Assembly (NCBI RefSeq): GCF_030295425.1
Contig: NZ_AP027081.1
Coordinates: 2,358,965 to 2,422,964 of the forward strand
DNA length: 64,000 nt
Source of the DNA: Mesoterricola sediminis
Lineage (GTDB): Bacteria > Acidobacteriota > Holophagae > Holophagales > Holophagaceae
Direction of reading: 5' to 3'
Under the pieces are notes generated by a model. It was not told where the DNA came from, made no database searches, and saw only the letters and a program-made list of their open reading frames with translations. Both the position numbers and the translations under genes were made by a program. Shown here one piece after another: positions 1-64,000 of this stretch. The first letter of the stretch is position 1; every line of letters begins with the position of its first letter.

Positions 1-491
1 CGGCCCTCACCGGGGGCTGGGCCAGCTTCGCCTCCATCCTCCTGCGCTTCGCCCTCACCGTGAGCGCCGCGGTGGCCCTCGCGGCCACCACGGGCGTGGA
101 CGGGGTCACCCGGGCCCTGGAGCGCCTGGGGGCCCCCGCCGCCTTCACGCGCCAGCTGGCCTTCCTCCACCGCTACGCCTTCGTCCTGGGCGAGGAGGCC
201 TTCCGCCTGAACCGGGCCCGCGCCCTGCGCGCCTTCGGGCGCCGCACCTCGCCGGCGGAGTTCGCCTCCCTCGCGGGCCACGCCCTCCTGCGCGCCTGGG
301 ACCGGGCCCGCCGCGTGCACGTGGCCATGCTGAGCCGGGGCTTCACGGGGCGCTTCCCGGACCGGCGCCCCCTGGCGTGGCGCCCCGCCGACACCGCCTT
401 CCTCGCGGCCTGGGCCGCCTTCTTCGCCTGCGCCCGGGTCTGGGACCTGGCCTCGGCCGCCGGCGCCCTGATCCTGGGAGGCCGGCCGTGA
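1..491 (+). CDS. cbiQ: Cobalt/nickel ECF transporter transmembrane subunit CbiQ/EcfT (5' truncated by window edge)
   Basis: The reading frame is open from base 3 to the stop at 489-491, so about 162 C-terminal residues are visible. CbiQ/EcfT is the inner-membrane scaffold that couples a substrate-binding component to the ATPase in energy-coupling factor metal importers. Two hydrophobic segments are visible, one at the start of the fragment and one near the C-terminus (FLAAWAAFFACARVWDLA). Between them lies the cytoplasmic coupling region with an Ala/Arg-Gly motif (AMLSRGF) that contacts the ATPase in this family. The stop overlaps the GTG start of the ATPase gene, so the two are translationally coupled. 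Cobalt or nickel specificity is inferred from the pairing; the S-component genes would lie upstream of the window. Confidence 0.85.
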   Translation, partial: ALTGGWASFASILLRFALTVSAAVALAATTGVDGVTRALERLGAPAAFTRQLAFLHRYAFVLGEEAFRLNRARALRAFGRRTSPAEFASLAGHALLRAWDRARRVHVAMLSRGFTGRFPDRRPLAWRPADTAFLAAWAAFFACARVWDLASAAGALILGGRP

Positions 492-1237
492 GCGCCCCCA
501 TCCTGGAGGTCCGGGACCTCGCCTACGCCTACCCCGACGGCACCCGGGCCCTGCGCGGCCTCGCCTTCGCCCTGGCGCCCGGGGAGCGCGTCGCCGTGGT
601 GGGCGCCAACGGGGCCGGCAAGTCCACCCTCCTGCAGCACCTCAACGGCACCCTCCTGCCCGCCGCGGGCACCGTCGCCGTGGGGGGCGTCCCCGTGGCC
701 CCGGCCGCCCTGGACACCGTGCGCCGCGCGGTGGGCATGGTCTTCCAGGACCCCGACGACCAGCTCTTCATGCCCACCGTGTACGAGGACGTGGCCTTCG
801 GCCCCCGGAACCAGGGCCTCCCCGAGGCCGAGGTGGACGCGCGGGTGCGGGCCGCCCTGGAGCAGGTGGACGCCCTCCGCCTCGCGCCCAAGCCCCCCTA
901 CCGGCTCTCCGCCGGCGAGAAGCGCCGCGCGGCCCTCGCCACCGCCCTCGCCCTGGAGCCCGACATCCTCGTCCTCGACGAGCCCACCTCCGGCCTGGAC
1001 CCCCGGGGCCGCCGCCAGCTCATCGAGATGCTGCGGGCCTTCCCCCACGCCCAGCTCGTGGCCACCCACGACGTGGACCTCGTGCTGGAACTGTGCCCGC
1101 GCACCCTGGTCCTCCACGACGGCCAGCTCCGCGCCGACGGCCCCACCCTCCCCCTCTTCCGCGACGCGGACCTCCTCGCCGCCTGCCGCCTGGAAAAACC
1201 CCTCGCCATGCAGGGCTGCCCCGTCTGCGGCCGCTAG
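488..1237 (+). CDS. cbiO: ECF transporter ATP-binding protein (CbiO-like)
   Basis: ABC ATPase of 249 residues that powers the cobalt/nickel ECF importer. Walker A is GANGAGKST (residues 39-47), the Q-loop is VFQDPDDQ with Gln at 87, the signature is LSAGE (140-144), Walker B is ILVLDE (160-165), and the switch His is 194. The start is taken as the GTG at 488 because it overlaps the CbiQ stop (GTGA) and because the ABC fold begins directly after it; the open frame extends further upstream only inside cbiQ. The C-terminus ends in a small Cys pair (CPVC) that could bind metal, which is inference. The next gene is convergent, so this closes the operon. Confidence 0.9.
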   Translation: MSAPILEVRDLAYAYPDGTRALRGLAFALAPGERVAVVGANGAGKSTLLQHLNGTLLPAAGTVAVGGVPVAPAALDTVRRAVGMVFQDPDDQLFMPTVYEDVAFGPRNQGLPEAEVDARVRAALEQVDALRLAPKPPYRLSAGEKRRAALATALALEPDILVLDEPTSGLDPRGRRQLIEMLRAFPHAQLVATHDVDLVLELCPRTLVLHDGQLRADGPTLPLFRDADLLAACRLEKPLAMQGCPVCGR

Positions 1238-1380
1238 CTCACCCTTGCCAGCCCGAAGGATCGGAACAAGGTGGTTCCGGTGATTCGATCTGCGGACACT
1301 AGCAGCCATTCGGACGGCCTTTACCCAGCCTGCCCTCGGTTTTTCCTCGGGAGCCTTGGGGACGCAGCCTGGCCCGTGCG

Positions 1381-1904
1381 TCAGTCCACGGGCCCGGCGA
1401 GCGCCTCGATCACGTGCTGGACGAAGCGGGACACCTCCATGGTCGCCAGGAACGTCGCCGCCAGATCCGCGGGCCGGGGCTCCACCGCGGCGGTCGCCTC
1501 CAGCCGGTCCAGCAGCACCGCCTCCAGGTCGTCCAGGGCCCGGAGGCCGGCGTGGGGCCGCATCCAGTCCTCGCCGCCCTCGCGCCAGGCCTCGATGAGG
1601 GGCTGGAGCTCGAAGGCGTCGTAGTGCTCCTCGGCCAGCGCCCCCAGGACGTCCTTGGACGCTCTGGGCGACCGGGCGTGGAAGGTCCGGGTGCGGGTGT
1701 ACGCGTGGCCCTTCCCGTCGGAGACCGTGAACGTCACCCACGCGTCCCGCCCGGAGCCCCCCAGCGCGAAGACCAGCCGCAGCCCGCCCAGGCGGAGGTC
1801 ATAGCCCGAGGGCCGGACCTCGATCCGGTACCCGAGGCGGGATTCCGCCGACCAGGTGACGGCCCGCTCCACGGGCGTCTTCTCCTCCAGGACCGGCGCC
1901 GCCG
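1381..1904. repeat. Direct repeat copy 1: shared 3' end of the two tandem paralogues
   Basis: This 524-base segment matches 3508-4031 at a constant offset of 2127 with only scattered single-base differences, while the sequences diverge abruptly beyond it. It encodes the common C-terminal module of both secreted proteins. The sharp edge between near-identity and strong divergence points to recent gene conversion or partial duplication. Confidence 0.9.
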
Positions 1905-3381
1905 CCGGCGAGGTCAGGACCGGCACCGCGGCCGCCACCGGCGAGGTCAGGACCGGCACCGCGGCCGCCAGGGGCGAGGGGAGGTCGGACGGCTTCGGCT
2001 CCGCCCGGACCGCCTTCGCCTCCAGCTGGCCCATCCGCCCCAGGTCGGCCCAGGCCATGCGGGCCGCGGGCACCCAGGCCGGCTCCGGCGTCCGCGCCCG
2101 GCTCGCCTCCAGCTTCTGGCCCACATCGGCCCTCAGGGTCAGCAGGGTCTCCGAGGCCTCGGCCTCGCGGATGGCCTCCCCCGCCTTCCCGGCGAGCAGG
2201 TCCCGCCAGAAGGCCGCCTCCTCGACGCCCTCGGCCTTGGGGAATGTCCAGCGCCCCCGCGGGCCGGACACCTCCAGGGACCCCGCGAGGGTCCGCTCCA
2301 CGTCCAGCAGCTTTTTCCCATCGACCAGGGCGTAGCCCCCCGGATCGATGCCCAGGGTCAGGCGCCCGACCTTGAAGGCCTGGAAGATCGAGGTCGGCCC
2401 GCTGCCGCCCTGCGGCGGGGGCGCCGGCGCGGCCTCCCCGAGGGCGGCCAGGGCGTCCAGGTCGGCCAGCACGCAGGTGAGGAGCGGATTCCGGAGCAGG
2501 GGCGCCCGCGTCCCGTCGGCGAGGAGCTTGGCCACCAGCGCCCGGCCCGCCTCCAGGTCTCCGGCCCCGTAGTGGCCCGAAGCGGCCTTCAGGAGGTCCG
2601 GATAGGTCCGCGACGGCGACAGGGCCCAGGGACCCAGCCCCTGAAACCGGACCTCCGAGCCCTTCCCGGAGGTGAAGCGGACCCGGGTCCGGTAGGCCCG
2701 GCCCTCCAGGACCTTCTGCAGGCGGTAGACGCCCTGGCCCAGCGCAAGGGTCGCGTTGGCCCGCCCCAGGCCCTGGGTGTCCAGGGTCAGGCGCAGGCTG
2801 GCGGATCCCAGGGCGTGGATCTCCGCATGGAGGACGGGTCCGGGGTCCTTCCGTTCGGCCTGGGGCGGCGCGGACCGCTTCCCGACGCCCCGGGCCATCC
2901 AGCCCAGGTCCTCCAGCGCGCGACCCGCCATGGCGGCCCAATCCGGCCGGTCCCCCTGAAGGGTGGCCTTGGCCACCTGCCCTTCCACCTGGCGCCGCAG
3001 CTCCGTCAGATCGGCCGGGTCCAGGCCCTCCCGGAAGGCCCGCCACAGGTCGCCGTCCTGGAGGTGGCGCCAGAAGGCGCCGTCATCCGTCGAGGACTTT
3101 CGCGCCACCTCCCACAGGGAGCGCCCGTCGGACAGCGCCAGCGGCCCCCCCTCGCGCCAGTCCACCAGGAGCTGCCTGGCGGGATCGAACAGCGCGTAGG
3201 TGTCCCGGTCGATCACCAGGTTCAGCGACTCGCTCCTGGCCGTGAGGCAGGCGTCCGAGGCCCCGTTGGAGGCGGTCGAGGGCGCCTTGACCTCCTCCGC
3301 GTCCCCGGCCCCTCCCTTCACGGGCTGGGCGGCCAGACAAAGGCCGGCGGCCAGGACCAGGACAAGGGCACGACAAGGCAT
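1381..3381 (-). CDS. Secreted repeat protein of unknown function, copy A
   Basis: A 666-residue protein with a clear N-terminal signal peptide (MPCRALVLVLAAGLCLAAQ), so exported. I do not recognise a characterised family. The chain is built from alternating modules: a beta-rich unit (pattern 'Y-ALFD/ALVDG...'), then an AAFW-type helix and a W-A-A-x-A-x-DLG helix, seen twice (roughly residues 45-165 and 335-450). A beta-sandwich-like unit lies between them, and a C-terminal module spans about 500-666. A Pro/Ala/Val linker (two AAAVPVLTSP copies) precedes the last module. A GGGAG element precedes the ATG. It is a tandem paralogue of the next upstream gene; their last 524 bases are almost identical while the N-terminal parts are clearly diverged. 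Function unknown. Confidence 0.7.
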   Translation of the reverse strand: MPCRALVLVLAAGLCLAAQPVKGGAGDAEEVKAPSTASNGASDACLTARSESLNLVIDRDTYALFDPARQLLVDWREGGPLALSDGRSLWEVARKSSTDDGAFWRHLQDGDLWRAFREGLDPADLTELRRQVEGQVAKATLQGDRPDWAAMAGRALEDLGWMARGVGKRSAPPQAERKDPGPVLHAEIHALGSASLRLTLDTQGLGRANATLALGQGVYRLQKVLEGRAYRTRVRFTSGKGSEVRFQGLGPWALSPSRTYPDLLKAASGHYGAGDLEAGRALVAKLLADGTRAPLLRNPLLTCVLADLDALAALGEAAPAPPPQGGSGPTSIFQAFKVGRLTLGIDPGGYALVDGKKLLDVERTLAGSLEVSGPRGRWTFPKAEGVEEAAFWRDLLAGKAGEAIREAEASETLLTLRADVGQKLEASRARTPEPAWVPAARMAWADLGRMGQLEAKAVRAEPKPSDLPSPLAAAVPVLTSPVAAAVPVLTSPAAAPVLEEKTPVERAVTWSAESRLGYRIEVRPSGYDLRLGGLRLVFALGGSGRDAWVTFTVSDGKGHAYTRTRTFHARSPRASKDVLGALAEEHYDAFELQPLIEAWREGGEDWMRPHAGLRALDDLEAVLLDRLEATAAVEPRPADLAATFLATMEVSRFVQHVIEALAGPVD
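1905..1970. repeat. Two exact 33-bp tandem repeats in the linker of copy A
   Basis: The 33-base unit at 1905-1937 is repeated exactly at 1938-1970. It encodes an 11-residue Ala/Val/Pro linker unit (AAAVPVLTSPV) directly before the conserved C-terminal module. The paralogue has a single diverged equivalent, so this is a recent slippage-type expansion. Confidence 0.9.
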
Positions 3382-3507
3382 GGGGACTCCCGGGCGCCCT
3401 GCGGGCGCGCTGCATTTACGGACAGGCCGGGCCAGATCCCGGGGCGTCCACGGAATGAATGAACAATAAGCGTTCCGGGTTCCCGGATCCCTCGAAGGGG
3501 CGCGGCG

Positions 3508-4031
3508 TCAATCCACGGGCCCGGCGAGCGCCTCGATCACGTGCTGGGCGAAGCGGGACACCTCCATGGTCGCCAGGAACGTCGCCGCCAGATCCGCGGG
3601 CCGGGGCTCCACCGCGGCGGTCGCCTCCAGCCGGTCCAGCAGCACCGTCTCCAGGTCGTCCAGGGCGCGGAGGCCGGCGTGGGGCCGCATCCAGTCCTCG
3701 CCGCCCTCGCGCCAGGCCTCGATGAGGGGCATGAGCTCGAAGGCGTCGTAGTGCTCCTCGGCCAGCGCCCCCAGGACGTCCTCCGAGGCCCTGGGGGCCC
3801 GGGCGTGGAAGGTCCGGGTGCGGGTGTAGGCGTGGCCCTTCCCGTCGGAGACCGTGAACGTCACCCACGCGTCCCGCCCGGAGCCCCCCAGCGCGAAGAC
3901 CAGCCGCAGCCCGCCCAGGCGGAGGTCATAGCCCGAGGGCCGGACCTCGATCCGGTACCCGAGGCGGGATTCCGCCGACCAGGTGACGGCCCGCTCCACG
4001 GGCGTCTTCTCCTCCAGGACCGGCGCCGCGG
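3508..4031. repeat. Direct repeat copy 2: shared 3' end of the two tandem paralogues
   Basis: Partner of the repeat at 1381-1904, in the same orientation. Differences are isolated substitutions, including the bases just after the stop codon complement and a few codons of the C-terminal module. Confidence 0.9.
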
Positions 4032-5583
4032 GCGCGGGGAGGACGGGCTCCGCCGACGCCACGGGCGAGGGAAGGACGGGGCGGTCCGACCCCTGGCCGG
4101 TGTCCACCTGCACGGGCGTGGGGGCGGCCTGGGGCGCCTCCACACTGAGGAGGCGGCCCAGGTCGGCCCAGGCCCGGCCGGCGGCCAGGACCCAGGCCGG
4201 CTTGGGGCTCTGGCGCATCCCCGTGTACAGCCGCGCTTCCACCTGGGCCCGGAGGTCCTTCAGGTCCTCGGCCGGCAGCGCCGCGGCGCAGGCTCGCCCC
4301 GAGGGGTGTTCCAGGACCTGCTTCCAGAAGGCGGCCTCGTCTTCGTCCCCCCGCATCCCGAAGGTCCAGCGCCCGCCCTCGGAGGCCAACGCCAGGCGGC
4401 CCGCGACCAGCCGGTTCACCTCCTGGAAGCCCAGGGGATCGAGGAGCGAATACCCCGCCTGGTCAAGACCGAGGCTCAGGCGCCCGGCCTTGAAGGTCTG
4501 GAAGCGGGCCGGCAGCCCGCGCGCGGGCGTGTCCGGCGCTATGCGCTCCCCGCCGCTGGCCTCCGGAGGCTCGGCCGCCGCCAGGGCAGCCGGCGCGGAG
4601 GCCGGAACGCGTTCGGCCAGGGCGTCCAGGTTGGCCAGGAGGGCCTTCAACAGGGGCTCCCTGAGGAGGGGGGACCGGGGACCGTCCGCCAGGCATTGGG
4701 CCACGAGGGTCCGCGCCGCCGCCAGATCCTCGGCGGCGAAGGCGGCGCCAGCGCAGGCCTCCAGGAATTCCGGATAGGTCTGGACGGGATCCAGGGCCCA
4801 GGGGCCCAGCCATTCGAACTGGCCCGAGGGCCCCTGCCCCGCCTGGAACCCGACCTGGGTCCGGATCGCCTGGCCCTCCCGGGTCTTCTGCAGCACCAGG
4901 TCCCCCGTCCCGAAGGCGCAATCCGCCCGGGCCGCCGACACCCCCGTCGCGTCCATGGCCAGGCGGAGGCAGACCGCCCCCCGGCGGTAGACCTCCACCT
5001 GGAGAACGGGCACGCTGGCGTCCCACGCCCGCGGGTCCCCCTGGGCCTTCTCCGGGGCCTTCCCCCGGGCGCCCTGGGCCATCCAGGCCAGATCCGCCAC
5101 CGCCTGGGCGGTCCACGGCGCCCAGAAGGGCCGCTGGCCCTTCCGGGTGCAATCGGCCCCCACCGCCTCCAGCCGGGCCTTCAGGGCCAGCAGGTCCTCC
5201 GCCACCAGCCGGTCCCCGAACCCGCCCCAGGCCGGATGGGCCAGGACCGCCTTCCAGGTGGCGGCCTCGTCCTTCCCGGTCGGCCGCAGGGACGTCGCGC
5301 GCCCGGCGGCGTCGAGGAGGACCAGGGGGCCCGCGCCCTCCCGCTGCGCCTGGACCTTGGCCCCCGCGTGGAAGAGGCCGTAGCGCGCCTCCTCCAGCAC
5401 CAGGAGGAGGTCGCCGCTCCGGACGGTCAAATGGCTGCCGAAGCGGAACCGCTGGGCCGGCGTCTCCCGCTCCCCCTCGTCCTTCCGCTCCGCCTCCGGG
5501 GGATCCGGGCGGGACAGGACCGCGGGCTGGGCCGCCAGGGGGAGGGCGACGGCCAGGAGGACGGATAGGGGATGGGGGACCAT
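3508..5583 (-). CDS. Secreted repeat protein of unknown function, copy B
   Basis: A 691-residue tandem paralogue of the protein encoded at 1381-3381, with the same modular plan. It begins MVPHPLSVLLAVALPLAAQ, a good Sec signal peptide. This ATG is chosen because GGAGG lies just upstream; an in-frame start 20 codons earlier would bury the signal peptide. Modules again contain the AAFWKQVLE-type helix and the AGRAWADLG-type helix twice, with a Pro-rich linker before the shared C-terminal module. The two genes are 126 bases apart on the same strand and probably co-transcribed, this one first. No enzymatic motif is recognised; a periplasmic or surface role is only an inference from the signal peptide. 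Confidence 0.7.
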   Translation of the reverse strand: MVPHPLSVLLAVALPLAAQPAVLSRPDPPEAERKDEGERETPAQRFRFGSHLTVRSGDLLLVLEEARYGLFHAGAKVQAQREGAGPLVLLDAAGRATSLRPTGKDEAATWKAVLAHPAWGGFGDRLVAEDLLALKARLEAVGADCTRKGQRPFWAPWTAQAVADLAWMAQGARGKAPEKAQGDPRAWDASVPVLQVEVYRRGAVCLRLAMDATGVSAARADCAFGTGDLVLQKTREGQAIRTQVGFQAGQGPSGQFEWLGPWALDPVQTYPEFLEACAGAAFAAEDLAAARTLVAQCLADGPRSPLLREPLLKALLANLDALAERVPASAPAALAAAEPPEASGGERIAPDTPARGLPARFQTFKAGRLSLGLDQAGYSLLDPLGFQEVNRLVAGRLALASEGGRWTFGMRGDEDEAAFWKQVLEHPSGRACAAALPAEDLKDLRAQVEARLYTGMRQSPKPAWVLAAGRAWADLGRLLSVEAPQAAPTPVQVDTGQGSDRPVLPSPVASAEPVLPAPAAPVLEEKTPVERAVTWSAESRLGYRIEVRPSGYDLRLGGLRLVFALGGSGRDAWVTFTVSDGKGHAYTRTRTFHARAPRASEDVLGALAEEHYDAFELMPLIEAWREGGEDWMRPHAGLRALDDLETVLLDRLEATAAVEPRPADLAATFLATMEVSRFAQHVIEALAGPVD

Positions 5584-5806
5584 GGCGCCTCCAGGCGTCC
5601 CCGGAAGCTCCGGGGGCGCACGGGGGATGAATGTTAAATCCATCCGTCAGGTTCCCGGATCCGCGCAGACCTTGGGTTCGCGCGGGCCTTGGGCCATGGC
5701 GCCCGGGCCCCGACGCGTTCAGCCCCGGCGTCCGCGCCCGGGTGAAGGCATAATGGCAGGCACCCCCCGGCTGGTTCGGGGGGTCCACCCTGCTGGAGCA
5801 CTGCTC
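5584..5806. promoter_or_regulatory. Divergent intergenic region with a 5'-leader hairpin
   Basis: This region separates two divergent transcription units. A CATAAT hexamer at about 5748-5753 could be a -10 element for the rightward gene, but no convincing -35 is seen. A short C7/G7-type hairpin (ACCCCCC at 5762-5768 pairing with GGGGGGT at 5778-5784) lies in the presumed leader, about 20 bases before the GGAG of the start. Nothing else is recognised here. Confidence 0.35.
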
Positions 5807-7912
5807 ATGACGACCCTCAACCAGCGCCTGCTCGAGGCCCCCTACCCCGTCGTGGGGCTCACCGGAGGCATCGCCGCGGGCAAGACTTATGCGTCCCAGC
5901 GCCTGCGCTACCTGGGCTGGGAGGTGATCAACGCCGACCAGGTCGCCCGGGAAGTCGTCCAGCCGGGCACCCCCGGCCTGGAGGCCCTGGTCGCCGCCTT
6001 CGGCGACGGCATCCTCGCCGACACCGGCACCCTGGACCGGGAGAAACTCGGCGACCTGATCTTCAAGGACCCGGCCAAGCGGGAGCGCCTCGAGGCCATC
6101 CTGCACCCCCTCATCGAACAGCGTTTGTCTGAACGCCTGGCGGCCCTCCCCCCCACCATCAAGGGGGCCGTCCTGGACGCCGCCCTCTGGGTGGAGCGGG
6201 GCCAGGCCCACATCTTCGACGCCCTGTGGGTGGTCGACGCCCCCGACGACATCCGGCTCAAGCGCCTGATGGAGCGGGACGGCCTGGACACGGCCCGGGC
6301 CATGGACCGCATCTACGCCCAGAGCGCCGGCGCCGAGAAGCGCCTCCACGCCGACCAGGTCTTCCGCAACGACGGCCGGGACCTGGACGAGAGCCTCACC
6401 AAGGCCGAGGGCGCCCTCCTCGCCCACTGGAAGACGGCCCGCGAGCGCAAGTGGGGCCGCACCGGCACCTCCCCCTTCAGCCCCGAGGAGCTCCACGCCG
6501 TCCTCGCGGCCATGCTGGGCCGCGGCGGCGACTACGCCGAGATCTTCGTGGAGCAGCGGCGGGCCTGCGCCCTGGGCATGGACGACGGCCGCATGGAGGA
6601 CGTGGCCGCCGGCGAGACCTTCGGGGTGGGCCTCCGCCTCATCGACGGCGAGGCCACGCGGTTCGCCGACCTCATCGCCCCCAGCGCCGAGGAGCTGCTG
6701 GAGGCGGCCCGGACCCTGGCGGCCCCCGGAACCGGGGCCCCCGTCGACGTGCCCGGCCTGGAGCGCCACCTCCTGCCCAAGCCCAGCGCCATCGAGCGGG
6801 AACCCACCGCCGTGCCCCTCCCCGAGAAGGTGGACCTGGTCCGGCGCGCCGACTACCTCGCCCGCCGCCGCGCCGAGGCCATCCGCCCCGGCGCCCTGCG
6901 CCAGGTGGCCGTGGGCTACGGCGACAGCACCCAGAACGTCTGGATCGCCGCCAGCGAGCGCGGCGCCTCCGGCTGGACCTCCACCCTGACCCAGGACCGC
7001 CGCATCCAGAGCGTCCTGCGCATCAACGTCACCGCCGGGGAGGGGGACCTCCTCCAGAGCGGCTACCAGGCCCTGGGCCAGACCCGGGGCTTCGAGCTCT
7101 TCCAGTCCCAGGCCGTCGAGGCCACGGTGTACGAGGCGGTGCGCCTGGCCATGCAGGCCCTGGACGCCAAGCCGGCCCCCGCCGGCACCTTCCCCGTCAT
7201 CCTCTCCAGCAGCGCCGGCGGCACCATGATCCACGAGGCCTGCGGGCACGGGCTCGAGGCCGACCTCGCCCTGGCTGGCGTCAGCGCCTTCTCGGGCAAG
7301 CTGGGCCAGAAGGTGGCCGCCGAAGGCGTGACCATCATCGACGACGGCACCCTGCCCAACAAGCGGGGCTCCAGCGCCATGGACGACGAGGGCCGCGCCG
7401 CCCAGCGCGTCGTGCTCATCGAGAACGGCGTCCTCAAGGCCTACCTCCAGTCCCGCAAGACCGCCCGGCGCATGGGCGTCGAGCCCACCGGCAACGGCCG
7501 GCGCGAGAGCTACCGCCACATCCCCATCCCCCGCATGCGCAACACCTTCCTCGCCCCGGGCCAGGAGGATCCCAAGACCATCCTCGCGGACCTGGACCGG
7601 GGCCTCCTCGTCAAGCACATGGGCGGAGGCCAGGTGGACACGGTCACCGGCAACTTCGTCTTCCAGGTCACCGAGGGCTACTGGGTCGAGAACGGCGAAG
7701 TGAAGCACCCCGTGCGCAACGCGACCCTCACCGGGTGCGGGCCGGCCGTCCTCAAGGACCTGACCCGCATCGGCCGGGACCTCGACCACTTCGACATCGG
7801 CACCTGCGGCAAGGACGGCCAGGGCGTGCCCGTCTCCGACGCCCTCCCCACCATCCTCTGCCCCGCCCTCGTCGTGGGCGGCACGGCCGAACCCCTTCCG
7901 AGCGTGATCTAG
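5807..7912 (+). CDS. Fusion protein: dephospho-CoA kinase (CoaE) + TldD-type metalloprotease
   Basis: One uninterrupted 701-residue frame carries two normally separate proteins. Residues 1-215 are a dephospho-CoA kinase, the last step of CoA synthesis: P-loop GLTGGIAAGKT (17-27), the ADQVAR region, and the LID/CoA-binding part. Residues 220-701 are TldD, a zinc metalloprotease that works with TldE on modified peptides. The HExxxH site is HEACGH (476-481), and the C-terminal CGKDGQ segment supplies the Cys ligand known for TldD. The ATG at 5807 has GGAG at the right distance. An internal ATG at 6511 has no good ribosome binding site, so a true fusion is more likely than two genes. tldE follows 2 bases after the stop. 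Confidence 0.88.
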   Translation: MTTLNQRLLEAPYPVVGLTGGIAAGKTYASQRLRYLGWEVINADQVAREVVQPGTPGLEALVAAFGDGILADTGTLDREKLGDLIFKDPAKRERLEAILHPLIEQRLSERLAALPPTIKGAVLDAALWVERGQAHIFDALWVVDAPDDIRLKRLMERDGLDTARAMDRIYAQSAGAEKRLHADQVFRNDGRDLDESLTKAEGALLAHWKTARERKWGRTGTSPFSPEELHAVLAAMLGRGGDYAEIFVEQRRACALGMDDGRMEDVAAGETFGVGLRLIDGEATRFADLIAPSAEELLEAARTLAAPGTGAPVDVPGLERHLLPKPSAIEREPTAVPLPEKVDLVRRADYLARRRAEAIRPGALRQVAVGYGDSTQNVWIAASERGASGWTSTLTQDRRIQSVLRINVTAGEGDLLQSGYQALGQTRGFELFQSQAVEATVYEAVRLAMQALDAKPAPAGTFPVILSSSAGGTMIHEACGHGLEADLALAGVSAFSGKLGQKVAAEGVTIIDDGTLPNKRGSSAMDDEGRAAQRVVLIENGVLKAYLQSRKTARRMGVEPTGNGRRESYRHIPIPRMRNTFLAPGQEDPKTILADLDRGLLVKHMGGGQVDTVTGNFVFQVTEGYWVENGEVKHPVRNATLTGCGPAVLKDLTRIGRDLDHFDIGTCGKDGQGVPVSDALPTILCPALVVGGTAEPLPSVI

Positions 7913-7914
7913 CC

Positions 7915-9294
7915 ATGACCGATTCCGGGATCTTCCAGTCCTTCATCCCCGAGGCCCTCGAAGGCCGCCTCCAGGAGGGCATCCGCCACGCCCAGGCCCT
8001 GGGCGCCGAGGGCGCCGAGGCCTTCGTCTCCGTCTCCCGCAGCCGCCGGGCCAAGGTGCAGAACGGCGCCCTCGAGGACCTCACCACGAGCAAGCGCGGC
8101 GGCCTCGGCGTCCGCGTCCTGCGTGGGGGCGCCAAGGGCGTCCGCACCGGCATCGCGACCACCACCGACCTGACCCGGGCCGACTTCCGCGACCTCTTCG
8201 CCCAGGCCTGGGAGCTCAGCGCCCTCGGCGACGAGGACCCCTGGACCCGCCAGGCCGAGCCCGCCGGCGCCGACGACCTGCCCTCCCGGTACGACGGCCG
8301 GGGCCAGTTGCTGGCCCCCGAGGACCGCATCCGCCGGGCCCTGGACCTCGAGGCCGAAGCCCGCCGCGCCTCCCAGCGCGTCGTCGCCGTCCGCGAGGCC
8401 TCCTGGGCCGACGGCGAGGGCGCCTCCCTCCTCCTGACCCAGAAGGGCGTCCGCGCCTTCGACCTGGGCTCCTCCTGCTCCGGATCCATCGAACTGGCCG
8501 TGGAGGCCGACGGTGACCGCCAGGCCGCCTGGCACTGGGACATCGGCCGCCACCCCGGCGCCCTGGACCTGGCCGCCATCGGCCGCGAGGCCGCCCTCAA
8601 GGGCGAGCGCAAGCTCCGCCCCGCCCAGGTGGAGGCCGGACGCTACAGCGTGGTCCTCCATCCCGAGGTCACCGTGGACATCCTGGGCATCGTCGCCGGC
8701 ATGCTGAGCGCCGAGGCCGTCCTCAAGAAGCGGAGCCTCTTCGCCGACAAGCTCGGCGAGCGCATCGCCAGCCCCCTGCTCACCCTCGTGGATGACGGCC
8801 GCCTGCCGGATGGCCTGGGGTCCGAGCCCTGGGACGGCGAAGGCCTGCCCACCCGGCGCAACGTCCTCATCCAGGACGGCGTCCTGGGCACCTACCTGCA
8901 CACCCTGCGCACCGCCGCCGAAATGGGCGTCGCCCCCACCGCCACCGCGGGCCGGGGCACCGGCAGCAACCCGGGCGTCACCACGTTCAACCTCTTCCCC
9001 GAACGGGGCGCCACCCCGGTGGCCGAGCTCTACCGGAAGGCCGGCGACGGCATCCTCATCACCGAGCTCATGGGCCTCCACACCGTGGACCCCGTCTCCG
9101 GCGACCTGAGCGTCGGCGCCAGCGGCATCCGCATCCGCGGGGGCGAGCTGGCGGAGAGCGTGGACCGCATGACCTTCGCCGGCAACCTGAGGGACTTCCT
9201 CACCCGCATCGAGGCGTTGGGGGACGACCTGCACTGGTACGGCAGCAGCGCCGGCCTTTCCATGCTCCTGGCCGACATGAGCATCGGCGGCTGA
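7915..9294 (+). CDS. pmbA: TldE/PmbA-type metalloprotease partner
   Basis: A 459-residue TldE (PmbA) homologue that lacks the HExxxH site, as expected for the partner subunit of the TldD/TldE heterodimer. Known roles of this complex include maturation of ribosomally made peptides and CcdA degradation in enterobacteria; the substrate here is unknown. Family features seen are the N-terminal AEAFVSVSRSRRAKVQNGALED strand region, the central SSGS-type segment, GAGRGTGSN-like loop (AGRGTGSNPGVTTFN), and the C-terminal LITELMGLHTVDPVSGDLSVGASG block. It starts 2 bases after the CoaE-TldD stop, so the complex is made from one operon. No reading-frame damage is seen. Confidence 0.88.
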   Translation: MTDSGIFQSFIPEALEGRLQEGIRHAQALGAEGAEAFVSVSRSRRAKVQNGALEDLTTSKRGGLGVRVLRGGAKGVRTGIATTTDLTRADFRDLFAQAWELSALGDEDPWTRQAEPAGADDLPSRYDGRGQLLAPEDRIRRALDLEAEARRASQRVVAVREASWADGEGASLLLTQKGVRAFDLGSSCSGSIELAVEADGDRQAAWHWDIGRHPGALDLAAIGREAALKGERKLRPAQVEAGRYSVVLHPEVTVDILGIVAGMLSAEAVLKKRSLFADKLGERIASPLLTLVDDGRLPDGLGSEPWDGEGLPTRRNVLIQDGVLGTYLHTLRTAAEMGVAPTATAGRGTGSNPGVTTFNLFPERGATPVAELYRKAGDGILITELMGLHTVDPVSGDLSVGASGIRIRGGELAESVDRMTFAGNLRDFLTRIEALGDDLHWYGSSAGLSMLLADMSIGG

Positions 9295-9351
9295 AAACCC
9301 CCTCCGCCCCGCCGTGGTAGGGTGGAGCAAGACCCAATGAAGAGGATATCG

Positions 9352-11055
9352 ATGTCCCTTGAAGCAGCACGCACCTACCTCGCCTCCCCCCACCTCGAGC
9401 CCGAGCTCCGGGCCGAGCTGGAGCCCCTCGTCGCCGCCGCCGCCGCGGGCGACGCCGCCGCCGGGGTGGAGGTCAACGACCGGTTCTTCGAACCGCTGGC
9501 CTTCGGCACGGGCGGCCTGCGCGGCATCATGGCCGCGGGCCTCCGCCGCATGAACAAGCCCAACGTCCGCCGCACCACCCTGGCCCTGGCCCAGGTGGCC
9601 AAGGCCCGCGCCCCCCAGGCGAAGACCGCCCTCGTGGGCTTCGACACCCGGCTCCAGTCCGACGTCTTCGCGCGGGAAGCCGCCCGCGTCCTGGCCGCCC
9701 AGGGGTACCAGGTGTACCTGGGCACCCGCCCCCTGCCCACCCCCTTCCTCTGCTACGCCATGCGCAAGCTGGGGACGGCCTGCGGCATCATCCTGACGGC
9801 CTCGCACAACCCCAAGGAATACAACGGCTACAAGGCCTACGACGACAAGGGCGCGCAGGTCGTGGCCCCCTGGGACGCCGAGATCGAGGCCGCCATGGCC
9901 CAGTTCCCCCTCGTCCCCGAGCCCCCCGCGGCCGAGGGCGACGCCCGCATCCAGCCCATCCCCGCCGAGCTCGAGGAGGGCTACCTGGCCCTGGGCCTCT
10001 CCCTCATGACCCGCCCCGAGGGCTTCCGCCCCGCCAAGGTCCTCTACACCCCCTTCCACGGCACCGGCATCGCCTTCGTGCCCGAGCTCTTCAAGCGGGC
10101 CGGGATCCCCCTCGAGATCTGCGCCGCCCAGGCCGTCCAGGACGGCACCTTCCCCACCGCCCCCCGCCCCAACCCCGAGGAGATCGCCGCCTACAAGGCC
10201 CCCCTCGCCGACGCGGAACGCCTGGGCGCCGACGTGGTCCTGGCCAACGACCCCGACGCCGACCGCATCGGCCTCGTCGCCAAGCGCAACGGGACCTGGG
10301 AGCTCATGAGCGGCAACGACCTGGCCGCCCTGACCCTCGACTACCTCTGCACCCTCAAGCGCCTCAAGGGCACCATGGTCACCACCGTCGTGACCTCCGA
10401 CCTGCTGCCCGTCGTGGGCCGGCACCACGGCCTCGAGGTCATGTGGACCCTCACCGGCTTCAAGAACATCGCCATCTGCATGAACCTCATCGAGAAGCGG
10501 GGCGAGACCTACGCCTTCAGCGCCGAGGAGTCCTTCGGCATGCAGCTCAGCGACCAGATGCGCGACAAGGACGGCGTCCTGGCCTCCCTCGTCGTGGCCG
10601 AGATGGTCGGCTACTACAAGTCCAAGGGCATGGGCCCCTACGAGGCCGTGGAGGCCCTCAAGGCCCGCATCGGCGCCTACCACAACCGCCTCGTCAACCT
10701 CGAGGATCCCCGGCCCGGCGGCGCCGTGCGCTTCGCCGAGGCCATGGCCCGCATCCGCCAGGCCGGCCTGACCGCCTTCGCCGGCGAGCGCGTCGTGAGC
10801 TGGGAGGACTTCCAGACCGGCCTCTGGCACGGCGAGGGCCGCGAGGAGACCATCGTCGACAGCCCCGACCGCCGCGAAGTCGCCACGCCCATCGACCGCA
10901 GCAACGTCCTCAAGTTCCGCCTGGAGAGCGGCGCCTTCGCCGCCTTCCGCCCCAGCGGCACCGAACCCAAGCTGAAGGTCTACCTCCAGAGCCGGACCGA
11001 TGAGGCCCTCCTGGACCGCATGGAGACCGAGGCCCGGCAGCTCCTCGGACTCTGA
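9352..11055 (+). CDS. Phosphohexomutase (phosphoglucomutase/phosphomannomutase family)
   Basis: A 567-residue alpha-D-phosphohexomutase that interconverts 1- and 6-phosphosugars. All four family blocks are present: the phosphoserine loop TASHNP (149-154, Ser151), the metal-binding DPDADR (about 300), the sugar-binding loop SAEESFG (about 390), and the phosphate-binding RPSGTEPKLKVYL near the C-terminus. The start chosen is the ATG at 9352, preceded by GAGG; ATG 9337 (preceded by GGAG) is possible and would add five residues. Length and the early FGTGGLRG block fit the long PgcA-type phosphoglucomutases. A strong hairpin follows the stop. Confidence 0.9.
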   Translation: MSLEAARTYLASPHLEPELRAELEPLVAAAAAGDAAAGVEVNDRFFEPLAFGTGGLRGIMAAGLRRMNKPNVRRTTLALAQVAKARAPQAKTALVGFDTRLQSDVFAREAARVLAAQGYQVYLGTRPLPTPFLCYAMRKLGTACGIILTASHNPKEYNGYKAYDDKGAQVVAPWDAEIEAAMAQFPLVPEPPAAEGDARIQPIPAELEEGYLALGLSLMTRPEGFRPAKVLYTPFHGTGIAFVPELFKRAGIPLEICAAQAVQDGTFPTAPRPNPEEIAAYKAPLADAERLGADVVLANDPDADRIGLVAKRNGTWELMSGNDLAALTLDYLCTLKRLKGTMVTTVVTSDLLPVVGRHHGLEVMWTLTGFKNIAICMNLIEKRGETYAFSAEESFGMQLSDQMRDKDGVLASLVVAEMVGYYKSKGMGPYEAVEALKARIGAYHNRLVNLEDPRPGGAVRFAEAMARIRQAGLTAFAGERVVSWEDFQTGLWHGEGREETIVDSPDRREVATPIDRSNVLKFRLESGAFAAFRPSGTEPKLKVYLQSRTDEALLDRMETEARQLLGL

Positions 11056-11069
11056 TCCGGCGCACCGAA

Positions 11070-11110
11070 CGAAGGCCCGGCACCGCCCCCAGGGCGCTGC
11101 CGGGCCTTCG
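11070..11110. terminator. Bidirectional hairpin terminator
   Basis: A perfect 13-bp stem (CGAAGGCCCGGCA at 11070-11082 pairing with 11098-11110) with a 15-base loop lies between the stop of the phosphohexomutase gene and the stop of the convergent divIVA-like gene. There is no long U tract, as is common in GC-rich genomes. Confidence 0.7.
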
Positions 11111-11122
11111 GGCGTTGACCCC

Positions 11123-11686
11123 TCAGGGCAGGTCGGCGGGCGGGAGGGGCCCCCGCCTGGGCGGCACGGCCGCCAGCTGATCCAGGCGCGCCGCGTCCTG
11201 GTCGCTGAGCTTGCGCGTCGGCTCGGCTGGTGGGAAGAGCTCCGGCGCCTCCTCCTGGAGGAACCGCCGGGTCCGGGCCACGAGGGCGTCCATGTCCTGC
11301 AGGAAGCGCACCCGCTCCAGCTTGAGCGTGCGGATCTGCACCTCCAGCTCCCCCGAGCGGGCCGTGGCCTCCCGGAGCAGCTCGTCGGCCTTGAAATCCG
11401 CCTCCCGCAGGATCAGCGCCTTCTCCCGGTTCACCGCGTCGAGGATCTCCTCCTTCGTCTTCTGGGCGTTCAGGAGCGTCTCCCGGAAGATCCGGTCCTG
11501 GTCCTGGTACTGGCGGAGGTGCTCGCGCAGGTCGAGGATCTCGTTGCGCAGGCGCTGGTTCTCCTGCTGCACCTCCTCCCATTCCCCGGCCACCTCCAGG
11601 AGGAAGGCGCGCACCTCCTCCTCGTTGATGCCCCGGAAGGTCCGTTCGAATTCCCTGCGCTGGATGTCGAGCGGGGTGAATTTCAT
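11123..11686 (-). CDS. DivIVA-domain protein
   Basis: A 187-residue DivIVA-like protein. The N-terminus (MKFTPLDIQRREFERTFRG) is the membrane-curvature-binding DivIVA motif, followed by a long parallel coiled coil to about residue 150 and a Pro-rich tail. Proteins of this family sit at negatively curved membrane and recruit division or polar-growth factors in the cytoplasm. It is 10 bases downstream of the YggT gene, a pairing often found in division-associated clusters. The start is the ATG with GGAGGG-like sequence just upstream. Confidence 0.88.
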   Translation of the reverse strand: MKFTPLDIQRREFERTFRGINEEEVRAFLLEVAGEWEEVQQENQRLRNEILDLREHLRQYQDQDRIFRETLLNAQKTKEEILDAVNREKALILREADFKADELLREATARSGELEVQIRTLKLERVRFLQDMDALVARTRRFLQEEAPELFPPAEPTRKLSDQDAARLDQLAAVPPRRGPLPPADLP

Positions 11687-11696
11687 GGGAGGGCCC

Positions 11697-11951
11697 TCAG
11701 GTGAGGCCGCCCAGCAGCAGGCGCTGCAGGGCGAGGAGGATGATCATGGCCACCATGGGGCTGAAGTCCATGCCGCCGGCGGTGGGGAGGATGCTGCGGA
11801 TCGGGTGGAGCAGCGGGTCGACGATGGCGTGGAGGGCCCGCACGAAGGGGTTCCGCGGATCGGGCTGCACCCAGGACAGCAGGCTCGTGATGAGGATGAG
11901 CAAGGTCAGCAAGGTGATCAGCTTGTCGGCCAGGAATACAAGAATGGGCAT
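11697..11951 (-). CDS. YggT family membrane protein
   Basis: A small inner-membrane protein of 84 residues with two hydrophobic segments (ILVFLADKLITLLTLLILITSLLSW and MVAMIILLALQRLLLG) and the family signature NPFVRALHAIVDPLLHPIR between them. YggT proteins are linked to osmotic tolerance and cell division, but the biochemical role is unclear. The ATG at 11951 is preferred because AGGTG lies eight bases upstream; a GTG three codons earlier overlaps that site. It forms an operon with the divIVA-like gene and is divergent from bshA. Confidence 0.85.
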   Translation of the reverse strand: MPILVFLADKLITLLTLLILITSLLSWVQPDPRNPFVRALHAIVDPLLHPIRSILPTAGGMDFSPMVAMIILLALQRLLLGGLT

Positions 11952-12037
11952 GTTCGGCACCTGTCACCGCCCATGATAGCCGGAACCGCCCTGTCGTCCC
12001 CTTGGACATGCCCCGGGAAGTGCAGTACAACGATGAA

Positions 12038-13183
12038 ATGCGAATCGGGATCTCCTGCTACAGCACGTTCGGCGGTTCCGGGGTGGTGGCCACGGAAGTG
12101 GGGAAGGCGCTGGCCGCGCGGGGGCACGAAGTGCACCTGCTCAGCCCCTCCGTCCCTCCCCGGCTCCTGGGCTTCGAGGACCGGATCATCTTCCACGAAG
12201 TGACGGCCAGCCCCTACCCCCTCTTCGAGGCGGCCCCCTTCTCCATCGCCCTGGCCTCCAAGATGGCCGACGTGGCCGAGCACCACGGCCTGGAGATCAT
12301 GCACGCCCACTACGCCATCCCCCATGCCTCCGCCGCCCTCCTGGCGCGCATGGCCCTCCAGGGGCGCCTCAAGGTCGTCACCACCCTCCACGGCACCGAC
12401 ATCACCGTCGTGGGCTCCGACCCCAGCTACCTGTCCATGGTGAAGCTCGCCATCCGCGAATCCGACGCCGTCACCTCCGTCTCCCAGTACCTCAAGGACG
12501 AGACCTGGCGCACCTTCCGCGTCGACCGCCCCATCGACGTCATCCCCAACTTCGTCACCGCGCCCGCCAACCCCAGCCCCCGCTGCCGCGAATGGCTGGC
12601 GCCCTGCGACATGCCCATCCTCACCCACATCTCCAACTTCCGCCCCGTCAAGCGGGTGATGGACGTCATGAGGACCTTCGAGCGCGTCCGGCAGGAGCAC
12701 CCCTGCCGCCTGGCCATGGTGGGCGACGGTCCCGACCGGGTCGAGGCCGAGACCTACGCCCGGGAAAAGGGCTTCGCCGACGAGGTCCGCTTCACCGGCA
12801 AGACCCTGGACATCGAGAAGGTCCTGGCCTGCACCGACGTCTTCCTCCTCCCCAGCGCCACCGAGAGCTTCGGCCTCGCCGCCCTCGAGGCCATGGCCCA
12901 CGGCGTCCCCGTCATTGCCACCCGCGTCGGCGGCCTCCCCGAAGTCGTCCGCCACGGCGTGGACGGCTACCTCGAGGCCCTCGGCGACACCGAAGCCATG
13001 GCCGACGACGCCCTCACCCTCCTGCGCGACCCCGTCCTCCGCAAGCAGATGGGCGCCTCCGCCCGGACCCGGGCCCTCGAGACCTTCGAAGAGAAGCCGA
13101 TCATCGACCAGTACGAGGCCGTCTACGAACGCTGCCTGGCCGTCCCCAAAACAACAGTGGATTTCGGGGGATCTCCACGTTAG
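12038..13183 (+). CDS. bshA: N-acetyl-alpha-D-glucosaminyl L-malate synthase BshA-like glycosyltransferase
   Basis: A 381-residue GT4-family GT-B glycosyltransferase. The N-terminal [20 protein letters not shown] is the BshA signature; other blocks are [19 protein letters not shown], the NF-PVKR loop, and the donor-site [17 protein letters not shown] near residue 290. BshA joins UDP-GlcNAc to L-malate, the first step of bacillithiol synthesis; other Acidobacteria are known to make low-molecular-weight thiols of this kind. The ATG at 12038 fits the family start; an upstream ATG at 12008 is possible. No bshB/bshC is visible, which is common because those genes are usually unlinked. Confidence 0.88.
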
Positions 13184-13195
13184 ACTAGGCGTTCC

Positions 13196-13272
13196 GGCTG
13201 GGTAGCTCAGGTGGTTAGAGCGAGGGTCTCATAATCCCTAGGTCGACAGTTCGAGTCTGTCTCCAGCCACCA
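13196..13272 (+). tRNA. tRNA-Met (anticodon CAT)
   Basis: A 77-nt cloverleaf with the CCA end encoded. The acceptor stem is GGCTGGG pairing with TCCAGCC (one G-U), the D-arm is AGCTCAGGTGGTTAGAGC, the anticodon loop is CTCATAA, and the T-arm is GACAG-TTCGAGT-CTGTC. One U-U mismatch closes the anticodon stem. The lack of an initiator-type mismatch at 1-72 favours elongator Met, although a CAT anticodon modified to lysidine (Ile) cannot be excluded. Its 3' end appears to be the attachment site of an island. Confidence 0.93.
13249..13271 (+). repeat. Candidate attachment site (tRNA 3' end)
   Basis: It covers the T-loop to CCA region of tRNA-Met and matches 22 of 23 bases with 18672-18694. This part of tRNA genes is a common integration target. 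Confidence 0.5.
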
Positions 13273-13276
13273 ACAC

Positions 13277-13309
13277 AAAGCCCCTGAAACCAAAGGTTTC
13301 GGGGGCTTT
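13277..13309 (+). terminator. Terminator of tRNA-Met
   Basis: A 15-bp stem (AAAGCCCCTGAAACC pairing with GGTTTCGGGGGCTTT, one G-U) with an AAA loop starts five bases after the tRNA CCA end and finishes in TTT. Confidence 0.85.
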
Positions 13310-13891
13310 CCTTATCGGCCCGGAAGCCGGCATCGCTGCGGAAAAGTGCCCGGAAAGCGCCCAAAACGGATGGTGGGTGAAGCGGTAGAGAAGCTGAGGT
13401 TCCCCTGGGTTCCTCTCCGCCCGCCATCCATCAAGGGGCCTCGTGGCGGTGCCACAAGTCGGCTTCTCAAAGCCAGCGGCCTACGGTAGGTATGATCTCC
13501 TCTGTGCGGCCCATACGTTGCAGCCCACCTGAGTTGGTCGGAGAGTGGGTCTGCCGGGGGGCCGTGCCCCGTTCCCGCCAGACAATAGTTAGTAAATCGG
13601 GCTCGCAGGAACACGAGCGTACGCCTTGACCGGCGCGCTGACGCGCAGCCCGATCTTACGTTCTTGGACAGGCCCGTAGCGGCAGGGGGCCGGCGCAACC
13701 GGGCTATGGGGATTTCGAAATGGGTCGGAGCCCGGGAGGGGACCCGATGGCTCCCTGGATCGTTCCGTGGGGCTCAGATCCGCCCTTCGGGATCACCGTT
13801 CCCGGCGGGATGCTGAGGTGCAGGCAGACCCCGGTCCAGCCACCCCAACCGGGCAGGCCGGGAGTTGATGTCATGGGCGTTGTGGGGACGG
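13310..13891. other. Gene-free, highly structured region; possible non-coding RNA
   Basis: No credible coding frame is present. Several stems can be drawn: a 12-bp pairing of 13372-13383 with the copy near 13418-13430 (GGATGGTGGGTG with CGCCCGCCATCC), GTGGC-GGT-GCCAC at 13444-13456, GGCT-TCTCAA-AGCC at about 13463-13476, and ATCGGGCT/AGCCCGAT with an outer GTAA/TTAC between about 13590 and 13660. The density of stems over about 300 bases suggests a structured RNA or a mobile-element end. I looked for RNase P, tmRNA, 6S and SRP RNA signatures and saw none. Confidence 0.35.
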
Positions 13892-15016
13892 TCAGCATGG
13901 ATCGTCCTCGGGCGGTGCGCGGATGGTGGCGGGCAGGGGTGTCCGACGGAGGGCCCCGCCGCAGACCGGGCAGGTCTGGGATTCGCGTTCCACCCGTTCC
14001 AGGTCGGATGGATCCTTCCGGGGCTTCTTGCAGGTCCCGACGATGGCCCTGGCCTTCTCCAGAAGGCCGCCAGCCTGGAGGGAGCCGTAGAGGCCGGCAT
14101 GACGGATCTTGTGGAAGCCCGGGGGGAGGACGTGCTGGACCAGGCGCTCGAGGAACTCCACGGGGTGGACCGTTGCAGTGTTGCCGTTCTTGGTGGCGAA
14201 CGTCACCCGGTCCTCGGTGACGTCCAGGAGCCGGGAGTTGGCGATGCCGACCCGGTGGGTGTACCGGGCCAGGTAGCCGGCCACATGGCTGGAGTGCCCG
14301 AACGGCTTCTTGGCGTGGACGCCCCAGTCCAGATCGCTGACCGTGGCCATCCGACTGGCGTAGAGTTCCTTCGGGACCTCAGGGAAGGCGCCCTTCGCCT
14401 GGAGCCGGCCCAGGGCGTTGAGCATCTTGGCCCGGAACACCTCACCCATCATGGCCACCGGGAACAGGTAATTCTTCCCGCTGGGGATGAAGCCTCCGCC
14501 GTCGAGGGCGAGGCCCCCGGCGGTGACCAGCACATGGAGGTGGGGGTGGAAGGTCAACTCCCGGGTCCAGGTGTGCAGCACCAGCAGCAGGCCGGGAATG
14601 GCCTTCAGTCGGCTCCGGAACAGCTTCAGGAGGGTCTTCGTCGCTGCCCGGAACAGGGCGCCGTAGAACTTGGCCGGATACTGCCGGGCCAGGAACCGCA
14701 GTTCCGCCGGGAGGGTGAACACCAGGTGGAAGTGGGGCACGTCCAGGAGGCGCTGGGTCTCCTTGTCGAGCCAGCGTTCCTGGGCCAGGGCCTGGCACTT
14801 GGGGCAGTGCCGGTCCCGGCAGGAGTTGTAGGCGATCCGCTCGAAGTCACCGTGCTCGCAGACCTCCTTGTGCCCGCCCAGGGCCGCGGTGCGGCATTGG
14901 CCGATGGCCGTGAGGACGCGGCGCTGCTGCCGGTTCAAGGCAACCCGGCTTTCCAGGGCGTCGCGGTGGAGGCGGACGATGTCGGCGATGTCGAAACGGG
15001 GTCGGGTGAACCCCAC
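13892..15016 (-). CDS. IS91-family transposase (HUH, rolling circle)
   Basis: A 374-residue Y2-transposase-type protein. The N-terminal zinc finger is CEHGDF...CRDRHCPKC (residues 53-74). The metal-binding HUH site is HPHLHV (157-162), and the catalytic tyrosines lie in YLARYTHRVGIAN (Tyr248 and Tyr252, four apart). A second Cys pair (CPVCGG) is near the C-terminus. The protein nicks one strand and moves the element by rolling-circle transfer. All catalytic residues are intact, so it may be active. It follows the recombinase gene by four bases. Confidence 0.9.
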   Translation of the reverse strand: MGFTRPRFDIADIVRLHRDALESRVALNRQQRRVLTAIGQCRTAALGGHKEVCEHGDFERIAYNSCRDRHCPKCQALAQERWLDKETQRLLDVPHFHLVFTLPAELRFLARQYPAKFYGALFRAATKTLLKLFRSRLKAIPGLLLVLHTWTRELTFHPHLHVLVTAGGLALDGGGFIPSGKNYLFPVAMMGEVFRAKMLNALGRLQAKGAFPEVPKELYASRMATVSDLDWGVHAKKPFGHSSHVAGYLARYTHRVGIANSRLLDVTEDRVTFATKNGNTATVHPVEFLERLVQHVLPPGFHKIRHAGLYGSLQAGGLLEKARAIVGTCKKPRKDPSDLERVERESQTCPVCGGALRRTPLPATIRAPPEDDPC

Positions 15017-15020
15017 CGCC

Positions 15021-15860
15021 CTACTCCGGCAGGTCCTCCAGAGGGCTTCGCACGGCGGCGATCTGGCCTGGCGCCACCTGGGTGTAGATCTGGGTGGAGG
15101 TGATGCTGGCGTGGCCCAGGACCACCTGGATCTTGCGCAGGTCCTCGCCGCTCTCCAGCAGGTGGGTCGCGAACGCGTGGCGCAGAAGGTGGGGGTTCAC
15201 GAACTTGCCGATGCCGGAGACGGCCGCTGCGCAAAGGAGGGCGCGCCGGGCGGTGTCCGCGCAGAGGGGCCCTCCCGACTTGGAGGCGAACAGCCAAGGC
15301 TTCGGGGGCTGCATGTGCTTGTAGTAGGTCCGCAGCGCCCGGTAGAGCTTGGCCCCCATGGGCACCATCCGGTCCTTGCCGCCCTTTCCATCGCGGACGT
15401 GGATCACCTGCTGCATGGCGTCGATGTCCCGGGTCTCGAGCCGGCAGGCCTCGTTGATCCGCAGGCCGGTGGCGTAGACCAGAGTGAAGAAGGTGCGGTA
15501 TTTCGTGGTGGTGAACCCGTCCAGCAGCCGCGCAACCTCAGCCTGGCTCAAGGTGGAAGGCAGGTGGGCCTTGGCCTTGGGGACGGTGATCCAGGCCACC
15601 TTCTCGGGCTGGCCCAGGGTCCGGGCATAGAGGAACTTCAAGGCTGAGTAGTGGAGGGCCAGCCGGGAGGCTCCGATGGCCTGCTGCCGGAGGACGTCCA
15701 CCCACCGCCGCACCGATTCCTGGCTGGCGTCGCATGGGTCGTGGCCAAGGAATTCCTCGAAACGCCTCACCGATGCGACGTACTGCTGGATCGTCTTATG
15801 GGCGCGGTTCGCCATTTGAAGGTCCCCGGCGAACCGGGACAGAGATAAACTGACCGCCAT
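15021..15860 (-). CDS. Tyrosine recombinase of the IS91-type element
   Basis: A 279-residue XerC/D-like recombinase with an N-terminal SAM-like core-binding domain (to about residue 95) and a complete catalytic set: Arg134 (TGLRINEA), Lys in the GKGGKDR hairpin (about 159-162), HLLR with His224 and Arg227, His250 (VLGH), and nucleophile Tyr259 (TQIYTQV). The ATG has GGAGGA directly upstream, but that site lies in one arm of a long hairpin. It is co-transcribed with the HUH transposase. It could serve the element or the surrounding island. Confidence 0.9.
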   Translation of the reverse strand: MAVSLSLSRFAGDLQMANRAHKTIQQYVASVRRFEEFLGHDPCDASQESVRRWVDVLRQQAIGASRLALHYSALKFLYARTLGQPEKVAWITVPKAKAHLPSTLSQAEVARLLDGFTTTKYRTFFTLVYATGLRINEACRLETRDIDAMQQVIHVRDGKGGKDRMVPMGAKLYRALRTYYKHMQPPKPWLFASKSGGPLCADTARRALLCAAAVSGIGKFVNPHLLRHAFATHLLESGEDLRKIQVVLGHASITSTQIYTQVAPGQIAAVRSPLEDLPE

Positions 15861-15920
15861 TGCAGTCCTCCATGAATGTGGGGCTGGTGCTGTAACACCG
15901 CCACATCCATGGGGACTGCA
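15861..15920 (-). promoter_or_regulatory. Long leader hairpin masking the recombinase ribosome binding site
   Basis: The 5' arm (15901-15920) and 3' arm (15861-15881) form an imperfect 18- to 19-bp stem with a loop of about 20 bases. The 3' arm contains the GGAGGA of the recombinase gene and ends at its ATG. When folded in the transcript the hairpin would hide the ribosome binding site; it may equally be a terminal structure of the IS91-type element. Confidence 0.55.
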
Positions 15921-16050
15921 AGCTGTAGATCCCGCAAGCCTTATTGGACGATCAGGCTGGACGGACGCTGATCACCCCTGCCGCGAAGCGGCTTCGTCCA
16001 AGTTGACAGTTTGAGGTGAAGGAAATCCCCCAACAGGAGAGGATTTCCCC

Positions 16051-16197
16051 ATGAGCAGAAACAAGCCCCAAACCCTTCCGGAGGGTGCCGCCGGAACGGA
16101 GCGTAGCGAAGTGGAGGCGGCACCCTCCGGGCGCCGCGGCGCCCCCGGCCGGCGTTCCGTGGACGACAAGGTGGCCGCGTCGAACCAGTCCACCTAG
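16051..16197 (+). pseudogene. Short N-terminal transposase-like fragment
   Basis: A 48-residue frame (MSRNKPQTLP...RRSVDDKVAASNQST) whose end resembles the opening of helix-turn-helix transposase OrfA proteins (GRRSV-x-DKVAA...) but stops before the helix-turn-helix. A GGAGAGGA sequence precedes the ATG, inside a small hairpin (GGAAATCC with GGATTTCC). Read as a truncated remnant; assignment is tentative. Confidence 0.35.
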
Positions 16198-16358
16198 CTC
16201 ATCTGCAGCCCGACCACACTGCCGTGGTCCAGCACATGGTCGAAGTCTGTGAATGCATGGTCCTGGGCCTGGATCACACCCTTTCCCCCCCCTGCCAACA
16301 ATGGTGAGACAGGAGTTTTCCGTAGGATTAGAGGTATGGCGTAGAGGGAAAGAGCAGC

Positions 16359-16602
16359 ATGAGCAAGGTCGTGAAACTGGGCAGCGGGGAAGTGGACCCG
16401 ACCCGGCCCAAGCGTCGTCGGTTCGACGTCAATTCCAAGCTGAGGATCCTGGCCGAGGTGGATACCTTCACCCAGCCCGGGCAGATTGCTGCCCGGGCTG
16501 GGTGAAGGGCTCTACTGGACGCATATCTTGCGATGACAGCGCGAGCGGGAGGACGGGATCCTAAAGTCCCTCCAGCCCGTGAAGCGCCCGGGGGACAGCT
16601 TT
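16359..16602 (+). pseudogene. IS3-family OrfA remnant
   Basis: The frame from the ATG at 16359 reads KRRRFDVNSKLRILAEVDTF then TQPGQIAARAG and stops at 16503-16505. The family motif continues in another frame as EGLYWTHILR-stop-QREREDG (from about 16506). This is the helix-turn-helix OrfA of IS3-type elements (compare R-x-E-G-L-Y-S-S-H) broken by an indel and a nonsense codon. No OrfB follows. Confidence 0.65.
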
Positions 16603-16776
16603 TCAGTCCTGGGCAACAACCCGGCTCAGGAGCCAGCAGAGGAGAGGGAACCAACCGATGGCCTGCATCAGCCACCAGCCGTGGTCCTTGGGGTTGACCT
16701 TCCTGGTGTGCAGGCTTGTCCGGAAACCGGCAATCCCCACCAGGAGGGTCAGGGGAAGAAACCAGATCTGGTTCAT
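16603..16776 (-). CDS. Tiny two-helix membrane protein of unknown function
   Basis: A 57-residue protein with two hydrophobic segments (IWFLPLTLLVGIAGF and WWLMQAIGWFPLLCWLL) joined by a basic loop (RTSLHTRKVNPKDHG). I do not recognise the family. The ATG overlaps the stop of the preceding small gene as ATGA, so it is translationally coupled to it; this is the main support for both genes being real. It is the last gene of the island's outer-membrane operon and overlaps or abuts the IS3 remnant. Confidence 0.55.
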   Translation of the reverse strand: MNQIWFLPLTLLVGIAGFRTSLHTRKVNPKDHGWWLMQAIGWFPLLCWLLSRVVAQD

Positions 16777-17024
16777 GGACATGGGTCCGGTGCGGGTTGG
16801 TTTCTGGGTGCGCCATCGGCCCGCAGGTAGCATTCCGGGCAGGCCTTGAGCAGGATGGCTGCGGATCGGCCATTGAGGTCGCACCCGTGTTCTTGGATGG
16901 CGATGGGATGGCAGCTGAGGCGGTTCTCCAATGGGGATCCGGTGACCCGGCAGATCCCCCTTGCCTCCGGACGGGGTGGCCCAGCGCGGAGCAGCAGGGC
17001 GGAACAAGGCAGGGCGGCCATCAT
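16773..17024 (-). CDS. Small cysteine-rich protein of unknown function
   Basis: An 83-residue protein containing six cysteines, with spaced motifs GICR, LSCHP, HGCDLN and KACPECY. The start (two ATGs in a row) has AGGAG eight bases upstream and lies 22 bases after the stop of the outer-membrane barrel gene. Its stop overlaps the next start. The Cys/His pattern suggests metal or disulphide binding (inference). A hydrophobic N-terminus (MMAALPCSALLL) is too short to call a signal peptide with confidence. Confidence 0.5.
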   Translation of the reverse strand: MMAALPCSALLLRAGPPRPEARGICRVTGSPLENRLSCHPIAIQEHGCDLNGRSAAILLKACPECYLRADGAPRNQPAPDPCP

Positions 17025-17046
17025 GGGAGGGTCTCCTGAAGGCGGT

Positions 17047-18438
17047 CTAGAATTTGACGAGCATGGCCAAGGTCAAGCGGCTTTCGGTCTTGCGGAGGTC
17101 CGGGGCCCAGCCTGGCACGGTGGAACCCGGCGCCCCCTGGTTGCCTCCAGGCGGGGTCACGCCGCCGCTGCCAGCGAAGTAGGGCACGCTCGCGCCCCGC
17201 CGGTTGAACTCGCCCCGGAAGGTGATGAACGGGTTGGGCAGGTAGTCGTAGGTCACGGACCCATCCCAGGCGTGGTAGGGGTCGCCGGGGTTCTGGGTGA
17301 AGTAGGGGGTGCCGCTGGTCGCCGTCGCCCCGTTGATGGGGGGCATCAGCACGAGGTATCTGCCGGGGTTGGAGATGGCACCACCGCCCAGGGTGATGGC
17401 GTGGCGATCGTGGGCGAACCAGAACCGCTGGTAGAGCATCCAGCCCGCGAAATACTGCTTGGGGGCGTCGGGGGCCCCGGACCGGCTCGCTCCACCCCCC
17501 TGCTCATCACCGAAGTCGAAGGTGAAGGACAGGGCCATCTTGTCCAGCGGGGCCGACGGCCGGTCGTAATACTTCCACTGGATGCTGTTGTCCGTGTGGC
17601 GGCGGGTGCGTTTCCGGTTCCCCAGGGTGTCGGCCCCCAGGATGTAGTTGTTGGAGATGATGGCGAGGTCAGCTGTAGGCCGCCAGGTCAGGGAGGCCCC
17701 CACGCCTGGCGTGTTGTTGAACATGTTGTAGGACTGCCAGCCGTTGGTCAGCCAGAGTTCCAGTTTCAGCCGGTCGGACGGAAAGACTTGGAGCCGAAGC
17801 CCGTTGAAGAACCAGGGCGTGTTGCTGGAGACGTAGGATGGCTGGTACGCCCAATTGTCGAAATTGTAGTAGCTGAACAGGCCGATGTAGGACATGAAGA
17901 TCCCGGCGTCCAGGTTGACGCCATGGAGGGCGTCCCAGTGGTATCCGCCGTAGGCCTCCGATACGTAGCGGTAGGCGTCGCCGGTGTTCCACTGGCCCTT
18001 GGCTGTGCTCGCGTCGTTTCGGGGGGTCATGGTCGCGTAGAGCCCGAACTGGGTGAGCAGCCTTCCCCGGACATGGTTCCAGTGGAAGTCACCGCCGACC
18101 GCGAGTTGCTGCACATGGACTTCGTTCGTCCTGCCCAGTTCGCTGGAGCCGGTCAAGGTGTGGTCTTGCGGGTGATTGAAGTCGTAGACGAAATTGAGGT
18201 CCGCCCGGAATTCCCCGGTGAAGTACTTGGTGTCAAGCAGCGAATCCGTCTGCCGGGAAGTGCCGTTGAGCCACGTGAAGTCAGCGAAGGCGAAGGGCTC
18301 CGCCTGGAGAGGTGCCGCGCCCGGGCCTGGTGGCGAGGACAATCCTGCGGCGGCTGGGCCGCCTTTGTCCGGTGCACCCTGGGGAAAGGCAGGGACGGCC
18401 AGGCCGACACCAAGAACAAGCAGGAAGAGGGTTCGCAT
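17047..18438 (-). CDS. Outer-membrane beta-barrel porin (BBP2/OmpL-like)
   Basis: A 463-residue exported protein with signal peptide MRTLFLLVLGVGLAVPAFPQG. The mature start contains F-x-WLNGTSRQ, a motif of the beta-barrel porin-2 family, followed by alternating aromatic-rich strands and a C-terminal strand ending LTLAMLVKF with terminal Phe, typical of proteins inserted by BamA. The ATG at 18438 has GGAG five bases upstream; an earlier in-frame start would precede the signal peptide. It probably forms a diffusion channel of unknown substrate. It heads a three-gene operon with the Cys-rich and tiny membrane proteins inside the tRNA-Met island. Confidence 0.75.
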   Translation of the reverse strand: MRTLFLLVLGVGLAVPAFPQGAPDKGGPAAAGLSSPPGPGAAPLQAEPFAFADFTWLNGTSRQTDSLLDTKYFTGEFRADLNFVYDFNHPQDHTLTGSSELGRTNEVHVQQLAVGGDFHWNHVRGRLLTQFGLYATMTPRNDASTAKGQWNTGDAYRYVSEAYGGYHWDALHGVNLDAGIFMSYIGLFSYYNFDNWAYQPSYVSSNTPWFFNGLRLQVFPSDRLKLELWLTNGWQSYNMFNNTPGVGASLTWRPTADLAIISNNYILGADTLGNRKRTRRHTDNSIQWKYYDRPSAPLDKMALSFTFDFGDEQGGGASRSGAPDAPKQYFAGWMLYQRFWFAHDRHAITLGGGAISNPGRYLVLMPPINGATATSGTPYFTQNPGDPYHAWDGSVTYDYLPNPFITFRGEFNRRGASVPYFAGSGGVTPPGGNQGAPGSTVPGWAPDLRKTESRLTLAMLVKF

Positions 18439-18671
18439 GGGAACTCCGATCGGCCCGCCGGGATGGCGAAGAGCCGCCATCACCATCGGTCTTCCAGCGT
18501 CAAGGCCGGATCAAGGTTGGCCCCAAAGGCATCAAACTTGTGTCAAGGGCCCGCTCCAAGGCCACCGTGGCGGGTGGCAGGATCGCATTCCCTGAAGGTG
18601 GATGGCCCCGGGTTGAATCCGGGGGTTTACTCCTAGCGGACGGTCAAGCCACGCACTCCAACCGGAAGACC

Positions 18672-18694
18672 GTTCGAGTCTTTCTCCAGCCACC
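18672..18694 (+). repeat. Candidate right attachment site (tRNA-Met 3'-end copy)
   Basis: Matches the tRNA-Met 3' end in 22 of 23 bases, but the upstream bases do not rebuild the T-stem or the rest of a tRNA. It is followed eight bases later by a terminator hairpin, just as the real tRNA is. Confidence 0.5.
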
Positions 18695-18702
18695 CCCACG
18701 TT

Positions 18703-18730
18703 AGGCCCGAAACCACCTGGTTACGGGCCT
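18703..18730 (+). terminator. Hairpin terminator after the tRNA-end copy
   Basis: AGGCCCGAAACCA pairs with TGGTTACGGGCCT (one mismatch) and is followed by TTT. It may be the original terminator of the tRNA-Met gene, separated from it by the insertion (inference). Confidence 0.65.
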
Positions 18731-18883
18731 TTTCCCAAGGGCGCGGAACCCAAGGGGCCCGATCCGGTTGATTTCCCGAAAGCCAACCGGATCGGTTGAT
18801 TCGCACCGTCCCCGCCGCCGGCCGGCTCCGATCTGGGCTACCCTGGCCTTCCCCGGATCGCTCCCCCTCCGGCGGTGGATCCC

Positions 18884-20134
18884 ATGGCCCCCAACGCGCC
18901 CGAAGCCCTTGCCGCCCAGCTGGAAGCCCTCTACCGGGCCGAGGCGGGGCGGATCCTGGCCACCCTCATCCGGCTCCTGGGGGATTTCGACCTGGCGGAG
19001 GACGGGCTGCACGATGCGTTCGCGGCGGCCCTGGAGGCCTGGGCCCGGGACGGGGTGCCCGACCATCCGCGGGCGTGGCTGGTCTCAGCGGGGCGCTTCA
19101 AGGCCATCGACCGGCTGCGGCGCCGGGCGAGGACCGACGTGCCCATGGCCGCGGTGCCGGAACCGGCGGATCCGGACGCCCTGGCGGGTCTGGAGGCCGA
19201 GGACCCGGAGGTCGCGGACGACCGCCTGCGCCTCATCTTCACCTGCTGCCACCCGGCGCTGGCGCCGGAGGCCAGCGCGGCCCTGACCCTGCGGGAGGTG
19301 TGCGGCCTGACCACGGAGGCCATCGCCAGCGCCTTCCTCACCCGCCCCACCACGCTGGCGCAGCGCATCGTGCGGGCCAAGGCGAGGATCCGCGAGGCCC
19401 GGATTCCCTACGAGGTCCCGGGCCGGGCGGACATGCCGGCGCGGCTGGACGCGGTGCTCCAGGTCCTCTACCTGGTGTTCAACGAGGGGTACGCCGCCTC
19501 CTCCGGGGCGACCCTCACCCGGCCCGACCTGTCGGACGAGGCCATCCGCCTGGGGCGGCTCCTGGTGGAGCTCCTGCCGGACGGAGAGACGATGGGGCTC
19601 CTGGCCCTGATGTTGCTGCACGAGGCCCGCCGCCCGGCCCGCATCTCCCCGGAGGGGGATCTGGTCCTGCTGGAGGACCAGGACCGGTCCCGCTGGGACC
19701 GGAGCCGGATCGCGGAGGGGCGGCGGTGGCTGGACCGGGCCATGGCCTCGGGCCGGATCGGCCCCTACACCCTCCAGGCGGCGATCGCGGCGGTCCATGC
19801 GGAGGCCCCCCGGGCGGCCGCCACGGACTGGACCCGGATCATCGGGCTGTACCACCTCCTGGGGCGCGTGGCCCCCTCCCCTGTGGTGGAGCTCAACGCG
19901 GCGGCGGCGGTGGCCATGCGGGACGGGCCGGAGGCCGGGCTGGCCCTCATCGACGCCCTTCTGGCCCAGGGCCACCTGGCGGACTACACCCCGGCCCACG
20001 CGGCCCGCGGCGACCTGTGCCGGCGCCTGGGGCGGACCGGGGAGGCCCGGGCCGCCTACGCGCGGGCGCTCCAACTGGCCCGGCAGGAACCCGAGCGGCG
20101 CCACCTGGCCCGGCGCCTGGCCGAATTTCCGTAG
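18884..20134 (+). CDS. ECF-type sigma factor with C-terminal extension (ECF42-like)
   Basis: A 416-residue sigma-70-family protein. The sigma-2 region (LIRLLGDFDLAEDGLHDAFAAALEAW) and sigma-4 helix-turn-helix (LREVCGLTTEAIASAFLTRPTTLAQRIVRAK) occupy residues 1-185. They are followed by the long DUF6596/TPR-like extension (VLYLVFNEGY, LLHEARR, ...RAAYARALQLA) typical of the ECF42 group. That group lacks a classical anti-sigma factor and is paired with a DGPF protein, exactly as here. The ATG at 18884 is preferred over a GTG three codons upstream. Its target promoters are unknown. Confidence 0.88.
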   Translation: MAPNAPEALAAQLEALYRAEAGRILATLIRLLGDFDLAEDGLHDAFAAALEAWARDGVPDHPRAWLVSAGRFKAIDRLRRRARTDVPMAAVPEPADPDALAGLEAEDPEVADDRLRLIFTCCHPALAPEASAALTLREVCGLTTEAIASAFLTRPTTLAQRIVRAKARIREARIPYEVPGRADMPARLDAVLQVLYLVFNEGYAASSGATLTRPDLSDEAIRLGRLLVELLPDGETMGLLALMLLHEARRPARISPEGDLVLLEDQDRSRWDRSRIAEGRRWLDRAMASGRIGPYTLQAAIAAVHAEAPRAAATDWTRIIGLYHLLGRVAPSPVVELNAAAAVAMRDGPEAGLALIDALLAQGHLADYTPAHAARGDLCRRLGRTGEARAAYARALQLARQEPERRHLARRLAEFP

Positions 20135-20203
20135 GATGTCGATCCGGACCCTCGCCCGACGACTACAGGGGAAGGCGCTTCCGCCTTCCCCCCAGGAGCT
20201 CCC

Positions 20204-20599
20204 ATGAAATACATCTGTTTCGGTTACTTGGACGTTCCCGCGTGGAGCCAGCTCTCCCCGGAGGAACAGAACGCCCGGATCGACGCCTGCTTCGCCTACG
20301 ACGCGGAACTGAAGCGGAACGGCAACTGGGCCGGCGGCGAGGGCCTGCAGGGCCCGGAGACGGCCGCGATGGTGCGCTTCGACCAGGGCCGGGTCACCGT
20401 GACCGACGGCCCCTACGCCGAGACCAAGGAGCTCCTGGGCGGGCTCCTGATGCTGGAGGCGCGGGACCTGAACCACGCCATCCAGCTCATCTCGAACCAC
20501 CCGGGGGTGACGATGGGCCCCTGGGAGATCCGGCCGGCCGCGGACCTGACGGAGATGATCCGCGCCAGCGAAGCCCGGCGGCGTCTGGCTACGCATTAG
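20204..20599 (+). CDS. YciI-family (DGPF domain) protein
   Basis: A 131-residue protein of the YCII-related fold with the hallmark VTDGPYAETKELLGG (a DGPF-type motif) and MLEARDLNHAIQLI. The function of the family is not settled; members are the regular partners and likely targets of ECF42 sigma factors. AGGAG precedes the ATG. It lies 69 bases downstream of the sigma factor gene in the same direction. Confidence 0.88.
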   Translation: MKYICFGYLDVPAWSQLSPEEQNARIDACFAYDAELKRNGNWAGGEGLQGPETAAMVRFDQGRVTVTDGPYAETKELLGGLLMLEARDLNHAIQLISNHPGVTMGPWEIRPAADLTEMIRASEARRRLATH

Positions 20600-20623
20600 A
20601 ACGCCCTTTATGGCGTCGCCAGG

Positions 20624-21511
20624 CTAGGCCGTCAGGTTCCGCAGGTCCTCCAGGAGTCCGGGTCCGGTGGGCGCCCAACCGAGCGCCTCCCGGGTCCGGG
20701 CGCTGGAGGCGGGGATGTCCCACGCCGCGAAGGCCGCGAGCCAGCCGAAGTGACCCTCGGCCTCTGCGGGCGCGAGGGCGGTCACGGGCACCCGGAGGGC
20801 CTCGCCGATGGCCTCCGCGATGGCCCGGAAGGGAACGCCCTCCTCCGCCACCGCGTGGTAGCGCCCGCCGGCCTCGCCCCGCTCCAGGACCAGCCGGTAG
20901 AGCCGGGCCGTGTCCAGCCGGTGCGCGGCGGGCCAGCGGTTGCCGCCGTCGCCCACGTAGGCGGAACGCCCCGCGGCCCGGGCGAGCTCGAGGGCGGGGG
21001 TCACGAGCCCCTGCCGGCGCCTGTCGTGGATCTGGGCCAGGCGAACCACCCGCACATCGCCGCCCCGGGCCGCCACGGCGTCCGCCGCCTCCTCCGAGGC
21101 GGCGCGGGGGATGGCCCCGGAGGGGGCCGGGGGATCCGATTCCAGGGCGGTCCGCCCGGGCCGCGTCACCCCCATGCCGGTGCCGGAGGTGACGATCAGG
21201 GGGCGGTCCGAGCCGGCCAGGGCCGCGCCCAGGGCCTCGACGACCCGGCGGTCCGCCTCACAGTTGGCCTCATACCGGGAGAAATCGTGGTTGAAGGCGG
21301 TGTGGATCACCGCATCGGCCCGGGCGGCGGCCTCCCCCAGGCCCGCCAGGTCCTCCAGGTCGCCGCGCTGGACCTGGGCCCCGGCCCGGGCGAGGGCTTC
21401 GGCCCCCGCGTCGGAGCGGGCCAGGCCCAGCACCTGGTGGCCCGCGTCCAGCAGTTCCGGCACGAGGGCCGAGCCGATGAACCCCGTGGCGCCGGTCAAG
21501 AAGATCCGCAT
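20624..21511 (-). CDS. NAD(P)-dependent epimerase/dehydratase-like SDR
   Basis: A 295-residue extended/atypical short-chain dehydrogenase. The N-terminal Rossmann motif is GATGFIGS (GxxGxxG), followed by DLEDLAGL and the VIVTSGTGMG strand. The catalytic Tyr-x-x-x-Lys is not in its usual form, so this is closer to the atypical SDRs of NAD-dependent epimerase type and the substrate cannot be named. The ATG at 21511 has GGAGG upstream. It is divergent from an AraC regulator, a frequent regulator-target layout. Confidence 0.8.
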   Translation of the reverse strand: MRIFLTGATGFIGSALVPELLDAGHQVLGLARSDAGAEALARAGAQVQRGDLEDLAGLGEAAARADAVIHTAFNHDFSRYEANCEADRRVVEALGAALAGSDRPLIVTSGTGMGVTRPGRTALESDPPAPSGAIPRAASEEAADAVAARGGDVRVVRLAQIHDRRRQGLVTPALELARAAGRSAYVGDGGNRWPAAHRLDTARLYRLVLERGEAGGRYHAVAEEGVPFRAIAEAIGEALRVPVTALAPAEAEGHFGWLAAFAAWDIPASSARTREALGWAPTGPGLLEDLRNLTA

Positions 21512-21630
21512 GGTCCTGCCTCCAGACGTCGACGCGCCGCCGGAAGGGCGGCGCAGACCCAGGATGGGGGGCGCGGCCAGGACGATCCAGGGTGTATAGT
21601 CCATATCTTCTATGTGATCGTCCAGAAGCC
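21512..21630. promoter_or_regulatory. Divergent promoter region between the SDR and AraC genes
   Basis: A 119-base region with a small inverted repeat CATA-TCTTC-TATG at about 21602-21614 and a TATAGT hexamer nearby (about 21594-21599) that could be a -10 element. The AraC protein probably acts here, which is inference from layout. Confidence 0.35.
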
Positions 21631-22578
21631 ATGGATCCCCTCTCCTCCGTCCTCACCCTCCTGAAGCCCCGCAGCTACATGGCCGGCGGCCTGGACATGG
21701 GCGAGCCCTGGTCCCTGGCCTTCGGCCGCTACGAAGGGGTCAAGTTCCACGCCCTGGTGTCGGGCGCGTGCTGGCTGGCGGTGGAGGGCGTCGCGGCGCC
21801 CCTGCGGATCGCGGCGGGCGACGGCATTCTGTTGCCCTCCGGCCGCCCGTTCCGCATGGCCAGCGACCTGGCCCTGCCCCCCGTGGAGGCCCTGTCCGTC
21901 ATCCCCCAGCCCTTGAACGGCGGGATCTTCACGTACCACGGCGGCGGCGCCTGTCTGGGCCTGGGCGGCCACGTCGCCCTCTCCGGCGATTCCGCCTTCC
22001 TCCTCGAAGGGCTGCCCCCGGTGATCCACCTGGCGAAGGCCTCGGACCGGGCAGCCATGCGCGGATCCCTGGAGCAGATGATCCAGGAACTGCGCGAGCC
22101 GCGGCCCGGCAGCGCCCTCATCGCCCAGCACCTGGTCAGCGTGATGCTGGTGCAGGCCCTGCGCCTGCACCTGGAGGCCGGGGCCGGCGGCCTCGGATGG
22201 CTGGCCGGCCTGGCGGATCCCCAACTCCGGGCCGCCCTGGGCTGCATCCACGGTGAACCGGCCCGGGCCTGGACCCTCCCGCACCTGGCGGCGCGGGCGG
22301 GCATGTCCCGGTCCGCCTTCGCCCAGCGGTTCAAGGCGGTGGTGGGCACCGCCCCCATCGACTACCTGATCCGCTGGCGCATGCGCCTGGCCGGAGACCG
22401 CCTGGCCACCTCCCGGGACACCCTGGCGGAGATCGCGGCGGCCGCGGGCTACGCGTCCGAAAGTGCCTTCGCCATGGCCTTCAAGCGGGTCATGGGGTGC
22501 CCACCGCGCGGCTATGGGCGCCGGCGGCAGGCGGAAGCCGCGGCCCGGCCCCAGGCCCTGGAGCCCCCCGACCCTTGA
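21631..22578 (+). CDS. AraC-family transcriptional regulator
   Basis: A 315-residue regulator with an N-terminal cupin-like sensing domain (AraC cupin_6 type, about residues 1-190) and a C-terminal double helix-turn-helix (about 205-300: LAARAGMSRSAFAQRFKA, then IAAAAGYASESAFAMAFKRVMG-PPRGY). Members with this cupin often respond to small lipophilic or aldehyde compounds; the ligand here is unknown. The ATG at 21631 has only a weak ribosome binding site. It is transcribed away from an SDR gene. Confidence 0.88.
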   Translation: MDPLSSVLTLLKPRSYMAGGLDMGEPWSLAFGRYEGVKFHALVSGACWLAVEGVAAPLRIAAGDGILLPSGRPFRMASDLALPPVEALSVIPQPLNGGIFTYHGGGACLGLGGHVALSGDSAFLLEGLPPVIHLAKASDRAAMRGSLEQMIQELREPRPGSALIAQHLVSVMLVQALRLHLEAGAGGLGWLAGLADPQLRAALGCIHGEPARAWTLPHLAARAGMSRSAFAQRFKAVVGTAPIDYLIRWRMRLAGDRLATSRDTLAEIAAAAGYASESAFAMAFKRVMGCPPRGYGRRRQAEAAARPQALEPPDP

Positions 22579-22651
22579 CGGAAAATTGAGCATATGACCA
22601 CAATGACCTGGGATGCCGCCCGTGCCTTGGGCCGCTTCCAGGAGGTTCGCC

Positions 22652-23590
22652 ATGTCCGCGCCCGCCGTTCCACCCGCCTCCGCCCGGGAGGGGGCCCCGT
22701 CGTCCCGTCCCACGCCCGGGGAACCGGCCCTGGTTCCCGGCGGGCTGCGCCTGGCCCTCGTGACCCGGCGGGAGGGGCCCCTGGCGCCCTTCCGGGCGGC
22801 CCTGGAATCCCACGGCTTCCAGGTGGACGTGCACCGCTCCGGCTGGGACCTGCTCCGGACCGCCCCGGGGCGGGGCTGGAGCCTGGTCGTGCTCGACGGC
22901 CTCCAGACGGAGGTCCTGGCAGAACGGGGAGCCGTGCCTGCGGCCGTGATCACCGAGCTGCCGCCCGCGGCCTTCGCGGCCGCCACCGCCGGCCTGGCGG
23001 TGCTGTGCGCGCTGCCGCCCGCGCCTGGCGCGGCCGAGGCCGAGGCCCTGCTGGCGCGCCTCCGCGCCGCCGGGGGACTGGACCCTCGGATCGAGGCCGC
23101 CCAGGTCCGGCTCGACGCGATGAGCCGGAGACACCACCCCCACTGCGTGGTCTGCTGGGACCGGCATCCCTTCGGCCTCAAGGTGGACTACCGCGTGACC
23201 GGCGAGCACCGCGTCGCGGGCGTGTTCGACTGCGGCAAGTCCTACGAGGGCTATGAGAACGTGCTCCACGGAGGCGTGGTCTCCAGCCTCCTGGACGGCG
23301 CGATGGCGAGCTGCATGCTGGCCAGGGGCATCGAGGCCTACACCGTCGAGCTCCGCCTCCGGTTCCGGCGGCCCGCGCTGATCGGCGAACCCGCGATCAT
23401 CCGAGGCGAATGGCTCCGGAACGAAGGGCCCCTCCACCTGCTGCAGGCCTCCCTCGAGCAGGGCGGCCTGGCCCGGGCCAGCGCCCGCGCGAAGTTCTTC
23501 GAGGGCACGCCCCTCGAGCCCAGCCAACCCATGCCTGGCGGCCCAGGGGTGCGCCCCCTCCTGAGCCAGGCCCGCAAGCGTCTCTCCTGA
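22652..23590 (+). CDS. Receiver-like domain fused to a PaaI-type hotdog thioesterase
   Basis: A 312-residue protein. The first part (about residues 28-140) looks like a degenerate CheY-type receiver (LALVTRREGPLAPFRAALESHGF..., then LVVLDGL), without a convincing phosphoacceptor Asp trio. Residues about 150-295 are a hotdog acyl-CoA thioesterase of the PaaI group, with HHPHCVVCWDRHPFGL and the active-site helix NVLHGGVVSSLLDGAM. The ATG has AGGAGG upstream. It lies 14 bases before the PLP lyase gene and is probably co-transcribed with it. The combination is unusual. Confidence 0.7.
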   Translation: MSAPAVPPASAREGAPSSRPTPGEPALVPGGLRLALVTRREGPLAPFRAALESHGFQVDVHRSGWDLLRTAPGRGWSLVVLDGLQTEVLAERGAVPAAVITELPPAAFAAATAGLAVLCALPPAPGAAEAEALLARLRAAGGLDPRIEAAQVRLDAMSRRHHPHCVVCWDRHPFGLKVDYRVTGEHRVAGVFDCGKSYEGYENVLHGGVVSSLLDGAMASCMLARGIEAYTVELRLRFRRPALIGEPAIIRGEWLRNEGPLHLLQASLEQGGLARASARAKFFEGTPLEPSQPMPGGPGVRPLLSQARKRLS

Positions 23591-23604
23591 CGCAAGGAGC
23601 ATCC

Positions 23605-24804
23605 ATGGACACCCGCACCCTGGGATTCAACACGAAACTGGTCCACGCCGGCATTCCCCACGATGCCTACGGGGCCGTGGTGACGCCCATCTACCAGACC
23701 TCTACCTTCGCGTTCGACGACGCCCGCCAGGGCGCGGACCGGTTCTCGGGCGCCGCCGGGGGCTACATCTACACCCGCATCGGCAACCCCACCACGGCCG
23801 CCCTGGAGGAGAACGTCGCCCAGCTCGAGAACGGCTTCGGCGCCACGGCCATGGCCAGCGGCATGGGCGCGGTGAGCACCGTCTACCTCGCCCTGCTGGG
23901 CGCCGGGGACCACATGGTGAGCACCGATTCCGTGTACGGGCCCAGCCGCGGGCTCATGGAGAAGCACATGAGCCGCTTCGGGGTGGCCTCCACCTACGTG
24001 GACACCTCCGACCTGGAGAACCTCCGGAACGCCATGAGGCCCGAGACCAGGCTCGTCTACGTGGAGAGCCCCTCGAACCCCGCGATGGCCGTGACCGACA
24101 TCAGGGCCGCGGCCGACATCGCCCACGCCGCCGGCGCCCTCCTGGTGGTGGACAACACCTTCGCCAGCCCCCACCTCCAGAAGCCCCTGGACCTGGGCGC
24201 GGACGTGGTGCTGCACTCGGTCACCAAGTTCATCAACGGCCACGCCGATGTCGTCGGCGGCATCGTCGTCGCGAAGACCGAAGCCCTCCACAAGCGGATC
24301 CGCGCCATGCTCGTGAACCTCGGGGCGAACATGGACCCCCACCAGGCCTACCTGGTCAGCCGCGGCCTCAAGACCCTGGCCCTGCGGGTGGAGCGCGCCC
24401 AGGAGAATGCCCGCGCCGTGGCGGCCTGGCTGTCGGAGCATCCCGCCGTGGCGTGGGTGAGCTACGTCGGCCTGCCCAGCCATCCCCAGCATGCGCTGGC
24501 CCGGCGCCAGATGTCGGGCCCCGGCTCCATGATCGCCTTCGAGCTGAAGGGCGGCGTGGAGGCCGGCCGCGTCGTCATGGACAGCGTGCGCCTCGCGGGC
24601 CTCGCCGTGTCCCTGGGCGGCGTGGAGACCCTCATCAGCCACCCCGCCTCCATGACCCACGCCGGCATGGCCCGGGAGGACCGCCTGAAGGCGGGCATCA
24701 CCGACGGCCTCGTGCGCCTTTCCGTGGGCATCGAGGATGCTGCGGACATCCTCGCGGACCTCGGCCAGGCCTTGGCCCGGGCGGCCGGTCCTCAGGCGGG
24801 CTGA
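23605..24804 (+). CDS. Cys/Met metabolism PLP-dependent lyase (methionine gamma-lyase-like)
   Basis: A 399-residue fold-type I PLP enzyme of the trans-sulphuration group. The Schiff-base lysine is Lys208 in SVTKFINGHADVVGG; other blocks are YTRIGNPT, the VESPSNPAM and VVDNTFASP segments, and SLGGVETLISHPASMTHAGM. Overall it looks most like methionine gamma-lyase, which splits methionine into methanethiol, ammonia and 2-oxobutyrate. However, the Cys typical of that enzyme after the active-site Tyr-Gly is Pro113 here, so cystathionine gamma-lyase or O-acetylhomoserine activity is possible. Its 3' end overlaps the convergent glycosyltransferase gene by 13 bases. Confidence 0.8.
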   Translation: MDTRTLGFNTKLVHAGIPHDAYGAVVTPIYQTSTFAFDDARQGADRFSGAAGGYIYTRIGNPTTAALEENVAQLENGFGATAMASGMGAVSTVYLALLGAGDHMVSTDSVYGPSRGLMEKHMSRFGVASTYVDTSDLENLRNAMRPETRLVYVESPSNPAMAVTDIRAAADIAHAAGALLVVDNTFASPHLQKPLDLGADVVLHSVTKFINGHADVVGGIVVAKTEALHKRIRAMLVNLGANMDPHQAYLVSRGLKTLALRVERAQENARAVAAWLSEHPAVAWVSYVGLPSHPQHALARRQMSGPGSMIAFELKGGVEAGRVVMDSVRLAGLAVSLGGVETLISHPASMTHAGMAREDRLKAGITDGLVRLSVGIEDAADILADLGQALARAAGPQAG

Positions 24805-26183
24805 CCCAGGGCCGCGGGTCCCGGCAATCGCGCGGCCACGGCGAGGAGGTCGCGGATCCGCGCCAGGTAACGCTCCACATGGATCTCCCAGCTGTAGCAG
24901 GCCCGGACCCGGCGGATCCCGGCCCGCGACCAGCGCTCCCAGGGCCCGGGATCGGCCAGGGCCGCCTTGATGGCGGCGGCCATGGCCGCCGGCTCCCGGA
25001 CATCCATGAGCAGGCCGTTGCGGCACTGGGTGAGGATGTCGCGGGGCCCGCCATTGTCCGTGGCCACCAGGGGCAGGCCGCAAGCGGCGGCCTCGATCAG
25101 GGTGAGGCCGAAGGTCTCCGAGAAGGAGGGGTTGAGGCAGAGCCCGCGGCGCTGGGCCGCGAGCCGGTACAGGTCGGGAATGTCCGCGGGGGCGTGGCCC
25201 TTGGGGATGGCCACGTGGCCGTGCAGGTCGTGGAGATCGATGGCCAGGAGGAGTTCGCGCCAGACGGTGCGGGCGGGTTCGGGCAGATCCCGCAGATCCT
25301 CGCGGCTGCCGCCGATGATGGCGAGGTTGGCCTGGCGCCGCAGGTCCGGGTCCCGCCCGAAGGCGTGGACGAGGCCCACCAGGTTCTTCCGCGGGGCGGG
25401 CCGGCCCACGCAGAGGAGCAGGGGCTTGGCCGGGTCCCGCAGGAAGCGGTCCACCTGGGCCGCCACCGCGGGCGCCCCGGCCCCGCGCCGGAGCGGGGCG
25501 AACCGGGCCAGATCGGTGCCCGGGGGCAGGACCACGGCCCGGCGCGGGTTGAAGGCCCCATACCCGGCGTACTGTTCCTCGAGCTCCTGGCGGGTGCTGG
25601 CGATGACCAGGGCCGCCTGGGAGAGCACCGCTTCCTCCGCGCGGATGCGCCGGGCGAATTGGAACTGGCGCTCCAGGGCCGCCTCCTGGCCACCGGCCGC
25701 GAGCAGCGCCGCCTGCTTGCACCGCCCCAGGGAGTGCCCCGTGTGCACGAAGGGAACCCCCAGCATGCTGGAGAGCCGCATGGCCACGTACCCCGCGTCC
25801 GCGTAATGGCTGTGCAGGAGGTCCGGAAGGCGGCGGGCCCTGCGCGCGAAGGCCAGGTAGGCTTCCACCAGGCCGTCCAGATGGTCCCAGAGCCGCTCCT
25901 TGCGGACGTAACCCTCCGGACCGCACGGCAGGCGGAGGATCCGGGCCCGGGGCCCCAGGCGCTCCACCGGCTCCGCGTAGGCCGGGCCCGCCCCGGGATC
26001 GCACACCCGCCGGGTCAGCAAGTCCACCTGGGCCACGGCCGGATGGCGACCGAGGGCCCGGGCCAATTCGAGGACGTACAGCACCTGCCCCCCCGTGTCG
26101 GGATCCCTCCCCAGTTCGGGGTCCACGCCCCGGATCAGACCATGGACGCTGATCAAGAGGAGGTGGAGGCCCGGCCCGCTCAT
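24792..26183 (-). CDS. Sucrose-phosphate synthase-like glycosyltransferase
   Basis: A 463-residue GT4 glycosyltransferase matching the glucosyltransferase part of sucrose-phosphate synthase: ISVHGLIRG with RDPDTGGQVLYVLELARALG (donor/acceptor N-domain), HSHYADAGYVA, HTGHSLGRCKQ, VLPPGTDLARF, and the donor site NPSFSETFGLTLIEAAACGLP. SPS makes sucrose 6-phosphate from UDP-glucose and fructose 6-phosphate. The ATG overlaps the stop of the phosphatase gene (ATGA), so enzyme and phosphatase are coupled. Sucrose is a compatible solute in many bacteria. Mannosylglycerate-type products cannot be excluded from sequence alone. Confidence 0.83.
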   Translation of the reverse strand: MSGPGLHLLLISVHGLIRGVDPELGRDPDTGGQVLYVLELARALGRHPAVAQVDLLTRRVCDPGAGPAYAEPVERLGPRARILRLPCGPEGYVRKERLWDHLDGLVEAYLAFARRARRLPDLLHSHYADAGYVAMRLSSMLGVPFVHTGHSLGRCKQAALLAAGGQEAALERQFQFARRIRAEEAVLSQAALVIASTRQELEEQYAGYGAFNPRRAVVLPPGTDLARFAPLRRGAGAPAVAAQVDRFLRDPAKPLLLCVGRPAPRKNLVGLVHAFGRDPDLRRQANLAIIGGSREDLRDLPEPARTVWRELLLAIDLHDLHGHVAIPKGHAPADIPDLYRLAAQRRGLCLNPSFSETFGLTLIEAAACGLPLVATDNGGPRDILTQCRNGLLMDVREPAAMAAAIKAALADPGPWERWSRAGIRRVRACYSWEIHVERYLARIRDLLAVAARLPGPAALGQPA

Positions 26184-26965
26184 GCCGGCGCCCCCTGCCC
26201 CACGAGCCCCCAGGCCTCCAGGAGCCCGAGGATCCCCGCCGGCCCGGGCGCGGGCGCCGGGAAGGCCCGGCCGGGAAGCAGGCCGTCCCGGCCCGGAGCG
26301 AGGCCGCACCCGGGCAGGAGCCCCGCCCAGTGCGCCCTCCGGAGGAGGCCCAGGTCATTCTCGGAATCGCCAAAGGCGACGAGGGGCAGACCGGGCGCGT
26401 GGGTCCGGCCCAGGGCCTCCACGGCGGTGCCCTTGTCGACCCCTTCGGGGAGGATGTCCAGCTCCCGGCGGCCGGAGGCCAGGACATCCCCGGTCAGGCC
26501 GCGGAGGACCAACCGCAGTTGCAGGTCCACCGCCGCCTGCTGGAGATCCCCGGGGTCGTCCACGGTCAGGCCGATCCGGCAGGGAGCATGGACCCCCGGC
26601 TGGAACCGGACACCCCAGGGGAGTCCCTCCTCCGCCAGGCGCGCCCTCAGGTCTGGATCCCAGCGGGCGCGGACCCAGGCGGCGTAGGCCGCGTCCTCCT
26701 CCCAGCCGCCCTCCGGGCGCCGGTGATGGATCCGCGTCCCCACGTCCGTCACCAGGTGGTGGGGGAACAGACGCACGTGCCTGGCCAGGAGGGCCAGGGC
26801 CGAGGCGAAGCCCCGCCCCGTCGCGAAGGTGAGCACCAGGCCCGGGATCCGGGCCACGGCCGCCTCCAGGCGCCGGAGCGCCCCGGTCTGTCCCGGGGCG
26901 GGGATCCAGGTGCCGTCCAGGTCCGAGACGAGGTGACAGGTGCTGGGTTTCGCAGGCAGGGCCAT
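26180..26965 (-). CDS. Sucrose-phosphate phosphatase-like HAD hydrolase
   Basis: A 261-residue HAD-superfamily type IIB hydrolase of the sucrose-phosphatase group. Motif I is VSDLDGTW, motif II is in LTFATGRG, the cap follows, and motifs III/IV are DKGTAVEAL and VAFGDSENDLGLL. It would remove phosphate from sucrose 6-phosphate made by the downstream gene. The ATG at 26965 has AGGAGG directly upstream. A stand-alone phosphatase gene in front of the synthase is one of the known bacterial arrangements (in others the two are fused). Confidence 0.82.
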   Translation of the reverse strand: MALPAKPSTCHLVSDLDGTWIPAPGQTGALRRLEAAVARIPGLVLTFATGRGFASALALLARHVRLFPHHLVTDVGTRIHHRRPEGGWEEDAAYAAWVRARWDPDLRARLAEEGLPWGVRFQPGVHAPCRIGLTVDDPGDLQQAAVDLQLRLVLRGLTGDVLASGRRELDILPEGVDKGTAVEALGRTHAPGLPLVAFGDSENDLGLLRRAHWAGLLPGCGLAPGRDGLLPGRAFPAPAPGPAGILGLLEAWGLVGQGAPA

Positions 26966-27093
26966 GGTTGCCTCCTGGCGCGGTTCGATCCGCATCCAGG
27001 AAGGCGGCCCGACCTTCCCCTTGCCTGCGCCCCCGGAGGGGACGCACCCGACAAACAGAGTCTCCGGGGACCGGAGCTAGGAAAGAACCAGCA

Positions 27094-27113
27094 TCAGGTT
27101 TCCCAAAACCTGA
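27094..27113 (-). terminator. Hairpin between S41 protease and sucrose genes
   Basis: A perfect 8-bp stem (TCAGGTTT/AAACCTGA) with a four-base loop lies downstream of the protease stop on the minus strand; the following sequence is moderately T-rich. It could end the protease transcript or act in the leader of the sucrose operon. Confidence 0.45.
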
Positions 27114-27136
27114 CGGAAGGACGGCTGAAAAATTAG

Positions 27137-27149
27137 TTTGCATTGCAAA
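27137..27149. promoter_or_regulatory. Perfect 13-base palindrome, possible operator
   Basis: TTTGCATTGCAAA is a perfect palindrome around a central T, AT-rich against a very GC-rich background, between the S41 protease stop and the sucrose operon. It has the size of a small repressor site; the cognate protein is unknown. Confidence 0.35.
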
Positions 27150-27185
27150 GCATATGAATGTCAAGGGGCGGAGCCCCGCGTCCCC

Positions 27186-29474
27186 TCAGCGCCCAGCGCC
27201 CGCCGGGCCCGCGGCGCCCAGGGCCAGGTCCAGGGCCCTGTCCAGGACCTCGTCCCGCCCCGCCCGGAGGCCCTCCAGGGTGCGGGCGACGGGAAGGGTG
27301 GGCAGGATGCCCACGCCGGCCAGGGGGGTGCCGTCGTGCTTGGGCACCTTCATGCCGGTCCACGCGATGCGCAGGCCCCCGGCCAGGAAGGGGTTCACGT
27401 TGCCGTCCACGCCGGCGGTGGCCTCGCCGAGGATCTCGCCGAGCTTGTAGTGCTCCACGAAGTCCATGAGGAGCTCGGCCTGGGAGATGGCCCGGGCGTC
27501 CACCAGGAAGAACCGACGCGCCTCCAGCTTCGGGGCCTCCGGCTGGATCGACCACCCCTCCCGCTGGAAGGTCAGGTCCCCCCGGTCGGGCCGGGTGATG
27601 ACGGGGACCAGGAAGGGCGGGGTCTGGAGCGGCGCGTCCGTGAAGTGCGCGAAGAGCTTCTGCCAGGCCCCGAAGGAGGGGTAGCCCCGCATGTCCAGGA
27701 CCAGGGCCCGGGCGCCGCCGATGGCCTGGAGGGTGGATTCCACGGTCTCCCGGGTCAGCCGGGCCAGGTCCACGTACCACACCCCGGGGCGGAGCTCCAC
27801 GCAGGCCCCGGCGGGCCGGGGCTCCCGGGGCACCGTCTGCCGGAAGGGGCGCTGGACCCGGACGGTGCGCATGGCGCCGTCCTCCCCGCGGAGGGTCAGC
27901 TCGACGGACCCCGCGGGCCCCTGCAGGAGGCCCGTGGCTTCCAGGTACCGGAGCCCCTGGGTCGAGGAGGCCGGCAGCGTCGGGGCCAGCTCCGCCACCG
28001 CGCGGGCCGTGGGCACGCCGTCCACGGCCACCAGCACATCGCCCGCGTGGACCGTGGCCTTCAGGTCCTCGGCCACGCCGCACACCGCCAGGTCGGAGCC
28101 CACCCAGGCCAGGGAGAGGCCCGGCCCCGCCTCCACCTCGCGCCAGAGGGGCGACACGTAGCCGTGGGCGTCCTGGAGGCTGGCCATCAGCGTGCGGACG
28201 CTGCGGAGGTAGGCCTCGGGGGAGGGGCTCTCCGCCACCTGCGCCAGGACGCGGGGAAGCTGGGCCGGCCAGTCCACCTGGGTCCAGTCGAAGTTGGGGT
28301 AGAAGTGCTGGATCACGTTCCACACCTCCACCACCGCCCCCAGGCGCGTGGCGCGGTCCTCCGCGTTGCCCGCGGCGGGGACGGGCCAGGTGGGCTCGGG
28401 CAGGATCCCGGGCGGGGCGGGCGCGGGGCCGGTGCGCGGCAGGGTCCGCCGGTGGCGGTCCGCGTAGCAGCCCAGGGGCAGCTGCAGCCGCACCCCGCCC
28501 CCCAGATCGAAGCAGGGCGCCGCGACGGGCTCCGCTCCCGGCCGGCCCTTCCGCGCCAGGGGCGTGTAGGTGCGGGTGCTGCTGTAGACGCTCTTCCGGG
28601 AGAGGCCGACGCCGTAGTGGCGCCATTGGACCACCTGGGCGGCCTCCCGGGGCCGGGGGAGGGGCTGGGGCCGCTGCCCCGGCTCCAGGAACCGGGCCAT
28701 GGGCGCGTAGGGCCCGAGGATCGCGCGCAGGCGCCGGGCCAGGTCCGCGTCATCCGCGGCCCCCTCCGCCGCGCGGACCCCGGCGCGGGCCACCTCGTCC
28801 CAGGGCGCGGCCTCCGCCGCGTCGGCGGGGTGGAAGAACCGTACGTAGCCGTAGGCCCGGGCGAAGGCCACCAGGTTCCGGAGCCCCCGGGGACCCAGGG
28901 GCCGCGGCGCCTCCGGGACGGGCGTGTCCCCCAGGGTCTCCAGGGAAACCTGGGCGAGACCGAGGCTTCCGCCGCCCCCCAGGAGCCAGGCGCCCACCAC
29001 GATCCGTTCCGCATCCGGGGCCACGTCCCCCACGATCTCCGCGGCGGTCCAGGCTGTCGCCGTCACCGGACGGTCCCGCATGCCGTCGAAGAATCCCTTG
29101 GCCCCGCCTGGCCGGTCCACCCGCAACCACAGGTGGCCGGTCCCAGTCCCCCCGCCCTCCCGCTGAAGGAGGGCCGTCAACCGCACCCGCTTGCCCCGGA
29201 AGGGCCGGGCATCCAGCGCCTGCGCCAGGTTGGGGCGGGCGTCCTTGTCGGCCCCCTCGCCCAGGCGGATCACCACGCTGGGCCGGTCCAGCCCCGCCCC
29301 CGCCTCCCGCCGCGCGACCACCCCGCCCGGGGCGTTGACCCGCCACCCCGCGGGCACCCCGCCCGGCCCCGCCTCCTGGAAGCCCCCATTCCGCAGGCTT
29401 CGCGGAAGCGGAGCCGGCTGAGCGCAAAGTTGAACGAGCGACACGAAGCACGGAAGGAAGGCGGTGCGGAACAT
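27186..29474 (-). CDS. Secreted S41-family (tail-specific) peptidase with N-terminal binding domain
   Basis: A 762-residue exported protein (signal region MFRTAFLPCFVSLVQLCAQ). Residues about 25-185 look like a carbohydrate-binding-type beta-sandwich (NGGFQE...GVPAGW...WLRVDRPGG). After a linker region, residues about 375-740 form the peptidase: a PDZ-like segment (AGDVLVAVDGVPTARAV) and the S41 core with ALVLDMRGYPS and the presumed serine region DARAISQAELLMDFV. Such proteins degrade or trim envelope proteins in the periplasm. AAGGA precedes the ATG. It is divergent from the alpha-2-macroglobulin gene. Confidence 0.8.
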   Translation of the reverse strand: MFRTAFLPCFVSLVQLCAQPAPLPRSLRNGGFQEAGPGGVPAGWRVNAPGGVVARREAGAGLDRPSVVIRLGEGADKDARPNLAQALDARPFRGKRVRLTALLQREGGGTGTGHLWLRVDRPGGAKGFFDGMRDRPVTATAWTAAEIVGDVAPDAERIVVGAWLLGGGGSLGLAQVSLETLGDTPVPEAPRPLGPRGLRNLVAFARAYGYVRFFHPADAAEAAPWDEVARAGVRAAEGAADDADLARRLRAILGPYAPMARFLEPGQRPQPLPRPREAAQVVQWRHYGVGLSRKSVYSSTRTYTPLARKGRPGAEPVAAPCFDLGGGVRLQLPLGCYADRHRRTLPRTGPAPAPPGILPEPTWPVPAAGNAEDRATRLGAVVEVWNVIQHFYPNFDWTQVDWPAQLPRVLAQVAESPSPEAYLRSVRTLMASLQDAHGYVSPLWREVEAGPGLSLAWVGSDLAVCGVAEDLKATVHAGDVLVAVDGVPTARAVAELAPTLPASSTQGLRYLEATGLLQGPAGSVELTLRGEDGAMRTVRVQRPFRQTVPREPRPAGACVELRPGVWYVDLARLTRETVESTLQAIGGARALVLDMRGYPSFGAWQKLFAHFTDAPLQTPPFLVPVITRPDRGDLTFQREGWSIQPEAPKLEARRFFLVDARAISQAELLMDFVEHYKLGEILGEATAGVDGNVNPFLAGGLRIAWTGMKVPKHDGTPLAGVGILPTLPVARTLEGLRAGRDEVLDRALDLALGAAGPAGAGR

Positions 29475-29610
29475 GGGGGTCCTTGCGGGGGGGCAAGGTC
29501 ACTATACCGGGCGTTCCTGGGCGCAGGGTGGATCCCTCCGGCCACCCAGCCTGCCATACTGCGGACATTCCCCACCCCGGCCCTGGCCCTGAAACCTCCA
29601 AGGATTGCCC

Positions 29611-32600
29611 ATGCTCCGCAGGATCCTCCTCGCAGCCCTGCTCCCGGCCCTCGGCATCGCCGGAACCCGGGACGCCCGCTGGAACAAAGTCGACAAGGCC
29701 ATAGCCGACAGCCTCCCGGCCACCGCCATGGCCGAGTTGGAACCGATTTACCAGGAGGCCATCCGGGAAGGCGCCTATGCGGAGGCGGCCGAGGCCCTTT
29801 GCCTACGCATCGCATTGGAGGACCAGCGCGCTGGGCAAGGCTCCGCTGGAAGGGCCGCCAGGCTCCAGGAGGTCCTGCCCCAGACCCCGGAGGAGATGCG
29901 GCCCGCCCTCGATACGGTGCTCGCGCATTGGATGTGGGAATACTATCAGGCCAACCGCTGGTCCATCCTCGTGCGCAGGCCGCTCCCGGAGGGTGTCGCC
30001 GGGGATCTCACCACCTGGGACCTGCCCCGCCTCCTGGCGGAGGTCGGTCGCTGTTTCTCCCAAGCCCTGGCCTCGGCGGCGCGGCTCCAGGCGATTCCAG
30101 CCTCCCAATACGGCGAACTGTATCAAGGCGGCACGGTTCCGGACGTCTATCGGCCCACCCTCTACGACCTCCTGGCCCAGGAGGCGCTCACCTTCTACAC
30201 CGCTGCTGAGCAGGCCGGCTCGCCGGCAGGATCCGCTTTCCGTCTGGAAGCGGAGGGCCCCGCCCTGGACACCGTGGAATCCTTCATGGCCTGGAGGCCA
30301 GCCGCGGCGGACGCGGGCTCCACGACCTTCAAGGCGGTCCGGCTCCTCCAGGATCTGTTGGCCTTCCACGCCCACGACGCGGACCCCTCCGCTTTCGCGG
30401 ATCTCGATCTGCAGCGCCTGAATTTCGCAGGCAAGGCCGCCGAGGGTGAAGCACGGGTGCCGCGCTTCAAGGCGGCCTTGGCCCATTTCGCCGACACATG
30501 GGCCCGGCATGAAATTTCGGCGCGCGCCCTGGCGGACCTCGGAAACCTCCTCGAAAACGAGGGCGCTTCCCTCGAGGCCCAGCGCGCCGCCACCCGGGGC
30601 CTGGAAGCCTTCCCTGGGACGGCGGGCGGGAACGCCTGCCACAATGTCCTCCAGCGCGTCACCCAGAAGGCCCTGGACCTCTCGACGGAGCAGGTCTGGA
30701 ACGCGCCCTGGCCGACTCTGGAGGTCACCTACCGGAATCTGGACCACATCCATTTCCGGGCCATTCCCGTTCAGGTCGACCCCTGGATGCGTTCCCGCGA
30801 CCGGCTCCACACCTGGTTCAACCCGATCACCGATGGCGGTCTGCTGGAAGGCGAGCCGGCCAAGGTCTGGGAGGCGGATCTGCCCCCCGCCCCGGATCTC
30901 CGGACCCACCACCAACGCCTGCCTGTCCCCCAGGATCTCCGGCCAGGCCTCTACCTGATCGAGGCGAGCCCCGGCCCGGGCTTCGATGCTGAGACCCCGG
31001 GAAAGCGGGTCGCCGTCGTCTGGGTGAGCCGCCTGGCCCTGGTGACCCTGGAAGGCATAGAGACAGGCGGATGCGATGGACTTGTCCTGGACGCTGCTTC
31101 AGGTGAACCCGTACCCGGGGCCATCCTCAGGTCCTGGATCATCCAGGCCAAGGGCGCGAATCTGCCCGGGCCCGTCGCTCGCACGGACAAGGACGGCCGT
31201 TTCCATATTTCGCCAGGGAAATCCAATGGCGTTGGGTGGCTGGTGCTGGCAGAGGCCGGCGGCCACGTGGTCGCAGGAACTCCGGTCAGTTTGGGTGAGT
31301 TCAATGAGGAGGCGCCGACTCCCCGGCGACAGACCATCCTCTTCACGGACCGCGCCATGTACCGCCCAGGCCAGACCATCGCCTTCAAGGGCATCTGCGT
31401 CGAGGCATCCCAGGCGCGGGATGCGATTCGCACCCTGCCAGGGCTGAAGGTGAAGGTCATCCTCCAGAATGTCAACCGAGAACCCGTGGCCAATCGGGTC
31501 TTCGTCACCAACAGTTTCGGTTCCTTCAGCGGGACCTTCCCGGCCCCCCAGGGCGGCGCCCTGGGGGTCATGTTCCTCAATGCCGGCTCGCCGGAGGGGT
31601 CCGTGTCCCTGCGGGTGGAAGCCTACAAACGGCCCAAATTCACCGTGGCCGTGGATGAGCCCAGGGCGCCCGTGGCCCTTGGCGGGAAAGTCCACCTCCT
31701 GGGGCGGGCCAAGGCCTTCACGGGCGCCCCCATTGGTGGCGCCCGACTCACCTGGCGGGTGGAGCGGGAGACCAACCAGCCCTACCTGAATCGGCACGGC
31801 TGGCCCTCGCAGAGGCAAACGATCGCCCAAGGTGTGGGCACCACGGAGGCGGACGGCACCTTCAGCATCGCCTTTCTGGCCAACCCCGGCGAGCGCCTTC
31901 CCCACCGGATAGCCCCTGTGTTCTCGTTCACCCTGACCGTCGATGTCACGGACGAAACAGGTGAGACCCGGTCCGAGTCAAGGACGCTGCGGGCGGGACA
32001 GACCTCGCTCACAGCTTCGATCGAGGCGCCCCCATGGCGTACGGTCCAAGCTCCCGTGGGCCTCCAACTCCGCACGGCCTCTCTCGACGGTGACGGCCGG
32101 GCCTCGGAAGGGAGGCTGACGGTGCGGGCCCTGATGGCCCCCGCCTCCGTGACCCGGCCGGACCTCGACGGGCAAGCCGTCGGGGCCCAGGACGCGGTTC
32201 TCAAGGCATGGATCGCGGGGCCCGTGGTCGCGGCGCAGGACGTCCACATCGGCTCCACCGGCGCCCTGGAGGTGCCTGTGCGGCTCCCGGTGGGCGCCTA
32301 CCGCGCCCTCCTGGAGACCCAGGATGATTCAGCACGGCCCGTCACGGCTGAACTGAGCTTCCTCGTGCTGGATCCCTCCGGGGAGCGCTTCCCTGCTCCA
32401 GTCCCGGATCATTTTGCCGCTTCGGCCGCGACCGTCCAACCGGGAGGCACCTTTACGGCCGTCTGGGGCACCGGCTATGCCCAGGGACAGGCCTTCGTGG
32501 AGGTGACGGCCCGTGGGAGGGTGCTGCAACGCTTCTGGACGCCGCCCGGCAGGACCCAGGCGCGCATCATCCAGCCGGTGACCGCCGCGCTCCAGGGCGG

Positions 32601-35541
32601 TTTCACGGTGCGGACCGTCTTCGTGCGGGAAAACCGGGCCTATGTCCATGAGCAGACGGTGGATGTTCCCTGGACAGACCAGCGCCTCGAGGTGACGTGG
32701 GAGCACTTCACGTCCCGGCTCGAACCCGGCCGGACCGAAACCTGGACCGCGGTGGTCAGGGGCCCCGGCGGCAGGAAGATCCCTGCAGAAATGGCCGCCA
32801 CCCTTTACGACGCCTCCCTGGATGACCTGGTGAGGCACGCCTGGGAGACGGACCATGGACTCCTCCGGACCGAGCTCCCGGGCGGTTGGATTGTCTTCCA
32901 TAATCGGTCCGCGACCTTCAGCATCATCGACAGGACCTGGACCCGCGCGGACCGGCCCGTGCAGTGGATCTACCGCAGCCTGCCGACCTCCATCTCGGCC
33001 GGCCTCTGGGGGGGAGGAGGCCTCCAAATGCTCCGCAGGAAGGTGGCAGGCGCCGTCGTGGAGGTGGCGGCGGCTACTCTCCGCGTCGACGCCACGACGG
33101 CCTTGACCGCCAGCAACCATTCCCTGGAACAAGTGGCCGCCCTCACCCCAGGCGTTGAAGCCCCTCCGCCTCCGCCTCCACCTCCACCTCCACCTCCACC
33201 TCCGTCGCACGCGGACCTGGACCGGACAGTGGCCCGGAAGGCCCTGGAGGCGACGGCGTTCTTCCTTCCCCACCTGACAACCGGCCCGGACGGGTCCATC
33301 CGGATGACCTTCACCGTGCCGGAGACCCTGACCACCTGGCGGTTCCTTGGGTTCGCCCACGACAGGCGCTTCCGCCAGGGTTCCCTTTCTGGCCAGGCCA
33401 TCACCACCAAGGATCTCATGGTGGAATCCAATGCTCCGCGCTTCCTGCGGGAGGGGGACACGGTCGAATTTCCCGTCAAAGTTACCAACCGGTCCGCCCA
33501 GCCGCTGACGGGTCAGGTCCGGCTGGGCTTCACGGACGCCCGCACCGGCGAAGCGAGGGATCACCTCCTCGGCCTCGGGACCGGCTCGGACCAGGCATTC
33601 CACCTCCTGCCAGGAACCGCTCGAACCTTCTCGTGGAGGATCACGGTTCCCGCAGGATGCGGGTCCCTGACCTACAAGGCCGTGGGTGCCACGGCCGGCA
33701 GCAGCGACGGCGAGGAGGGCCCCCTGCCAGTCCTGAGCCGGCGCGTGCTCATCTCGGAGACGATGCCCCTCTTCATCCATGGACCGGGGGATGGCGCCTT
33801 CGCCTTCAAGCCCCTCCTGGCTTCGGCCCTGGCCCCCGGCCTCGAGCACCAGAGCCTGACGGTGGACATGATGTCCCGGCCCGCATGGAGCGCAGTCCAG
33901 GCCCTGCCCTACCTCATGGACTTTCCGCACGAATGCAGCGAGCAGGTCTTCAACCGCTACTACGCCCATGCCCTGGCCCGGCATCTCCTCGACCGCGATC
34001 CCAGGATCCGGGAGGTCTTCGAAACCTGGCGGGCGGCTCCTGTCCAGGGCGGGGCCCCGGTCCCGCCCCCCGCATGGGAGGCCATGATCCTGGAGGAGGC
34101 ACCCTGGACCCGGCAGGCCCTGGATGGATCCGAGGCCCGCCGGCGCATGGGCCAGCAATTCGAGCCCAGGCGCCTGGAGTCGGGGATGGCCAAGGCCTTC
34201 CAGACCCTCAAGGACCGGCAGGAGGCCGATGGGCGCTGGCCCTGGTTCCCCGGTGGCGGCCCCAACGGGTTCATCACCCGGTACGTGGTCGCCGGATTCG
34301 GGCGCCTCAGACACTTGGGGGCCGCCCCTGACCTCTCCCTGGCGATGGGTGCGCTGGAAGGCCTGGACGCCGCGATGGACCAGAAATACCAGTCCCTGCG
34401 CGACCGCGACACCTACGTGCCCTCGGCGGAAGATGCCCTCTATCTCTACGGCCGCAGCTTCTTCCTCGCCGACCGGCCCATCGCCGCCGGACACCAGCAG
34501 GCCGTGGGCTTCTTCCTGCAGCGGGCCCGCTCCGCCTGGGCCCGGATTCCCATGCGGCAGACCCTGGCCCACCTGGCCCTGGCCCTGAACCGGTTCGGCG
34601 CCTCCGGTTCTGCCCGGGACCCGGTCCCCGCCGCCATCCTCCGCAGCCTCAAGGAACGCAGCGTAGAGACCCCAGGAGGAGGCATGGCCTGGAACGACCC
34701 GGAACCCGCCTGGCGCTGGGACGCCGCCCCCCTGGAGTCCCAGGCCCTCATGATCGAGGCCTTCGACGAAGTGGCCCATGACGCCCCTGCGGTGGAAGCG
34801 TGCCGGACCTGGCTGCTCCTCCAGAAGCAGGTCCAGGCCTGGGAGACGACAAAGGCCACGGCGGACGCGGTCTACGCCCTCCTCCTGCGCGGGGCGGACC
34901 TCCTGGGCGGCGGCGCCCCCGTGGAGGTGGCCCTGGACGGGAAGACCCTGCCCATCCCCGCAGTGGAGGCCGGTACGGGCAGCTGGCAGGTGCGCATTCC
35001 GGGCTCCGCCGTCAAACCAGGTCTCGGCCGCGTCAGGGTTCGGAAGCCGGACCCGGGTCCGGCCTGGGGCGGCCTCCACTGGCAGTACCTGCAGGATGTC
35101 TCGCAGGTCGGAATCCACCCGGAAGGCCCCTTCCAGGTCCGGAAGGCCCTCTACGTGCGCGTGGCCACGCCGCAAGGCCCGGTCCTGAAGCCTGTGGCCG
35201 GCCCCGTGGCCGTGGGGGACGAACTCGTGGTGCGCCTGGAGATCCGTTCGGACCGGGACCTGGATTTCGTCCACCTCAAGGACCAGCGCGGAAGCGGCAC
35301 CGAAACCGCGGACGCCCTGAGCGGATTCCATGTCCAGGGCAGGCTGGGGTTCTACCGGAGCCTCCGGGACGCCGCCACCCACTTCTTCTTCGAACGTCTC
35401 CCGAAGGGCGTGCACGTGCTCGAATACGCTGTCAGGGTCCAGCTCAGGGGCACCTATCCCATGGGGCTCGCCACCTTGACCTGCATGTACGCCCCGGCGT
35501 TCAGCTGTCATTCGGACAGCCTAACGCTCGAGGTGCGCTAG
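29611..35541 (+). CDS. Giant bacterial alpha-2-macroglobulin family protein
   Basis: A 1976-residue exported protein (signal MLRRILLAALLPALGIAG). It has a helical N-terminal region, a series of macroglobulin-type beta domains (TDRAMYRPGQTIAFKGI, VEAYKRPKFTVAVD), a 14-Pro linker (residues 1185-1198), then the alpha-2-macroglobulin domain (FFLPHLTTGPDGSIRMTFTVPETLTTWRFLGFAHD) and a thioester-type helical domain. The thioester motif is C1442-S-E-Q1445, so Cys and Gln are both kept. These proteins trap proteases or guard the periplasm after outer-membrane damage. AAGGA precedes the ATG. The TAG stop is part of the CTAG that flanks the adjoining insertion element. Confidence 0.87.
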   Translation: MLRRILLAALLPALGIAGTRDARWNKVDKAIADSLPATAMAELEPIYQEAIREGAYAEAAEALCLRIALEDQRAGQGSAGRAARLQEVLPQTPEEMRPALDTVLAHWMWEYYQANRWSILVRRPLPEGVAGDLTTWDLPRLLAEVGRCFSQALASAARLQAIPASQYGELYQGGTVPDVYRPTLYDLLAQEALTFYTAAEQAGSPAGSAFRLEAEGPALDTVESFMAWRPAAADAGSTTFKAVRLLQDLLAFHAHDADPSAFADLDLQRLNFAGKAAEGEARVPRFKAALAHFADTWARHEISARALADLGNLLENEGASLEAQRAATRGLEAFPGTAGGNACHNVLQRVTQKALDLSTEQVWNAPWPTLEVTYRNLDHIHFRAIPVQVDPWMRSRDRLHTWFNPITDGGLLEGEPAKVWEADLPPAPDLRTHHQRLPVPQDLRPGLYLIEASPGPGFDAETPGKRVAVVWVSRLALVTLEGIETGGCDGLVLDAASGEPVPGAILRSWIIQAKGANLPGPVARTDKDGRFHISPGKSNGVGWLVLAEAGGHVVAGTPVSLGEFNEEAPTPRRQTILFTDRAMYRPGQTIAFKGICVEASQARDAIRTLPGLKVKVILQNVNREPVANRVFVTNSFGSFSGTFPAPQGGALGVMFLNAGSPEGSVSLRVEAYKRPKFTVAVDEPRAPVALGGKVHLLGRAKAFTGAPIGGARLTWRVERETNQPYLNRHGWPSQRQTIAQGVGTTEADGTFSIAFLANPGERLPHRIAPVFSFTLTVDVTDETGETRSESRTLRAGQTSLTASIEAPPWRTVQAPVGLQLRTASLDGDGRASEGRLTVRALMAPASVTRPDLDGQAVGAQDAVLKAWIAGPVVAAQDVHIGSTGALEVPVRLPVGAYRALLETQDDSARPVTAELSFLVLDPSGERFPAPVPDHFAASAATVQPGGTFTAVWGTGYAQGQAFVEVTARGRVLQRFWTPPGRTQARIIQPVTAALQGGFTVRTVFVRENRAYVHEQTVDVPWTDQRLEVTWEHFTSRLEPGRTETWTAVVRGPGGRKIPAEMAATLYDASLDDLVRHAWETDHGLLRTELPGGWIVFHNRSATFSIIDRTWTRADRPVQWIYRSLPTSISAGLWGGGGLQMLRRKVAGAVVEVAAATLRVDATTALTASNHSLEQVAALTPGVEAPPPPPPPPPPPPPPSHADLDRTVARKALEATAFFLPHLTTGPDGSIRMTFTVPETLTTWRFLGFAHDRRFRQGSLSGQAITTKDLMVESNAPRFLREGDTVEFPVKVTNRSAQPLTGQVRLGFTDARTGEARDHLLGLGTGSDQAFHLLPGTARTFSWRITVPAGCGSLTYKAVGATAGSSDGEEGPLPVLSRRVLISETMPLFIHGPGDGAFAFKPLLASALAPGLEHQSLTVDMMSRPAWSAVQALPYLMDFPHECSEQVFNRYYAHALARHLLDRDPRIREVFETWRAAPVQGGAPVPPPAWEAMILEEAPWTRQALDGSEARRRMGQQFEPRRLESGMAKAFQTLKDRQEADGRWPWFPGGGPNGFITRYVVAGFGRLRHLGAAPDLSLAMGALEGLDAAMDQKYQSLRDRDTYVPSAEDALYLYGRSFFLADRPIAAGHQQAVGFFLQRARSAWARIPMRQTLAHLALALNRFGASGSARDPVPAAILRSLKERSVETPGGGMAWNDPEPAWRWDAAPLESQALMIEAFDEVAHDAPAVEACRTWLLLQKQVQAWETTKATADAVYALLLRGADLLGGGAPVEVALDGKTLPIPAVEAGTGSWQVRIPGSAVKPGLGRVRVRKPDPGPAWGGLHWQYLQDVSQVGIHPEGPFQVRKALYVRVATPQGPVLKPVAGPVAVGDELVVRLEIRSDRDLDFVHLKDQRGSGTETADALSGFHVQGRLGFYRSLRDAATHFFFERLPKGVHVLEYAVRVQLRGTYPMGLATLTCMYAPAFSCHSDSLTLEVR

Positions 35542-35629
35542 GCTGTGTTCGGAATCTATAGATTAGATAAATAGTTAACTTGTACTCATACGTAAAGGCT
35601 CGTACACCACGAATTTTCCTGGGGTAACG

Positions 35630-36384
35630 ATGCCGAGACGTTTCCTGACCGATGCCATGTGGGCAAAGCTTGAACCGCTCCTTCCGCCAGAGCGTGGAGG
35701 GATGGGGCGATCCCGTCACCCCAACCGTCCCATGGTGGAGGCGATCCTGTGGAGGCACAGGACTGGGGCGCCGTGGAGGGACCTGCCGGAGGAATTTGGA
35801 CCTTGGACAAGCGTGTACACGCGATTTGAGGCCTGGACCAAGCGCGGCGTGTGGCAAAGGATCCTGGAGTTCCTGCGCAAGGAAGCCGACCTGGAGTGGG
35901 TCATGCCGGATGGCACCATCCTTCGCGCTCATCAACATTCAGCAGGCAAAAGGGGGGGCTCTGGAACCAGGCGCTCGGACGATCTCGGGGTGGATGCTCG
36001 ACCAAGATCCATTTGATCTGCGATGCCCACGGTAATCCTTTGGATTTCCTGGTCACTCCGGGGCAAGCCCATGAAAGCCGGTCTGCTGAAGGATTGCTGT
36101 GCGGTTGGCAGGCAGAGTACGGGTTCGGAGATCGGGCCTACGATGGGAACCCGGTAAGGAAGGCGATCGAGGCCATGGGTGCGACAGCCGTCATCCCACC
36201 TCATCCCCGGCGCAAGAATCCGGCGGCCTGGGACTCACACCTATACGAGGCCCGCCATGCCATCGAGCATGGGTTCGCCAAGCTCAAACAGTTCAGGGCG
36301 CTGGCCACCAGGTTCGACAAAACGGCGCGAAGTTTCTCAGCCCAGGTGGCTTTGGCCTGCATCGTGATCTGGCTGAGGCTATGA
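35630..36384 (+). CDS. IS5-family transposase made by -1 frameshifting (OrfA/OrfB)
   Basis: OrfA (35630-36016) begins MPRRFLTDAMWAKLEPLLPPE, the IS5/IS427-type N-terminus with APWRDLPEEFGPW and a DDE Asp in VMPDGTIL. OrfB, in the -1 frame and open to the TGA at 36382-36384, supplies STKIHLICDAHGNPL, FGDRAYDG (second Asp), and RHAIEHGFAKLKQFRALATRFDK (Glu region). The run A4G7 at 35948-35958 sits where the frames overlap and is a classic slip site, so the full enzyme of about 250 residues would come from programmed frameshifting. A simple frameshift mutation is the alternative. Confidence 0.85.
35948..35958 (+). promoter_or_regulatory. A4G7 slippery site for -1 frameshifting
   Basis: AAAAGGGGGGG in the overlap of transposase OrfA and OrfB; the OrfA reading is AAA-AGG-GGG. 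A -1 slip joins OrfA to the OrfB frame just before STKIHLICD. Confidence 0.65.
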
Positions 36385-36417
36385 GCGGAGGGTGACAAGC
36401 GTTCCGGATCCTCATTG

Positions 36418-36469
36418 ATCCTATGAAACGCGGAGGCGCGGAGGATCTCGCAGAGGGTCGCGGAGGAAA
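36418..36469 (+). repeat. Left arm of 52-base inverted repeat
   Basis: This arm pairs with the complement of 36744-36795 with only a few substitutions and two compensating one-base indels. The core GCGGAGGCGCGGAGGATC resembles repeats commonly found around GxxExxY genes. Confidence 0.85.
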
Positions 36470-36520
36470 GCGCTCCTGGAACCTGCCACCTCCCAATGAC
36501 ACGTCCCAACGGGAGGCGTG

Positions 36521-36743
36521 ATGGGAAGGCATTGGGGAGAGGTCGACGGGGAGGATCATCCGCACAAGGAGATCACCCAGGCCATCATCGGGGAGGCCAT
36601 CGAGATCCAGAAGGCTCTGGGGCACGGACTCCTGGAAGATCCCTACAAGGTCTGTCTGGCGCACTCCCTGAGACTGGCCGGCCATAAGGTGAAGCGGGAG
36701 GTTTTCCTGGATATCGAGTGGAGGGGGCTTGTGGGCTTGATCC
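36521..36743 (+). pseudogene. Truncated GxxExxY protein gene
   Basis: The ATG at 36521 follows GGGAGG. The frame encodes a GxxExxY-family N-terminus: HKEITQAIIGEAIEIQKALG, the name motif GLLEDPY, then LAHSLRLAGHKVKREVFLDIEWRGLVG, where similarity stops at the right arm of the inverted repeat. About half of the usual 125 residues remain. The family is of PD-(D/E)xK-like fold with unknown role. The frame stays open beyond the repeat only because of GC-rich sequence. Confidence 0.7.
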
Positions 36744-36795
36744 TTTCTCCGCGAGCCTCAGCGAGATCCTCCGCGCCTCCGCGTTCCAATAGGAT
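36744..36795 (-). repeat. Right arm of 52-base inverted repeat
   Basis: Inverted copy of 36418-36469. The two arms bound a 378-bp cassette with the truncated GxxExxY gene inside the IS5-type element. Confidence 0.85.
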
Positions 36796-37055
36796 GCTGC
36801 GAATGCGCGGCGCCATCAGGCACTGCAGCACAGACTCACTATTCCAGCTCCTCCATGCTCCGGCACGGATGGGTATTAGCCATTACTATCCTAGATTACG
36901 AACACACCCTAGGCGGCCGCGAGGCCCCCCGTTCAGCCGGGACCCGGATACCGGGAGCCTGGCCGGACGGGGCGCCGCCGCGCCTCCAGCCTCCCGGATT
37001 TTCCTGCCCCCGCCCCCGGGATGGCCTAGACTCCTCCCCTCGCCGGGAGGCGCCC

Positions 37056-38318
37056 ATGAAGACCCTCATCCTCGCCCTCGCGGCCCTGGTCCTCCTGGGC
37101 TGCGGGTCCCCGCCCCGGGGGAACCGGGTCAGCCTGTGGGTGCACGCGGGGCCGGGGCCGGAGCGGCTGGCGTATGTGGAGGCGGTCCGGGTCTTCAACG
37201 CGGCGGGGCACGGCTTCCAGGTGGACCTGACGGTGCTGCCCGAGGGGACCTACGGGGACCAGGTGCGCGCGGCGGCCTTGGCGGGGCAGCTCCCGGACGT
37301 GCTGGAGCTGGACGGGCCCGCGGTGCCGGAGTACGCCTGGGCGAAGCGCCTCCTGCCCCTGGACGGGTTCCCGGAACTGGCCGCGGCGCGGGAGGACGCG
37401 CTGCCCTCCATCCGGGAGCAGGGCACCTTCCGGGGCCGGCTCTACGCCCTGGGGCCCTACGAGTCGGGCCTGGCGCTGTGGGGCAACCGGCGGCTCCTGG
37501 CCAAGGCGGGGGTGGCGCCGCCGGCCACCGTGGACGGGGCCTGGACCCTCCCCCAGTTCGAGGCGGTGATGCGCCGCCTGAAGCGGGTGGGGGTGCCCTA
37601 CCCGCTGGACATGAAATTCAACTACGGCGCGGGCGAGTGGTTCACCTTCGCCCTGGCCCCCCTCGTCCAGGGGCTGGGCGGGGATCTGCTGGACCCTGCC
37701 GGGATCTCGGCCCGGGGCCACCTGGACGGCCCCGCCGCGGTGCGCGCCCTCGCCCTGGTCCAGGGCTGGGCGCGGGCGGGCTACGTGAACGCCGCAACCC
37801 GGGACGACAGCGACTTCGTGATGGGCCGCGCCGCCCTCTCCTACGTGGGCCACTGGGCCTACCCCACGTACCGGCGGGCCCTGGGGCGCGACCTGGTGCT
37901 GCTCCCCATGCCCCGGTTCGGGCCGAGGGCGGTGACGGGCGCGGGCACCTGGACCTTCGCCCTTTCCGCAGGCTCCCGGCATCCGGCGGCCGCGGCCCAG
38001 GTGCTGGCCCACCTCCTGAGCCCCGCCGAAATCGCCCGGGTGACCGCCATCAACGGGGCCATCCCGGGGACCTTCACCGCCCTCCGGGCCAGCGCCGCGC
38101 ACCGGCCCGGCGGCCCCCTGGCCCTCTACGCCGAGCAGGTGGCCCGGGGCCTGGCGCGCCCGCGGCCCCGTACGCCGGCCTACGCCACGGTGAGCGCGGC
38201 CTTCGCGGAGGCCGTCAACAACGTCCTGGCGGGGGCCGATCCCCGGACGGAGCTGGGGCGGGCCGCGACCACCGTCGAGGAGGCCTTGCAGGACAGCCGG
38301 GGGTTCCCCGGCACCTAA
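37056..38318 (+). CDS. Sugar ABC transporter substrate-binding lipoprotein
   Basis: A 420-residue family-1 extracellular solute-binding protein. The lipobox is LLGC (Cys16 as acylation site), so it is anchored in the membrane facing the periplasm. Typical features are LPDVLELDGPAVPEYA, the central LYALGPYESGLALWGNRRLL and the C-terminal helical region ending EEALQDSRG. GGGAGG precedes the ATG. It heads an operon with two permeases. The cargo is probably an oligosaccharide or related polyol, judged only from the family. Confidence 0.87.
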   Translation: MKTLILALAALVLLGCGSPPRGNRVSLWVHAGPGPERLAYVEAVRVFNAAGHGFQVDLTVLPEGTYGDQVRAAALAGQLPDVLELDGPAVPEYAWAKRLLPLDGFPELAAAREDALPSIREQGTFRGRLYALGPYESGLALWGNRRLLAKAGVAPPATVDGAWTLPQFEAVMRRLKRVGVPYPLDMKFNYGAGEWFTFALAPLVQGLGGDLLDPAGISARGHLDGPAAVRALALVQGWARAGYVNAATRDDSDFVMGRAALSYVGHWAYPTYRRALGRDLVLLPMPRFGPRAVTGAGTWTFALSAGSRHPAAAAQVLAHLLSPAEIARVTAINGAIPGTFTALRASAAHRPGGPLALYAEQVARGLARPRPRTPAYATVSAAFAEAVNNVLAGADPRTELGRAATTVEEALQDSRGFPGT

Positions 38319-38323
38319 GGGGG

Positions 38324-39247
38324 GTGCTGACCCCTTCGACCCATCCCCGCCGCGCCCGGCCCTGGGCGGACCGGCTCGCGCCCTGGGCCTTCGGGGCGCC
38401 GGCCCTCCTGCTCCTGGGGCTCTTCCTGGTGACGCCCTTCCTCATGGCCTTCGGGTACGCCTTCACGGACAAGCGGCTGCTGGCGCCACCGGACCTGCGG
38501 CCAGCCTGGGTGGGCCTGCGCGCCTACGTCCGCCTGGCCCAGGATCCCCACGCCTGGGCCGCCTTCCGCAACACCCTCCTCTTCGCGGCGGTGGTGGTGC
38601 CCGTCCAGTCGGCCCTGGCCCTGGCCATGGCCCTCCTGGCGAACCAGCGCCTGCCGGGCACCCGGGTCTTCCGCACCCTCAGCTTCGCGCCCGTGGCCAC
38701 CCCCATGGCCGTGGTGGCGGTGATCTGGTCCCTGCTCTACCTGCCCGAGCGGGGCGCCGTCAACGCCCTGGTGGACCTCCTCACCCTGGGGCGGGTGGGC
38801 CCCCAGGACTGGCTGCGGGACCCGGCCCTGGTCCTGCCGGCCGTCATGGTCCTCTCCATCTGGCAGGGCGCCGGGTTCCAGATGCTGGTGTTCCTGGCGG
38901 GGCTCCAGACCATCCCCGGGGACCTGTACGAGGCCGCGACCCTCGACGGGGCCGGGCCCTTCCGGCGCTTCCTCCACGTCACCCTGCCCCTGCTGCGGCC
39001 CACGGCGGTCTTCGTGGTGGCCACGACGACCATCCAGGCCTTCCAGCTGTTCACGCAGGTGCAGGTGATCACCAGCGGGGGCGCCTCGGCCCCCCTGGAC
39101 AGCTTCCGCACCGTGGTGATGCTCCTCGTCCACGAGGGCCTCCGCCGGGGCCGGATCGGCACGGCCTCGGCCCTGTCGGTGGCGTTCTTCCTGCTGGTGC
39201 TGACGGTCTCCCTCCTCCAGCGGGCCTGGTGGGAGCGGCGGCCGTGA
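38324..39247 (+). CDS. Sugar ABC transporter permease (MalF/UgpA type)
   Basis: A 307-residue inner-membrane permease with about six hydrophobic segments and the ATPase-contact loop EAATLDGAGPFRRFLHVTLP. The start is taken as the GTG at 38324, five bases after the binding-protein stop, with AAGGGGG just upstream; no better ATG exists. The last bases overlap the start of the second permease (GTGA). Confidence 0.87.
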   Translation: MLTPSTHPRRARPWADRLAPWAFGAPALLLLGLFLVTPFLMAFGYAFTDKRLLAPPDLRPAWVGLRAYVRLAQDPHAWAAFRNTLLFAAVVVPVQSALALAMALLANQRLPGTRVFRTLSFAPVATPMAVVAVIWSLLYLPERGAVNALVDLLTLGRVGPQDWLRDPALVLPAVMVLSIWQGAGFQMLVFLAGLQTIPGDLYEAATLDGAGPFRRFLHVTLPLLRPTAVFVVATTTIQAFQLFTQVQVITSGGASAPLDSFRTVVMLLVHEGLRRGRIGTASALSVAFFLLVLTVSLLQRAWWERRP

Positions 39248-40098
39248 CGCGCGCCGGGCGCATCCTCCTGACCGCCCTCCAGGGCCTGCTGGCGGCGTGC
39301 TTCCTGGCGCCCCTCCTCGTGATGGTGGTCTCGGCCTTCAAGGCCGACGAGCTGCGCCTCCTGGCGGACCTGGGCGGAGTGGGCGCCTTCCTGCCCCGGG
39401 GCGGGCTCTCCCTGCGCAACTTCGAGCGGGTGCTCACGGCCTCCAGGTTCCCCCGGGCCCTGGCCAACTCCCTCTTCACGGCCTCGGCGACCGTGGCCCT
39501 GGGCCTGCTGGTGAACAGCATGCTCGGGTACGCCCTGGCGCGCTTCCGCTTCCCCGGCCGCGACCTCCTCCTGGCGGCCCTCGTGGCCCTGGTGATCATC
39601 CCCTTCGAGGCGGTGGCCGTGCCCCTCCTCCTCCTGGTGAACGCCCTGCCCTGGTTCGGCGGGGCGCGGGGCTGGCTCAATTCGTACCACGTCCAGATCC
39701 TGCCCTTCGCGGCGAGCGCGTTCTCCGCATACCTGTACCGCCAGGCCTTCCTGGCGGTCCCCCGGGAATTGGAGGAGGCGGCCTTCCTGGACGGGGCCGG
39801 CCGCTGGCGCACCTACTGGAGCATCGCCCTGCCCCTCGTCCGGCCCACGACGGCGACGGTGGCCGTGCTCCAGTTCCTCGCCCGCTGGGGGGATCTCCTG
39901 TGGCCCGTGATGGCCGTGCGCACCGAGGACCGGGCCACCCTGCCCCTGGCCATGCAGACCTTCTTCGGGCAGTATCCCCGCGCCTGGGGAGAGGTGATGG
40001 CCTTCGCGACGCTGACCGCCCTGCCCACCCTCCTCCTGTTCCTCCTCTGCCAGCGCTGGTTCGTCCGCAGCGCCGTCTCCAGCGGCATCAAGGGCTGA
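39244..40098 (+). CDS. Sugar ABC transporter permease (MalG/UgpE type)
   Basis: A 284-residue permease with six hydrophobic segments and the EAA loop EAAFLDGAGRWRTYWSIALP. The start is the GTG whose last bases form the stop of the first permease; a GTG 15 bases upstream is possible. No ATPase gene follows, so the importer must share a multitask ATPase (MsmX/UgpC type) encoded elsewhere, as is known in other bacteria. Confidence 0.87.
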   Translation: MTRAGRILLTALQGLLAACFLAPLLVMVVSAFKADELRLLADLGGVGAFLPRGGLSLRNFERVLTASRFPRALANSLFTASATVALGLLVNSMLGYALARFRFPGRDLLLAALVALVIIPFEAVAVPLLLLVNALPWFGGARGWLNSYHVQILPFAASAFSAYLYRQAFLAVPRELEEAAFLDGAGRWRTYWSIALPLVRPTTATVAVLQFLARWGDLLWPVMAVRTEDRATLPLAMQTFFGQYPRAWGEVMAFATLTALPTLLLFLLCQRWFVRSAVSSGIKG

Positions 40099-40135
40099 AG
40101 CCCGCGTATGCTGGTTCCTTCCCCCGGGAGCCAAC

Positions 40136-41509
40136 ATGCCTGTCCGCCAGCGCCCCGCCCGCCCCCTGCCGCCCCCGGGCGTGGACCTGGGGGGCCTCCG
40201 GGCCTGCACCGAGGCGGTGGCGCGGGCGGCCGCCTCCCGGCGATCGGGACCGGAGGATCCGGGGGCCTTCCGGGATTTGCTGGCCCGGCTGGAAGCGGCC
40301 CGGGGCGGCCTGCCCCCCGTGTACCGGCGCGAGGTGGCCGATCCCCTGCGGAGGGCCCTGAGCGCGCGGGGGGGCCGCGCCTTCCAGGCCCTGCTGCGGC
40401 GGGATCCCACCCGGGAGGGCGAGGCCGGGGTGCTCCTGGACCTGGCCCAGGCGATCCTGCAGCGCCGGGAAGCCTACCGGCCCGAAGCCACCGCGGCCCT
40501 GCAGGAGGTGGTGAGCGACCTCTACGACGGCTTCCTCAGCGCGGAGGACCGGCGGGGCGTGAAGCCCCCCGACGCCGGCACCACGCCGCCCCTGGTGAAG
40601 TGGGGCCGGCCGGGTTCGGGGCCCTACACGTGGCCGGTGGACGCGACCCGCGCCTGGGGCGCCCGCGCGGGAGTGGTGAACCTGCCCCCCGCCTACGCGA
40701 CGGGCGGGCTCGTGGCCTGGACGGCCCTGGGCCACGAAACGGGCGGCCACGATATCCTCGCCGCCGACACGGGCCTGGCGGCGGAATTCCAGGCGCGGAC
40801 CGCCGAGGCCCTGGCCCCCCTGGGCCACGGCCTGGCGGATTACTGGGCGGCGCGCATGGACGAGACCGCCTCGGACGTGCTGGGCATCCTCAACATGGGC
40901 CCCCTGGCGGGCCTGGGTCTCCTGGTGCTGCTCCGGGCCCTGAACCTGAACGCCGGGGCGGGCCCGGTGCTGGGCAGCGAGGGACCCGCGGACGATCCCC
41001 ACCCGGCGGACCGCCTCCGGGGCTACCTGGCGGCGGAGACCGTGGCCCTCCTCCCGTTCCGGGGACGGACCGCCTGGTCCCGGTACCTGGCCGCGGAGGC
41101 GGGCCGGGACGGGGGGGACCTGGTGCTGGCCGGGGCCCGGATCCCCCTGGCCGTCGCCCGCCGCTCGGCCCGGGGCATGGCCCACCTCCTCGTCCATCAC
41201 CGGGCCCGGGCCCTGGAGGGGCACGCCCTGGGCGCCATCCAGACCTGGCGGGACGGCGACGAGGCCAAGGTGGCGGCCCTGCGGGAGACCCTCCGGCTGG
41301 GGGGGCTGACGGCGCCGGCGGGGTGCTACGCGGCCCACGCCCTGGCCGCCGGCGTGCTGGAATCCCTGCGCCGGCGGGCAGACCTGGACGGGGTCTTCGG
41401 GCGGACCCTGGCCCTGCTCGCGGCCATGCACGCGGACAACCCCGTCTGGGCCGGCCGGAACCTGCGGCACCGGGGGGACGCCCTCAGGCGGCCTTCGCCC
41501 GGTCGATGA
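40136..41509 (+). CDS. Unrecognised protein with a HETGGHD motif (possible metalloprotein)
   Basis: A 457-residue, mostly helical, Ala/Arg/Leu-rich protein without signal peptide. I do not recognise a named family. Around residue 203 it has WTALGHETGGHDILAAD, an HExxxHD arrangement like a zinc site, and later YWAARMDETASDVLGILNMGP, whose conserved-looking acidic residues could complete a metal site (inference). GGGAG precedes the ATG, and it starts 37 bases after the permease gene, so it may belong to the sugar-transport operon. Its 3' end overlaps the convergent antiporter gene by 26 bases. A role as a metallohydrolase is possible but unproven. Confidence 0.6.
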   Translation: MPVRQRPARPLPPPGVDLGGLRACTEAVARAAASRRSGPEDPGAFRDLLARLEAARGGLPPVYRREVADPLRRALSARGGRAFQALLRRDPTREGEAGVLLDLAQAILQRREAYRPEATAALQEVVSDLYDGFLSAEDRRGVKPPDAGTTPPLVKWGRPGSGPYTWPVDATRAWGARAGVVNLPPAYATGGLVAWTALGHETGGHDILAADTGLAAEFQARTAEALAPLGHGLADYWAARMDETASDVLGILNMGPLAGLGLLVLLRALNLNAGAGPVLGSEGPADDPHPADRLRGYLAAETVALLPFRGRTAWSRYLAAEAGRDGGDLVLAGARIPLAVARRSARGMAHLLVHHRARALEGHALGAIQTWRDGDEAKVAALRETLRLGGLTAPAGCYAAHALAAGVLESLRRRADLDGVFGRTLALLAAMHADNPVWAGRNLRHRGDALRRPSPGR

Positions 41510-42662
41510 ACTTGAAGAGGAACGGATTCAGGGCGATGGACAGGATGGCGCCCGCCAGGACCAGCTGCTGGCCGACAGCCGGCAGGAGGCCCGTGCGCAG
41601 GCCCAGGGCGGCGAGGATGAAGGAGAATTCGCCGATCTGGGACAGGCCCACGGCCACGGTCATGGCCGTCCGCCGGTCCTTGCCCAGGACGCGCACGATG
41701 CCGTAGGCGGCCAGGGCCTTGCCGGCCAGGATGACCGCCGTGGTGAGGACCACGGCGCCGGGACGCCGCACCAGGATGGCCGGGTCGAAAAGCATGCCCA
41801 CGGAAATGAAGAACAGCACCGTGAAGATGTCCTGGAGGGGCTGGATGTCCTGGCGGATCCGCTGGCTGATGGGCAGTCCGTTGATGAGGATGCCCGCCAG
41901 GAAGGCCCCCAGGGCGTAGCTCACCTGGAACCAGGTGGCCGCCAGGAAGGCGAAGCCCACCGACACGGCCACCAGGGCGAGGGTGAACAGCTCCCGGGAA
42001 TCGTGCCGCACGGTCTCGTGGAGGAGCCAGCGGACGCCCTTGGCGCCGGCGAAGGCCATGAGGGCGCCGAGGACCCCCAGCTTCAGGGCCAGGCCCCCCA
42101 CCGCGGCGGCGGCGGCCTTCCAGGGGAAGGCGCCGCCGGAGGTGGACAGGCCGCCCAGGGTGGGCAGGATCAGGAGGACCAGGACGCACACCAGGTCCTC
42201 CACCAGGAGCCAGCCGATGGCCAGGTGGCCCTCGGGGCGGTCCTCCAGCCTGGCCTGGGAGAGGTTGCGCAGGAGGACGACGGTGCTGGCGCAGGACAGG
42301 GACAACCCGAAGATCCACCCCGCCGCCCGGGGCCAGCCCCAGGCGGAGGCCAGCCACACGCCCAGGACGGTGGCCACGGTGAGCTGGAGGACGGCGCCCG
42401 GCACCGCCACCCGCCAGACCCGCCGCAGGTCCTTCAGGGAGAAGTGGAGGCCCACCCCGAACATGAGCAGCATGATGCCGACCTCGGCCAGCTCGGAGGC
42501 CACCTCGCCGTTCGCCACGAACCCCGGGGTGTGGGGTCCGACCGCCATGCCGGCGACCAGATAGGCGAGGATCACCGGCAGGCGGAAGCGGATCACGACC
42601 AGGGCCGCCACGAAGGCGGCGAGGACGCTCAGGGCGAGGGTCGGTATGACGGCATGGCTCAT
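41484..42662 (-). CDS. Monovalent cation:proton antiporter, CPA2 family
   Basis: A 392-residue integral membrane protein with 11-13 hydrophobic segments of the KefB/YbaL-like CPA2 type: LPVILAYLVAGMAVGPH, LAEVGIMLLMFGVGLHFSL, FGLSLSCASTVVLLRNL, WLLVEDLVCVLVLLILP and GLSQIGEFSFILA. It lacks the C-terminal TrkA-N domain of KefB. It probably exchanges Na+ or K+ for protons across the inner membrane. The ATG at 42662 has GGGAG upstream. It is 40 bases downstream of secDF on the same strand. Confidence 0.87.
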   Translation of the reverse strand: MSHAVIPTLALSVLAAFVAALVVIRFRLPVILAYLVAGMAVGPHTPGFVANGEVASELAEVGIMLLMFGVGLHFSLKDLRRVWRVAVPGAVLQLTVATVLGVWLASAWGWPRAAGWIFGLSLSCASTVVLLRNLSQARLEDRPEGHLAIGWLLVEDLVCVLVLLILPTLGGLSTSGGAFPWKAAAAAVGGLALKLGVLGALMAFAGAKGVRWLLHETVRHDSRELFTLALVAVSVGFAFLAATWFQVSYALGAFLAGILINGLPISQRIRQDIQPLQDIFTVLFFISVGMLFDPAILVRRPGAVVLTTAVILAGKALAAYGIVRVLGKDRRTAMTVAVGLSQIGEFSFILAALGLRTGLLPAVGQQLVLAGAILSIALNPFLFKFIDRAKAA

Positions 42663-42702
42663 GGAGCTCCCGGAAAGGGGGTGGGTCGGGGGGACCGGCG
42701 GA

Positions 42703-45498
42703 TCACTCCGCCGCCAGCACTTCACCCCCCTTGCCAAAGGTCCGCTGCCACCAATCTACGACAGGACTGGCGATGTAGATGGAACTGTACGTCCCCGTGA
42801 GCACGCCCACCACCAGCGGGAAGGCCAGGTCCCGGAGGGCCGGGCCGCCCCAGAGCCAGAGGCAGATGCTGACGAAGAGCACGGACAGGGAGGTGAGGAT
42901 CGTTCGGCTGAGTGTCTGGTTGATGGAGGCGTTGATGACCTCCTGGAAGGGGCGCCGGCGGAACTCGGGCCGGTGGAGGTTCTCCCGGATGCGGTCGAAC
43001 ACGACGATGGTGTCGGCCATGGAGTAGCCCATGAGCGTGAGGAAGCTGGCCACCACGGGCACGTTGAACTCGTAGCCCACCAGGGCGAAGAGGGCCAGGG
43101 CCATCAGCATGTCGTGGACCAGGGCGATGATGCCCCCGACGGCGAAGGCCGTCGTGAACCGGAAGATGACGTAGAGCAGGATGGCCCCCATGGCCCAGCC
43201 GACGGCGGCCAGGGTCTTGCGGGCCCACTCGCCGGAGATGGAGGGGGAGAAGCTCTCGTCCTTGAGGATGCCGATGGAGCCGGGGCGGTATTCCCGCTCC
43301 ACGAGGGCCCGCACCTGGGGCGGCAGGGTTCCCGGCAGTTCGCCCATGTCCCGGAAGAGGCCGATGGCCAGCTTCTCCCGGGCCCCGGTGATCCGCCCGG
43401 CGAGGCCCAGGTAGGTCTCCTTGAACGTCTCCGCCGATGGGTCGAGGCCCAGGGGGTTGGCCTGTTCGAAGCGCTCGGCGAGGCTCACGGCGCTCTCCAG
43501 GTTCAGGGGCCTGCGCCCCGCCCCGTCGGCGTCCAGCCCCGTGAGGGCGCGCTTGACGAGGGCCGACTGCTTCAGGCTGTCCCCGGCGGCGCGGTCCGCC
43601 CGGACCTTCACGGCGAACTCCTGCACGCCGGGGGCGCCGCTCTGGTACGAGACGACGGAGGCGTCGGGGAAGCCCGCCTCCGCCAGGGCCCCGCGCACCT
43701 GGCCCGCGTCCACGGGGCGGAGGAAGCGCACCGTCAGGTCCGTCCCGCCCACGAACTGCATGCCGAGCTTCACGTGGGGGTTGTCCACGGTCCGCCAGGG
43801 CCGGACGATGAGCACGCTGGCCGCGACCAGGCCCCAGGAGAGCGCCAGGGCCACCCCCTTGTACCGCATGAAGTCGATGCGGGTCCCCTGGAAGATGTTC
43901 CAGCGGCCGATGCTGAGGGAGGCGGCGCCCGGATGGCGCTCGAGGATCCAGTCGTAGATGAAGCGGCTGATGTAGATGCTGGTGAATAGGGAGGCCGCGA
44001 CGCCCACCGTCAGGGACACCGCGAAGCCCTTGACCGGCCCCGTCCCGAAGATGAAGAGCAGGAGGGCCGCGAAGAGCTGGGTCACGTGGCTGTCCACGAT
44101 GGTCCAGAACACCCGGTCGAAGCCGGCGGAGATCGCCTTGGCCACGGTTCGGCCCAGGGCCAGCTCCTCCCGGATCCGCTCGAAGATGAGGATGTTGGCG
44201 TCCACGGCCATGCCCACCGTCAGGGCGAAGCCGGCGATGCCCGGGAGGGTGATCGTCGCCCGGAAGCTGCCCAGCAGCCCCATCATCACGATGACGTTCA
44301 CCACGAGCGCCACGACGGCGTTCACCCCCGACCAGCGGTACCAGATCACCATGAAGGCGACGATGACGCCGAAGCCCACCAGCGAGGCGCCGACGCCCTG
44401 GCGGATGGAATCGGTCCCCAGGCTGGGGCCCACCACGCGCTCCTCGAGGACCTTCATGCCGGCGCGCAGGGCGCCGCTGCGGAGCTTGAGGGCCAGGTCC
44501 TCGGCCTCGGGCTCGGTGAACTGCCCCGCGATGCGCACGGCATGGCCCACGATCTTCTCGCGGGCGGACAGGACGCTGACGATGCGCTTGTCCAGGACGA
44601 ACGCGAAGAGCCGCCCCTCCTTGGCCGCGATCTCCGTCACCCGGGCGTTGGCCTCGGCCCCCGCCGAATGGAGGGTGAAGTTCACCTCGTGGGCGCCCAC
44701 CTCGGAGGTGGCGCGCCGGGCGTCGGTGATGGCCGTGCCGTCGAACTGGACCTTGGATTCCAGCAGGACCCAGCGGCGCACCGCCGGGGCCGCGCCGCCC
44801 CGGGGGGCGGGGCCGGCCTCGGCCTCCCGGACGGATTCGGGCAGGAGCTCACAGTCCGCGGGCAGGCGCCCGCCGAAGGCCTCCAGGGCCTCCCGCTCGG
44901 AGGCGAAGGTGTTCCGGTCCTTGCCGGCGAGGAGGCGGAGTTCCAAGCGACCGGGGGTCGCCAGGAGGCCCTTGATGCGCTCCTTGTCCGCCTCGGTCAC
45001 GCCCGGCAGCTCCACGATGATGCGGCTGCCCCCGGGCCCGCCGGCGGTGATCTCCGGCTCGACGACGCCGAACTGGTTGATGCGGTTCTCGATGATCTGG
45101 AGGGCGCGCTTGCTGGCGTCCGCCTTGATGGCCTGGATGTGGTCGGCCCGGGGCCGCAGGACCAGGTCGGCCCCCTCCTGGACCGCGGCGTAGCCCCGCA
45201 GCTGGGCCAGGGGCTTGTCCAGGGCGGCCCGTTCGGCGCCGCGCACGCGGAGGGCCCCGTCCTCCAGGGCGACGGAGGCCCCGGGCAGGTTCCGGGCCTC
45301 CAGGGCGTCCCGCAGCAGGTCGCGGGATTCCTCCAGGTCCCGCTGCACGGCTTCGTGGGACTGGATTTCGAGTTCATAGTGGACGCCCCCCTTGAGGTCC
45401 AGGCCCAGGCGGACCTTGTTCAGGGGGATGAAGAAGTGGGCGCAGGCCAGACATATGGCCAGGACCCACGCGAGGCGGGTGAAGGTGGTTCTCGACAC
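42703..45498 (-). CDS. secDF: Protein translocase subunit SecDF (SecD-SecF fusion)
   Basis: A 931-residue fusion of SecD and SecF, the proton-driven accessory that pulls exported proteins to the periplasmic side of SecYEG. The SecD part has GLDLKGGVHYELE, the P1 periplasmic domain, and the TM4-5 region GFALTVGMAVDANILIFERIREEL. The SecF part starts near residue 555 (YKGVALALSWGL...GMQFVGGTDLTVRF) and has the matching GYSMADTIVVFDRIREN. The paired Asp/Arg residues of both halves needed for proton flow are present. The start is a GTG with GGAG upstream. The fused form is known in several phyla. Confidence 0.93.
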   Translation of the reverse strand: MSRTTFTRLAWVLAICLACAHFFIPLNKVRLGLDLKGGVHYELEIQSHEAVQRDLEESRDLLRDALEARNLPGASVALEDGALRVRGAERAALDKPLAQLRGYAAVQEGADLVLRPRADHIQAIKADASKRALQIIENRINQFGVVEPEITAGGPGGSRIIVELPGVTEADKERIKGLLATPGRLELRLLAGKDRNTFASEREALEAFGGRLPADCELLPESVREAEAGPAPRGGAAPAVRRWVLLESKVQFDGTAITDARRATSEVGAHEVNFTLHSAGAEANARVTEIAAKEGRLFAFVLDKRIVSVLSAREKIVGHAVRIAGQFTEPEAEDLALKLRSGALRAGMKVLEERVVGPSLGTDSIRQGVGASLVGFGVIVAFMVIWYRWSGVNAVVALVVNVIVMMGLLGSFRATITLPGIAGFALTVGMAVDANILIFERIREELALGRTVAKAISAGFDRVFWTIVDSHVTQLFAALLLFIFGTGPVKGFAVSLTVGVAASLFTSIYISRFIYDWILERHPGAASLSIGRWNIFQGTRIDFMRYKGVALALSWGLVAASVLIVRPWRTVDNPHVKLGMQFVGGTDLTVRFLRPVDAGQVRGALAEAGFPDASVVSYQSGAPGVQEFAVKVRADRAAGDSLKQSALVKRALTGLDADGAGRRPLNLESAVSLAERFEQANPLGLDPSAETFKETYLGLAGRITGAREKLAIGLFRDMGELPGTLPPQVRALVEREYRPGSIGILKDESFSPSISGEWARKTLAAVGWAMGAILLYVIFRFTTAFAVGGIIALVHDMLMALALFALVGYEFNVPVVASFLTLMGYSMADTIVVFDRIRENLHRPEFRRRPFQEVINASINQTLSRTILTSLSVLFVSICLWLWGGPALRDLAFPLVVGVLTGTYSSIYIASPVVDWWQRTFGKGGEVLAAE

Positions 45499-45561
45499 GA
45501 GGTCTCCAGGGCGAAAGGGTCGCGGGCCGCATCAGCGGCCGATCGGAAAGCTGCCGGCGCT

Positions 45562-45975
45562 TCAGGCGACCGGAGGTCCGACCTTTCCCCCCTGCTCGGG
45601 ACGCAGGCCCTGGGTGACCGGCGGCGCACCCGCCCACCGGTCCGCGGCGCACGGACGCGCCTGGACGGCGCCCGGCAGGACGAAGCGCCATGCGCCCGCC
45701 TGGATGGGATCCGGCGCCGGGGGGCCATCCCCGTCCGGATCCGCGGCCCGGCGGAAGGCGTCCCGCCCCCGCTCCGGCCCCTGGCGCAGGGCCGCGTCCC
45801 GGCCATGGAGGGCGGCCAGGTCAAGGTGCAGGCGGACCGGCCCGTCCGTGGGGGCGGCGCGGTGCGCGAAGGCCGCGGCGGCGACCAGCTCCTGGGCCCG
45901 CCAGCCAGCCATCGGCAGGATCCCCCCGGCGACCAGCGCCAGGGACATCACCAGCCATTGGAGGAGACGCGCCAT
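45562..45975 (-). CDS. Small putative secreted protein upstream of secDF
   Basis: A 137-residue frame starting MARLLQWLVMSLALVAGGILPMAGWRAQ, which reads as a signal peptide or N-terminal anchor; the remainder is Ala/Pro/Arg-rich without recognised domain. It ends 63 bases before the SecDF start on the same strand. The ribosome binding site is weak (G-rich). No family assignment; a spurious frame in GC-rich DNA cannot be excluded. Confidence 0.4.
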   Translation of the reverse strand: MARLLQWLVMSLALVAGGILPMAGWRAQELVAAAAFAHRAAPTDGPVRLHLDLAALHGRDAALRQGPERGRDAFRRAADPDGDGPPAPDPIQAGAWRFVLPGAVQARPCAADRWAGAPPVTQGLRPEQGGKVGPPVA

Positions 45976-46252
45976 CCCCCACGGTAGCGCGGATCGCCCG
46001 GGGGATCCAGCCGCCAGGGCTTGCGCGCCCCCGCCATCCCGGCCACCCTGGAAGCCGAGGAGGATCGGATGACCCAGAGGTGTTGTAGCGGACGCTGAGC
46101 CTGTCCCGCCCAACCCCTGCCGAGGTCGCCCGTGATCCACCCCGCCCTGTCCTGCCCCGCTTCCATCCGCCCGCTCCGGGGGGCCTGTCCGTGTTGTCGG
46201 AACCGCGTCGTCATCGCCCGTTCCCACCCGCGACACCCCTTCGGAGGCCCCC

Positions 46253-46843
46253 TTGGACACCGGCCACGCCCTTGATTCCGCGCCCCGCCCCTGGCTGGCG
46301 CCCCTGGTCTTCCTCGGCCGGGCCCTCGCATCCCCCCGCCGGTTCGGGGCCGTCCTGCCCAGCGGGGAGGAGCTGGCCCGCACCTTGGCCCGCCTAGCCC
46401 GCGGGCAGACCCTCGTGGAGCTGGGCCCGGGCACCGGGAGCGTGACGCGCCACCTCCTGCGGGGGCTGGGCCCCGGGGGGCGCCTCCTGGGCCTGGAGCT
46501 GGACCCGGGCATCGCCGCCCTCCTGCAGCGCCACCTGCCCGACCCGCGCCTCCAGGTCCGCCTCGGGGACGCCGGTGGGCTCGAGGCCCACCTGGAGGCC
46601 CTGGGCTGGGGGCGGGCGGACACCGTGATCTCCGGCCTGCCCCTGCGGAACTTCACGGGCGCGGAGCGGGACCGGATCCTCGCCGCCGCGCGGGCGGCCC
46701 TCGTGCCGGGCGGCCGCTTTGTGGCCTTCCAGTACGGCCTGGGGCTCCTGCCGGAGCTGCGGGCCCACTTCCGCCTGGTGCGGGTGGTGGGGCCCATCCT
46801 GCGGAACGTGCCGCCGGCCTACGTGCTCATCGGGCGGCCCTGA
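46253..46843 (+). CDS. Class I SAM-dependent methyltransferase (phospholipid N-methyltransferase-like)
   Basis: A 196-residue Rossmann methyltransferase. Motif I is LVELGPGTGSVTRHLL, followed by the acidic strand end LLGLELDPG and the motif IV region TVISGLPLRNF. This pattern is shared by PmtA-type phosphatidylethanolamine methyltransferases and rRNA adenine dimethylases; the short length and the start FLGRALASPRRFGAVLPSG favour the PmtA-like group. The start codon is a TTG at 46253 supported by GGAGG five bases upstream. Confidence 0.8.
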   Translation: MDTGHALDSAPRPWLAPLVFLGRALASPRRFGAVLPSGEELARTLARLARGQTLVELGPGTGSVTRHLLRGLGPGGRLLGLELDPGIAALLQRHLPDPRLQVRLGDAGGLEAHLEALGWGRADTVISGLPLRNFTGAERDRILAAARAALVPGGRFVAFQYGLGLLPELRAHFRLVRVVGPILRNVPPAYVLIGRP

Positions 46844-46860
46844 GGGCCCGGGGGCGGCGC

Positions 46861-47586
46861 TCAGGCGGGGCCGGAAAGGAGGTCCCAGGCCTCCGTGAGG
46901 GCCCGCTGCACGGCCTCGAGGGGGGCCTCGGCGCCGCCGTGCAGGGCCTGCCGGACCGCGAAGAGGGGCTCGAAGGCCCCGCCCAGGAGGACCGCCGCGC
47001 GTTCCAGCCGGGCCAGGACGGCGGTCTCCCGCGCCAGGAGCGGGCTGACGTCGATGACGGACAGGTAGGCGGGTCCGCCCTCCAGGGGGCCCGGTCCTTC
47101 CAGGTGGATCCAGCCCGCGCCCCCGGGGTCCAGGTCCAGGCGGCGAACGACGAGGCTGCGGGGGGTTCCGCCCAGGAAATGGCCCGCGAGGAAGGCGGCG
47201 AAGGCAGGACGGTCTTCCGCCCGGAACCTGTGGCTGAGGGGCTGCTCCAGCAGGTCCTCGGGGCCCACGCCCAGGCAGTCGCAGGCAGCCGCATTCGCCT
47301 CGGCCACAGTCCCATCGAAGCGCACCGCGACGACGCCCGCGGGAATGGCCTGGTAGCGCTCCATCTGGCGGGCCAGGAGGACCTCCAGGTCCGCCAGGGC
47401 GCGCCGCAGTTCCTGGCCCTGCATGGCCAGCTCCTCCTGGTGGAGCCGCAGCTCGTGGCCGGTCCAGCGGGGATCCTCGGTCCCCGCCGGGGCGGGGTCC
47501 CCGGCGTCCGTGAGCCGCTCCTCGGCGAGCCCCCTCAGCAGGGGAAGGTCTCCGCCCGTGCGCAGGGCGACGCGGGGCTCAGTCAT
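46861..47586 (-). CDS. PAS-domain protein coupled to the CheB-CheR fusion
   Basis: A 241-residue cytoplasmic protein. A coiled-coil-like segment (HELRLHQEELAMQGQELRRALADLEVLLARQ, residues 44-75) leads into a PAS domain (IPAGVVAVRFDGTVAEANAAACDCLGV..., about 80-185) and a helical tail. No kinase or output domain is present. The ATG overlaps the stop of the CheB-CheR gene by eight bases, so the two are translationally coupled and probably interact. Confidence 0.75.
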   Translation of the reverse strand: MTEPRVALRTGGDLPLLRGLAEERLTDAGDPAPAGTEDPRWTGHELRLHQEELAMQGQELRRALADLEVLLARQMERYQAIPAGVVAVRFDGTVAEANAAACDCLGVGPEDLLEQPLSHRFRAEDRPAFAAFLAGHFLGGTPRSLVVRRLDLDPGGAGWIHLEGPGPLEGGPAYLSVIDVSPLLARETAVLARLERAAVLLGGAFEPLFAVRQALHGGAEAPLEAVQRALTEAWDLLSGPA

Positions 47587-50185
47587 GGCCGGCCTGCCCG
47601 CCGCCCTGGCCCCGGAGACAGGCTTCCAGGGCCTTGGCGCGGCTGATGTCCATGAACGTGATCACCACCCCCGCGATGACGTTCGCCAGGGTCCGGTAGG
47701 GCAGGATCCGGGCGACGAACCAGTGCCCCCCCGACCGGGTGGCCACGTCCTTCTGGGAGGGCACGAGGGTGCGCAGGACCTCCCGGGCGTCCAGGTCCAG
47801 GTCGGCGTAGTCCAGGTCCGTCACCAGGTCGGACAGGGGCCGGCCCACGTCCCCGGGGATCAGCTTGAAGAGGCGCGTGGCGCCGGTGGTGAACCGCCGG
47901 ACATTGAGCTGGTCGTCCAGGAAGAGGGTGGCGATGTCCGTGGCGTCCAGGAGGTTCTTCATGTCGTTGTTGGCGGCGGAGAGCTCGTCCACCTTGGCCT
48001 GCTGCTCCGCGTTGACCGTCTGCAGCTCCTCGTTGAGGGACTGGAGCTCCTCCTTGGAGGTGGTCAGTTCCTCGTTGGTGGACTGCAGTTCCTCGTTCGT
48101 GGACTGCAGCTCCTCGTTGGAGGCCTTCAGCTCCTCCTGGGAGGTCTGCATCTCCTCCCGGGAGGCCTGGAGCTCGGCCATCAGGCTCTTGACCTCGGCC
48201 TCCAGCTCCTCGACGCGGGTCGCGTCCTCCGGACGGGTCCGGCTCCGGCGCCCCTTGGCCGCGGACGGCGGCAGGACCTGGTCCTTGAACACCACGAGGA
48301 CGCAGGTGTGAAGGGCCTCGGGGGAGGGTACCGCCTGGACCACCAGGTCGACCCCCTGGGCCGCGCCGTTGGCCTCCACCCGGAGGCCCCGGCACTCCAC
48401 GGGCTCCCGCTGGGTGAGGGCCTTCCGGAAGGCCACGGTGAGTTCAGGCCCCAGACCCTCCCGGGCCATGGCGAAGAGGTTGAGGTTCGCCTTCCCCATG
48501 GCCGGCTCCAGGTACTTCCCGGTCCGGCCGCTGATGTAGAGGATGTCCCCGGTCTCGCTGGCCAGGACCGCCGGCGGCGCGAAGCGCTGGAGCAGCACCG
48601 TCTCCGCGACCATCTGGGGATTGAAGGCGGATTTGGGCATGGGGGGCTCCAGGGGAAGGTCGCGGCGGTTGGGCAGGCCCAGGGGGAAGGAGGTCGTGCG
48701 GGGGAACCGGTCGGCCGAATTGCGGATGAAGAGGCGCGCCTTGCCGGGCAGCGGCGTGAAGAGATCCGTGTATCCGCCGATGCTCTCGGCGTTGCCCAGG
48801 AAGAGATGCCCGCCCGGGTTCAGGCTGTAGTGGAAGAGGGGCAGCAGCCGCTTCTGGAGCTCCGAGGAGAGGTAGATCATGACGTTGCGGCAGATGATCA
48901 GGTCCAGCTTGATGAAGGGGGGATCCTGGAGCAGGTCCTGCAGCGCGAACACCACGGGCTCCCGGATCGCCTTGCCCACCCGCCACCCCCCGCTCTCCTG
49001 ACGGAAATGGGCGGCGAGCTGGTCCGTGGTCAGGCCCCCCACCGTGTTGCCGGCGAAGTAGCCCTGGCGGGCCGAGAGAATGGCGTTGCGGTTGATGTCG
49101 GTGGCGAACACCTGCAGGCTCAGGGGCGCGGCCGGCGCGGCATCGGCCAGGGCCTCCTGGAAGGCCAGGGCCAGGGAGTAGGCGTCCTCCCCCGTGGAGC
49201 AGCCCGGAACCCAGGCCCGCACCATGCCCCCCTCCGGGTACTGCGCGAGGATCCGGGGCAGCACCTCCCGGCGGAGCTCCTGCCACGCCTCCGGGTCCCG
49301 GAAGAAGCCCGTGACGCCGATGAGGATCTCCAGGAGCAGGCTCTCCACCTCCGGGGCGTGGTCCTGGAGGAACGCGACGTAGGCGGCGAGGCCGTCGATG
49401 CCGTGGACCCCCATCCGGCGCTCGATGCGGCGGTAGATGGTGCTCTTCTTGTAGAGGGAGAAATCGTGGCCGGTGCGGTCCCGGAGGATCCGGCACACGC
49501 GGTCGAACCCGCTCCGGTCGTGGTCGGCCACGTTCACGGCCCCCGCGTCCCGCCCTTCCCCGTGCACGGCCCCGCGGGACAGCTCGGCGGCGATCTCCGC
49601 CGGGGAGCCCACGAAATCGGGGGCCGCGTCCTGGATGGCGTTGCGGGGCATGCTGTCGAAGCGGGCCGTGGCCGGGGCCTGCACCAGGCAGAGGCCCCCG
49701 GCCTCGCGGATCGCCCGCAGGCCCGCGACCCCGTCGGCGCCCATGCCGGAGAGGATGACCCCGGCCGACAGGTGCCGCAGCCCCGTAGCCAGGGATTTCA
49801 GGAAGAAGTCGATGGACTGGCGCTGCCCCCGGGGCGCGTCGGGGGCCTGGAGCCCCAGGCGGCCGCCCAGGATGGTCAGGTCCTTGTTCGGGGGGATGAC
49901 GTACACCTGGTTGGGCCGGATGCGGACGCGGTCCGTGGCCTCGGCCACCGGCATCGGGGTGGCCCGCTGCAGCAGCTCCGCGATGACCCCGGGCCGGCTG
50001 GGATCCAGGTGCTGGACCACCACGAAGGCCATGCCCGTGTCCGGCGCCAGGTTCCGCAGGAACTCGTCCAGGGCCTCCAGGCCCCCCGCCGAGGCGCCGA
50101 TCCCCACCACGGGGAAGGGTTCGCCGCCCCGCCGCGCCCCGCGCGAGGCGGATCCGCCCCAAGCCCTTCCCCTGCTCTTCTCCAA
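47579..50185 (-). CDS. CheB-CheR-coiled coil-PAS fusion protein
   Basis: An 868-residue chemotaxis-type fusion. Residues about 24-205 are a CheB methylesterase: VGIGASAGG with Ser32, VVQHLDPS with His59, and SGMGADG. Residues about 220-480 are a CheR methyltransferase (STIYRRIERRMG, GVTGFFRD, PGCSTGEDAYSLA, LIICRNVMIYL). A PAS-like region, a long coiled coil with repeated STNEELQ units (about 640-745) and a final PAS domain follow. There is no kinase domain. The start is placed at a TTG (50185) with GGGAGG upstream, since no ATG lies between it and the CheB fold and the upstream frame is low-complexity. Confidence 0.88.
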   Translation of the reverse strand: MEKSRGRAWGGSASRGARRGGEPFPVVGIGASAGGLEALDEFLRNLAPDTGMAFVVVQHLDPSRPGVIAELLQRATPMPVAEATDRVRIRPNQVYVIPPNKDLTILGGRLGLQAPDAPRGQRQSIDFFLKSLATGLRHLSAGVILSGMGADGVAGLRAIREAGGLCLVQAPATARFDSMPRNAIQDAAPDFVGSPAEIAAELSRGAVHGEGRDAGAVNVADHDRSGFDRVCRILRDRTGHDFSLYKKSTIYRRIERRMGVHGIDGLAAYVAFLQDHAPEVESLLLEILIGVTGFFRDPEAWQELRREVLPRILAQYPEGGMVRAWVPGCSTGEDAYSLALAFQEALADAAPAAPLSLQVFATDINRNAILSARQGYFAGNTVGGLTTDQLAAHFRQESGGWRVGKAIREPVVFALQDLLQDPPFIKLDLIICRNVMIYLSSELQKRLLPLFHYSLNPGGHLFLGNAESIGGYTDLFTPLPGKARLFIRNSADRFPRTTSFPLGLPNRRDLPLEPPMPKSAFNPQMVAETVLLQRFAPPAVLASETGDILYISGRTGKYLEPAMGKANLNLFAMAREGLGPELTVAFRKALTQREPVECRGLRVEANGAAQGVDLVVQAVPSPEALHTCVLVVFKDQVLPPSAAKGRRSRTRPEDATRVEELEAEVKSLMAELQASREEMQTSQEELKASNEELQSTNEELQSTNEELTTSKEELQSLNEELQTVNAEQQAKVDELSAANNDMKNLLDATDIATLFLDDQLNVRRFTTGATRLFKLIPGDVGRPLSDLVTDLDYADLDLDAREVLRTLVPSQKDVATRSGGHWFVARILPYRTLANVIAGVVITFMDISRAKALEACLRGQGGGQAGHD

Positions 50186-50460
50186 GGGCCTCCCTTCTGC
50201 GCGATGCCTGATGCAAGTAAGGCACGGACCCGCCCGCGAATCAATGGCGCGGATTCCGGCCGGCCCCGCCGCGAAGCCCAGAGCCCATGCGGAAATGCGG
50301 ACCAGGGCCGCGGCCGCGGAGGGCGGGAACGGGGAGGCCCGGCCTCGGGCGCCGTCGCCCAGGAGCGCTGGGGGAGCCCCGGGGGCCCCGGGGCGCCGGC
50401 TCCCTTCGCGCCGCGGCCTCGGCGCGATCCGCCGGCATCGGTGGGGATCGCCCGGGTGGA

Positions 50461-50586
50461 CTAGCCCTTCCGTCCCCGGCAGGCGCCGCCGCAGCATCCG
50501 GCGGGGCGCCCCCGGAGGATGCGGCGGATGAGCCACAGGCCTGCCAGATGGACGATGCCGAGGACGATCCAGGCCTGGAGGCTCAT
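50461..50586 (-). CDS. FeoB-associated Cys-rich membrane protein
   Basis: A 41-residue protein with one hydrophobic helix (AWIVLGIVHLAGLWLI) and a basic, Cys-rich tail (CCGGAC). Its ATG overlaps the FeoB stop (ATGA). Size, position and the Cys tail match the small FeoB-associated proteins found at the end of many feo operons, thought to assist or regulate ferrous-iron uptake. It is easily missed by gene callers. Confidence 0.8.
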   Translation of the reverse strand: MSLQAWIVLGIVHLAGLWLIRRILRGRPAGCCGGACRGRKG

Positions 50587-52766
50587 GCGAACCCCAGCAG
50601 CCGGCCGCCAGCCACGGTGATCCACGCCAGGACCCAGCCCAGCCCCAGGCCGTAGCCCACGGAGAAGAGGGTCCAGCCGAGGCTGCGCGTCTCCTTGTAG
50701 ATCATCCCCACCGTGCCCAGGCAGGGCGTGTAGATCAGCACGAACACCATGAAGGCCAGGGCCGTCAGCGGCGTGAGGCCGGAGCGGTCGCGCAGCGACT
50801 GCTGGAGGGGGCTCAGGGCCGCGCCGTCCTCCCCTTCCGCCCGGGCCTGGTGGACCACGGCCATGGTGCCCACCACGATCTCCTTGGCCAGGAAGCCGGC
50901 CGTGAGCGCCACCCCGTCCTTCCAGGCCTCGGCGCGGCGGTGATCCGGGTCGAAGAGGGGCCGGAAGGCGGGTTCCAGCACCTTCCCGAACCGCGCCGCC
51001 AGGCTCGAATTCATGATGGTGCCCTTGTGGGCCAGGTCCAGGTCCTCCAGCTTGGCCTTCTCCTCGGCCTCAGGCAGCCCCTGGGCGCGCACCGCGGCCT
51101 CGGCGGCCCGGTGCCGGGCGGCGAGGTCCCGGTCGGCCAGGCCCGGGTAGTTGCTGAGGAACCAGATGAGGGTGGCCCCCGCGAAGATGAGCGTGCCGGC
51201 CTTGCGGAGGAAGACCGTGGCCTTCTCCCACATGTGGAGCAGCGTCGTCTTCAGCACCGGCAGGCGGTAGGGGGGCAGTTCCATGACGAAGGGTGCGTTC
51301 TCCCGGCGGAAGAGGGTCAGGCGCAGCACCTTGCCCGCCACGATGGCCACGGCGAAGCCCAGCAGGTGCATGCCCACCACGGCCAGGGCGCCCTGCAGGG
51401 GCCGGAAGAAGGCCCCGGCGAGCAGGATGTACACCGGCAGCCGCGCGGAACAGGACATGAAGGGCGTCACCAGGATGGTGATGAGCCGGTCGCTCCGGGC
51501 CTCCAGGGTGCGGGTGGCCTGGATGGCCGGAGTGTTGCAGCCCATGCCCATGATCAGCGGGATGAAACTCTTGCCGTGCAGGCCCATGAGGTGCATGAGG
51601 CGATCCATGATGAAGGCCGCCCGGGCCATGTAGCCCGTGTCCTCCAGGAAGGACACGCAGCCCATGAGGATCATGATGGAGGGCAGGAAGACCAGCACCG
51701 AGCCCACCCCGGGGATCACCCCGTCCACGAAGAGGCTCGTGAGCTCCCCGGGCGGCAGGTGGGCGGCGGCCGTGTCGTGGAGCCAGCCCATGCCCGCGCT
51801 CACCCAGTCCTGGGGGTACTTGCCGACGACGAAGGTGAGGGTGTAGATGGCCACCATCACGATGAGGAAGATGGGAAAGCCCAGGAACCGGCCCGTGAGG
51901 ACGGCGTCGAGCCGGTCCGTGAGATGCCGGGCCGGGTGGCCCTCGCGGCGGCCCACCTCCCGCACCAGGCCGTGGGCGAAGCCGTACCGCCGCTCCGCCA
52001 GGAGCGTGTCCACCCCCGCGCCCAGGTGGGCTTCCAGGAAGGCGCGGCTCCGGGCCAGCTGGGCCTGGATGGCCTGGGCGGCGTGGCTCCGGCCGGCCTC
52101 CTCCAGGGCGTCCGGAGCCCCCTCCAGGAGGCGCAGCGCCCACCAGCGGCCCGGGAGGTGCGCCGTCAGGACCTCGTCCCGGCGGACCTCCTCGGCCAGG
52201 CGCCGGATCTCACCCTCCACGTCGTCGCCGTAGGTCACCCGGGGGGGCCACTGGGCGGGATCCAGGCTGGGATCGTCCCCCCGCACCTGGGCGAGGATCG
52301 CGGCCTTCAGCGCCTCGATCCCCTCGCCCCGGTTGCCCACGGTGACCACCACAGGCCCCCCGAGGAGGGCGGAGAGGGTGGGCACGTCCAGGGTCCACCC
52401 GTCCCGCACCGCGTCGTCCATCATGTTCAGCGCGAAGACCACCGGCTTGCGCAGCTCCAGGAGCTGGGTGGTGAGGTAGAGGTTGCGCTCCAGGTTGGAG
52501 GCGTCGAGCACGTTGACGATGACGTCCGCCTCCTGCGAGGCCAGGAAATCGGTGGCCACCCGCTCATCCTCGCTGCGCGCCGCCAGGGAATAGGTGCCTG
52601 GAAGGTCCACCACCTCCACGGCGAGGCCGTCCTGGCGGAACGTGCCGCTGCGCCGCTCCACCGTGACCCCGGGCCAGTTCCCCACGTGCTGGTGGGCGCC
52701 GGTCAGGGCATTGAAGAGGGACGTCTTTCCGCAGTTGGGATTGCCCGCGAGGGCGACGGTCGCCAT
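50583..52766 (-). CDS. feoB: Ferrous iron transporter FeoB
   Basis: A 727-residue Fe2+ importer with an N-terminal G-protein domain: G1 GNPNCGKTS (8-16), G2 in NWPGVTVER, G3 DLPG, and G4-like NMMD. A helical GDI domain follows to about residue 270, then two Gate segments and a TM core (MILMGCVSFLEDTGYMARAAF, GMGCNTPAI). The C-terminal region has ALAFMVFVLIYTPCLGT. It is transcribed with feoA one base upstream and a small partner downstream. Confidence 0.95.
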   Translation of the reverse strand: MATVALAGNPNCGKTSLFNALTGAHQHVGNWPGVTVERRSGTFRQDGLAVEVVDLPGTYSLAARSEDERVATDFLASQEADVIVNVLDASNLERNLYLTTQLLELRKPVVFALNMMDDAVRDGWTLDVPTLSALLGGPVVVTVGNRGEGIEALKAAILAQVRGDDPSLDPAQWPPRVTYGDDVEGEIRRLAEEVRRDEVLTAHLPGRWWALRLLEGAPDALEEAGRSHAAQAIQAQLARSRAFLEAHLGAGVDTLLAERRYGFAHGLVREVGRREGHPARHLTDRLDAVLTGRFLGFPIFLIVMVAIYTLTFVVGKYPQDWVSAGMGWLHDTAAAHLPPGELTSLFVDGVIPGVGSVLVFLPSIMILMGCVSFLEDTGYMARAAFIMDRLMHLMGLHGKSFIPLIMGMGCNTPAIQATRTLEARSDRLITILVTPFMSCSARLPVYILLAGAFFRPLQGALAVVGMHLLGFAVAIVAGKVLRLTLFRRENAPFVMELPPYRLPVLKTTLLHMWEKATVFLRKAGTLIFAGATLIWFLSNYPGLADRDLAARHRAAEAAVRAQGLPEAEEKAKLEDLDLAHKGTIMNSSLAARFGKVLEPAFRPLFDPDHRRAEAWKDGVALTAGFLAKEIVVGTMAVVHQARAEGEDGAALSPLQQSLRDRSGLTPLTALAFMVFVLIYTPCLGTVGMIYKETRSLGWTLFSVGYGLGLGWVLAWITVAGGRLLGFA

Positions 52767-52767
52767 G

Positions 52768-53004
52768 TCAGGCCTCCGTTTCGATGTGGATGCAGGCGCT
52801 CTCCCCGCGCCGGAGGGAGAGGTGGTAGCCCTTGACCACCAGCTCCATGGGGTCGCCCAGGGGCGCGAGCCGGTTCACCTGGACCGCCTCGCCGCGGACC
52901 AGGCCCATGTCCAGGAGGCGGCGCTGCACGGCCGCGTCGGCCTCCACCCGGACGATGCGCCCGCCCTCGCCGGCGCCGAGTTCGCTGAGTCGCTTCATGG
53001 CCAT
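52768..53004 (-). CDS. feoA: FeoA family protein
   Basis: A 78-residue SH3-like protein with the FeoA signature RRLLDMGLVRGEAVQV and the C-terminal LSLRRGESACIHIE. FeoA acts in the cytoplasm on FeoB. AGGAGG precedes the first of two close ATGs. It sits between the outer-membrane gene and feoB in one operon. Confidence 0.92.
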   Translation of the reverse strand: MAMKRLSELGAGEGGRIVRVEADAAVQRRLLDMGLVRGEAVQVNRLAPLGDPMELVVKGYHLSLRRGESACIHIETEA

Positions 53005-53013
53005 CGCCGCCTC

Positions 53014-53805
53014 CTACCTCCGGCCCCAGAGGGGGCCGAGGCGGTACACCAGGCCCGCGTTGAGGGAATACGTCGGCGCGCCCTGGTCGTGGCCCCGCTC
53101 CACCCCCAGGTCCACGCAGAGGCGGGGGCTGACGTCCCGGCTCAGGGCGAGGATGCTGCTGGTGGCGCGCTTGTTCAGGTCCGTGGCCGACAGGGCGTAC
53201 GAATCCAGGGTGAGGTTCCAGCCGGGCGCCACCGCGTAGGTCAGGGCCAGGGACACCGCCCCCTGGCGCACCCGCCCGTCCCCCGTGGGGCGGCCCAGGA
53301 AATTGGCCCCCGCGTTCACATCCACCAGGAGGCGCCCGACGGTCCTGGAGCAGGTGACCAGGATCGTGTCGTCGTGCCGGCCGCTGCTGATGCCTTTGCT
53401 CACGCTGGCGAGGGGATGCTTGTGCCACCAGGCGAGCCCCAGATCGATGCCCGCCCGGTCCTGGCGCAGGGCCAGGAGCTGCGCCCCGACGACCGGGTCC
53501 GTGCCCCCCTCCACCCGCGTTCCCTGGGAATCCTTGCGCAGGAGCGGCCCGCCCCATCCCACCCGCACATCCAGCCACCGGGTGATCCCCAGGTTGAGCT
53601 GGGTAGGGAACTGCTGGTCCGTGGACCCGTCCCGGTTGCGGATCCGCTGGCCGCCGAACTCCAGCTCCAGCACCCCGGGGTCCGCGGGCGCGGCCGAGGT
53701 GGTGAAGAGCGGTCGGCAAGCCTTGGGGGCGAGCGCCTCCTGGGCCCCCGCGAAAGGTGCGAGCAAACCGATGGACAGGGCGAGGCCGAGGCCTGGGCGG
53801 GTCAT
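53014..53805 (-). CDS. Outer-membrane beta-barrel protein of the feo operon
   Basis: A 263-residue exported protein (signal MTRPGLGLALSIGLLAPFAGAQ) with alternating strands typical of the MetA-pathway/transporter-like outer-membrane family: GVLELEFGGQRIRN, LNLGITRWLDVRVGWG, and a final strand YSLNAGLVYRLG. It is the first gene of the feo operon, nine bases before feoA, and lies next to the Fur-box candidate. It may let iron or a small iron compound through the outer membrane, which is inference from position. Confidence 0.7.
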   Translation of the reverse strand: MTRPGLGLALSIGLLAPFAGAQEALAPKACRPLFTTSAAPADPGVLELEFGGQRIRNRDGSTDQQFPTQLNLGITRWLDVRVGWGGPLLRKDSQGTRVEGGTDPVVGAQLLALRQDRAGIDLGLAWWHKHPLASVSKGISSGRHDDTILVTCSRTVGRLLVDVNAGANFLGRPTGDGRVRQGAVSLALTYAVAPGWNLTLDSYALSATDLNKRATSSILALSRDVSPRLCVDLGVERGHDQGAPTYSLNAGLVYRLGPLWGRR

Positions 53806-53859
53806 GACGGATCTCCATTCCTGGATCGAACCCTCGACATCGAGGGGGGCCCTCTGGCT

Positions 53860-53876
53860 TTGAGAGCGATTCTCAA
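53860..53876. promoter_or_regulatory. Fur-box candidate upstream of the feo operon
   Basis: TTGAGA-GCGAT-TCTCAA is a perfect 6-5-6 inverted repeat. Its core TGAGAGCGATTCTCA matches the classical Fur-type consensus TGAGAATNATTCTCA in all but two or three positions. It is 55 bases upstream of the first gene, a fitting operator position for iron repression. Confidence 0.7.
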
Positions 53877-54278
53877 TATCGCTTTAACCGGACCCCAAGG
53901 TCAAGAGATTTTTCGGGAGTGTGATGAATGCCACAAGAATGGGCGACCCCGGCACCGCCCCCGGGCGCGCCAGAGCAGGGTGCGGGAGGGCTCTGGGAGG
54001 GTGGAGCCAGGGAGGTCCGCCCCGAATGGCTGCCGCGGCGGAACCTGTGGATGGGGCTCGATTCTACGACGGGCACCGTTATTTGCAGTTGTACGCGGGA
54101 GGCGCCAGCGTGCGCACGCAAACCGCTGGGTCATGCATCGCATGGGGCTGCTGCCTGCGGATGAAGTTGGAAACAGGTATTTTTTTACGGGGAATCGGTC
54201 TTCCCATCCACGGGGACCGGGCCGGAATCCAGGTCCCTCCCTCCCGACCTTCGGAAACGGAACGCAGCCGACGAGGCC
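53877..54278. other. Gene-poor region upstream of the feo operon
   Basis: No intact gene is seen. Several short frames read protein-like patches in different phases (for example FYDGHRYLQLYAGG near 54062), suggesting a decayed coding sequence that continues into 54165-54449. Confidence 0.35.
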
Positions 54279-54449
54279 ATGGCCTATCCGGAGATCAACT
54301 GGTGGGATATCGACATCGGGACCGGCAGCCTCACATCCATCGCGCCCCCTTTCGGGGCACCCGCACGCCTGACGCGCCCGGTGGCGGAATTCAGTCTGGA
54401 TTGCCAAGTCGACGTTCAGGGATCCATGAAATTCCTGTATCCCCGGTGA
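54165..54449 (+). pseudogene. Possible 3' remnant of a decayed gene
   Basis: The frame is open for 94 codons after a stop at 54162-54164 and reads like a C-terminal protein fragment (FFYGESVFPSTGTGPESR, AYPEINWWDIDIGTGSL). An internal ATG at 54279 with GAGG upstream could start a 56-residue peptide. I do not recognise it. Confidence 0.3.
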
Positions 54450-54539
54450 AAGCGGGGGCCGACACCTGGATGATTTGAGGATCCGCGCCACCGGGGGTCG
54501 AGGCCTCGCGATGCCTGGCGGGCCGCGGGTGCGAACGCA

Positions 54540-54739
54540 ACGCTCCAGGCCAGGTTCGCCCATCACGTCATCGGGGGGGACCGTCCTGGCGCGGCCGGCG
54601 CGCAGGGCTTCCTGGCGGCTCTCGGCCAGGCAGGCCAGGATCGCCTCCCGGGCCTAGAACGCCTGGGTGCGGCCCGTCGCTTCGGCCAGGGCGGTCAAGC
54701 GACGTTCGATGCCTTCGGACAGACGGATGGCGCGCATGG
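54540..54739 (-). pseudogene. Decayed ribbon-helix-helix antitoxin gene
   Basis: On the minus strand this matches the intact antitoxin gene at 60449-60673 (start region [23 protein letters not shown], then an in-frame TAG at the ARE codon region). Indels and the early stop break the frame. A near-palindrome GCTATACGCGTATCGC upstream (about 54749-54764) corresponds to the operator of the intact copy. Confidence 0.65.
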
Positions 54740-54779
54740 GCGCACCTTGCTATACGCGTATCGCGTGCCCGCTCCGGCT

Positions 54780-54924
54780 GGAAACCGGTGGTGCTGATCC
54801 GCCGGGGCAAGGCGAGGAAGGACCGCAGGATCCCGTCGGGGAACGGGCGCTGGCGTGGATCCAGACGGGCCAGGAAAGCCCCCGCCCCGGGCTGGTGGGG
54901 GTCCGGGGGGACGGGAGGGGCTGA
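54780..54924 (+). pseudogene. Tyrosine integrase fragment
   Basis: The plus strand reads VVLIRRGKARKDRRIP, then after a frameshift VGERALAWIQTGQESPRPGL and VGVRGDG. This matches the middle of the integrase at 60736-61258 (MIRQGKGRKDRMIPIGERALAWIQ). Only about 45 codons remain. Confidence 0.65.
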
Positions 54925-54958
54925 GGCCCCGATGGGCCCCGGCCGTTTTCGGGTTTAA

Positions 54959-54972
54959 ATGATCGTTTGATC
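54959..54972. promoter_or_regulatory. Inverted repeat upstream of the patatin gene
   Basis: TGATC-GTTT-GATCA is a perfect inverted repeat in a short AT-rich stretch about 130 bases before the patatin autotransporter start. It could be a repressor operator; no regulator is adjacent. Confidence 0.35.
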
Positions 54973-55101
54973 AGCTAAGCTGGTGCTCAGCCGAAGCCAC
55001 CGGCCCGGGGGCCGCCCCGGTGGCCATGGGCCCTCCGGGGAGCGTAGGCTGGTGTCCTTCTGTCCGAACGTCAATTCCCCTGCTCCGCCCGCGGAGGTTC
55101 C

Positions 55102-57834
55102 ATGCGCGCCCTCCCCCTCCCTGCCTGGCCCTTCCGGGGCGCGGTGGTGCTCCTCCTGGCCGCGGGCGCGGCGCTGGGGGCGCAGGCGCCGGCCCCCCTG
55201 CGCCTGCGGGTGAAGGCGCCGGATTACCGGCTGGAGTTGGCGCCCCGGGCCTACGCGCCGGGCCAGCGTCCCCTCGTCCTGGCTCTGGGGGGCGGCGCCG
55301 CCAAGGGCATCGCGCACGTGGGCGTGCTCCAGCGCCTGGAGGAGGAGGGCCTGCCCGTGGATGGCATCGCGGGCACGAGCATGGGCGCCTTCATGGGGGC
55401 CATGTACGCGTCGGGCTATTCGGGGTTTGCCATCCAGCGCCTTTTCGAACGGGTGGACGTGGGGGCCCTCCTGATGGACCGCCAGCACCGCCGGCCCGGG
55501 GAAACCCTGTGGGAGCAGGAGCATGAACGAACCACCTTCCTCAGCCTGGAATTCGTTCCGGGCACGGGGGTGCTCTTCATGCCGGGCACGAGCCCGGGCC
55601 TGGACCTGAAGCGGGCCCTGCAGGTCCTCCTGGCCCGCCCCGCCGTTTCGGGCGCGGACTCCTTCGACGGGCTGCGGGTGCCTTTCCGGGCCGTGTCCAC
55701 GGACCTCCAGGCGGGCCGCGCGGCCCTGCCCGACCGCGGCGACCTGGGCACCGCGGTGCGCGCGTCCATGAGCATCCCGGGCGTCTTCAGCCCGGTGCTG
55801 CTGGGCGACCATCAGCACGTGGACGGCATGCTGGTCCAGAACCTGCCTGTGGAGGCCGCCCGGAGCCTGCCCGTCAAGGGCGTGGTGGTGGCGGTCGAGG
55901 TGGGCCAGGCCCTGGATTCCACGCGCCTGACGTCGGTGTTCGCGCTGGCGGTCCGCTCCCTGGATGTGAGCGTGGAGGAGCGCACGGAGATCAGCCGGAA
56001 GGCGGCGGACCTGCTCCTGCGCCCCCGCACGGACGCCCTGCCCTACCTGGATTTCCACCAGATGGTGGACCGCGCCGTGGCCGAGGGGCGCAGGGCCTTC
56101 GATGGGGCCCTGGACGCCCTCGAGCAGCGGATCTACGGACCGGAGGGCGAGGCCCCCTTCCCCGCCGGGCCCGTCACCGTCGTCGCCCCCGAGCCCCTGG
56201 GGGCCCAGGTGCGGGCCCTGGTCCGCGCGGGCCTGCCGGAGGGGCCGCGCCTCCGCCGGCACGGTCTGCGGGTCCTGCGCCGGATCCAGGCGGCGGGCTT
56301 CGCCCGGGAGGCGGAATGGACCTTCACCCCGGCCGGCCCGGTGCTGACCGTGACGCCCCAGCCCGTCCTCCGCGCCCTGGAGGTCCAGGCCGCCGGCGAC
56401 TGGGGCCAACTGGCGCGGACCTGCCTCGAGGGCGCCGGACTCCGGGAAGGGGCGGCCTACAATCCCGTGGCCCTCGGCCGGGCCCTGGACGCCTTCCTGC
56501 TGGAGACCACCATCCGGTCCCACCCCCTGGTGAAGCTGGACGCGGTGACCTTCGACGAAACGGCGGGGCGCTTGAGCCTCCGCATTTCCGAGCCCGGGCT
56601 CCCGCCCATCCGGGTGGAACCCGGCATCCTGTCCCCCGGCCAGACCCAGTACCTGGCCAACCTGCTGGCCCCCTTCGCGGGCCGGCCCCTGGAGGTGGAC
56701 ACCTTCACCCGCAGCGTCCTCCTGGGGGAAAAGCGCCTGGGCCTGGAGGAGATCCGCCTCGAGGCGGACCCGGCCCGGCCCCGCCCCGCCCTCCGGGCCC
56801 GGCCCATCCCCGATGACCGTGTCATCGTGGACGCCACCTTCGGGTACGAAACCACGTGGCAGGGCCATGCGGCCGTGGACGCCCGGGCCCACCGGGTCTT
56901 CGGGACCGCCCTCGGGTTCAGCGCGGAGGCCAGCGGGGACCGCCTCTGGACGACGGGCGGCCTGCGCCTGACCCGGGCCCTGGCCGCCTGGCCCCGCGTG
57001 GGTCTGGCCGTCGGCGCCCGCTCCGTGGAGCAGCACCTGCTCCCCGAGGTGCTGGACGCGCTCTTCGCGCTGGACCCCAGGATTCCCGGCCTGACGGGCC
57101 ACACCTTCCGGGAGCAGGGCGTGGCCACCGCCCTCTTCGCGCGGGTCGGCCTGGACGACCGGGGCCTGGTGGAGGTGGAGGGCAGCCGCAGCTGGATCCG
57201 GACCCAGCCCGGGGCCGGACCGGACCTGGCGCCCAGCCTCTACCAGGTCCAGGCCCGCTTCGAATGGGACAGCTTCGACCGCTACCTCTTTCCCACCGAG
57301 GGTTTCCTCGTGCGGACCCGCTTCGGCCAGGGCCGGCAGGAGCGCCCCGGCGCGCCCACCGCCTGGTACCGCTTCGCCTACCTGCGGGCCCGGCGCCTCT
57401 GGCCCGTGGCCCCGTGGGGCAGCGTGGACGCGGACCTGGAGAGCGGCCTGGGCTGGGACCTCCCCCTCGCCCGGTACTACCCCGTGGGCGGCCCGGCCTT
57501 CCTCGCCGGGACGGCCAGCGCCGGCCATCCCACCCCCAACTTTGCAATCCTGCGCCTCGGCCTACCCCTGCACGTGGTGCGGGTCTTCGGGGTGAACGTC
57601 CAGGCGACCCCGCGCCTGGACGCCGCCTACCTGGGCGCGGCGTCGCCCCACCGCCTGCGGGAGGCCGGGGCCTGGGTCCGGGCGGCCGGCGTCTCCTTCC
57701 GGGCGGAGCTGGGCCGCTACTACCTGGAACTGGACGCGGGCCGCGCCGCCAGCACCGATCCCGCCTTCCGGGCGCGCACCCGGGTCAACCTCCTGGTGGG
57801 CACCCACCCGTTCGACCTCTGGTGGCGACGTTAG
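55102..57834 (+). CDS. Patatin-like phospholipase with POTRA and beta-barrel (PlpD type, type Vd secretion)
   Basis: A 910-residue exported protein (signal to about residue 27). Residues 55-330 are a patatin domain: oxyanion loop GGGAAKG (63-69), nucleophile elbow GTSMG (Ser93) and the dyad Asp241 in DGM, where DGG/DGA is usual. Residues about 345-510 contain POTRA-like repeats, and 510-910 a BamA/Omp85-type barrel (YLFPTEGFLVRTRFGQG, YYPVGGPAFLAGT, final ...LLVGTHPFDLWWRR). This is the layout of type Vd autotransporters such as PlpD, which present a lipase at the cell surface. GGAGG precedes the ATG. Confidence 0.88.
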   Translation: MRALPLPAWPFRGAVVLLLAAGAALGAQAPAPLRLRVKAPDYRLELAPRAYAPGQRPLVLALGGGAAKGIAHVGVLQRLEEEGLPVDGIAGTSMGAFMGAMYASGYSGFAIQRLFERVDVGALLMDRQHRRPGETLWEQEHERTTFLSLEFVPGTGVLFMPGTSPGLDLKRALQVLLARPAVSGADSFDGLRVPFRAVSTDLQAGRAALPDRGDLGTAVRASMSIPGVFSPVLLGDHQHVDGMLVQNLPVEAARSLPVKGVVVAVEVGQALDSTRLTSVFALAVRSLDVSVEERTEISRKAADLLLRPRTDALPYLDFHQMVDRAVAEGRRAFDGALDALEQRIYGPEGEAPFPAGPVTVVAPEPLGAQVRALVRAGLPEGPRLRRHGLRVLRRIQAAGFAREAEWTFTPAGPVLTVTPQPVLRALEVQAAGDWGQLARTCLEGAGLREGAAYNPVALGRALDAFLLETTIRSHPLVKLDAVTFDETAGRLSLRISEPGLPPIRVEPGILSPGQTQYLANLLAPFAGRPLEVDTFTRSVLLGEKRLGLEEIRLEADPARPRPALRARPIPDDRVIVDATFGYETTWQGHAAVDARAHRVFGTALGFSAEASGDRLWTTGGLRLTRALAAWPRVGLAVGARSVEQHLLPEVLDALFALDPRIPGLTGHTFREQGVATALFARVGLDDRGLVEVEGSRSWIRTQPGAGPDLAPSLYQVQARFEWDSFDRYLFPTEGFLVRTRFGQGRQERPGAPTAWYRFAYLRARRLWPVAPWGSVDADLESGLGWDLPLARYYPVGGPAFLAGTASAGHPTPNFAILRLGLPLHVVRVFGVNVQATPRLDAAYLGAASPHRLREAGAWVRAAGVSFRAELGRYYLELDAGRAASTDPAFRARTRVNLLVGTHPFDLWWRR

Positions 57835-58204
57835 GAGCCAGGCGCCCAGCGCGCCGATGAGGATCAACAGCCAAGCTATTGAGCGACATCAGAAGTGACC
57901 CGTCGTATTGACTCACCATGGATCCTTACCAGATCATCCTGCATTTTTTCAGTCGCTTACTGTTGGTTGGAACCTTCCATCTGGTTCTCACGGAACCGCT
58001 GACCAGTCTCATCCCACACAGATTTGCCTGGAATGGATAGGGCAACGCAGGGATGCGACCTGAGCGGTTCCAGGGGCGCCGAGCGGCGGGGGGCCGGCCA
58101 TAGCCGGCTCCTTTTGCAGGCCGGGGGCGCCACCCGCGATAAATCCCGGGGTGAGGCCGAAGGCCGAGGGGCAGAGCCCCTTCAGAGGGGACTGGCCACT
58201 GTGT
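57835..58204. other. Gene-free stretch with mobile-element debris
   Basis: No coding frame can be supported. It contains the solitary IS21-like end at 57877-57902 and ends in fragments leading to a truncated transposase-like gene. The sequence around 57930-58010 is noticeably less GC-rich than the core chromosome. Confidence 0.45.
57877..57902. repeat. Solitary IS21-like terminal repeat
   Basis: TATTGAGCGACATCAGAAGT then GACCC resembles the left end of the complete IS21 element at 61322 (TGTCAAGCGACATCAAAATT then GACCC), in the same orientation; a second weaker TTGACTCACC unit follows, as in the intact element. It is probably the relic of an older insertion. Confidence 0.55.
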
Positions 58205-58560
58205 TCAGCTGCAGCCTTCCTCCGTGAGACTGGCCTGGCCAAAGACCAGGCGCTTGGCATAGTTGCTGCGCCATACCTTTACCCTGCGTTGGATCGTCCG
58301 GAGGTTTTTCTTGGAAAGGGCGGCCGGGTGGGCTTCCTCGAGCCGCCTGAGGATCGCCGCTGCGGTGCAGGCCGGATCGAGGTCGAGCCATGCTTCCACC
58401 TGGGGCCAGACCATCTCGACGACCTCCGATAGACGTCCGCCGACGGGCCCCCACTCTTCGCGGGGTATCCGTCTTCTCCGGATTCTTTTAACCGGATTGG
58501 GCCCTTCCTCTTTCCAAAGGTCGCAAAGGCTGGTCAGGAATGCCTGGATATCAGGCAAAC
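58205..58560 (-). pseudogene. C-terminal transposase-like fragment
   Basis: The minus-strand frame ends AAILRRLEEAHPAALSKKNL then RTIQRRVKVWRSNYAKRLVFG, which resembles the C-terminal region of integrase-core transposases (pattern LLxxLQxxxP...LRTLQRRVxxWR...A-L-VFG). No DDE core is present upstream; the frame only extends about 30 codons beyond the similarity. Read as the tail of a deleted transposase. Confidence 0.5.
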
Positions 58561-58589
58561 CTAGTCCACCGGCTTCACCTGAGTCCTTG

Positions 58590-58823
58590 TTAACCAAGGT
58601 TGGAGATCGGACCCCACAGCCGGTACTGGCCATAGCCCAAGGACTCAAGATTTCTCTGCCAGTAGTTGTAGGCGTTCAGGTAAGTCTGAACACCATCGCC
58701 TGTTTGCGACGGCTTGGAAGTATTCGTAATTTCCACAACACCATTAGGCGATGCTTCAGAAGCGCTTGTCGTGCTGCCATCAGGTTCAGTTCGGGATGGG
58801 GGCGCAGCACACCAATAATGCAT
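58590..58823 (-). CDS. Short hypothetical protein in the low-GC block
   Basis: A 77-residue frame with a protein-like C-terminal half (NTSKPSQTGDGVQTYLNAYN, YWQRNLESLGYGQYRLWGP) and a Ser/Thr-rich start. The tract SQTGD recurs just upstream (SQTGDWEP, near 58870), so it may be the end of a larger gene broken by a stop. No family recognised. GC content is much lower than in the flanking chromosome. Confidence 0.3.
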   Translation of the reverse strand: MHYWCAAPPSRTEPDGSTTSASEASPNGVVEITNTSKPSQTGDGVQTYLNAYNYWQRNLESLGYGQYRLWGPISNLG

Positions 58824-58877
58824 TGGATTATTTCGCTTCGCACGAATCCATGCCGGTTCCCAATCGCCTGTTTGCGA

Positions 58878-59381
58878 CTAATCGATTTCATACTCCCACT
58901 TGATCCTCCATAGAAACCCATTCTTAAATTCAAAGGCTACTGAATTGGAAATCACATCACCTATAGCGTAGGAGACGGAATTCCTGCTGTCCGAGGAAGG
59001 AGGTCCGAGGCGCTCAAGAACTGATCCTCGGGTGGACCCAACCCGAATGCCCATGGGTAGCATTACATCCTTTGAGGTGATCACCAAAGATCCCAACAAA
59101 TCATTCGGAGCCGTCTTTGATCGGTAAAATTTAAACCAATAGCCTTTAGCACTACAGGTGCGCCATTCATCTACCTGGTTCGGATCATTTGGGTTCTTGA
59201 CCTTCTTGACCAAAACCTTACACGGCTTACTCCGATTTGCAGCGAAGAACTCATTTCCAAACCTGACTACCTCCTGAACCGCTGCCGCCGGGCTTGGCTG
59301 GCCCCCCAGGACGGACAAAGGCGATCCAATAAGGAGTACAGCGGCGAACAGGTTTCTTAGAATTGAAACAGCCTTTGTCAT
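58878..59381 (-). CDS. Putative secreted protein next to the M23 domain gene
   Basis: A 167-residue exported protein (signal MTKAVSILRNLFAAVLLIGSPLSVLGG) with two Cys and a C-terminal segment IRVGSTRGSVLERLGPPSSD, then a strand pair, resembling the small GxSxxxVxxxLG-type domains of SmpA/lipoprotein-like proteins. No family is assigned. It lies 66 bases downstream of the M23 gene on the same strand, and both are lower in GC than the chromosome. A periplasmic immunity role is possible but is inference from layout. Confidence 0.6.
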   Translation of the reverse strand: MTKAVSILRNLFAAVLLIGSPLSVLGGQPSPAAAVQEVVRFGNEFFAANRSKPCKVLVKKVKNPNDPNQVDEWRTCSAKGYWFKFYRSKTAPNDLLGSLVITSKDVMLPMGIRVGSTRGSVLERLGPPSSDSRNSVSYAIGDVISNSVAFEFKNGFLWRIKWEYEID

Positions 59382-59447
59382 AGCTTAATCCTCGATTCAA
59401 ACAGCGAAATCGTACCTATTGGTGTCCGAGCCAGGTCGCTCAAGTTT

Positions 59448-60158
59448 TCACCTCGGTGCCCGTGGGTTCACAAGATCAATCCCGTTATGACCTTTCTGGT
59501 GTAGGTCATCTTTCACACCATATGGAGTTCGAACCCTCTGGTGGTTAACGACCGGTAACCCTGTGACTGCAGGTTTAACAAATGCGCCCGATGCGCTTTT
59601 CTCAAAAACATGGGCATGAGGTCCGGTTGAATGACCATTTGTTGGGTTGGCGTAGGTTCCAATTACGTCTCCAGCTTTGATCTCGAACTTGAAGGGAGCC
59701 ACCGGTTTGGGCTCAGAACCTGGCGTGGCATGTGCGAATCCAAACTTCGAGCCATCCGCCGCCGTGACAGTGATGACATACCCACCGAGGGCACTGTGAT
59801 CCGAACTTTGCCAGCCCCCGGTGACTGAAACGCCATCCTTCCACGCCCTGACTTCGCGGCTTTCGCCTTCGGTCCTTGCCAGGATCGCCTCCCCCATTAA
59901 TTGGGCAGGTGGCTTGATTTCGGTTGATACACCAGGGATTGAGAACCGTGCCGCTAGATCAGGTTGTCCTGCTTGCGACAACGCAGCACCCCACCGCATT
60001 TCCCAGCCGCGAGGCGCTGATTGCCTTGTACCACATCGCTTTTCAAAGACCGATGGGCCATGGTACCACCTGAGACCCCCTGACGCGCTTTTCCCGGCGC
60101 GCCGAGGACGGCAGCCTGGGTAAGCGGCTAAAGAAGGAACAACGAGAGGGGGAGGCAC
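59448..60158 (-). CDS. M23-type peptidase domain protein with displaced metal motif
   Basis: A 236-residue frame; the true start is uncertain (GTG at 60158, or ATG at 59999 giving 183 residues), and the N-terminus may be truncated. It has the LytM core GGYVITVTAADGSKFGFAHATPG (strand plus His143), a GDVIG turn, and HSTGPHAHV (His176, 181, 183). The HxGxD motif that normally opens the domain is found instead at the C-terminus (HNGID, 224-228). Such enzymes cut peptidoglycan cross-links. No signal peptide is seen. The block is low in GC and may be a horizontally acquired toxin module. Confidence 0.6.
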   Translation of the reverse strand: MPPPLVVPSLAAYPGCRPRRAGKSASGGLRWYHGPSVFEKRCGTRQSAPRGWEMRWGAALSQAGQPDLAARFSIPGVSTEIKPPAQLMGEAILARTEGESREVRAWKDGVSVTGGWQSSDHSALGGYVITVTAADGSKFGFAHATPGSEPKPVAPFKFEIKAGDVIGTYANPTNGHSTGPHAHVFEKSASGAFVKPAVTGLPVVNHQRVRTPYGVKDDLHQKGHNGIDLVNPRAPR

Positions 60159-60179
60159 CCCCTTAGGGTAGCCTCCCCC
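60148..60179 (-). terminator. Terminator after the toxin-antitoxin operon
   Basis: A 9-bp stem GGGGGAGGC/GCCTCCCCC, extended by an inner ACCC/GGGT pairing, lies 17 bases beyond the toxin stop on the minus strand. Confidence 0.7.
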
Positions 60180-60195
60180 GACCCGTTCCTGCCCT

Positions 60196-60465
60196 TCAGC
60201 GGTAGACTTCCCGCCGGTTCCCGATGCGCACCACCAGCACCTTCAGCTGGCCGTCCTCGATGGCGCAGATGATCCGGTAGTCGCCCACCCGGTATTTCCA
60301 GAACTCCCCCAGTCGCGAGCCCTGGAGCGCCTCCCCGATGCACCGGGGATCCTCCAGGGGCGCGATGCGCTCGCTCAGGAATTTGAGAATCCTCCGTGCC
60401 ACCGGGGGGTCGAGGTCTCGCAATTCCTTCCGGGCCGCAGGCGCGAACTCAATGCTCCAGGCCAT
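60196..60465 (-). CDS. RelE/ParE-family toxin
   Basis: An 89-residue toxin with the RelE fold pattern: [20 protein letters not shown], the [37 protein letters not shown] strands and the C-terminal Arg/Tyr. It is probably an mRNA-cleaving toxin of the RelE subgroup. Its start overlaps the antitoxin gene by 17 bases, so the two are translationally coupled. Confidence 0.92.
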
Positions 60466-60673
60466 GTTCGCGCATCACTTCGTCGAGGGGGACGGTCTGG
60501 GTGCGGCCGGCGCGGACGTCTTCCAGGGCGCGTTCGGCCAGGTAGATGTCCTCCAGGTCGTCCAGGTAGCCCAGGATGGCCTCCCGGGCATAGAACGTCT
60601 TGGTGCGGCCCGTGGCTTCGGCCAGGGCCGTCAGGCGGCGTTCGATGTCCTCGGGCAGGCGGATGGCGAGCAT
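60449..60673 (-). CDS. RelB-type ribbon-helix-helix antitoxin
   Basis: A 74-residue antitoxin. The N-terminal [33 protein letters not shown] is the ribbon-helix-helix DNA-binding part, and the acidic tail ([20 protein letters not shown]) binds the toxin. AAGGAG precedes the ATG. A degraded copy is at 54540-54739. Confidence 0.9.
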
Positions 60674-60687
60674 GGGAAGCTCCTTGC

Positions 60688-60703
60688 TATACAAGTATAG
60701 CGT
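60688..60703. promoter_or_regulatory. Palindromic operator of the toxin-antitoxin operon
   Basis: GCTATAC-AA-GTATAGC is a perfect palindrome 15 bases upstream of the antitoxin ATG. It is placed and sized for autoregulation by the ribbon-helix-helix antitoxin, and its TATAC half overlaps a likely -10 region. Confidence 0.7.
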
Positions 60704-60735
60704 TCCTCCCGGACCTGTAAAGGATGCCTTGAAAT

Positions 60736-61258
60736 TCATGCGTTTTCCTCCTCTTCGGCTTCGCGCTCCAGGGCCTCCAGCAGGGCCTCGGCGGTGGGCT
60801 CCGGGTCGTGCTGGCCCGGCTCGGCCATCCTTCCGGGGTGCGTGGCGGCGTGGACGCTCTTGAGGAGCCGGATGCTGACCTGGGTGTAGATCTGGGTCGT
60901 GCTCAGCTCCACGTGGCCCAGCATGGCCTGGATGAACCGGATGTCGGCGCCGCCCTCCAGCATGAGGGTGGCCATGGTGTGGCGGAACAGGTGGCAGGCG
61001 CCCTTCTTGCCCACCCCGGACTTCTCCACGTAGATCCGCACCAGGCGCGTCAGGGCGTTGGGGCTGAACGCCTCGCCCCACTCGGAGAGGAACAGCGTCC
61101 CGTCGTCCCGAACCCCAACTAGGTCCGGCCTGGCGCTCTCCTTGTATTTCTGGATCCAGGCCAACGCCCGTTCTCCGATGGGGATCATGCGGTCCTTCCG
61201 GCCCTTGCCCTGGCGGATCATCACCGTCCCGCGCTCGGCGTCGATGTTGGGCACGGAA
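60736..61258 (-). pseudogene. Tyrosine integrase, N-terminus missing
   Basis: The C-terminal catalytic half is intact: GKGRKDRMIPIGERALAWIQ, HLFRHTMATLML (HxxR), MLGHVELSTTQIYTQV with the nucleophile Tyr. The core-binding domain and the first catalytic Arg are absent; similarity begins about IDAERGTVMIRQ, shortly before the IS21-family element. An in-frame start at 61305 only adds unrelated residues. It cannot be an active recombinase alone. Confidence 0.85.
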
Positions 61259-61456
61259 CCATGCGGACCTGCGGATCCGCCGGGCCACAAACACCACGCC
61301 GCCATCTGTAGAAACCGGACGTGTCAAGCGACATCAAAATTGACCCACCAGGCGACACGAAAACTGACCCACCTGGTAGTTGGGAACTGAAGCCGCCGGG
61401 GTGTCCGGAGCGGAGGCCGTAGGCCGTAGCGCAGGACATCCCGGCGGGCGCGGCCA

Positions 61457-62233
61457 TCATCCGGCCACTTCCTTGGCTGGCACGACGCCAGCCCGGCGCT
61501 TTTCCTTGAGGCGGTAGCTCTCTCCCTTGATCGTCACGATATGGCTGTGGTGCAGGAGCCTGTCCAGGATGGCCGTCGCGACCACCTCGTCCCCCAGCAT
61601 CTCTCCCCAGGAGCCCACGGGCTGGTTGCTGGTGATCATCAGGCTGCCCTTCTCGTAGCGCTTCCGCACCAGATGAAAGAACAGATGCCCGGACCGTCGC
61701 TCCATGGGCAGGTAGCCGAGCTCGTCCACGACCAGGACATGGGGGCGGGCGAATACCCTCAGGGCCTCATCCAGCGCCCCGTGGTCCGAGGCCGCCGCCA
61801 GTTGGTGGACCAGGTCCGCGGCGTGGATGAACCTGGCGCTGTATCCCTGCTCGATGGCCTTCCGAGCCAAGGCGATGGCCAGATGGGTCTTTCCCACGCC
61901 CGGCGGCCCCAGGAGCAGGACATTCGTTGCGTTGGCGACGTAGCGTCCCGTCTCCAGTTCCGTCACAAGGCGGCGGTCCAGGCTGGGCTGCAGGCTGAAG
62001 TCGTAGTCCTCCATGCGCCGGTCCAAGGGGAACTTGGCCATCTGGATCCGCATCCGGGCCCGCTTCTGGTCCTTGCTTTCGATTTCCTCCCTGATCACCA
62101 AGTCGAGAAAGTCCAGGAAACTCATCTCGTTCTGGGCCCCGCGGTCCAGGAGGGTGTCCAGGCGCTCCCGGGTGCTGACCAGCTTCAGCCGGGTCAGGTG
62201 ACGCTCCAGACGTTCGAGCCGGGGATCTACCAT
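61457..62233 (-). CDS. istB: IS21-family ATPase helper IstB
   Basis: A 258-residue DnaC-like AAA+ protein. Walker A is GPPGVGKT (109-116), Walker B is VLVVDELG with Asp170-Glu171, and sensor I is in MITSNQP. The N-terminal helical domain (RLERHLTRLKLVSTRERLD) is typical of IstB. It selects the target and activates IstA. Its ATG overlaps the istA stop (ATGGTAG). Confidence 0.95.
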   Translation of the reverse strand: MVDPRLERLERHLTRLKLVSTRERLDTLLDRGAQNEMSFLDFLDLVIREEIESKDQKRARMRIQMAKFPLDRRMEDYDFSLQPSLDRRLVTELETGRYVANATNVLLLGPPGVGKTHLAIALARKAIEQGYSARFIHAADLVHQLAAASDHGALDEALRVFARPHVLVVDELGYLPMERRSGHLFFHLVRKRYEKGSLMITSNQPVGSWGEMLGDEVVATAILDRLLHHSHIVTIKGESYRLKEKRRAGVVPAKEVAG

Positions 62234-63480
62234 GCCTCACCTCCCACGATGGCGGCGTAGTGGGAGAGTGGCCGCCGGATCTCGCTGGGTTTGCCCACCC
62301 GGGCGATGCCGTTGGTGAAGCTGACGGCGTGACCAGGATCCTCGATGACTTGGCGGCGTCCTGGATGGACCGGATGCTCCGCGATCACCTGGTCCTGGCA
62401 GAACACCTGGATGGTGTCGGCCTCGACGGTCACCTCCAGGGTGGCCCCGATGAACTGGGGCGGGACGCTGTAGCGGTTGGTATCCACATCGATCCGGCCA
62501 TCCGCAGCCACCGTCCGGGACAGGTGGCGCACCAGGAGGTAGCTGGGATGGTTCCCAATCGGGCGCAAGGCCGCCTTCTCCGCCGGAAATCGATCTATCG
62601 GCCTCTCGCCGATGGTCCCGTGGATTCGGGTGTCGGCCACGTTGAGCATCCACCAGACCAGATGCTCATCCAGGGCCTCATCGGATTCCCAGCCCTCGCG
62701 CCCAAGGGCATTCCCCTTGGCATAGCCGACGCTCCGTTCCACCTTGCCTTTCGTTTTCGCCCGGAACGGCTGGCAGGCCCTGGGCACCGTCCCCCAGTGA
62801 CGGCAGAAGGCGTCGAATTCCGGATGGAAGACGGGGATACCTCCCTTGCGCCTGTCCACCAGGGGCTTGGCATTGTCGGTCAGGAGGATCTCCGGGACGC
62901 CCTCGAAGTGCTGGAAGGCCCGTTCGATGCCCATGATCCAATCCCGCTGGCGGAGGCTCCCGGAGATCTCGATATAGCACCGCCGGCTGTAGCCGAGGGT
63001 CGCCACGAACACGTAGCGCTTCTGCCGGACTCCGCCGATCTGCAGCCACTTCTCCCCGAAGTCCACCTGCATCTGCTTGCCTGGCGGGGTCTCGAACCGG
63101 ACCGTGGCCTGCTCAGCCCTCTCGTAGCTCTGCCGGAAGGGGCGGAGGGCCCTCTCGACGGTCCGCAGGCTCACGGAGACTCCGATGGCCTCCAGTTCCT
63201 GGCGAAGGACATCGGCATTCCGGACCCCTGCGTTGAACTGGTTCTGGATCCAGAAGTAATACCTGTCCAGGAGGCCGGCCCGGGAGCCGTTTCCATAGCT
63301 TCTGTCCGGCCCTCCACGAAGCCAGTCCCGGACCGTATTCCGAGAGAGGCCGACCTCCCGGGCGATCTTTCGGATCGACCAGCCCAAGTTCTGCAAAGCA
63401 AATATTTGGGCCACTGCACCGTCTCCGAGCATTCTGGCCTCCGGCTTATGGAGACCAGCGTCCCGCGGTTCGAACTCCAT
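62227..63480 (-). CDS. istA: IS21-family transposase IstA
   Basis: A 417-residue DDE transposase. The N-terminal helix-turn-helix (GWSIRKIAREVGLSRNTVRDWL) binds the terminal repeats. The catalytic triad is Asp140 (QVDFGEKW), Asp202 (LTDNAKP) and Glu248 (KGKVERSV). A C-terminal beta-barrel (VDTNRYSVPPQFIGATLEV) follows. The frame is complete. Confidence 0.95.
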   Translation of the reverse strand: MEFEPRDAGLHKPEARMLGDGAVAQIFALQNLGWSIRKIAREVGLSRNTVRDWLRGGPDRSYGNGSRAGLLDRYYFWIQNQFNAGVRNADVLRQELEAIGVSVSLRTVERALRPFRQSYERAEQATVRFETPPGKQMQVDFGEKWLQIGGVRQKRYVFVATLGYSRRCYIEISGSLRQRDWIMGIERAFQHFEGVPEILLTDNAKPLVDRRKGGIPVFHPEFDAFCRHWGTVPRACQPFRAKTKGKVERSVGYAKGNALGREGWESDEALDEHLVWWMLNVADTRIHGTIGERPIDRFPAEKAALRPIGNHPSYLLVRHLSRTVAADGRIDVDTNRYSVPPQFIGATLEVTVEADTIQVFCQDQVIAEHPVHPGRRQVIEDPGHAVSFTNGIARVGKPSEIRRPLSHYAAIVGGEAW

Positions 63481-63556
63481 GCCCTCCTCCTTTCGGGGGG
63501 GTGGGTCAGAATTCGTGTCGCAAGTGGGTCAGTTTCGGATGTCGCCCGATAGGACG

Positions 63557-64000
63557 GCCAAACTCCACCTTCATTCCCTCGATCTCGAACACCGCACCAC
63601 TCCTGGCTCTGCACCCATTGGGTGATCGCAGGTGGCGACGAATTCCCAGAAATGACGCGGGTTTCAGGCGGGAAATTGGTTGGCGGCGCTTAGGTCAGGT
63701 TCAAGGCGGCGCAGCCCAAGGAGCCGCAGGCGACGCAGCCGTGCCGCAGCGCAGCGCAGGTGCGGGCCTTGAGGAAGGCGAGCCGGACGGCGCTCCTGAT
63801 GGAGTGGGTCGGCGCGCCAATTCAACTGTGGGATCCTGTTGGCTCTTCCTTGATTATACCAACAAAAGCATTTAGGCTTTGTCGCATCGAGCTACGCATC
63901 GCAAATTCTGGGAATAAAGCGGGAAATAGATACCACGGTATTTTTACGTCGGTATCATAAGTTATTCGTACTTTGCTATCGATTTTTTCAATTCTATAAC
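63557..64000. other. Gene-free right edge, AT-rich at the end
   Basis: No gene is supported. The first part (to about 63610) may be the start of a minus-strand gene cut by the IS21 insertion (VFEIEGMKVEFG on the minus strand), but this is too short to assign. The last 160 bases are strongly AT-rich, unlike the rest of the window, and likely belong to further accessory DNA. Confidence 0.4.

Follow-up and report, generated by a model that had tools for sequence, protein, structure and literature searches.

A CoaE-TldD gene fusion in the Holophagaceae and the probable fate of its internal TldD start

CoaE forms CoA from dephospho-CoA and ATP. A CoaE-type kinase is part of a bifunctional chain in animals, the CoA synthase PPAT-DPCK, whose two domains catalyze consecutive steps of a single pathway; unlike for the partner in PPAT-DPCK, we know of no role in CoA metabolism for the TldD half of the protein described here. 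The animal enzyme is represented by a mouse structure (2f6r). In actinobacteria an N-terminal CoaE is joined to a C-terminal UPF0157 (GrpB-like) domain (NCBIfam PRK03333), and in Mycobacterium tuberculosis the C-terminal partner domain aids the folding of CoaE (PMC2765170). Escherichia coli TldD stands alone, without a CoaE domain, and forms a heterodimer with TldE (PmbA) (5nj5, PMC5810440). In-frame internal starts that yield a C-terminal product have been described for Shigella Spa33 (PMC6925163) and for two-polypeptide phage endolysins (PMC9430671).

The gene described here lies in a 64,000-nucleotide stretch of the Mesoterricola sediminis genome (the window). It shares with the actinobacterial protein an N-terminal CoaE and a second, C-terminal domain, but that second domain is TldD, which belongs to a protease and has its own partner subunit, TldE. 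With E. coli TldD it shares the fold, the HExxxH motif and a cysteine, and an adjoining tldE. Most of its relatives resemble Spa33 and the endolysins in carrying a candidate in-frame internal start; here, however, the inner start would be the relic of a separate cistron and is absent from the clade of the window. No paper joining CoaE, TldD and the fusion was found in the open-licence literature, and CoaE-TldD appears to be a previously undescribed domain architecture, built from known parts. The whole of the evidence is, in our judgment, likely to be best explained by an operon that became a fusion whose inner start was kept in most lineages and lost in the window clade. The fusion, its distribution, the adjacency of coaE and tldD in relatives, the conserved internal start and its loss in the window are read directly from the genomes.

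The fused gene and its two halves

The fusion reads as an uninterrupted frame of 701 codons with no internal stops (Table 1). Together with the Pfam matches given below, this upholds an earlier note on the same DNA, which had described a complete CoaE and a complete TldD in a single frame, with the P-loop (GLTGGIAAGKT) and HEACGH motifs where we also find them and with tldE beginning 2 bases after the stop. That note had named a stop or frameshift between the domains as the finding that would undo it; this is not borne out, and a sequencing or frameshift artefact is excluded because open full-length versions with 64 to 85% identity recur in dozens of independent genomes. The host genome is a single 4.52-Mb contig that is 100% complete, and the search for a separate coaE that had been proposed found none elsewhere in it, leaving the fusion as its sole CoaE. 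Two matches to PmbA/TldD domain 1 occur in the whole genome, namely, the fusion and tldE. A 711-amino-acid open reading frame with apparent repeats of similar segments (3508 to 5643, reverse strand) diverges from the fusion.

Table 1 Features of the fusion locus, in window positions
Feature	Position	Strand	Remarks
GGAG, plausible Shine-Dalgarno sequence	5795..5798	+	8 nt 5' of the fusion ATG
coaE-tldD fusion gene	5807..7912	+	701 aa, one open frame
CoaE domain, residues 15-191	5849..6379	+	Pfam PF01121, E 1.8e-50
CoaE motifs: P-loop 17-27, catalytic-region Asp44, HP(L)I 100-103, ADxxxxNDG 182-190		+	Conservation in 58 homologues
C-terminal CoaE helix, model residues 194-216	6386..6454	+	Ends at Trp216 (6452-6454)
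Putative decayed internal ribosome start	6455..6466	+	GGC CGC ACC GGC; ancestral TldD start at codon 220 (6464-6466)
TldD part, residues 220-701	6464..7909	+	Helix 226-236, then TldD fold
ATG codon 236, candidate internal start of the earlier note	6512..6514	+	Judged not a start
HEACGH metal-binding motif, residues 476-481	7232..7249	+	Invariant in 58/58
Conserved Cys667	7805-7807	+	Invariant in 58/58
tldE (pmbA), 459 aa; encodes the other subunit of the TldD/E protease	7915..9294	+	Profile matches
Phosphoglucomutase/phosphomannomutase homologue	9322..11055	+	3' of tldE; homologue directly 3' of coaE in reduced relatives

The N-terminal half scores 171.5 bits against PF01121 (curated cut-off, 27) and 149.5 bits against TIGR00152 (cut-off, 65.55), and residues 10 to 212 of its model match CoaE 4i1v with a Z score of 25.0, the highest among solved CoaE structures. 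The GK of the P-loop is conserved in all 57 aligned rows that cover that stretch, and Asp44, the HP pair and the lid residues Arg168 and Gln172 are conserved in 58 of 58. The first aspartate of the DxD motif is replaced by Asn42 in the window and in three relatives, with the second, Asp44, being kept. By family membership this half should be a dephospho-CoA kinase.

The C-terminal half matches the three PmbA_TldD domains (family models PF01523, PF19290, and PF19289), domain 1 at residues 244 to 303, domain 2 at 332 to 452, and domain 3 at 460 to 692 (E 2.4e-72); each of these matches exceeds its curated cut-off. Model residues 217 to 694 match E. coli TldD (5nj5_C) with a Z score of 46.3 over 466 residues. 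The score against the NCBIfam equivalog PRK10735 is 320.9 bits, below the 513-bit cut-off, and the protein is therefore placed in the TldD family and fold but outside that strict equivalog model. With the partner subunit encoded in the same genome, fused TldD and TldE should act as a peptide-degrading metalloprotease heterodimer. Geothrix and certain other Holophagaceae have a gene of about 500 bp, encoding a macro-domain protein, between the fusion and tldE (L046, 6060 to 6700; L161, 5753 to 6313); the corresponding gap is about 530 bp in L162, of the same genus as the window species, and in its near relative L004, whereas tldE is immediately adjacent in the window.

The AlphaFold model of the fusion has a mean pLDDT of 90.7 and a pTM of 0.89. 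We infer that the chain carries two enzymes that work independently: CoaE at the N terminus and, at the C terminus, TldD, which would pair with TldE. N-terminally His-tagged E. coli TldD is active with TldE (PMC5810440), so an N-terminal domain on TldD should be tolerable. By analogy with the M. tuberculosis enzyme, it is possible that the TldD half benefits the fusion by aiding the folding of CoaE.

A fusion fixed in one family and its probable ancestral operon

A scan of 396 genomes of the phylum recovered the full-length fusion in 36 of 39 Holophagaceae genomes, membership of the family being judged from the names of the closest loci, and in none of the remaining genomes. A scan of named genomes added about 57 full-length fusion loci among the best 80 loci, including those of eight named Geothrix species. 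The fusion is thus fixed in the Holophagaceae, as foreseen by the suggestion that it might be a stable lineage marker. Two of the three exceptions, G174 and G316, are 1.2-Mb genomes that have a stand-alone coaE with a phosphoglucomutase gene directly 3' of it and that contain neither TldD nor TldE; either they lost tldD and tldE or they were never fused. Their CoaE is very divergent (26 to 28% identity; L144, 4837 to 7202, in G174 and L205 in G316), and they look like reduced, fast-evolving lineages. The third, G292, contains tldE but lacks both CoaE and TldD. As this metagenome-assembled genome is only 92% complete, an assembly gap is the most likely reason.

The two genes had been taken to be normally separate and unlinked. 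This fails in the Acidobacteriota, because in all 13 genomes with a closely related TldD, which represent eight other families of the phylum, tldD has coaE as its immediate upstream neighbor in the same orientation. The junctions in these unfused relatives consist of short gaps or, often, of overlaps of 1 to 4 nucleotides, several of them in the form of ATGA or TAATG, and the overlaps point to translational coupling. In two of the unfused families folD lies upstream of coaE. A second, more distant type of TldD has no adjacent coaE in any of 78 genomes when coordinates are compared, the nearest being about 20 kb away. In L163 and L164 (G220 and G268), from another family of the same class, a tldD of the distant type is followed by a coaE about 7 kb downstream in the same orientation, possibly by chance.

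Phylogenetic analysis of TldD placed the fused sequences in one clade (100/100), inside a group (100/96) that contains all coaE-linked acidobacterial TldDs and four sequences from Atribacterota and Thermotogota. Clostridia and Thermotogota have TldD proteins that are about equally similar, but an origin by transfer from them is disfavored by this grouping of the fused TldD with the linked acidobacterial type; no coaE was found near the tldD genes of those organisms within the flanks examined. Given the four sequences in the larger group, it is possible that TldD alone underwent an ancient transfer. The CoaE tree is weakly resolved and is compatible with vertical descent and with transfer alike.

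Since coaE directly precedes and often overlaps tldD in relatives, the fusion most likely arose within a coupled operon, and of the readings that the earlier note offered, an accidental join kept by cotranslation is the one that now seems most likely. A coupled coaE-tldD-tldE operon would have given rise to the fusion at the base of the Holophagaceae. The step itself may be preserved in the spacing of two genomes from one unfused outgroup family (L145 and L146). There the coaE stop is in frame with tldD, four codons (12 nt) before its ATG and eight codons after the residue aligned with Trp208 (Trp in L145, Leu in L146). The fused genes share this arrangement, with seven codons between residue 208 and either the stop or Trp216 (TGG) and three more before the ATG, so that Trp216 aligns with the coaE stop of the unfused relatives. 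The spacing suggests that the stop probably became a sense codon in place, most simply by a change of TGA to TGG, which would have joined the genes while leaving the tldD Shine-Dalgarno sequence and ATG standing. Two other members of the same outgroup family have an ATGA overlap at the junction instead; the junction is variable, and such overlaps would require another path, through an indel.

The probable internal TldD start and its loss in the window clade

In 52 of the 58 fused Holophagaceae genes, the position of the ancestral TldD start is occupied by an ATG that a Shine-Dalgarno sequence precedes at a constant distance, in the pattern (TGG)AGA NNN NNN ATG or an equivalent. The methionine itself occurs in 56 of the 58, amid a linker that has no indels in any of these sequences but is otherwise variable; it changed twice on the tree, compared with 17, 21, and 25 changes in neighboring columns. 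A Shine-Dalgarno energy of -6 or lower was found for 86% of the 56 internal ATGs and for 9% of 610 other ATG codons. Energy alone is weak evidence, because the Gly-rich motif at residue 610 yields an SD-like string of similar energy that is forced by the protein sequence, and the argument is therefore carried by codon choice and the conserved methionine. Three positions before the methionine (M-3) there are 45 arginine codons, of which 42 are AGA or AGG, against an expectation of 2.8; AGA alone makes up 37 of the 45, compared to 1.8% of arginine codons elsewhere in the same genes. Among 62 arginine-rich columns M-3 is the most AGA biased, and codon 209 is the only other such column that is comparably AGG rich. 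The Shine-Dalgarno sequence is kept despite replacement of the arginine by serine (AGT, AGC) or lysine (AAG GAC), in L045 also without the tryptophan; in L025 and L069 it is weak and the ATG is retained. The window genome carries the anti-Shine-Dalgarno sequence CCTCC, and relatives have an anti-Shine-Dalgarno sequence as well.

We hypothesize that both elements of the former tldD start, its Shine-Dalgarno sequence and its ATG, are under selection within the fused frame in most Holophagaceae. Internal initiation and a free TldD are then to be expected: ribosomes would also start at the inner ATG, one gene would give two products, and most members of the family probably produce free TldD as well as the fusion. 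It is improbable that TGGAGA...ATG instead acts within the frame as a pause site, an SD-like string at which ribosomes would slow down and give CoaE time to fold first, with the methionine kept by chance. In the model, the site does lie at the domain border, directly after the last CoaE helix, as such a pause would have it. However, a pause does not need an ATG, yet the methionine is kept in a linker whose neighboring columns changed 17 to 25 times, and the distance between the SD and the ATG is fixed and the same as at the ancestral tldD start. Even less credible is the idea that the methionine and the rare codon are an unused residue of common ancestry that has not yet decayed. The window clade has indeed lost the site and kept the gene, but proteins of the family have drifted apart to about 65 to 70% identity, flanking codons have changed repeatedly, and the AGA/AGG, AGT/AGC, and AAG variants all preserve the Shine-Dalgarno sequence.

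A second SD-like string (TGGAAG or TGGAGG) occupies codons 208 and 209 (window 6428 to 6433), 36 to 31 nt 5' of the internal ATG. The TGG of Trp208 is invariant and Arg209 is almost always AGG; no conserved start codon at usable spacing from this string was seen in the fused genes, and the string may reflect a simple Lys-Arg exchange.

The internal start that we favor for most of the family is lost in a clade composed of L005, L004, L084, and the window (support, 100/100), which lacks the Shine-Dalgarno sequence and is nested among lineages that have it. Codon 217 is CGC, CGG, or GGC in these genes, and at codon 220 L004 and L084 still have ATG, whereas L005 has GTG and the window has GGC. The window gene, with GGC at both positions, thus has neither part of the conserved pair by which the 52 genes named above are predicted to give two products. 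The Shine-Dalgarno sequence would have decayed first and the ATG afterwards, in this species, making the fusion obligate. With both elements lost, the fusion appears to be the sole TldD and CoaE product of the window species. The earlier note had named an independent TldD start at 6511, giving two proteins, as a further finding that would undo its reading. The idea of such a start is probably true of most relatives but was attached to the wrong codon (the ATG is at 6512; the ancestral start is codon 220, at 6464), and such a start has been lost in the window clade. The ATG at 6512 was rejected as a start because it is Leu in most relatives, lies within helix 226-236, the first of the TldD part, and lacks a suitably spaced Shine-Dalgarno sequence.

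Possible coupling of the two activities and significance of the fusion

It is unlikely that the fusion was selected for its function, with tethering of CoaE to TldD/E coupling CoA synthesis to peptide turnover, for example through local regulation or a dosage of CoaE linked to the protease. This reading would account for the linkage of coaE and tldD in eight families and its fixation as a fusion in a ninth, for the indel-free linker and for the high pTM of the two-domain model. However, untethered TldD is apparently still made by most relatives, the reduced genomes G174 and G316 retain coaE without tldD or tldE, folD 5' of coaE suggests an ordinary housekeeping operon, and a substrate shared by both enzymes is not known. 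The tie between CoA supply and peptide processing raised by the earlier note found no positive evidence in our analysis; the survival of coaE without its neighbors in the reduced genomes and the apparently retained means of making free TldD weigh against tethering being necessary. We also see little likelihood in a broader version, in which the TldD/E protease and CoA synthesis serve a common physiological purpose in the Acidobacteriota, being at first coexpressed along with free TldD and then hard-wired into an obligate bifunctional enzyme in the window clade, although this, if true, would help to find the housekeeping role of TldD/E.

The preferred account, in which a coupled operon was fused and its inner start was later lost in one clade, gives an essential enzyme an apparently new architecture that is fixed in a family that has cultured representatives, Geothrix among them. 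If the internal start is, as it seems, a relic of the former cistron, then the coupled operon, the fusion with an inner start, and the fusion without one would all still be visible. They would offer a natural and testable succession of stages by which fusions between bacterial genes reach fixation while the dosage of subunits stays undisturbed, and they advise caution, as an annotated fusion protein may conceal a second product.
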